IMG/VR virus record: IMGVR_UViG_3300024520_000589
Location: 1-20,604 of that record
Direction: 5' to 3' (one strand)
Origin: a virus
Length of the DNA stretch: 20,604 nucleotides
In this document: positions 1-20,604 of the stretch, piece after piece
Layout: each line of letters starts with the position of its first letter
How positions within the stretch are numbered: position 1 is the stretch's first letter
Translations under genes and position numbers: made by a program
Notes under the pieces: generated by a model
Told to the model about the DNA's origin: nothing
The model's database searches: none
Seen by the model: only the letters and a program-made list of their open reading frames with translations

Positions 1-2
1 AA

Positions 3-1688
3 GTTTATAATCGACTAACTGGCACCTTTGAGCGTCACGGAACTATCGACTCGATGGTAGAAGTGCCTGAAAAAGCCTGGCGGTTTTACTACATTGACCC
101 GGAACAAATCTGGTCTAACGGCCAAAAGTTCGGCGACTTCCTCGAGCAGGATATGGCTAACATCACTCGTAGCTTTGTTCGGACGCTTTCCGGGGATGTG
201 GAACTGATGCGCGTTTTCGGCACGGTTAGCCCATCCGGTCGGGAAGGTAAAACTCTCGGCTTCTGGACGCGGGTTGAAGATGAATTCAAAGAGGCACTAG
301 ACGGGGCGAAGACGGAAAAAGAGCGGATTAAGTTGCAAAAAATGTTTCGCCAAGCTGAACACGATCTTGAAGTTCTGGAAGGCCGGCTCCGACACCGTTG
401 GGGTCAGCCGAAAGACCCCTATGCGATTGGTTTCCGAATGGGCCGAGCGGCGCTGAATATTAACACCGCCCGGCTTATGGGCTCAGTTGTGCTTAGTTCA
501 GTCGCCGACCTTGCCCGTCCAGTATTGAAATACGGCCTCGTCAACACGATGCGGCATGGTGTTTTGCCTATGATGAAGGATTTCAAAAAATTCCGCATGA
601 CTGCGCGGGAAGCACAATATGCCGGAGCCGCCCTAGACCTTCGCGCCCACGGTCGATCAACATCTATGTTTGACTTGTTCGAGACCAACGGCTATGGTAA
701 TCGGGGCGAACGTGGGCTACAGTATCTTACTCAAAAAACGGGTATTGTGGCCGGGTTCGATTTGTGGAACCAAGAGGTGAAAATGTTTTCCGCCAACATT
801 ATGATGGGGAAAATGATGCACGATATTGACCGGGTTGGGGCTGGTAAAGCCACCAAGGCGCAGCGGGCGTTTTTAGCTTCGGTTAACCTTGATGAGGATA
901 CGATTAAGTATATTCATCGAGTTGTGAATGAAGGTGAAGGCGGGACCGAAGTATCTCCCGGCATCCGGTTGCCAAATACCGAGGCCTGGGACAATCCCGA
1001 AATGGTTAAGATTTTCCGCGCATCACTTGTTCGGGCTGTTGATGATACGATTGTAACCCCCGGTATTGAGCGTCCATCTTGGGTAGACTCTAGCACTCCT
1101 GCCCGGATGGTGGCGCAATTCCGCAGCTTTACTTTCAGCTCCACTTACAAAGTTAGCGTGGCTGCGGCGCAAGATATCCGCTTAGGTAATATGGCGCAGA
1201 TTGCCAATGGCACCTTTTTATCTCTTGCCTTGGGAGCGTTTTCCTATTATACTTGGGCAACCTCTTTCGGGGTTAACAGCCAGCCTTACAAACGGATGCA
1301 ACGTGAGTTTGAACAAGCACTACAAGGCGATGAGCAAGCTATTGGCCGATGGGCAGACGAAGCTATCGGGCGCAGTGGTATGATTGGTGTGCTGCAAGAA
1401 GCCATCAAAATGGGCGAGCGGATACCAGCCACAAACAATCTTGTCACGGCTGCGGATTTGCCCTCATCCCGGAGTCCGTTTGTCGATCCGTTTCTTGACG
1501 CATTTGGTCCTTCGGTGGGGTTGCTTAAAAATGCGTCCACTGTGGTAACCACGATCCATGACCCATCTAGTACCACTTTCAATAAGGGTAAAACCCTGAT
1601 GCCCTATCAGAACGTGTTCTACCTGAGATATATATTCGATCGTATGAATGATGCGGCTATGGGAAACTTTGGCATTAAGTCGAATTAG
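3..1688 (+). CDS. Large internal virion protein, C-terminal part (5' end outside window)
   Basis: The reading frame is open from the first full codon at position 3, with no stop upstream, so this is the C-terminal 561 residues or so of a longer protein; the ATG at 54 is probably internal. The sequence is mostly helical, with a charged heptad-rich stretch early on (about residues 95-130 counted from position 3) and hydrophobic segments near the middle and in the last third (a run like LSLALGAFSYYTWA). This resembles the C-terminal region of large internal virion or ejection proteins of podoviruses (T7 gp16 type) and of giant phage polyproteins, which carry enzymatic domains at the N-terminus and enter the cell with the DNA. 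No catalytic motif is visible in this part. It ends with TAG, 9 bases before the next gene, at the head of a virion-gene series. The family assignment rests on general character and position. Confidence 0.6.
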   Translation, partial: VYNRLTGTFERHGTIDSMVEVPEKAWRFYYIDPEQIWSNGQKFGDFLEQDMANITRSFVRTLSGDVELMRVFGTVSPSGREGKTLGFWTRVEDEFKEALDGAKTEKERIKLQKMFRQAEHDLEVLEGRLRHRWGQPKDPYAIGFRMGRAALNINTARLMGSVVLSSVADLARPVLKYGLVNTMRHGVLPMMKDFKKFRMTAREAQYAGAALDLRAHGRSTSMFDLFETNGYGNRGERGLQYLTQKTGIVAGFDLWNQEVKMFSANIMMGKMMHDIDRVGAGKATKAQRAFLASVNLDEDTIKYIHRVVNEGEGGTEVSPGIRLPNTEAWDNPEMVKIFRASLVRAVDDTIVTPGIERPSWVDSSTPARMVAQFRSFTFSSTYKVSVAAAQDIRLGNMAQIANGTFLSLALGAFSYYTWATSFGVNSQPYKRMQREFEQALQGDEQAIGRWADEAIGRSGMIGVLQEAIKMGERIPATNNLVTAADLPSSRSPFVDPFLDAFGPSVGLLKNASTVVTTIHDPSSTTFNKGKTLMPYQNVFYLRYIFDRMNDAAMGNFGIKSN

Positions 1689-1697
1689 GAGTTTAAA

Positions 1698-1937
1698 ATG
1701 ACAAATAAAAACAAACCTTTCGGGATTGCTGAAATAGTTAGTCCTAATGATGAAGCTGAATTCAATGAAACCAGAGGGGTCATGATACAAAGTTCGGGAG
1801 CTTTAGCTGTACGAATGGCTAACGGAAATTCAATTGTATTACCGGCTGTCCAAGGGGGTGTTGTTCACGCTTTGGCCGTTAATCAAATTTTAGCAACAGG
1901 AACTGGTGCAGTTGGTACTGTAGTCGTTTTCCGTTAG
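1698..1937 (+). CDS. Spike base protein, RCAP_rcc01079-like (copy 1)
   Basis: A 79-residue protein with an AGGAG ribosome site (1687-1691) ahead of its ATG. It follows the pattern I know for the spike base family named after the Rhodobacter capsulatus gene transfer agent: a PxD segment near the start, then RGVMIQSSGALAVRMANG, a glycine-rich turn, and an ATGTGA segment followed by a short beta strand at the C-terminus. Such proteins are small beta-structured virion parts near the tail tip. It is clearly paralogous to the next gene (shared positions include FxExxxPND, TRGVxIxSS, LAVxMA and ILxTGTG), which points to a tandem duplication. Its third-codon positions look more AT-rich than those of its partner, which may mean a different history. 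The family call comes from remembered consensus, not from a search. Confidence 0.65.
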   Translation: MTNKNKPFGIAEIVSPNDEAEFNETRGVMIQSSGALAVRMANGNSIVLPAVQGGVVHALAVNQILATGTGAVGTVVVFR

Positions 1938-1946
1938 GAGTAAGTT

Positions 1947-2192
1947 ATGACTAATGCTACAAAACCCGGCGTGTTTGCCGAAGTTATCACACCTAATGAC
2001 TCGACTGTATTTCAACGCCCTACTCGAGGTGTGTTGATTGAGTCTTCAGCAGATTTAGCTGTGCTTATGGCCGGGGATACCAGTTCGGTTGTGATCAAAG
2101 GCCTGGTGGCCGGAGTGTTTCATCCACTTTCGGTGCAAAAGATACTGAGCACCGGCACAGGCACCACCAACCAGATCACGGTTCTTTATTAA
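1947..2192 (+). CDS. Spike base protein, RCAP_rcc01079-like (copy 2)
   Basis: An 81-residue paralogue of the preceding gene, 9 bases downstream, with an AGGAG site (1937-1941) before its ATG. It keeps the same layout: PND near residue 18, TRGVLIESSADLAVLMAG, a hydrophobic strand, FHPLSVQKIL, then STGTGTTNQITVLY at the end. The C-terminal TGTT-x-x-I-x-x-L-Y pattern fits the spike-base consensus better than copy 1 does. The stop codon TAA overlaps the ATG of the next small gene by one base (TAATG), so the two are probably translationally coupled. The copies may form hetero-oligomers in the tail tip, but that is inference. Confidence 0.65.
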   Translation: MTNATKPGVFAEVITPNDSTVFQRPTRGVLIESSADLAVLMAGDTSSVVIKGLVAGVFHPLSVQKILSTGTGTTNQITVLY

Positions 2193-2371
2193 TGTTTTTA
2201 GGTCTGGGACTCACCGTAATGCATTTTGGGGGAACTGGAACTAGTAGTGGTTGGGCCAATTCAGATACTTTTGAGCAAGGTGACTCAACGACTATCTATA
2301 CCAGTTCTATCGATCAAGGAGACTCAACAACCACTTATGTTGATAGCTTCGAACAAGGAGACTCTACATGA
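2192..2371 (+). CDS. Small repeat protein (59 residues), function unknown
   Basis: A short frame starting at the ATG that overlaps the previous stop (TAATG) and ending in TGA that overlaps the next ATG (ATGA at 2368-2371). Junctions of this kind at both ends support a real gene, although there is no good ribosome site of its own. The N-terminus is hydrophobic and glycine-rich (MFLGLGLTVMHFGGTG). The rest holds three copies of a 13-residue unit ending in (F/I)(E/D)QGDST, encoded by direct repeats with an exact 39-base period. The last copy supplies the AAGGAG ribosome site of the fibre gene. I do not recognise a family. The alternative is a non-coding spacer whose repeats duplicate a ribosome site. 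Confidence 0.5.
   Translation: MFLGLGLTVMHFGGTGTSSGWANSDTFEQGDSTTIYTSSIDQGDSTTTYVDSFEQGDST
2276..2365 (+). repeat. Three 39-base direct repeats carrying AAGG(A/T)GACTC
   Basis: The core CAAGG(A/T)GACTC starts at 2276, 2315 and 2354, so the period is exactly 39 bases. The flanking bases are similar too (a TTxGAxCAAGG-type context). Copies 2 and 3 contain a perfect AAGGAG, and copy 3 lies 7 bases before the ATG at 2368. Confidence 0.8.
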
Positions 2372-3648
2372 CCGCCTATACTGGTATTGAAATCTTTATC
2401 CGGCGTGATACAGCGGCAAACTGGACCTCAAATAATCCCGTTTTATCTGATGGGCAACTCGCGATTGAGACCGATACAGACTACATAAAAATGGGCGATG
2501 GTTCTACTGCATGGACTAGCCTCGGTTATTTAGTCTCAATCCCCGCCAAAAGCATAACGGCAGCTATGTTGGCCGATGGGACTGACGGAGAACTGATTAC
2601 GTGGAACTCATCCGGGGTAGCAACGATGGTCGGTGTTGGCATATCCGGTCAAATTCTAACATCAAACGGTCCCGGTTCCGCACCAACAATGCAGACACTG
2701 GCCGCCGCCAGCGGATTTGCGCAAGTCACCGCCTACAACGGCTCTGGTGGCACCCTGACCCAACTCACTCCGGTCTTATTCCAAGGTGTAAACGGCACTG
2801 ATCCCGCACTAGTGAAAGCTGACAGCGACGGATCAGGCACAATGCCCGCTCACGGTATCGTCAACGCAGACATCCTCAACGCAGCGACAGGTGTGATCAT
2901 TATCTGCGGAGTTATCAGTGGGTGTGACACGTCTAGTTGGACTGCAGGGGATGCTCTTTACGTGGCTGACACCGGCGCACTGACCAGCACAATACCGAGC
3001 AACTCGGATGATGTAGCCCAAGAGGTCGCAAGGGTTATCTACTCCCATGCTACACTAGGCCAGATTTTCGTACAGAACCGGGTATCAGGTACGCCACTTA
3101 TTGAAGGGTCTTCTCTGTCAGATGTAAATGACAATGAGGTCATAACTTACGGATCAGTAGCCAGTGCTGTCAATAACCCTAAACTCGGTAACGCAGCAAC
3201 AGGTAACCCAGCACTGATCTCAGCTGTTGGTGATGACACGAACATTGACCTGATGCTGGTCGCTAAAGGAACCGGACTGATCAAAGGTCCAGCAATTCCT
3301 ATCAGTGTTGCTATGAGTGATGCCGCTACCGATCTGACCACAGGAGTTAAGTGGACATGGTACGCCCCATTCGCAGGTGAGATTGAAGCGGTTCATGCTG
3401 GCGTTACAACCGCGCCAACTGGAGCTGGCATCATCGTGGATATCCACAAAGGGGGAACTACGATTATGACCACCAATAAACTGGATATCGACGTATCTGA
3501 GAACGACACAACTACCGCGGCTACGGCAGCGGCCCTGACCACAACCACTTTCGCGGCTGGAGATAAGTTTGAATTCGAAATTGACCAGATTGGTTCTACT
3601 GTCGCCGGTGCCGGGCTAACTGCCACGATGATCGTAAGGATGACCTGA
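2368..3648 (+). CDS. Tail fibre-like structural protein with Mtd/hyaluronidase-type N-terminus
   Basis: A 426-residue virion protein. Residues 1-55 match the short virion-attachment module seen in phage tropism determinants and phage hyaluronidases: a basic RR near 12-13, xTAANWTSxNPVLxDGQLAIETDT, then MGDGSTAWTSL. Next comes a Gly/Ser/Thr-rich beta region with repeat-like segments (LADGTDGELITW, GISGQILTSNGPG) typical of trimeric fibres. The last 100 residues or so look like a jelly-roll domain with many threonines. The ribosome site AAGGAG lies 7 bases upstream, inside the third 39-base repeat. The stop overlaps the next start (TGATG). It probably forms an adhesin or fibre on the tail. The N-terminal domain call is good; receptor specificity cannot be read from the sequence. 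Confidence 0.65.
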   Translation: MTAYTGIEIFIRRDTAANWTSNNPVLSDGQLAIETDTDYIKMGDGSTAWTSLGYLVSIPAKSITAAMLADGTDGELITWNSSGVATMVGVGISGQILTSNGPGSAPTMQTLAAASGFAQVTAYNGSGGTLTQLTPVLFQGVNGTDPALVKADSDGSGTMPAHGIVNADILNAATGVIIICGVISGCDTSSWTAGDALYVADTGALTSTIPSNSDDVAQEVARVIYSHATLGQIFVQNRVSGTPLIEGSSLSDVNDNEVITYGSVASAVNNPKLGNAATGNPALISAVGDDTNIDLMLVAKGTGLIKGPAIPISVAMSDAATDLTTGVKWTWYAPFAGEIEAVHAGVTTAPTGAGIIVDIHKGGTTIMTTNKLDIDVSENDTTTAATAAALTTTTFAAGDKFEFEIDQIGSTVAGAGLTATMIVRMT

Positions 3649-4274
3649 TGCCCGGCCTAATAATGCCAGAGTTGATGTTCCCTGCAGCAGGGGGTGGTGG
3701 GCTGGTTCTTGAAGCCACCAACCAAACTACTCCAGTTGTTGGGGGTAATCCAACAATCAATATACCAGCATCAAATAGTGGTGATAGGATTGCTGTTGTC
3801 TTAGCCTTTCTTTCCGGTGATCTACCCACAGCTAATGACGGAAGTTATTCTACCCGGTTCACTGATACACAAGACGTAAATATTCAATACGCTGTGTACG
3901 AGAAAACTGCCGGAGCCAGTGAACCAACAACTTTAGGTTTTACTTCGGCTTATGGATATTACTCGGCAGTTGCTGCACGTTGGTCTGGCGCTCAATCAGG
4001 TGGGACAGATAACGGTACTGATGGTGGTAACAAAGAATGGAATACCACAATAACCGCTCTTAGTATCACAATCACATCCGGGTCTGATCTAATTGAAATC
4101 TACTGCGCAAGGGCCGCTATTACCAAGGCAGGTGCAAATCAGATTGTAAGTAATGGCGGCATCAATCTAGCAGTAAATATTAAAGAAGGCGCAACTAGTT
4201 CATCGAATGAAACAGCGACTATTGCATCAACAAATCACGTTATCGGAAACCAAGTGGAGATATTAGCAGCATGA
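3648..4274 (+). CDS. Beta-sandwich virion protein (hypothetical)
   Basis: A 208-residue protein that starts in the TGATG overlap with the fibre gene and ends in an ATGA overlap with the tailspike gene. After a short Met/Pro/Gly-rich start it has a beta-rich pattern seen in many phage structural proteins: a strand of type PTINIPA, then GDRIAVVLAFLSGD, a central variable loop, VNIQYAVYEKTAGASEPTT, and YSAVAARWSGAQSG, with alternating Thr/Ser strands to the end. No enzymatic motif is visible. Its place between fibre and spike genes suggests an accessory tail or decoration protein. No family name can be given with certainty. Confidence 0.55.
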   Translation: MPGLIMPELMFPAAGGGGLVLEATNQTTPVVGGNPTINIPASNSGDRIAVVLAFLSGDLPTANDGSYSTRFTDTQDVNIQYAVYEKTAGASEPTTLGFTSAYGYYSAVAARWSGAQSGGTDNGTDGGNKEWNTTITALSITITSGSDLIEIYCARAAITKAGANQIVSNGGINLAVNIKEGATSSSNETATIASTNHVIGNQVEILAA

Positions 4275-5488
4275 CCTCATTACTTATCCCGGCCTTACTT
4301 CTTTCCACGGCCATCCTGACAAACATAGATGCGCCGGTTCCAGCGACTCCACCCACCACGGACATAAAAGCGTACCTTGTGTCGCTGGAGACGGACACAA
4401 CCATAACTGGTCGTCAGTCGGTAGCCGCACTGAAGGTGCCCGGTGTAGATACTCTTCCAACCGGGGCTAGCTTATCCGGGGCTGTGATTAACGTAACCGG
4501 AACCGGAGTGACCTTCACTGATTGGGCGTTGGACGGGTTCAACATTGACGTACAATCTGGCGGGGTTGTAGAGCTGATCACAGAATGTACCAGTGATATA
4601 TCGATAGCTGGTTTTTGGGTGATCAATGTTCGCACAGGTGGACGGTGTAAAGAAGTATCCTACATCACGTTTGATGGTGGCGACGTACTGAACGCCGGTG
4701 TCTGTATTCAGGGACAAGCTGGTCACGGTGTCGAGCATATCCATCATAACCGATTTTTGAATTGCTCTAACGACGCGATCAAGCCAACGGGTTCTGCCTA
4801 TGGTGAGCAGTTAATCGAGCATAATTTCTTTGGCCCACCGAAGGCTTGGCCGAACATAAAAGCGTTGTGGGCTGGTGGTACAACATACGAAGTTGATGAA
4901 GTAGCTTGCTCTACCCCTGGTGGTAGTACCTATTATACCTTTATCTCCAAAACTTCCAGTAACACGGGGAATGCTCTTCCTGCCCACACAGCATTTTTCG
5001 ATGGGGAGAATACTGACTGGAGAGAAGTTAACCCTCATGCTGACGCTATGCAGTGGATCGGCGATACAATAGGTGGAGTTCGGGTTCGTTGGAATACTAT
5101 ACTATGGCGAGCGAGTGACTATAATGGTGGAGTTACAGCCGCGATTTATCCTGATCCTCCGGGCACTTCATCGATGACGGATATTAACTATGTCTACGAA
5201 AACATTATCGATACAACTAGCACGTCAAGTACAGCTGCCTTCCCTCGGCCATTCATCGTCGGTGCGAATGATACCCCGTGGGCTGTTCCAAGATTTTACA
5301 ATAACTGGCTTGAAGAGCGATCCGGCTACATAATTATGGGCGGCACTACAGTTAAGACAACTAATTGGGGCGTCAACTGGCAGCTGAGCAATGACGCTGT
5401 GATCGCCTTTGACGACAGCCGCTTACCTTCTACTGATTTGGTAGACTGGACTTCATCAACCCCGGCGCTTGGCGCTGACTGGACCTAG
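4271..5488 (+). CDS. Tailspike with right-handed beta-helix fold, possible polysaccharide lyase or hydrolase
   Basis: A 405-residue protein. Residues 1-18 are hydrophobic and look like a signal or attachment segment. From about residue 60 onward there are short repeated strands with turns of the type seen in parallel beta-helices (VINVTGTGVTFTDWALDGF, VINVRTGGRCKEVSYITFDGG, GVEHIHHNRFLNCSNDAIKP, YVYENIIDT). The HxHHNxFxNCSNDAIKP turn is typical of pectate-lyase-like helices, in which Asp/His/Asn residues line the groove. The region around residues 195-245 interrupts the helix with a small carbohydrate-binding-like insert (YEVDEVACSTPGGSTYYTF, then NTDWREV). It probably binds or cuts a surface polysaccharide of the host. 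The catalytic residues cannot be fixed. It overlaps the gene before it by ATGA. Confidence 0.65.
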   Translation: MTSLLIPALLLSTAILTNIDAPVPATPPTTDIKAYLVSLETDTTITGRQSVAALKVPGVDTLPTGASLSGAVINVTGTGVTFTDWALDGFNIDVQSGGVVELITECTSDISIAGFWVINVRTGGRCKEVSYITFDGGDVLNAGVCIQGQAGHGVEHIHHNRFLNCSNDAIKPTGSAYGEQLIEHNFFGPPKAWPNIKALWAGGTTYEVDEVACSTPGGSTYYTFISKTSSNTGNALPAHTAFFDGENTDWREVNPHADAMQWIGDTIGGVRVRWNTILWRASDYNGGVTAAIYPDPPGTSSMTDINYVYENIIDTTSTSSTAAFPRPFIVGANDTPWAVPRFYNNWLEERSGYIIMGGTTVKTTNWGVNWQLSNDAVIAFDDSRLPSTDLVDWTSSTPALGADWT

Positions 5489-5501
5489 AAAGGAAATACC
5501 A

Positions 5502-5729
5502 ATGCCCCTTAACCCAACTGACCTAGCCGACGTGGACCAATCAACCCGCGATCTGCTCATCCAGATGCAGAAAGAAATTGATGCTACATCTGCGAGCGGT
5601 GTTGATCTGGCTCTCGTTCACGCCCAAGCGAATTTTTATGAGGCACTCAACGCCCAAGTGGGCGCGAAAGATGCGGCAGAAAACATTGCTATGTTCGACG
5701 CCCTTGCTACCGCAGTACTCGGCCTATAA
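5502..5729 (+). CDS. Small acidic helical protein (75 residues), unknown
   Basis: I place the start at the ATG at 5502, not at the in-frame ATG at 5469, because AAAGGA lies 8 bases upstream and the previous gene ends at 5488. The protein is acidic and looks wholly helical (LADVDQSTRDLLIQMQKEID, then ALVHAQANFYEALNAQ). It has no membrane segment and no motif that I recognise. Its position between the tailspike and the lysis genes fits a minor virion or chaperone-like accessory role, but nothing in the sequence shows it. Confidence 0.6.
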   Translation: MPLNPTDLADVDQSTRDLLIQMQKEIDATSASGVDLALVHAQANFYEALNAQVGAKDAAENIAMFDALATAVLGL

Positions 5730-5763
5730 AACACACTTCGCACACCGGCAGGAACACGCAGAT

Positions 5764-5967
5764 ATGACCGAAGTTAAAAAACAAAAACCGTTGAGTGACG
5801 AGGAACTTATCGCCGCCCGTGCTTTGATACTGGCGGACCAACGGCGGCAGTGGCTTGTCAGTGGTTTGAAAAGCGTGGCTGGTTGGATTGCTGCGGTGAG
5901 CGCTGCGTATCTGATCCTTAAAGGGGTCGGTGTTGATCTGTTAGATAGTATTCGAGGTAACTCATGA
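5764..5967 (+). CDS. Small membrane protein, possible holin-like (67 residues)
   Basis: The start is the ATG at 5764, with AGGA 10 bases upstream; the longer in-frame opening from 5578 lies inside another gene. The N-terminal 35 residues are charged and helical (EELIAARALILADQRRQW). One membrane segment follows (about residues 36-58: SVAGWIAAVSAAYLILKGVGV), then a short tail. It ends in an ATGA overlap with the next gene. Small one-span proteins of this type lie beside the endolysin in many phages. It could be a holin, a pinholin or an antiholin, or a membrane accessory; two other small membrane proteins lie just after the amidase and compete for the holin role. Confidence 0.6.
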   Translation: MTEVKKQKPLSDEELIAARALILADQRRQWLVSGLKSVAGWIAAVSAAYLILKGVGVDLLDSIRGNS

Positions 5968-6479
5968 AACACATTTGGACTGCTGTTCTGCAAACCGGCT
6001 ATTTGGCAATAGCGGTGATACTGTTGTTTGTTATGATCCCGCTGCTTCCATCGTCGCTGTTACTTCAACCTGAAAGTCTGACGGTTGATGGGATGACGGT
6101 GCGCTTCGTGCGTGACGTTACCATCCCTGTCAATGCTGAATGGGAAGAAGTCTATTCAGACCCAACAGGTCTAAGGGTTAGCGAATGTACCCGGCGCGGG
6201 ATTGACACCTACGAAGACAGAGACAGTGAACCAGTGCTGTGGTTGCGTGGTTGCCCGCAATTGGAAAGCGGATTCATGACCGCCTGTTGGTCGGTTCTCA
6301 GCCCTATCAGTGGGCGACCTTTGCGCCCGGTGTGTAGAGAGGCCATTATCGTTCCCCCTGTGTCGCTGATCGAAGAACAGAGCGAAGCCATCATGAAACA
6401 ACAAGCTGTGATTGAAGACCTGTCGAAACGCGTCGAGGAACTGGTGCAAGAGGTAGAAGATGTCACGACTGATAAATGA
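5964..6479 (+). CDS. Membrane-anchored protein with C-terminal coiled coil, unknown
   Basis: A 171-residue protein starting in an ATGA overlap. One N-terminal membrane segment (about residues 12-34: GYLAIAVILLFVMIPLLPSS) is followed by an outside beta-like region with three cysteines (near residues 76, 97 and 108), consistent with disulphides in the periplasm. The last 35 residues or so form a likely coiled coil (IMKQQAVIEDLSKRVEELVQ). The layout of an N-terminal anchor plus a periplasmic body resembles membrane accessories of lysis cassettes. It is not the Rz homologue, since a better Rz/Rz1 pair lies downstream. Its last 20 bases overlap the amidase start. Confidence 0.55.
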   Translation: MKHIWTAVLQTGYLAIAVILLFVMIPLLPSSLLLQPESLTVDGMTVRFVRDVTIPVNAEWEEVYSDPTGLRVSECTRRGIDTYEDRDSEPVLWLRGCPQLESGFMTACWSVLSPISGRPLRPVCREAIIVPPVSLIEEQSEAIMKQQAVIEDLSKRVEELVQEVEDVTTDK

Positions 6480-6969
6480 AATCGTAATCCACTGTTCGGA
6501 CACGCCACCGGAATGGATGGCAAAAGCGTCGGCGGCTATGCAGTTTGACGAAATCGATCGCTGGCACAAGAACCGGAAACCGCCTTTCCGTATGTTCGGC
6601 TACCACATGCTTGGGCATCGCAGCGGGGAACGGTTCCCCGGCAGACGTGAACAAGACACAGGTGCGCATGTTGCGGGGCACAACGCACACACTTTGGGCT
6701 ACGTTTTGATCGGCGGCGAAGGTTGTAAACGAACAGACAAATTCGAGGATCATTTCACCCCGGCGCAGGACCGAGCATTGCGCAGACAGATCGATGAATG
6801 GTTGGAGAAATACCCGACTATCACTAAAATTTCCGGTCATCATGATCACGCTAATCGGGAATGTCCCGGCTTCAATGTGGCCGAGTGGCATTCAACCCCA
6901 AAAGCTACTAACCCCTGGGCGTCAATCTTGGCGTTCATCTTGAAACTACTTGGAAGGAAATCCAAATGA
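6460..6969 (+). CDS. N-acetylmuramoyl-L-alanine amidase (T7 lysozyme-type endolysin)
   Basis: A 169-residue enzyme of the Amidase_2/PGRP fold, which cuts the bond between MurNAc and L-Ala in peptidoglycan. Visible features in order: IVIHCSDTP (zinc ligand H11), FGYHMLGHRSG (Y48), GAHVAGHNAHTLGYVLIGG, and SGHHDHANRECPGFNV with zinc ligands H127 and C135. The catalytic lysine of T7 lysozyme two residues before the cysteine is an arginine here (R133), a conservative change. The last 18 residues are an extra hydrophobic helix ending in basic residues (WASILAFILKLLGRKSK), which may tether the enzyme to the inner membrane. The ribosome site lies within the preceding gene (GAGG about 9 bases before the ATG). 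The stop overlaps the next start by ATGA. Confidence 0.88.
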   Translation: MSRLINEIVIHCSDTPPEWMAKASAAMQFDEIDRWHKNRKPPFRMFGYHMLGHRSGERFPGRREQDTGAHVAGHNAHTLGYVLIGGEGCKRTDKFEDHFTPAQDRALRRQIDEWLEKYPTITKISGHHDHANRECPGFNVAEWHSTPKATNPWASILAFILKLLGRKSK

Positions 6970-7115
6970 ACTATGTTGTTTTAGTTGTTATTGTAGCCGT
7001 AGTTGGTTATCTAGTTTGGTCCCGGAAAAACCCGGAAGTTACCACAGGTATTGCTGGGGCGATTGCAACTGCTGCCGCTTTGGGCTGGGATAAAATTGTC
7101 GCGATGATCGGATGA
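6966..7115 (+). CDS. 49-residue membrane protein of the lysis cassette
   Basis: A short frame with ATGA overlaps at both ends (6966-6969 and 7112-7115), which strongly supports translation. The N-terminus is a membrane helix (VVLVVIVAVVGYLVW), followed by a basic SRK turn and a second, weaker hydrophobic stretch rich in Ala/Gly (TTGIAGAIATAAALGW). It could be a holin, or an antiholin or partner of the next protein. A GGAAGGA-like ribosome site lies before the ATG (AAGGAAATCCAA). Confidence 0.6.
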   Translation: MNYVVLVVIVAVVGYLVWSRKNPEVTTGIAGAIATAAALGWDKIVAMIG

Positions 7116-7288
7116 ACGCCCCAGTCTTATCTAAGATAAACTGGACTTCTTTTGTGATCCAGCTTATCGGCATCGCGGTGTTGCTCAACTGGATACCTTA
7201 CAAGTATGAGGAACACCTGACTGAAATCACTTTGATCTTGGGACCCGCGCTGATCCAAATTTTCCGCACATGGTTTACTGAGAAATGA
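7112..7288 (+). CDS. Putative holin, two membrane segments (58 residues)
   Basis: A 58-residue protein starting and ending in ATGA overlaps. It has two hydrophobic helices (SFVIQLIGIAVLLNWI and EITLILGPALIQIFRTW) separated by a short charged loop (PYKYEEHL), and ends in RTWFTEK. This layout, with IxRTWFT at the C-terminus, is one I know from small phage holin-like proteins next to endolysin and Rz genes. Holins make the inner-membrane lesion that releases the endolysin and set lysis time. Of the three small membrane proteins in the cassette, this one is the best holin candidate. Confidence 0.65.
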   Translation: MNAPVLSKINWTSFVIQLIGIAVLLNWIPYKYEEHLTEITLILGPALIQIFRTWFTEK

Positions 7289-7551
7289 TCGGCAATATCA
7301 AATGGGCGCTGCTGGCGCTTTTAGGAATTATCTTGGCGGTGGTTGGAGCTGTCGCCAAGATAGAATATGTTGAGCGTCAACGAGTGAATAATAAAAATGC
7401 CTTGGCTGACGCAAACAATGCTATCGAGAAAGCTAAGGCCTCCAAACAAGTTAGGAAGGACCATGCTAAACTCGTTAAGACTCTCACTGATGCTGAGCTT
7501 CGTGCTGAGCGTGACCGGCTGCGTAGACGCGCTGAGCGGCGGAACAAATAG
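7285..7551 (+). CDS. Rz: Rz-like inner-membrane spanin
   Basis: An 88-residue protein starting in an ATGA overlap. It has one N-terminal membrane anchor (about residues 6-25: KWALLALLGIILAVVGAVA) followed by a long, highly charged helical domain (QRVNNKNALADANNAIEKA, ending in RRRAERRNK). This is the build of an i-spanin: the periplasmic coiled coil binds the outer-membrane lipoprotein partner and fuses the two membranes at the end of lysis. The partner Rz1 starts inside this gene in the +1 frame, as in many Gram-negative phages. It ends with TAG, which shows that TAG works as a stop in this genome. Confidence 0.78.
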   Translation: MIGNIKWALLALLGIILAVVGAVAKIEYVERQRVNNKNALADANNAIEKAKASKQVRKDHAKLVKTLTDAELRAERDRLRRRAERRNK

Positions 7552-7675
7552 TCAGTCGATTGAGCAACTTTGCACCACCTGGTTTGAAACCATCCAGACC
7601 ACTCCCGATGGTGCGACCCGCGAACAGCTTGAAGCCGAAGTATTGGCGCTCATGCAATTTGACGCTAACTGCTAA
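7463..7675 (+). CDS. Rz1: Rz1-like outer-membrane spanin lipoprotein
   Basis: The start is the ATG at 7463, preceded by AGGAAGGA (7453-7460); an upstream in-frame ATG at 7397 gives no signal peptide. The protein has 70 residues: a signal sequence with a hydrophobic core (LRLSLMLSFVLS) and a lipobox VTG|C, with the lipidated cysteine at residue 20. The mature form has about 51 residues. The first 89 bases lie inside Rz in another frame, the overlapped arrangement known for Rz/Rz1 pairs. The o-spanin sits in the outer membrane and binds Rz across the periplasm. It is less proline-rich than lambda Rz1. The stop overlaps the next ATG (TAATG). Confidence 0.8.
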   Translation: MLNSLRLSLMLSFVLSVTGCVDALSGGTNSQSIEQLCTTWFETIQTTPDGATREQLEAEVLALMQFDANC

Positions 7676-7899
7676 TGTGGTTAGTTACTGTAATAGTCTG
7701 TTGGATTGAGGTAGATCAATTACAATGTTTTGCGGCAGCTCGAAGTGCCGAACAAGATACTTATTTTGCTACCAAAATGGCTTGTGAACAGAATGCCCGG
7801 TATGGTCGTTTAACCATCATTGAAGAATTTGCCAAACAGGGTGATCGACTGATTTTTCTTAAAACTAATTGTGATAAAGTTTGGGATGAAGCTACTTAA
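7675..7899 (+). CDS. Small Cys-containing protein after the spanins, unknown
   Basis: A 74-residue protein starting in the TAATG junction with Rz1. The first 11 residues are hydrophobic (MWLVTVIVCWI), perhaps a short or atypical signal sequence. Cysteines at residues 9, 18, 37 and 66 could form disulphides if exported. No family is recognised. It is the last gene of the + strand block. Its TAA (7897-7899) overlaps the stop codon of the convergent ATPase gene on the other strand. Confidence 0.55.
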   Translation: MWLVTVIVCWIEVDQLQCFAAARSAEQDTYFATKMACEQNARYGRLTIIEEFAKQGDRLIFLKTNCDKVWDEAT

Positions 7900-9158
7900 T
7901 CTCTTGGTGGGTTAAGCGGAACAAAACAAATACCAAGCCCCTTTTCGGCTTTCTTTCCTATCATTTTCGCACGTTCCATGATTTCGAGTATGCGTACGAT
8001 ATTGTGTGATGGGGTTCGCTCCTGCAAGAACATAATTAACCGGGCTTCCTGAATTGGCTTTTTTCCACCTTTCATATACAGGGTGTAAAGGTGGTGGTAA
8101 AGGTCTTCGATCGTCTGACCGTCGCCGCCCGTTTTCATTGATTTAAAGATGTCAGGCATAAATTCCTCAGCCTCAACCATCCAATCTAGCGCCCGGTGAA
8201 GGTGCTCGATTTCAATGATCAGTTTATCGCTTATGCTCACACTTGCCACCATAGCCAATTTCAATAAATGGGCAGCCCGTCTGGTGTTGTAATGAGCGAG
8301 GCGTGGGTGAGTTGGTTTTGGTGGCTGACCGCCCAAATACCAGCTATCCATAAACTCTTTGGCTTCGGTGGTGAATGAAAATTTTCCGAATAACTCCCCG
8401 ATCTGCTCGAGTCTGTCTAGTAAAACTTTCATCACTTTTGAGTCATCTTCGCGCTCGGTGAATAGGGATGTGAGGGGTTGTTCGCCACTGTAAACAATTA
8501 TGACGCGGGAGAGGAAACCTTGGTCCCAAGCGCCGGGTGGTAGGGTTTCGCGAAGATAACCGGGGGTGCAACCTGCGAAGATGTTAAGATTGGGCCGGTC
8601 TACTTTGATTTTTAAATCGCGGGTTCGGCGGGACTCGGAGTAGCCCTTACCGTCGTACAGGTCTGTGAGCGTGTTCATAAATTCATTTTCATACGCGGGG
8701 AGTAAGACGCCAAGTTCGTTACTGGCGATCAAGAGTGAATTGAATGTGTGGACTGGTGTGGGGTCAAAAGTGCGGACTACCCGGCGTGTAGCTTCGGCAA
8801 GCCTGTCGATAAGCGCCGCCTTGGTAAGTGAACTGTCAGCTACGTGATGTTCTTCCATATCAGCCCATAGAGCGCGGACACGCCAAGTCACCTCGGTTTT
8901 ACCAATGCCGGGCGGGGCGCAGATTACTACGTACAAATTTGGATACAATTCACTCCCTTTGGTCTTTACCCAAACCTTGCGCTCAAGTGCCCCGGCAATC
9001 GCCATGATACCTGCCCACTTGCGAAAAATGGGCGGGGATGTAATACCGGCAGTAGCTTCTTGAAATCCGTCAATCCAATCAGGATAGGTAATGTTTAAGT
9101 CGGGTTTTTTGTTTAGGGGGTTGCCGATCTTCGTTACCTGTCCAGAGTTTTTGGCCAT
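7896..9158 (-). CDS. DUF3987-like P-loop ATPase, probable replication helicase or primase-helicase component
   Basis: A 420-residue protein. The Walker A motif is APPGIGKTE (residues 81-89); a Walker B-like stretch is FNSLLIASNELGVLL (about 139-153), followed by an arginine-rich central part and NIFAGCTPGYLRETLPP. This order (P-loop, 'asnE' strand, then a G-C-T strand) is typical of DUF3987/VirE-type ATPases found beside phage polymerases, which are thought to act as helicases or helicase loaders. The C-terminal 60 residues look like a winged helix (a helix run, then a short hairpin near GKKAEKGLGICF). The start at 9158 overlaps the polymerase end by 80 bases. The ribosome site there is modest (GGAT 8 bases upstream), but no other suitable Met lies before residue 50. 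It is the last gene of the - strand block. Confidence 0.62.
   Translation of the reverse strand: MAKNSGQVTKIGNPLNKKPDLNITYPDWIDGFQEATAGITSPPIFRKWAGIMAIAGALERKVWVKTKGSELYPNLYVVICAPPGIGKTEVTWRVRALWADMEEHHVADSSLTKAALIDRLAEATRRVVRTFDPTPVHTFNSLLIASNELGVLLPAYENEFMNTLTDLYDGKGYSESRRTRDLKIKVDRPNLNIFAGCTPGYLRETLPPGAWDQGFLSRVIIVYSGEQPLTSLFTEREDDSKVMKVLLDRLEQIGELFGKFSFTTEAKEFMDSWYLGGQPPKPTHPRLAHYNTRRAAHLLKLAMVASVSISDKLIIEIEHLHRALDWMVEAEEFMPDIFKSMKTGGDGQTIEDLYHHLYTLYMKGGKKPIQEARLIMFLQERTPSHNIVRILEIMERAKMIGKKAEKGLGICFVPLNPPRD
7935..7960 (+). terminator. Weak candidate terminator for the + strand late block
   Basis: A hairpin AAGCC (7935-7939), 7-base loop, GGCTT (7947-7951) is followed by TTCTTTCC. It lies inside the end of the convergent ATPase gene, since there is no spacer between the two blocks. 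The stem is short and the T run is interrupted. Confidence 0.28.
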
Positions 9159-10665
9159 GCGGATTTATCCATATTCCTGTAGTTTTATCTTTGTAACTCT
9201 TGCCCCAATTAAACCCGGTGGTAGCCTCAAGGGGGACAGAAAATAACCGCCCGCCCTTAAGTTCTTTCGTCACCGTGAGTAATTTTAAAGCTCGAGGAAG
9301 TAATTCTTGAAGCCCGTCAAGGGGGAGTTGAAAGAGGATCGAGTCGTGGACGGGAAGTTGAAGCAAAGCCTCCGGCATCCCATGCCAAAGTTGTAACCAG
9401 CCACGATCAAGCTCTTCCCCGGTGGTAGATTGGGGGTCGTATGCAATTGCAGCCCGCAGAGTTCGCGGGTCTTTGTAGCGGTCGAAGAAAATCCTGCGCC
9501 GCCCAAAGAGGTTGTTAAGGTAGCCGACTGTTTTAAGTTGACGGTAAACCCAACCGTGCCAGTCATCCTTGCTGAGGTCTTTTTGTATGTTGCCGATAAG
9601 GGGAAAGGCGTTGAAATAGCGGGCTTGAAAGTTTTCAATGATACTGGCTTCTGTTTTTGTGTGCATAGCCATTGTTCGAGGTAGTCCATAATAATTTGTC
9701 CCGTGTCCTAATTTCTTTGCCATATCGCGGTAGCTAAGTTCCCGATACGCTTTGCTGTCCGCAATGCTCCGGGCAAGTGTTGCGTCCCAAGGGTCTGGCC
9801 ATTCAAGTTCTTTCCAAGCCATCGAGCAAACGCGGGTGTGAAGATCGCCTGACTCACAGGCATCAAGGTAAGCGCCCGCCTTCTCCGGTCCGTGGCTATC
9901 ATAATAGATTTGCCAAAGTCGCGCTGCAACATTTCGGGCGTCGGCTTGTTCCAGGTCCACGTTAACCATAATGTGGCCGGGGTCAGCTACAAACACACGG
10001 CGAAGGCGATCCTCGACGTTTTGAAGATTGGTACCTGTACCGAATGCGCTGAACTGTGAGGCAAAGCGCCCGGTATCGGTTCCAGCTATGTTGAGGCTGG
10101 TTCGCATCCGACCATCTTTGTCGGCGGACGTTTCTAGAAAGCTGATCTTCTTGCCGAGTATTCGCATAGCTAGGATGTACCGTGCCCAAATCTGAGGATA
10201 GCGGTAGACGGAAAGCCGCTCTAGAGCATCTGCGTTAGTGGTAGGCGCAAAGAAGCCCTGGGCATTTCGCTTTCTAATAGGCTTGAGGCCGAACGTATCG
10301 TAGAAAAGGACTTTAAGCTGAGTGGGTGAGCGCCAGTTGATGGGGTAGCCGAGGATTTTGTCGCAAATTTTATCGAAATTCTTTTGTAGCTGACGTAGTT
10401 CTGAGCGGTATTCGCTGAGTGATTTGTTGAGCGCGTTGAAGTCAATTTTCAGTCCCTTCATGCACATATAGCCTACCGGCGCAAGTTTCGCCATAGCTGT
10501 TTCGTAGGTTTCTTTTACATTGTCTGGCTCATATTTAAGGTCTTCACGGAGCCGGTTGCGAACTTCCAACGTCACACAGCAATCAAGCCCGTTGTAAATC
10601 CAACTCTTGTGATTGGGGGTGAGTTTAGTATTGGCCTTGAGGTTGACCGTGTTGTAGATTTTCAC
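9079..10665 (-). CDS. Family A DNA polymerase, polymerase part of a split gene
   Basis: A 528-residue protein starting with GTG in a GTGA overlap with the DUF1937 gene. The palm and fingers motifs are complete: TDTGRFAS (196-203), motif A VNVDLEQADAR (D237), motif B R313..K317/K318...NYYG (325-327), and motif C VHDS (H440, D441), with Ser where most family A enzymes have Glu. The 3'-5' exonuclease domain is missing except for its last motif, YNGLD (Y24, D28), at the very N-terminus. The rest of that domain sits in the UDG-exonuclease protein encoded at 11958-12968. In SPO1-type polymerases these parts form one chain. The C-terminus extends about 38 residues beyond the usual end (WGKSY) and overlaps the ATPase gene by 80 bases. 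This is the replicative polymerase of the phage. Confidence 0.9.
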   Translation of the reverse strand: MKIYNTVNLKANTKLTPNHKSWIYNGLDCCVTLEVRNRLREDLKYEPDNVKETYETAMAKLAPVGYMCMKGLKIDFNALNKSLSEYRSELRQLQKNFDKICDKILGYPINWRSPTQLKVLFYDTFGLKPIRKRNAQGFFAPTTNADALERLSVYRYPQIWARYILAMRILGKKISFLETSADKDGRMRTSLNIAGTDTGRFASQFSAFGTGTNLQNVEDRLRRVFVADPGHIMVNVDLEQADARNVAARLWQIYYDSHGPEKAGAYLDACESGDLHTRVCSMAWKELEWPDPWDATLARSIADSKAYRELSYRDMAKKLGHGTNYYGLPRTMAMHTKTEASIIENFQARYFNAFPLIGNIQKDLSKDDWHGWVYRQLKTVGYLNNLFGRRRIFFDRYKDPRTLRAAIAYDPQSTTGEELDRGWLQLWHGMPEALLQLPVHDSILFQLPLDGLQELLPRALKLLTVTKELKGGRLFSVPLEATTGFNWGKSYKDKTTGIWINPHGQKLWTGNEDRQPPKQKTRLKHYLS

Positions 10666-11015
10666 GGAAGCATTTCTCCGACTCGCCCGTCGAGGGGATC
10701 GACCATATGTATCGTTTTACCTTGAGCCTCCATGTAAGCCATTTCCGCTTTAATCCCTACACTGGCTTCCCAACCGCCAAGACGCAGTACCCACATTTCA
10801 GAAGCGGCATCCATCATACCCTCGTTGAAAACGATCCAATCAATATGGGCGGTGCCGTGATCTTTTAGCGCGGCAAACGGGTGGCCGTAAGCGATCGGAC
10901 TGAAAATGACTTTGCCTTTGTTAAGGTGGTGGCTGGCGAAATCAACAACGGCGTGATACCGGGCTTCGCGAATTGAGGGCTCGGAATGGGAGTAGGGACT
11001 GGCGAGATAAATCAT
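10662..11015 (-). CDS. DUF1937 protein, nucleoside 2-deoxyribosyltransferase-like
   Basis: A 117-residue protein opening with IYLASPYSH, the signature of DUF1937, a Rossmann-like family close to nucleoside 2-deoxyribosyltransferases. Further conserved parts are an arginine-bearing helix (SIREARYHAV), FSPIAYGHPFA, a DWI(V/x) segment, and the MWVLRLGGWEASVGIKAEM stretch, in which a W-x-x-S-x-G-x-x-x-E pattern matches the catalytic glutamate helix of the fold. It may act on nucleosides or nucleotides in the phage pool, but the substrate is unknown. It lies in the gap of the split polymerase, and its TGA overlaps the polymerase GTG. The start overlaps the stop of the 41-residue gene (ATGA). Confidence 0.7.
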   Translation of the reverse strand: MIYLASPYSHSEPSIREARYHAVVDFASHHLNKGKVIFSPIAYGHPFAALKDHGTAHIDWIVFNEGMMDAASEMWVLRLGGWEASVGIKAEMAYMEAQGKTIHMVDPLDGRVGEMLP

Positions 11016-11137
11016 ACTATATGCCCCGTGTTGTAATCGAGGACTGTTAAAGCTTCTTTAATAGCTACCACAGCATCTTGTCTGATATAGCATAGTCGAT
11101 CTCGGGTTAGTGGAAAAGTTACCATTTTTAAAGTCAT
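11012..11137 (-). CDS. 41-residue protein, unknown
   Basis: A frame of 41 codons filling the space between two neighbours, with ATGA overlaps at both ends (11137-11134 with the upstream gene, 11015-11012 with DUF1937). This fit is the main argument that it is a gene. The peptide reads as a short basic start (TFPLTRDRLCYIRQ) followed by one amphipathic helix (DAVVAIKEALTVL). There is no clear ribosome site of its own, so it would be translated by coupling. No family is recognised. Confidence 0.5.
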   Translation of the reverse strand: MTLKMVTFPLTRDRLCYIRQDAVVAIKEALTVLDYNTGHIV

Positions 11138-11406
11138 ACTGACATCCTTTGTTGGGCGGGGAGATTAAACTCCCGTTGAATGTTGAGCGGGAAACTGACG
11201 TACCAAAATTCGCGCGGAACTTCAGTAGATTTTATTGCATTTCCAAGGATAACCGCCTGGGCGTGGAAGGCGGCTTGTCGCGGTGAGTGCGATTTGGCGA
11301 GTTCTTTCATATCTAAATGAACCTCGATTTCAAAATAACCTCCCTCAGCCGGATTACCCGGAGTATGCTTTTCGATTATCATGGTTTTTAAGGTGGAAAA
11401 AAGCAT
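11134..11406 (-). CDS. Hypothetical protein (90 residues)
   Basis: I choose the ATG at 11406 because GGAG lies 9 bases upstream and the preceding gene stops at 11408; a start 33 bases further upstream is possible. The protein begins with a beta-like segment (TLKTMIIEKH), then a Gly/Pro turn, a strand (YFEIEVHL), a helix with conserved-looking histidines (SPRQAAFHAQAVILGNAI), and a C-terminal strand (REFWYVSFPL). The compact alpha/beta pattern suggests a small folded protein. I do not recognise the family. It is the third gene in the polymerase gap. Confidence 0.6.
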   Translation of the reverse strand: MLFSTLKTMIIEKHTPGNPAEGGYFEIEVHLDMKELAKSHSPRQAAFHAQAVILGNAIKSTEVPREFWYVSFPLNIQREFNLPAQQRMSV

Positions 11407-11407
11407 G

Positions 11408-11593
11408 TTAGGGCTCCAATGTGGTGATCCGAGTTTCATGATCAGCTATGGTTATATCAATTGCATCTATTTCAGACTCAGTAGCTTCAATCCGCTCAAT
11501 GTTTTCATGTGTGCGGGTTTGTACTGCGGACATTTCCGCAATTAATTTAGTTACTTGCGTTCTCAGTTGGCGTATATCGGACTCATTTGACAT
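11408..11593 (-). CDS. Small coiled-coil protein (61 residues)
   Basis: A 61-residue, almost wholly helical, acidic protein with a heptad pattern over most of its length (IRQLRTQVTKLIAEM, then IERIEATESEIDAIDI). Proteins of this kind usually form dimers or trimers. Its start overlaps the end of the preceding basic protein by 11 bases and it stops one base before the next gene. No DNA-binding or enzymatic motif is visible. It is one of five small genes lying between the two parts of the polymerase. Confidence 0.55.
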   Translation of the reverse strand: MSNESDIRQLRTQVTKLIAEMSAVQTRTHENIERIEATESEIDAIDITIADHETRITTLEP

Positions 11594-11954
11594 TGTTAGC
11601 TACCTTTTTCTGGCGTTTGGCCAACTCCATTGCACGGCGACCAAATTCGGCGGGGGTAATGCGGTGCTGTTTGGTGACTTTTCGTGTAAGCGCCCGGTTT
11701 TGTTGGCGCGTGGGGGGCCATGTATGATCCATCCGGGCGTGTGCCGCCCGCAAGACTTCAAGCCGTTCTATGGCCCGGATATTGGCCGGGGTCAATCGCT
11801 TGGGGCCATACCTTTTCTGACCAAATTGGGCCATAACAACTGAGGCTTGAGCATGTGGTTTCCGGGGTGACCAGTGCACCATCCAAGGTTGCGGTTTTTT
11901 CGAGCGGTTTTTGCGTTGCTTGAACCACTGGCTGAATTTTTCTAGAAGTTTCAC
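11583..11954 (-). CDS. Highly basic protein (123 residues), possible nucleic-acid binder
   Basis: It starts at GTG (11954); the ribosome site AAGGA overlaps the stop of the UDG-exonuclease gene. The protein is very rich in Arg and Lys: a basic N-terminal helix (KFSQWFKQRKNRSKKPQPW), a central segment with YGPKRLTPANIRAIERLEVL, and a second similar segment near the end (ITPAEFGRRAMELAKRQKK). The two (L/I)TPAxxxRxxE-like helices look like a repeated small helical motif. Binding to DNA or RNA is likely from the charge alone. It is the first gene after the break in the polymerase, where a homing endonuclease would be expected if one had caused the split. I see no HNH, GIY-YIG or LAGLIDADG motif. 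Confidence 0.55.
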   Translation of the reverse strand: MKLLEKFSQWFKQRKNRSKKPQPWMVHWSPRKPHAQASVVMAQFGQKRYGPKRLTPANIRAIERLEVLRAAHARMDHTWPPTRQQNRALTRKVTKQHRITPAEFGRRAMELAKRQKKVANNVK

Positions 11955-11957
11955 AGT

Positions 11958-12968
11958 TTATCCTTCCGCTCTAAAGTTATCTTGGTCAGTACGCATGAAT
12001 TTCCAACTCGGTTCGTTGGTATAAATCGAGCCGAGGAAGCCGAGACTCTTTTCCATCTCGGGGTACATTGCGTGGTGAAGTAGCATAGTGTCATCTTCAA
12101 CCACCGGACAGGCGATTTTCATTTTTGCCCAAAGGTACTGAAGGTCGTATGAGAAGTTTTGGCCTACAAGACCCCTATACGCGAGAAGACGACGAACCCA
12201 TTCCCAGGCTTGTCGTTCGAGTTCCGGGGTGGCCCAATAACTGCCGGGTTTATCGTGGTTATAAAAGGGGATTACAAGTGCGCGATCTTCGGTAGGTGCG
12301 AAACCGATTTCGGTAATAGTTTCCTGCTTGGTTTCAATATCGGCGGATAGGACCTCACAATCCTTAATATATTTGTTGAAAAAGGTTTCAATATCTTCGA
12401 TGGTTTCAGCTATGTGGATGAAACGTTGCGGTCGGCGGACTTCTGGGAAGGTACTTTCCTTGAGTGCTTTGGATACATCGGCTATGAGGATGGGCCGGAG
12501 CTTCCACGATCTGAGAACGGCTGATGGGTGGTATGTGGGAAGGATTTTATGCTCACCATCATGGGCGAGGATGGGAGTGCCCCGGTACTTTTTGATCCCC
12601 ATATATTTGCCTAGTGCCCAAAGAGGGGTGGCACCGAGGGCTAGAATTACATTGGGGTTCTGATCATATACCTCTTGATGAAGGCGTTCAAGTTCGGGAG
12701 TGTATCTGTTGTGAACGTAAAGTTTATTGGCTAGGCGTGGGTAGCCTGGAATGGCTTCGGTCTGGGGTCCGTTAAGCGAGGAAAGTTTATTGCCTACCGG
12801 TTGAAAATTGAAAACATTTGTTAGGTAACAATCGCGCCGATCGATCCCTACAGTGCGAAGGATGGAATTTAGGACTTGCCCGGCTCCACTTGCTTGAGTG
12901 AAGGGGCGACCTTCCTCAACATCTTGTCGGGACCAAGCCTCGCCGACTATCATAATGTCGCAGGTCAT
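11958..12968 (-). CDS. UDG-like domain fused to 3'-5' exonuclease domain (N-terminal half of a split SPO1-type polymerase)
   Basis: A 336-residue protein if started at the ATG at 12968, which forms an ATGA overlap with the upstream gene; a start 45 bases earlier is possible. Residues 1-165 resemble family 4 uracil-DNA glycosylases: VGEAWSRQDVEEGRPF (motif A, where GEAPG is usual), NVILALGATPLWAL, and PTYHPSAVLR (motif B, H147). The iron-sulphur cysteines of family 4 are absent. Residues 200-330 are a DnaQ-like exonuclease: Exo I SADIET (D210, E212) and Exo II GQNFSYD (N271, D275), then SLGFLGSIYTNEPSW. The chain stops before Exo III, which is found at the start of the separate polymerase protein. 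Domain order equals that of the SPO1 polymerase. The protein probably proofreads together with the polymerase subunit. Confidence 0.85.
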   Translation of the reverse strand: MTCDIMIVGEAWSRQDVEEGRPFTQASGAGQVLNSILRTVGIDRRDCYLTNVFNFQPVGNKLSSLNGPQTEAIPGYPRLANKLYVHNRYTPELERLHQEVYDQNPNVILALGATPLWALGKYMGIKKYRGTPILAHDGEHKILPTYHPSAVLRSWKLRPILIADVSKALKESTFPEVRRPQRFIHIAETIEDIETFFNKYIKDCEVLSADIETKQETITEIGFAPTEDRALVIPFYNHDKPGSYWATPELERQAWEWVRRLLAYRGLVGQNFSYDLQYLWAKMKIACPVVEDDTMLLHHAMYPEMEKSLGFLGSIYTNEPSWKFMRTDQDNFRAEG

Positions 12969-13246
12969 TCGTTTCCGACCTCGCCAATCACAAGCGATTT
13001 GGTTAGGGCGCAATCAAGGCAGACACAAATTTCTTTTAGCTGTACGCTTTTAGCCAGATCTTCATTCGGGCCGAGGACACTGGCGAGTGGCGCCGCTTTA
13101 CCTAGTTGCAGTTCCAGTCCCTGTGCCCGGCGAATGGCGTTAAGGTCTAAGATTAAATAATCTAGCGTAAGTTTGTAAAAGGCAATCCCGGCGTGGGCCA
13201 TACCTTTGTCACAAAAATAGCAGTTGGTAAATTCACTAAGTTTCAT
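12965..13246 (-). CDS. Small zinc-ribbon-like protein (93 residues)
   Basis: The start at 13246 is chosen for the strong GGAGG site 9 bases upstream and because a longer frame would begin at the -35 box of the promoter. Two Cys pairs, CYFC near residue 9 and CLDC near residue 77, are well placed to bind one zinc ion and bring both ends together. Between them is a helical region with HAGIAFYKLTLDYLILDL. The protein is the first gene after a strong promoter and lies directly before the UDG-exonuclease gene (ATGA overlap). A regulatory or DNA-binding role would fit but is not shown. Confidence 0.6.
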   Translation of the reverse strand: MKLSEFTNCYFCDKGMAHAGIAFYKLTLDYLILDLNAIRRAQGLELQLGKAAPLASVLGPNEDLAKSVQLKEICVCLDCALTKSLVIGEVGNE

Positions 13247-13274
13247 TGGTTGGGCCTCCGATATGGCGGGTACA

Positions 13275-13373
13275 TTAAGTGTAACATATGGCTGTAGCTG
13301 TGTCAAGCAATTCTACATCAGTTAAATCAAGCCTGTTATTCAAAAATATCACTGTTGCGTAGTCGATGGTCAT
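13275..13373 (-). CDS. Possible 32-residue leader peptide across the promoter
   Basis: This frame (MTIDYATVIFLNNRLDLTDV and so on) fills part of the 194-base gap between the methyltransferase and zinc-ribbon genes. Its ATG overlaps the TGA of a short open frame without a clear start. It has no ribosome site and contains the promoter at 13278-13306. It may be a remnant. I see no other gene in the gap. Confidence 0.22.
   Translation of the reverse strand: MTIDYATVIFLNNRLDLTDVELLDTATAICYT
13278..13306 (-). promoter_or_regulatory. Sigma70-type promoter with extended -10 box
   Basis: On the - strand: TTGACA (13306-13301), a 17-base spacer, TACACT (13283-13278), with TG one base before the -10 box. 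Transcription would start near 13271, giving a leader of about 25 bases to the ATG at 13246. It would drive the zinc-ribbon, UDG-exonuclease, DUF1937, polymerase and ATPase genes. Confidence 0.75.
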
Positions 13374-13440
13374 TGCAGAACGTCAAATTGTGTAAACGCT
13401 GCTCCGACGCTTCGTTTCAATTCTCGCGCGTCATAGTCGA

Positions 13441-14766
13441 TTATGTTTCTTCCATTCCTTGTCTGAGATTTTCTCGCGCAGAGTTTCCAAATTCCGGATC
13501 AAGCTCAAGCCCAAGACTAGTACTTGCTCCAAGCGCGTCAGCCACTCGGATAGCGTTTCCGCTTCCTGCTGTTGGGTCGAATACTCGGGAGTGTTCATCA
13601 CAGATCATCCTCATAAAATGGGTTAAGACTGGTCGGGGTTTTTCCGACGTGTGAAATTCCCGCGTAGTGGGAGCTGCAATAGAGTTGGCAACGGCCCGGA
13701 CAATCTTACGATCCCCCCTGGACGCAAAGAGGGCTGTTTCATAAGTTCGTCTGGGTCCACGGTTAGCATCTGGGATAATTCCCGCATTGTCAGATTTGGA
13801 CCAAATGAGGGGGAAACGCGATACCGACCAGCCGCCAGCCTCGAGTTGCACGATTGTCTCATTATAGTAGTCCATCGAGAACCAAAAGATAAGATGCGCT
13901 GATGGGTCAATGAAATTATCTCCGTGATTGCAAAAGGTTTCCAGTAGGTTGAAGTAGTCTTCTTTCGTGTCGGAATAACTGCCGGTAGTTCCGCGAGCAG
14001 ACTGACCAGATTTGTCGCCAACGCCTACCCCGTAAGGAAAGTCACAATGAATAAGGTTAAAAGGCTCCCCGCGATAATCCCGAGCCCAAAGATGAAAATC
14101 AACTTCTTGTATGACTGCGCGATTTCGGGGAGTTTCAGTAAGTTGTCCCTGTCCTTGATCCCTAGGTGAAGTTCCTTCAGGTATTTCCGCGCCAGTTTCT
14201 CCCAATATTTTTCCAATTTCTTCTCCGAGATTTCGTTTAGCATTGGCTTGTTTCCTTTCCGCGATGCGTTGGGATGCGTTGAGGGCTTTGGAATATTTAT
14301 CCGCGCCCTGAACGATCTCATTATCCATGTGGGCTTCGACCAGCAGGTGGTTGCGAACTACCCCGGAACTAACTCCCATGGCCTCGGCGGTTTGCACCGG
14401 GGTCCAATCGGGGTTATCTTTCCCGAGAAGCCGATGATACTCTGCAATCGCGCGAACCTTATCGTCCCAGGCAAGTTCGCTCCGTTTAACGTTTTCTTCC
14501 AGTTCGATTAAATAGAGTTCATCTTTTGACAGGTCCTCCACGTACTGAAAGGAAACCGGGTTGAGGCCAAGTTGAACACAGGCGGTAAGGCGGCGTTCTC
14601 CGGCAACCAGATTGTACTGCTTGTCGATTACAGGCGGGTTGATCAGGCCGACGTTGCGAATGCTTTCCGCGAGTTCGTCTATGTCGCGGAGTTCAGTTCG
14701 TTGGCGGTTTTCCCTGTCAATGTGAATGAGGGCGGGGTCCAGTTGGACAAAGTGGCCGGATGTCAT
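13441..14766 (-). CDS. ParB-like domain fused to a beta-class DNA methyltransferase
   Basis: The start at 14766 has GGAGG upstream and an ATGA overlap with the DUF6378 gene, giving 441 residues. The N-terminal 110 residues or so are a ParB/Srx domain: IDELAESIRNVGLINPPVI, LVAGERRLTAC (the GERR box) and ENVKRSELAWDDKV. A helix-turn-helix follows (TPVQTAEAMGVSSGVVRNHL). The C-terminal half is an amino-methyltransferase with motif IV first, LIHCDFPYG (D-F-P-Y where D-P-P-Y is usual), and motif I last, VFDPTAGSGNAIRVADAL, preceded by HTSEKPRPVLTHFMRM. This order marks the beta class, which methylates N6 of adenine or N4 of cytosine using S-adenosylmethionine. It may protect phage DNA from host nucleases; the target sequence is unknown. 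No partner restriction enzyme is in the window, so it looks like an orphan methylase. Confidence 0.85.
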   Translation of the reverse strand: MTSGHFVQLDPALIHIDRENRQRTELRDIDELAESIRNVGLINPPVIDKQYNLVAGERRLTACVQLGLNPVSFQYVEDLSKDELYLIELEENVKRSELAWDDKVRAIAEYHRLLGKDNPDWTPVQTAEAMGVSSGVVRNHLLVEAHMDNEIVQGADKYSKALNASQRIAERKQANAKRNLGEEIGKILGETGAEIPEGTSPRDQGQGQLTETPRNRAVIQEVDFHLWARDYRGEPFNLIHCDFPYGVGVGDKSGQSARGTTGSYSDTKEDYFNLLETFCNHGDNFIDPSAHLIFWFSMDYYNETIVQLEAGGWSVSRFPLIWSKSDNAGIIPDANRGPRRTYETALFASRGDRKIVRAVANSIAAPTTREFHTSEKPRPVLTHFMRMICDEHSRVFDPTAGSGNAIRVADALGASTSLGLELDPEFGNSARENLRQGMEET

Positions 14767-15236
14767 TCTTTTTCCTCCGTTGCGCATTCGAATGCGATCC
14801 CAGCGTAAGCCGCCATATCTTCGTAAGTGTCAGCTTTGACTTTACCTGAGAATGTCCGGGCCATTTTTTGTAAGACGTTAAGATGAGCTACATCTTGAGA
14901 AGTGATCATACCAGTAAGCTGTCCGATAGTCTGTCCAGCATATTTCGACTCAAGATAAGCATCCCAAAGCACAGCGATGTTGCCAAGGTTTTCGGTCGGC
15001 GGGCCGTACTCAAGGTCTCGATCCCCGCAGGTGTGTTTGATGGCGTTGTTGAGAATGTCTTCGCGGGTGTGAGCTTGGTCTTCCCACTTAGCGATATAGT
15101 GGGTAACTTCCGCGTGAGCTTCTTCGCGGGTTCGTACACGGGCAACTTGTTCACCGTTCCAATAGACAGCCCAAGGGGCTACTTTACGTGGGGAGTCTAA
15201 TTCTTCGATTATTTCCCAAGAGGGCATTTTGATCAT
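14763..15236 (-). CDS. DUF6378 protein
   Basis: The ATG at 15236 is chosen because GGAG lies 7 bases upstream (157 residues). Residues 1-45 form a small alpha/beta part (SPRKVAPWAVYWNGEQVARV). The remainder matches the DUF6378 pattern that I know from phage genomes: REDILNNAIKHTCGDRDLEYG, then NLGNIAVLWDAYL, and DVAHLNVLQKMARTFSGK followed by DTYEDMAAYAGIAFE. The helical arrangement with paired acidic residues recalls MazG-like nucleotide pyrophosphohydrolases, but I cannot show a metal site, so any enzyme role is inference. It sits between the ssDNA-binding protein and the methyltransferase. Confidence 0.68.
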   Translation of the reverse strand: MIKMPSWEIIEELDSPRKVAPWAVYWNGEQVARVRTREEAHAEVTHYIAKWEDQAHTREDILNNAIKHTCGDRDLEYGPPTENLGNIAVLWDAYLESKYAGQTIGQLTGMITSQDVAHLNVLQKMARTFSGKVKADTYEDMAAYAGIAFECATEEKE

Positions 15237-15282
15237 GATTTGCTCCAAAAATTAGGGCAGTCTACTAAGCCGACTTATTTAA

Positions 15283-15304
15283 GTTAGGTAGCATTACACC
15301 TAAC
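15283..15304. repeat. Perfect 7-base inverted repeat between genes
   Basis: GTTAGGT (15283-15289) and ACCTAAC (15298-15304) are separated by 8 bases in the 79-base gap before the DUF6378 gene. On the - strand the hairpin is followed by TTAAAT rather than a clean T run. It could be a weak terminator, an attenuator or an operator. Confidence 0.45.
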
Positions 15305-15315
15305 CCCCGATTTAT

Positions 15316-15786
15316 TTATTCCAGCGGGTAAGTGCGCCGAACTTGCGCAAACACCTGCTCGTCATCATTGGGGTTGATGCGATGATCAACCTCAACGTTG
15401 CCATGTGTGCCGGGGCAGGCTGCGATAGCGTCGCCCAAGCTCATGCCTTCTTCGAAGCAACCAAGGTCAGTTAAGAAACGTTTCAGGCGATTAAGGCTGC
15501 CTTCGCGCTTCTGTTCATCTTCCTCAGCGGTGCTGAACATAAAGGTGTGGTACAGGCTGACCCCGGCGACGTTACCGTAGTTAGCCAGTTCGTCTTCGTC
15601 CACTTCAACCGGCGCAGTTACAGCCAAGCGAAAGTTAATGCGGTCGAAGAGTATCCCATCTTTGGATGTGAAATCATCCTGGACGGGGATAGCGGCCACC
15701 TGAAACGAATACAGCCCAAGGGGCAGCGCCGGTGGTTGTTTGATGTCTTCGGCTTTTCTGTCTAGCATGTCAGCGAAACGTGTCAT
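15316..15786 (-). CDS. Probable phage ssDNA-binding protein
   Basis: A 156-residue acidic protein with a very good AAGGAG site (7 bases before the ATG). It has strands compatible with an OB fold (GLYSFQVAAIPV, LFDRINFRLAVTAPVEV, VSLYHTFMF) and a C-terminal segment ending in a strand (NVEVDHRINPN, then EQVFAQVRRTYPLE). The pattern 'G-x-Y-x-F-x-V' early and 'I-x-F-x-L' later is common in phage single-strand binding proteins of the DUF669-like group. The position next to a Sak4-type recombinase and a Cas4-like nuclease supports this, because Sak4 proteins work together with an SSB. Fold and role are inferred. Confidence 0.55.
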   Translation of the reverse strand: MTRFADMLDRKAEDIKQPPALPLGLYSFQVAAIPVQDDFTSKDGILFDRINFRLAVTAPVEVDEDELANYGNVAGVSLYHTFMFSTAEEDEQKREGSLNRLKRFLTDLGCFEEGMSLGDAIAACPGTHGNVEVDHRINPNDDEQVFAQVRRTYPLE

Positions 15787-15829
15787 TTTATCTCCTTCGA
15801 GGTTGGGGGTATGACTACCCGGTTAAATG

Positions 15830-16141
15830 TTAAAGTTGGTTGGTGGTTTGAACAGTTAGTTCGAGTGTAGAAAGTGCCAAACTTAGATCATCCAGTATTA
15901 GGTTCATTCGAGCATATTCAACCGATAGTGATTTTGAATCAACCGACAATTCCGGTTCCGGTTCCGGTACGTAACCAATCAACCTATCCAAATTGCGGGT
16001 TAAATTATTATTGGCAGTTTGAATACGTTGTGTATTGTCCACTATCCGTTCAATAAAACCTTGCATTGGAGTAAGTTCTGCGGCGATTGAGGGGTTGGGG
16101 TTTCCTATTGGTGGGTTGGTGATTCCTACACTTGATTCCAT
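15830..16141 (-). CDS. Helical protein with proline-rich segments, unknown (103 residues)
   Basis: It starts 2 bases after the recombinase gene, with an AAAGGA site. A Pro/Asn-rich head (VGITNPPIGNPNPS) leads to a coiled-coil-like helix (FIERIVDNTQRIQTANNNL), a PEPEPEL linker, and a second helix (YARMNLILDDLSLALSTLEL). The protein could serve as a scaffold or adaptor between the recombinase and the ssDNA-binding protein, by position only. No family is recognised. Confidence 0.5.
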   Translation of the reverse strand: MESSVGITNPPIGNPNPSIAAELTPMQGFIERIVDNTQRIQTANNNLTRNLDRLIGYVPEPEPELSVDSKSLSVEYARMNLILDDLSLALSTLELTVQTTNQL

Positions 16142-16142
16142 T

Positions 16143-16928
16143 TTAATTTCCTTTCAGTTTTTCAAAGATGTCGGCCATCCCGGTTTCGAGGGGATAGGTG
16201 GCATCTATTTTCATGGGGGCTGGGTTTTTAAGGTCCAGTTCGGTGGTGGCGATGGTCTTGATAGTTCGTTTGGAAGTCTTGCCCATAACCATAGACTCGG
16301 CGAGTAACATGGTGTTGAAGAAGCTGGGAATTTTGTCCCCGATTGCTTTACCGACACTGGACGCAAAACCTTTGCGAAATCCATTCGCGTTCTCTCGGTA
16401 GTCAATGTGGGTTATTACTATCACATTGGTTTGAAAAATGTTTCCGGTAACTGTGTCGAGAATGTCCATGATGGAGTCTTGTGCGACCTTATACCACTGA
16501 CGGGGATCGCGAGAGTTGGGATTAAGCCCCCGTGCCCAAGCAAAGGCTGCCCGACCAAAATGGGTAAGTGAGTCAATTACGAGAATGGTATCGCTTCCCC
16601 ACTCCTCGGGCTTTGTATCGTCGGTCCATTTGTCGAGTAGGTTGTTGGCGCGAATGTATGCCTTGGGGCTGCCCGATACCTTGCTCCCGGTTGGCCCGGC
16701 TTTGTATTTGTCGCGAAGGGTTTCATACTGAACGTTACCGATTTGGTCCGGGCATTCGGCTCTGATGAAATTCACCATAGCATCGAGTCCGTTATCCATA
16801 TCAATGATCCGCAGTTTGTATCCCGCTTTGACCAGTGATACGAGAGCACCGGTTTTGCCTGAACCAGAATTACCTACGAATAGGAGTTTAACGAAATCGC
16901 CAGAACTATGGTCGGCTAGGTTGCTCAT
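16143..16928 (-). CDS. Sak4-type RecA-like recombinase/ATPase (AAA_24)
   Basis: A 261-residue single-domain RecA-fold protein. The Walker A motif is GNSGSGKT (residues 19-26); RIIDMDNGLDAM follows on the next strand; Walker B is DTILVIDSLTH (113-123); and a later strand with NVIVITHIDYRE holds the sensor region. Sak4 proteins anneal single strands and promote phage recombination with SSB help, and the gene is flanked by an exonuclease and a probable SSB, as expected. The length fits Sak4. GGAG lies 8 bases upstream of the ATG, inside the end of a short frame (16933-17001). Confidence 0.78.
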   Translation of the reverse strand: MSNLADHSSGDFVKLLFVGNSGSGKTGALVSLVKAGYKLRIIDMDNGLDAMVNFIRAECPDQIGNVQYETLRDKYKAGPTGSKVSGSPKAYIRANNLLDKWTDDTKPEEWGSDTILVIDSLTHFGRAAFAWARGLNPNSRDPRQWYKVAQDSIMDILDTVTGNIFQTNVIVITHIDYRENANGFRKGFASSVGKAIGDKIPSFFNTMLLAESMVMGKTSKRTIKTIATTELDLKNPAPMKIDATYPLETGMADIFEKLKGN

Positions 16929-16932
16929 TTTA

Positions 16933-17001
16933 TCAACTCCAAGATTTTGTTAGCGACGCAGCGGGTTGTTCTAAGACACTTATTAGCAATGGGTTCACCA
17001 T
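16933..17001 (-). CDS. Possible 22-residue leader peptide before the recombinase
   Basis: The only frame in the 75-base gap between the nuclease and recombinase genes. It has a very strong ribosome site (AGGAG 6 bases before the ATG, overlapping the nuclease stop) and ends 4 bases before the recombinase start. The peptide (MVNPLLISVLEQPAASLTKS and two more) has no recognised motif. It may couple translation of the two genes. Confidence 0.35.
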   Translation of the reverse strand: MVNPLLISVLEQPAASLTKSWS

Positions 17002-17003
17002 TC

Positions 17004-17906
17004 CTATCTCCTCTCGATCGGGTCCCAGACTTGTTGGATAAAGTCTGACTTAAGTTTCATTTCGCGCAACCGAGGGGAAGAGGCACAAACATTACGGAAA
17101 TCGCAGCCTCCATAATTACCACAGGCGGTAGCGTTCATCGGGAACTCGCCGATCTGCATGTAGTGTTGTGTGAGACGGATAGTGTTAAGCGCGGAACGCC
17201 ACCATTCGTCGAGTTGTTCTTGTGTGCGATGTGTGAAGCCGCGCTCAAACCGGGTAAAGTTAACGGCGATTTGGGCTCCGTCAATGATCACGCCTTTGAT
17301 CGGCGTGTGGAAAATCATCTTACCCGCGAGCGAGTATTGGGACATTTGGTTATCGGGGTTGAACTGGTCAAAGAAGTAGGTGCCGATTGTGCCACCTGTG
17401 GTTTTCTGATCCATCACAAAAAGTGAGTCAGAATAATTCACAACGCGGTCAAGGTGGCCGCAGAGGAAAATGTCTTCTTCCATTTCAAAGGAAAAGCTAA
17501 GTTCCACGGCGGGCTTACCGTCAGCAAGATGGTGGGTCTTTACCGCGCTTTCGGACTCGTCACCAAATTCGGCAAGATACCAAACAATGCTGCGGATTAG
17601 GCTGAACCGGGTTTTGGCCGCGTGGTCGAATGTGAGCCCCCATGTATCGGCAAGGGTTTCGCGTACAACGCGACGGGTGGCGTCTTCAATGCTCGCACCG
17701 GCGGCACGGTATTTATAGAAGTGCTCAAGGGCCGTGGCGTAATGTTGACCGAAGATTAAATGGATACTGGTATTTTTGGGTCGGTATCCATAGATGAGTT
17801 TGTATTTGTAATACGTTGGGCAAGTTTGAGCCATTGTAATGCTTGTTGCATCCCATGCCCACTGCTGGCCATCCCGGACAGAGTTGTTTGGAAGGGGTTC
17901 TAACAT
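17004..17906 (-). CDS. Cas4/RecB-like PD-(D/E)XK exonuclease with Fe-S cluster
   Basis: A 300-residue protein with an AAGGA site 8 bases before its ATG. Nuclease motifs in order: FGQHYATALEHF (about 52-63), a Glu in VELSFSF (E135), GHLDRVV (D153), VMDQKTT (D166-x-K168, the D-x-K core) and QMSQYSLAGK (Q187, Y191), the QxxxY helix of the RecB family. Four cysteines are placed as in Cas4 and AddB: C29 at the N-terminus and C262, C268 and C274 near the C-terminus, which should bind a 4Fe-4S cluster. The enzyme would resect DNA ends to give single strands for the Sak4-type recombinase next to it. There are no CRISPR genes here, so this is a phage recombination exonuclease, not an adaptation factor. 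Confidence 0.82.
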   Translation of the reverse strand: MLEPLPNNSVRDGQQWAWDATSITMAQTCPTYYKYKLIYGYRPKNTSIHLIFGQHYATALEHFYKYRAAGASIEDATRRVVRETLADTWGLTFDHAAKTRFSLIRSIVWYLAEFGDESESAVKTHHLADGKPAVELSFSFEMEEDIFLCGHLDRVVNYSDSLFVMDQKTTGGTIGTYFFDQFNPDNQMSQYSLAGKMIFHTPIKGVIIDGAQIAVNFTRFERGFTHRTQEQLDEWWRSALNTIRLTQHYMQIGEFPMNATACGNYGGCDFRNVCASSPRLREMKLKSDFIQQVWDPIERR

Positions 17907-17916
17907 AAGGCGATCC

Positions 17917-18126
17917 TTACAATTTCAAATCGAGATCAAGGCCGGAAAGTTTTTGCTGCTTGGCGGTTAATTTGGGCGCAGCTTTGGTTGCTGCGGAACC
18001 TTTTTTCTTACCGGGGCTGGCGATGAATTTTTCACGGGCGTCCCGGCAGATTTTTATGATTTCATCAATGTCAGATTCTGTGTGGGTGGCGGGATCTCGG
18101 GAGAAAATCTCGGCGATGTTGGTCAT
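17917..18126 (-). CDS. Small basic-tailed protein before the exonuclease, unknown (69 residues)
   Basis: It starts in an ATGA overlap with the upstream gene and stops 10 bases before the exonuclease start. The first half is acidic and helical (ESDIDEIIKICRDAREKF). The second half is a lysine/alanine-rich flexible linker (SPGKKKGSAATKAAPKL) ending in a hydrophobic tail (LSGLDLDLKL). A flexible tail with a short terminal peptide suggests a protein-docking function, perhaps to the nuclease or the SSB. Similar small proteins are common beside phage exonucleases. The family is not named. Confidence 0.55.
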   Translation of the reverse strand: MTNIAEIFSRDPATHTESDIDEIIKICRDAREKFIASPGKKKGSAATKAAPKLTAKQQKLSGLDLDLKL

Positions 18127-18314
18127 TCTTGCTCTTCCTCGATAATGATATTTTCGGCACCAGAGCCAGAAGCGATGTTATCCACAAATTGAGATACAAG
18201 CTGCCGAATGACGCGGGCTGCTTTGATATCTCGAGCGTGGTATATATCGATAATCCGTTGGTAATCGCCTTCGCGAAGAAACAGCGTATGTTTGGTTAAA
18301 TTAAGTTTCGGCAA
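18123..18314 (-). CDS. Ribbon-helix-helix-like small DNA-binding protein
   Basis: A 63-residue protein using a TTG start at 18314, supported by GGAG 7 bases upstream; no ATG is available. The sequence shows one short strand (KHTLFLREGDY), a helix (QRIIDIYHA), a turn and a second helix (AARVIRQLVSQFVDNI), the layout of Arc/MetJ-type ribbon-helix-helix repressors, where the strand pairs with that of a second monomer and enters the DNA major groove. The acidic tail (IIIEEEQE) is unusual. It may regulate the nearby early operon; no operator has been identified. Confidence 0.55.
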   Translation of the reverse strand: MPKLNLTKHTLFLREGDYQRIIDIYHARDIKAARVIRQLVSQFVDNIASGSGAENIIIEEEQE

Positions 18315-18516
18315 CTATCTTCTCCGGTTTGCGGACAATCCATAGGTGGATGTCAGGTTGCTTGGGACTCGGCAGAAACGTAAGCGGTTCAAAGTCCGGG
18401 TCACTCTTGCGCAGCGGGTAGAGTTTTTGGCGCAAGAGGACCGGGTCTGTGGTGCTGACGATTATGCCGAGCGGTGTGTTGATAGCTTCGTAAAGCAAGT
18501 CAAGAAGGGGGTTCAC
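18301..18516 (-). CDS. Small protein (71 residues), unknown
   Basis: It starts at GTG in a GTGA overlap with the HIRAN gene and overlaps the next gene by 14 bases. An N-terminal helix (PLLDLLYEAINT) is followed by a strand (LGIIVSTT), a second helix (PVLLRQKLYPLRK) and a strand with a tryptophan (DIHLWIVRKP). This compact alpha/beta pattern suggests a folded domain. I have seen similar short proteins in phage early regions but can give no family name. Confidence 0.55.
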   Translation of the reverse strand: MNPLLDLLYEAINTPLGIIVSTTDPVLLRQKLYPLRKSDPDFEPLTFLPSPKQPDIHLWIVRKPEKIVAET

Positions 18517-18869
18517 AACCCTGCTTCATCCTGTGGGTGGCTTTCGTTACCTTCTCCGCGCATCTCAAGAACGCTCACGAAGGGGTATATTGTTTGCCGG
18601 TAAGTTTCCAGCCGTTCAACGGTGACGGTGAATTCCATTCCCTCGTCAATCTGGGGGCCGATCCAAGCAGCGTCATCGGCGTTGATATAACCCATATGGA
18701 AGCCGTTCCCGCCGGGGGTTAAGATTTTGACCGCGTTGGCGTCATATAGGTTATCTGTCTCCCGCTCATAAAGCAGGACATCACCGGGCTGAAGGGCGGC
18801 AGCGTATGCTTTGGCGTGTTCGCCTCGAAAGTGCATTCCGACAATTTTAACGTTGGAGTAATTGGGCAT
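18513..18869 (-). CDS. Stand-alone HIRAN-domain protein
   Basis: A 118-residue protein that is nearly all one HIRAN domain: VKIVGMHFRG at the start, LQPGDVLLYERETDNLYDANAV in the middle (the L-x-x-E-x-x-N-x-Y-D-x-x-A-V signature), and GFHMGYINADDAAWI near residue 60-74. HIRAN domains are known from SNF2-type helicases such as HLTF, where they bind the 3' end of single-stranded DNA at stalled forks. Bacterial and phage versions are often short and stand alone. GAGG lies about 9 bases before the ATG. It could recruit a repair or fork-remodelling enzyme to phage forks; a UvrD-like helicase lies upstream in the same block. Confidence 0.8.
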   Translation of the reverse strand: MPNYSNVKIVGMHFRGEHAKAYAAALQPGDVLLYERETDNLYDANAVKILTPGGNGFHMGYINADDAAWIGPQIDEGMEFTVTVERLETYRQTIYPFVSVLEMRGEGNESHPQDEAGL

Positions 18870-18900
18870 GAGGTTGGGCCTCTATGTTAAAGGGAAAAGA

Positions 18901-18992
18901 GGTGGCGGTACACAGGGCAGTGTCCTTTCGGTAAAAACCGCCACCAAGGTTACTCGGGCAGGGAGGTAACAGGCAGGAAACCTGGACCCGAG
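18901..18992 (-). promoter_or_regulatory. Structured spacer or leader before the HIRAN gene
   Basis: The 130-base gap (18870-18999) has no gene but holds two inverted repeats. The first is a 9-base perfect pair, GGTGGCGGT (18901-18909) with ACCGCCACC (18937-18945); its 27-base interior contains an ACAC/GTGT hairpin and, on the - strand, CC-GAAA-GG. The second is CTCGGG (18953-18958) with CCCGAG (18987-18992), enclosing CAGG-AAA-CCTG (18974-18984). On the - strand the first stem is followed by TCTTTT. It may be a terminator, an attenuator or another structured RNA. Confidence 0.5.
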
Positions 18993-18999
18993 GGTTCGT

Positions 19000-19488
19000 T
19001 TAGATGGCCAAGTCGATTTGAGCGTCGGCCTGTTTTTCGGCATCGACCAGGTTTTTCTTGGCCTGTTTGACGATGGCTTCGTGCTCGGCGAATTCAGCAA
19101 CCTTGGCATTGTAGTGATCCATGCCGTTGGTTTCTTTGTACGCCTTGACTGTGGTGCCGGATTTTTTGATCATGAGGGTCAAGTAATCGCGGGCAACGGT
19201 TTTGGACTCGCGTTCCAGCGGCGTCATTGTGGCGCGGGAGCTGGTTGAGGCCATGTTGAAAACATATTCGCCATCGTAAGCAGTAAAGTCTTTGCGAATG
19301 CCTTTCATATCGGCATCGGCGTTTTCACCTTCGAGGGCATCTTTGATCCGCTTACGCCAGTTGTTGGCGATGTTTTCGGCGCGGACTTGGTTGAGTGCCT
19401 TGGCTTCGGGCGCGGTAAGCGGGTGGCCTTCTGCGTAGGGCGTGGTCACGTCAAATTCTTGTTTATGGATTTGGATGGTTTTGGTCAC
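19000..19488 (-). CDS. Conserved-looking phage protein (162 residues), unknown
   Basis: It starts at GTG with a strong AAGGAG site 6 bases upstream and is the first gene after a promoter at 19538-19566. The N-terminus has a short beta part, then TAPEAKALNQVRAENIANNW, a long charged helical middle, YDGEYVFNMASTSS, and a helix LERESKTVARDYLTLMIKK. The C-terminus is an Ala/Lys/Glu-rich helix. The phrase 'EAKALNQVRAENIxNN' is one I recognise from hypothetical proteins in other phage early regions, but it has no assigned role. Being alone behind a strong promoter, with a structured spacer after it, it may be made in large amounts. Confidence 0.65.
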   Translation of the reverse strand: MTKTIQIHKQEFDVTTPYAEGHPLTAPEAKALNQVRAENIANNWRKRIKDALEGENADADMKGIRKDFTAYDGEYVFNMASTSSRATMTPLERESKTVARDYLTLMIKKSGTTVKAYKETNGMDHYNAKVAEFAEHEAIVKQAKKNLVDAEKQADAQIDLAI

Positions 19489-19537
19489 GGGTTTCTCCTT
19501 GTGACGGATTGCGGGTTTGGTCTTGGTCGTGGATTAC

Positions 19538-19566
19538 ACCGTATCACGGGCGCGGAAAGGGGTCAA
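19538..19566 (-). promoter_or_regulatory. Sigma70-type promoter with extended -10 box
   Basis: On the - strand: TTGACC (19566-19561), a 17-base spacer, TACGGT (19543-19538), with TG one base before the -10 box. The expected start is near 19531, giving a leader of about 43 bases to the GTG at 19488. The architecture equals that of the promoter at 13278-13306. Confidence 0.7.
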
Positions 19567-19614
19567 GAGCTGATGTATGGCTGGTGTATATTATTTATGC
19601 GCCATATGTTTTGC

Positions 19615-20031
19615 TCAATCGGGTTTCGCGGCCTTCCCTTCCACCTCGGGCAACAAATTCCGATCTTTCAGCAATTGGCGTTTTTCTTCCATCGTGAGGA
19701 TTTTGTTGTTGAGCAAAAGGTTCATAGTTGTGTAATCAATGTGCCCGGTTTTGTTGCCGGGGATTTCTTGACGATACTGGCCGTCAACTTTGATGGTGGC
19801 GCGGAATTGAACCACCCAGCGGCTGCCGGTGAAAACCAAATTAGCGGGTTTTGTTACCGGTTGATCCATTCCCTCAGCAATGTGGTCGATGATCAGTTGT
19901 TCAGTTACATTAAGGGCTTTGCGGCGGGCGAGGAATTCTTTCCACAAATCTTCTGGGATATGGTCCTGGGCATGGCGGGAAATGATAGTGTTGGGGATGG
20001 TTGTCGTTTGGATTGGAGTTGGTAGGGTCAT
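19615..20031 (-). CDS. Hypothetical protein (138 residues)
   Basis: It starts in an ATGA overlap with the amber-broken gene; AAAGGA lies about 10 bases upstream. A Thr/Pro-rich N-terminus (LPTPIQTTTIPNTIIS) leads to a helix (PEDLWKEFLARRKAL), then ANLVFTGSRWVVQFRATIKV, a two-strand segment that looks like a small beta hairpin, and a charged helical C-terminus (TMEEKRQLLKDRNLL). No family is recognised. The 126 bases after it (19489-19614) hold the next promoter and a 6-base inverted repeat (TATGGC at 19576-19581, GCCATA at 19601-19606). Confidence 0.6.
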   Translation of the reverse strand: MTLPTPIQTTTIPNTIISRHAQDHIPEDLWKEFLARRKALNVTEQLIIDHIAEGMDQPVTKPANLVFTGSRWVVQFRATIKVDGQYRQEIPGNKTGHIDYTTMNLLLNNKILTMEEKRQLLKDRNLLPEVEGKAAKPD

Positions 20032-20222
20032 TTGAGGTGGTCCTTTCGGGTTTTGAGTGAAGCGCCGAGTTGGGTGGCGAGTTTGTGGATGTGTTTGGCG
20101 AGGGCTTTGCTTTCATTTGTGGCCGTGGTACTGTCCTAGATGCGGCGCATGTTGGCGCGGGTCATAGCGGCGGCACCCATGAAGGAATTGTGCTTCCGGA
20201 TTTCTTGGCGAGATGGTTTCAT
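20028..20222 (-). pseudogene. Small gene with an in-frame amber codon
   Basis: A 65-codon frame joined by ATGA overlaps to the helicase gene upstream (20222-20219) and to the 138-residue gene downstream (20031-20028). It is interrupted by one TAG at 20138-20136 (codon 29, after MTRANMRRI). The residues on both sides look coding: a basic helix before, and SKALAKHIHKLATQLGASL with a KTRKDHLK tail after. A single C-to-T change of CAG (Gln) would explain it. TAG serves as a normal stop in several other genes here (1688, 1937, 5488, 7551), so general amber recoding is not supported. There is no start codon just after the TAG for a separate product. The frame could be a decayed gene, a readthrough gene, or carry a sequencing error. 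The family is unknown. Confidence 0.55.
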
Positions 20223-20604
20223 TCATCCGACTCCTTTGTTTCGTAAGTTTTACTGTCGACGTAGATCAGATCGTCAATCGCCCGCGTCTCAATCACGTAT
20301 TTGATGTTCGGGTCCTGCCCGTTTTTCGTGCACAGGAAATGGTCGAGGAAAAAGACCTTTTCAAACTCCAGCCCCTTCGCGCGGTGCCCGGTCATAAGCT
20401 GAATGTGACCGGCTTGCCCACCAAGGCGCTGGGCGAACGCGATTGCATCACCAAGCGTTTCGGTCTCCCCGATAAAGATTTTGAGACACGCGGCGGTATC
20501 CTCAAGCAACCGATGATCTTTGTGCCGGAGCTTTTCGGTTTCAAGCCACGCGCTTACGCCGAGAAGGGCCGACTCCCGCTTGACGCTTGGCTTGCCCACC
20601 TTCT
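20219..20604 (-). CDS. UvrD/PcrA-like DNA helicase, C-terminal fragment (5' end outside window)
   Basis: The frame is open to the window edge, so only the last 128 residues or so are present; the GTG at 20599 is probably internal. It contains two late SF1 helicase motifs: MTGHRAKGLEFEKVFFLD (motif V, the TxHxxKGLE type) and KYVIETRAIDDLIYVD (motif VI, the arginine finger in TRA). These mark a UvrD_C_2 domain. Such helicases unwind DNA 3' to 5' and help replication or recombination. In motif VI the usual 'YVAxTRA' reads YVIETRA. The stop overlaps the next start by ATGA. It heads the - strand block in this window. Confidence 0.82.
   Translation of the reverse strand, partial: KVGKPSVKRESALLGVSAWLETEKLRHKDHRLLEDTAACLKIFIGETETLGDAIAFAQRLGGQAGHIQLMTGHRAKGLEFEKVFFLDHFLCTKNGQDPNIKYVIETRAIDDLIYVDSKTYETKESDE

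Follow-up and report, generated by a model that had tools for sequence, protein, structure and literature searches.

Gene organization of the polymerase locus

The window, by which we mean the whole stretch of viral DNA analysed here (20,604 nt), carries on its minus strand two genes for the parts of a DNA polymerase. The gene for the N half starts with an ATG at 12968 and stops at 11958, and the gene for the C half starts with a GTG at 10665 and stops at 9079. Five small genes, hereafter called cargo, lie between them. The features are listed from the N half to the C half.

11958..12968, minus strand: N-half polymerase gene, 336 aa, with a UDG-like domain and the Exo I/Exo II part of a 3'-5' exonuclease
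12339..12341, minus strand: Exo I catalytic Asp, D210 of DIETK, N chain; D and E invariant in 110/110 listed split loci
12144..12146, minus strand: Exo II catalytic Asp, D275 of GQNFSYD, N chain; N and D invariant in 110/110 listed loci
10666..11957, minus strand: junction interval between the halves, 1292 bp, containing the five cargo genes
11583..11954, minus strand: cargo gene 1, basic, 123 aa, of no known family; absent from the other gaps listed
11408..11593, minus strand: cargo gene 2, coiled-coil-like, 61 aa; absent from the other gaps listed
11134..11406, minus strand: cargo gene 3, 90 aa; relatives in nine other gaps among the matches listed
11012..11137, minus strand: cargo gene 4, 41 aa; no relatives in the other gaps listed
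10662..11015, minus strand: cargo gene 5, DUF1937, nucleoside 2-deoxyribosyltransferase-like, 117 aa (Pfam 1e-16)
9079..10665, minus strand: C-half polymerase gene (family A), 528 aa, with a leader of about 23 aa, the Exo III helix, thumb, palm, and fingers
10582..10596, minus strand: Exo III motif YNGLD, Y24 and D28 of the C half; Y, N, and D invariant in 110/110 listed loci

From the N gene to the C gene, the joins are a 3-base gap, an 11-base overlap, a 1-base gap, and three 4-base overlaps. The frames agree with a preliminary description of this DNA, which reported five tightly joined small genes (123, 61, 90, and 41 aa, and DUF1937 of 117 aa) between the halves. That description also took the tidy junctions as an argument against a recent random insertion; tight packing of this kind is simply usual for phage genes.

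Three other features of the window were observed. The longest frame of a DUF3987/primase gene (7896-9158) overlaps the final 80 bases of the polymerase C half, and its real start is probably further in. A ParB N-terminal domain fused to an N6/N4 DNA methyltransferase is encoded at 13441-14787, and this gene is near the polymerase in several relatives. The replication region also encodes a small stand-alone HIRAN-domain protein (18513-18869; Pfam 4e-13).

Domain identity and position of the break

Pfam detected a UDG-superfamily domain on the N half (UDG, 7.3e-20) and a family A polymerase on the C half (DNA_pol_A, 6.6e-25), in which motifs A, B, and C are present. The earlier reading of an N gene with UDG-like and DnaQ-like domains and a separate family A polymerase gene, with five small genes between them, is confirmed. 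In the PHROG family phrog_17 (phage DNA polymerase), the N half matched profile positions 482-789 and the C half positions 807-1238. By this profile match, the two halves are consecutive parts of one family, phrog_17, and would jointly make up one ordinary enzyme. SPO1-like polymerases, as the preliminary description stated, hold these domains in one chain and in the same order.

The break was located by alignment with the single chains of Microcystis phage Mel-JY34, phage ctMlz233, and Desulfofustis phage MD01. It falls between Exo II (GQNFSYD, N chain) and Exo III (YNGLD, C chain), inside the exonuclease domain. The motifs Exo I, II, and III of the DnaQ-like exonuclease are all present but are divided over two chains. 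The preliminary description had placed the break between domains; the alignment moves it into the exonuclease and puts Exo III on the polymerase chain.

SPO1 gp31, PaBG gp205, and the Mel-JY34 polymerase (phrog_17) resemble the window pair in having the same three domains, order, and catalytic motifs, and the neighbouring genes in the roughly 44 kb relatives match as well. However, SPO1-type polymerases are one chain, in SPO1 with a spliced group I intron, whereas the UDG-exo-PolA enzyme of the window lies on two genes 1.3 kb apart and is cut inside the exonuclease.

Distribution of the split polymerase

IMG/VR was scanned with a four-sequence alignment of each half, as single window proteins matched two relatives only. 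In at least 140 loci from IMG/VR and GenBank (at least 120 distinct, including the window and Caulobacter phage Kuura), both halves were separate genes with the same break. The scans found no one-chain version of the halves among the IMG/VR loci listed, and where only one half was seen among the matches listed, it was near a contig end. Since split sequences supplied the queries, it is the tree, with close single-chain relatives outside, that supports the claim of one clade. A maximum-likelihood tree of 97 polymerases placed the split rows together in one clade (60/60; SH-aLRT 100), which requires one change, and single-chain relatives branched outside the clade. The earliest-branching split rows were Kuura, L008, L160, and L076, and all four have cargo. 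The tree suggests that the split had a single origin at the base of this clade. The split is old and stable and seems to be universal in a large, widely sampled, and mostly uncultured phage clade. The search for relatives proposed in the preliminary description returned single-chain relatives as well as the same split in at least 119 other distinct loci, with other cargo or none; the break is therefore no product of chance.

The position of the break was constant in the listed split loci. The N chain ends about 15 aa past an invariant Trp-Lys, and the C chain typically starts 19-26 aa upstream of YNGLD. Among the matches listed, the gap between the halves ranged from -4 to 5080 bp (median 522), and 11 loci had a gap of -4 to +4 bp. 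In locus L029, a single in-frame TAA parts the halves, and an ATG follows immediately.

Kuura, an isolated infectious podophage, is a cultured member of the clade (PMC9959647). Its genes 029/028/027/026 show the same split at the same site, with two other genes in the gap. The N half of Kuura is annotated merely as a hypothetical protein, and the passages of PMC9959647 consulted do not mention the split.

Cargo genes between the halves

Among the matches listed, cargo reading frames were present in 104 loci and absent in 15. DUF1937 was the commonest cargo: of the 46 loci that have it, 45 place it directly upstream of the C half. Other cargo included the DUF7768 family (14 loci), KTSC (14), HNH_3 (7), and MazG (5). 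By Pfam, DUF1937 is close to the nucleoside 2-deoxyribosyltransferase family, and a weak match to the same protein suggests a similar position for DUF7768. Nucleotide-metabolism enzymes are therefore frequent as cargo, although not required. The window's genes of 123, 61, and 41 aa are unrelated to those in the other listed gaps, while its DUF1937 and 90-aa genes recur.

On the tree, cargo presence needs 9 changes and DUF1937 needs 8; the junction thus gains and loses genes repeatedly. In Kuura and L008, which are among the earliest branches, the cargo is not DUF1937. Pfam and PHROG found no homing endonuclease among the window's five cargo genes; HNH_3 occurs in 7 of the relatives listed.

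By far the largest cargo was observed in one contig, L012 (3269-7641), where the gap spans 5 kb and includes two large reading frames (675 and 782 aa). They have no Pfam matches. They possibly encode tail or spike proteins, and the contig is perhaps a chimeric assembly.

Conservation and inheritance of the halves

In all 110 complete loci listed, Exo I D/E, Exo II N/D, and Exo III Y/D were invariant, as were the D of polymerase motif A, the R/K of motif B, and the H/D of motif C. This catalytic set, divided yet invariant, is the strongest single argument for the assembly of the halves. Median dN/dS on close pairs was 0.081 for the N half and 0.070 for the C half, and most pairs had values near 0.1 or lower for each half; purifying selection evidently acts on both. 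Of the 119 loci listed, 77 have a Shine-Dalgarno-like site ahead of the C half, compared with 19% of random positions.

Pairwise distances of the exonuclease part of the N chain correlated with those of the C chain (r 0.59-0.70) to an extent similar to that of the two C-chain parts with each other (r 0.58). The UDG part was poorly correlated with the remainder (r 0.33-0.41). Within the N chain (window 11958-12968), the UDG-like part is also out of step with the exonuclease part (distance correlation 0.33), and the UDG motif region of L029 appears degenerate. The UDG part may have undergone recombination or relaxed constraint. A search for swapping of halves between phages gave no good evidence of it, as the C-half tree contradicts only 2 of the 14 well-supported groupings of the N half; the co-inheritance of N and C could also be explained by linkage alone.

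A second intact polymerase gene had been named in advance as a finding that would speak against the two-subunit reading. In 25 genome-size records of 42-52 kb, Kuura among them, we found one PolA gene each, namely the C half, and no PolB or PolC; the window itself is a 20.6 kb fragment. The host polymerase could perform replication, which would leave the conserved active sites without explanation. A scan of genome contigs gave one low-coverage contig in a Phycisphaerae bin, which is unusable as a host assignment.

Predicted structures

The window N half alone was modelled by AlphaFold2 with a pLDDT of 91.4 and a pTM of 0.85, apart from a disordered tail. Its fold matches family 4 UDG/UdgX and Thermotoga maritima UDG in the first part, and the Klenow exonuclease and ExnV1 in the second. 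The L029 halves, with the stop read as Gln, gave one continuous polymerase fold (pLDDT 92.8, pTM 0.90), in which disorder within the fold was confined to residues 309-319 around the join, and which best matched Klenow/Pol I structures over 600-odd columns. As a read-through fusion, this model shows that the halves complete one fold and scores no interface of free chains. In fold alignment A4, MAFFT drags the last ~26 N-half residues across the join, and the details of the join are unreliable in that model. The leader of the C half contains a recurring h-I-I-x-T segment, predicted as a short strand (residues 321-324). We guess that this strand might pair with the N chain.

Other breaks in the same polymerase family

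Breaks were also found outside the split clade. In L192 (3208-3260), a member of the single-chain clade, the same loop contains a stop that is closely preceded by GGAGG and closely followed by a new ATG, and there is no insert or cargo. This is apparently a separate, cargo-free split at the identical site; it is known from one contig, and a sequencing error is possible. L192 suggests that no insertion is needed for a split. In Vibrio phage ABTNL-3 (L002:4956-8090), the same polymerase type is cut in the palm by one gene of 184 aa, PVS_28, which has no Pfam match and is unassigned to a family. In phage ctLwi270 (L163:1727-4364), the UDG-exo-pol gene is broken where the exonuclease gives way to the thumb. 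A small zinc-ribbon-like reading frame lies between the two parts, and this is a third break position in the polymerase family.

Discussion

We propose that the two genes encode obligatory subunits of one replicative family A polymerase of the UDG-exonuclease-polymerase type, with a composite proofreading site, and we put the probability of this reading at about 0.8. In the N subunit, the UDG-like domain would be joined to the larger part of the exonuclease fold, including Exo I and Exo II, and the C subunit, beginning about 23 residues ahead of Exo III, would carry the polymerase. The chains would be made separately and dock non-covalently, and the proofreading site would be assembled in trans from the Exo I Asp/Glu and Exo II Asp of the N chain and the Exo III Tyr/Asp of the C chain. 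After one split at the base of the clade, the gene junction would have become a place of gain and loss of small accessory genes. The preliminary description had also concluded that the polymerase works as two subunits; this most likely holds, as the halves jointly match single-chain relatives and no second polymerase was found in the 25 genome-size relatives.

Other explanations of the present state were weighed against this reading. An assembly error, a frameshift, or a decaying gene might be suspected, as the window is one virus contig of 20.6 kb. However, the split is common to at least 120 distinct loci from many metagenomes and to a cultured phage, and these independent occurrences refute an assembly error; decay is opposed by the dN/dS values on both halves. 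We give this explanation practically no credence. Rejoining of the halves into one chain by a self-splicing intron, a split intein, or other splicing deserves more thought, since introns and inteins have a preference for phage polymerase genes. SPO1 gene 31, a relative, has a group I intron, a split intein was reported for MIJ3 PolB (PMC6892783), an intron was proposed for the split PolA of OM43 phages (PMC10580990), and HNH genes occur in 7 gaps among the matches listed. Nevertheless, splicing is very unlikely here: Rfam matched no intron RNA in the window or 12 relatives, Pfam found no intein domain on either half, and the gaps are occupied by reading frames. The 11 listed loci with gaps of -4 to +4 bp leave no room for any intron, and the C half begins with a start codon of its own, which is often accompanied by a Shine-Dalgarno site. 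The split-intein form is also unfit, with the N chain ending about 15 aa past the last conserved pair and the C chain starting about 23 aa before Exo III.

The halves might instead act independently, one as a free UDG/exonuclease and the other as a polymerase that lacks proofreading. A PolA-related stand-alone exonuclease known from a viral metagenome, ExnV1, is soluble and folded alone (PMC9629493), and our N half was modelled well on its own. However, ExnV1 holds all three Exo motifs, which the window N half does not, and selection would not keep the Exo III Y/D of the C chain and the Exo I/II residues of the N chain invariant in 110/110 listed loci if the sites were unjoined. Independence is therefore improbable, if slightly less so than splicing. 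A bolder though unlikely reading is that the split is adaptive. Under the two-subunit reading, the proofreading site exists only in the N+C complex, so the ratio or timing of the subunits could set the level of proofreading and uracil handling, and the cargo, chiefly DUF1937, might tune this ratio or act at the fork.

How the split arose is a separate question. According to the preliminary description, a seamless set of genes was built into an ancestral gene that had been opened. The insertion of genes into a single-chain gene, giving a two-subunit polymerase, is compatible with the present function proposed above and is a tentative candidate for the origin, with the odds somewhat against it. 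The outgroups are single-chain relatives with matching neighbours (methylase/ParB, polymerase, and DUF3987/primase), the earliest-branching split rows (Kuura, L008, L160, and L076) all have cargo, and HNH genes, which can act as homing endonucleases, lie in some gaps. On the other hand, the same break occurs across the clade in at least 120 distinct loci with cargo from none to 5 kb, so the split cannot be due to the window's five-gene set; the break predates that set, and the cargo varies between lineages. Cargo presence changes 9 times on the tree, the gaps of Kuura and L008 are without DUF1937, and L192, which belongs to the single-chain clade, has a split at this site without an insert. 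The first event may have been the insertion of something other than DUF1937. The window split is independent of any mobile element in the window.

Split phage polymerases are already known. In T4-like phages 25 and 44RR (gp43A/gp43B) and in Aeh1 (NrdA), a replication or nucleotide enzyme is likewise encoded by two genes; gp43A and gp43B of phage 25 co-purify and polymerise, and the split NrdA of Aeh1 is functional (PMC2988022). In contrast to the window pair, these are a family B polymerase or a reductase, the gap holds a homing endonuclease or untranslated sequence, and single phages are concerned. In OM43 phages MEP401/MEP402, PolA is split in most of the MEP401 type by a cut in the polymerase domain, with an intron suspected, and, unlike in the window pair, the exonuclease is intact (PMC10580990); the cut in Vibrio phage ABTNL-3 resembles this one. 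The split Pol III alpha of Group 2.2 jumbo phages also has its catalytic core on two proteins with probable reassembly, but belongs to another polymerase family, is encoded by distant genes, and does not involve the proofreading site (PMC7824862). We found no description of this split site, its scale, or its cargo turnover in the open-licence papers searched. In the present clade the cut runs through the proofreading site and is fixed.

Annotation misses these phages because their N half is labelled hypothetical and their C half resembles a truncated polymerase. Earlier split replicative phage polymerases were mainly described as isolated cases linked to mobile endonucleases or suspected introns. 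With a cut through the catalytic centre, it can be asked directly how two proteins keep and regulate one proofreading site, and the gap, in which the cargo changes, provides a natural experiment on gene insertion between the parts of an essential enzyme.
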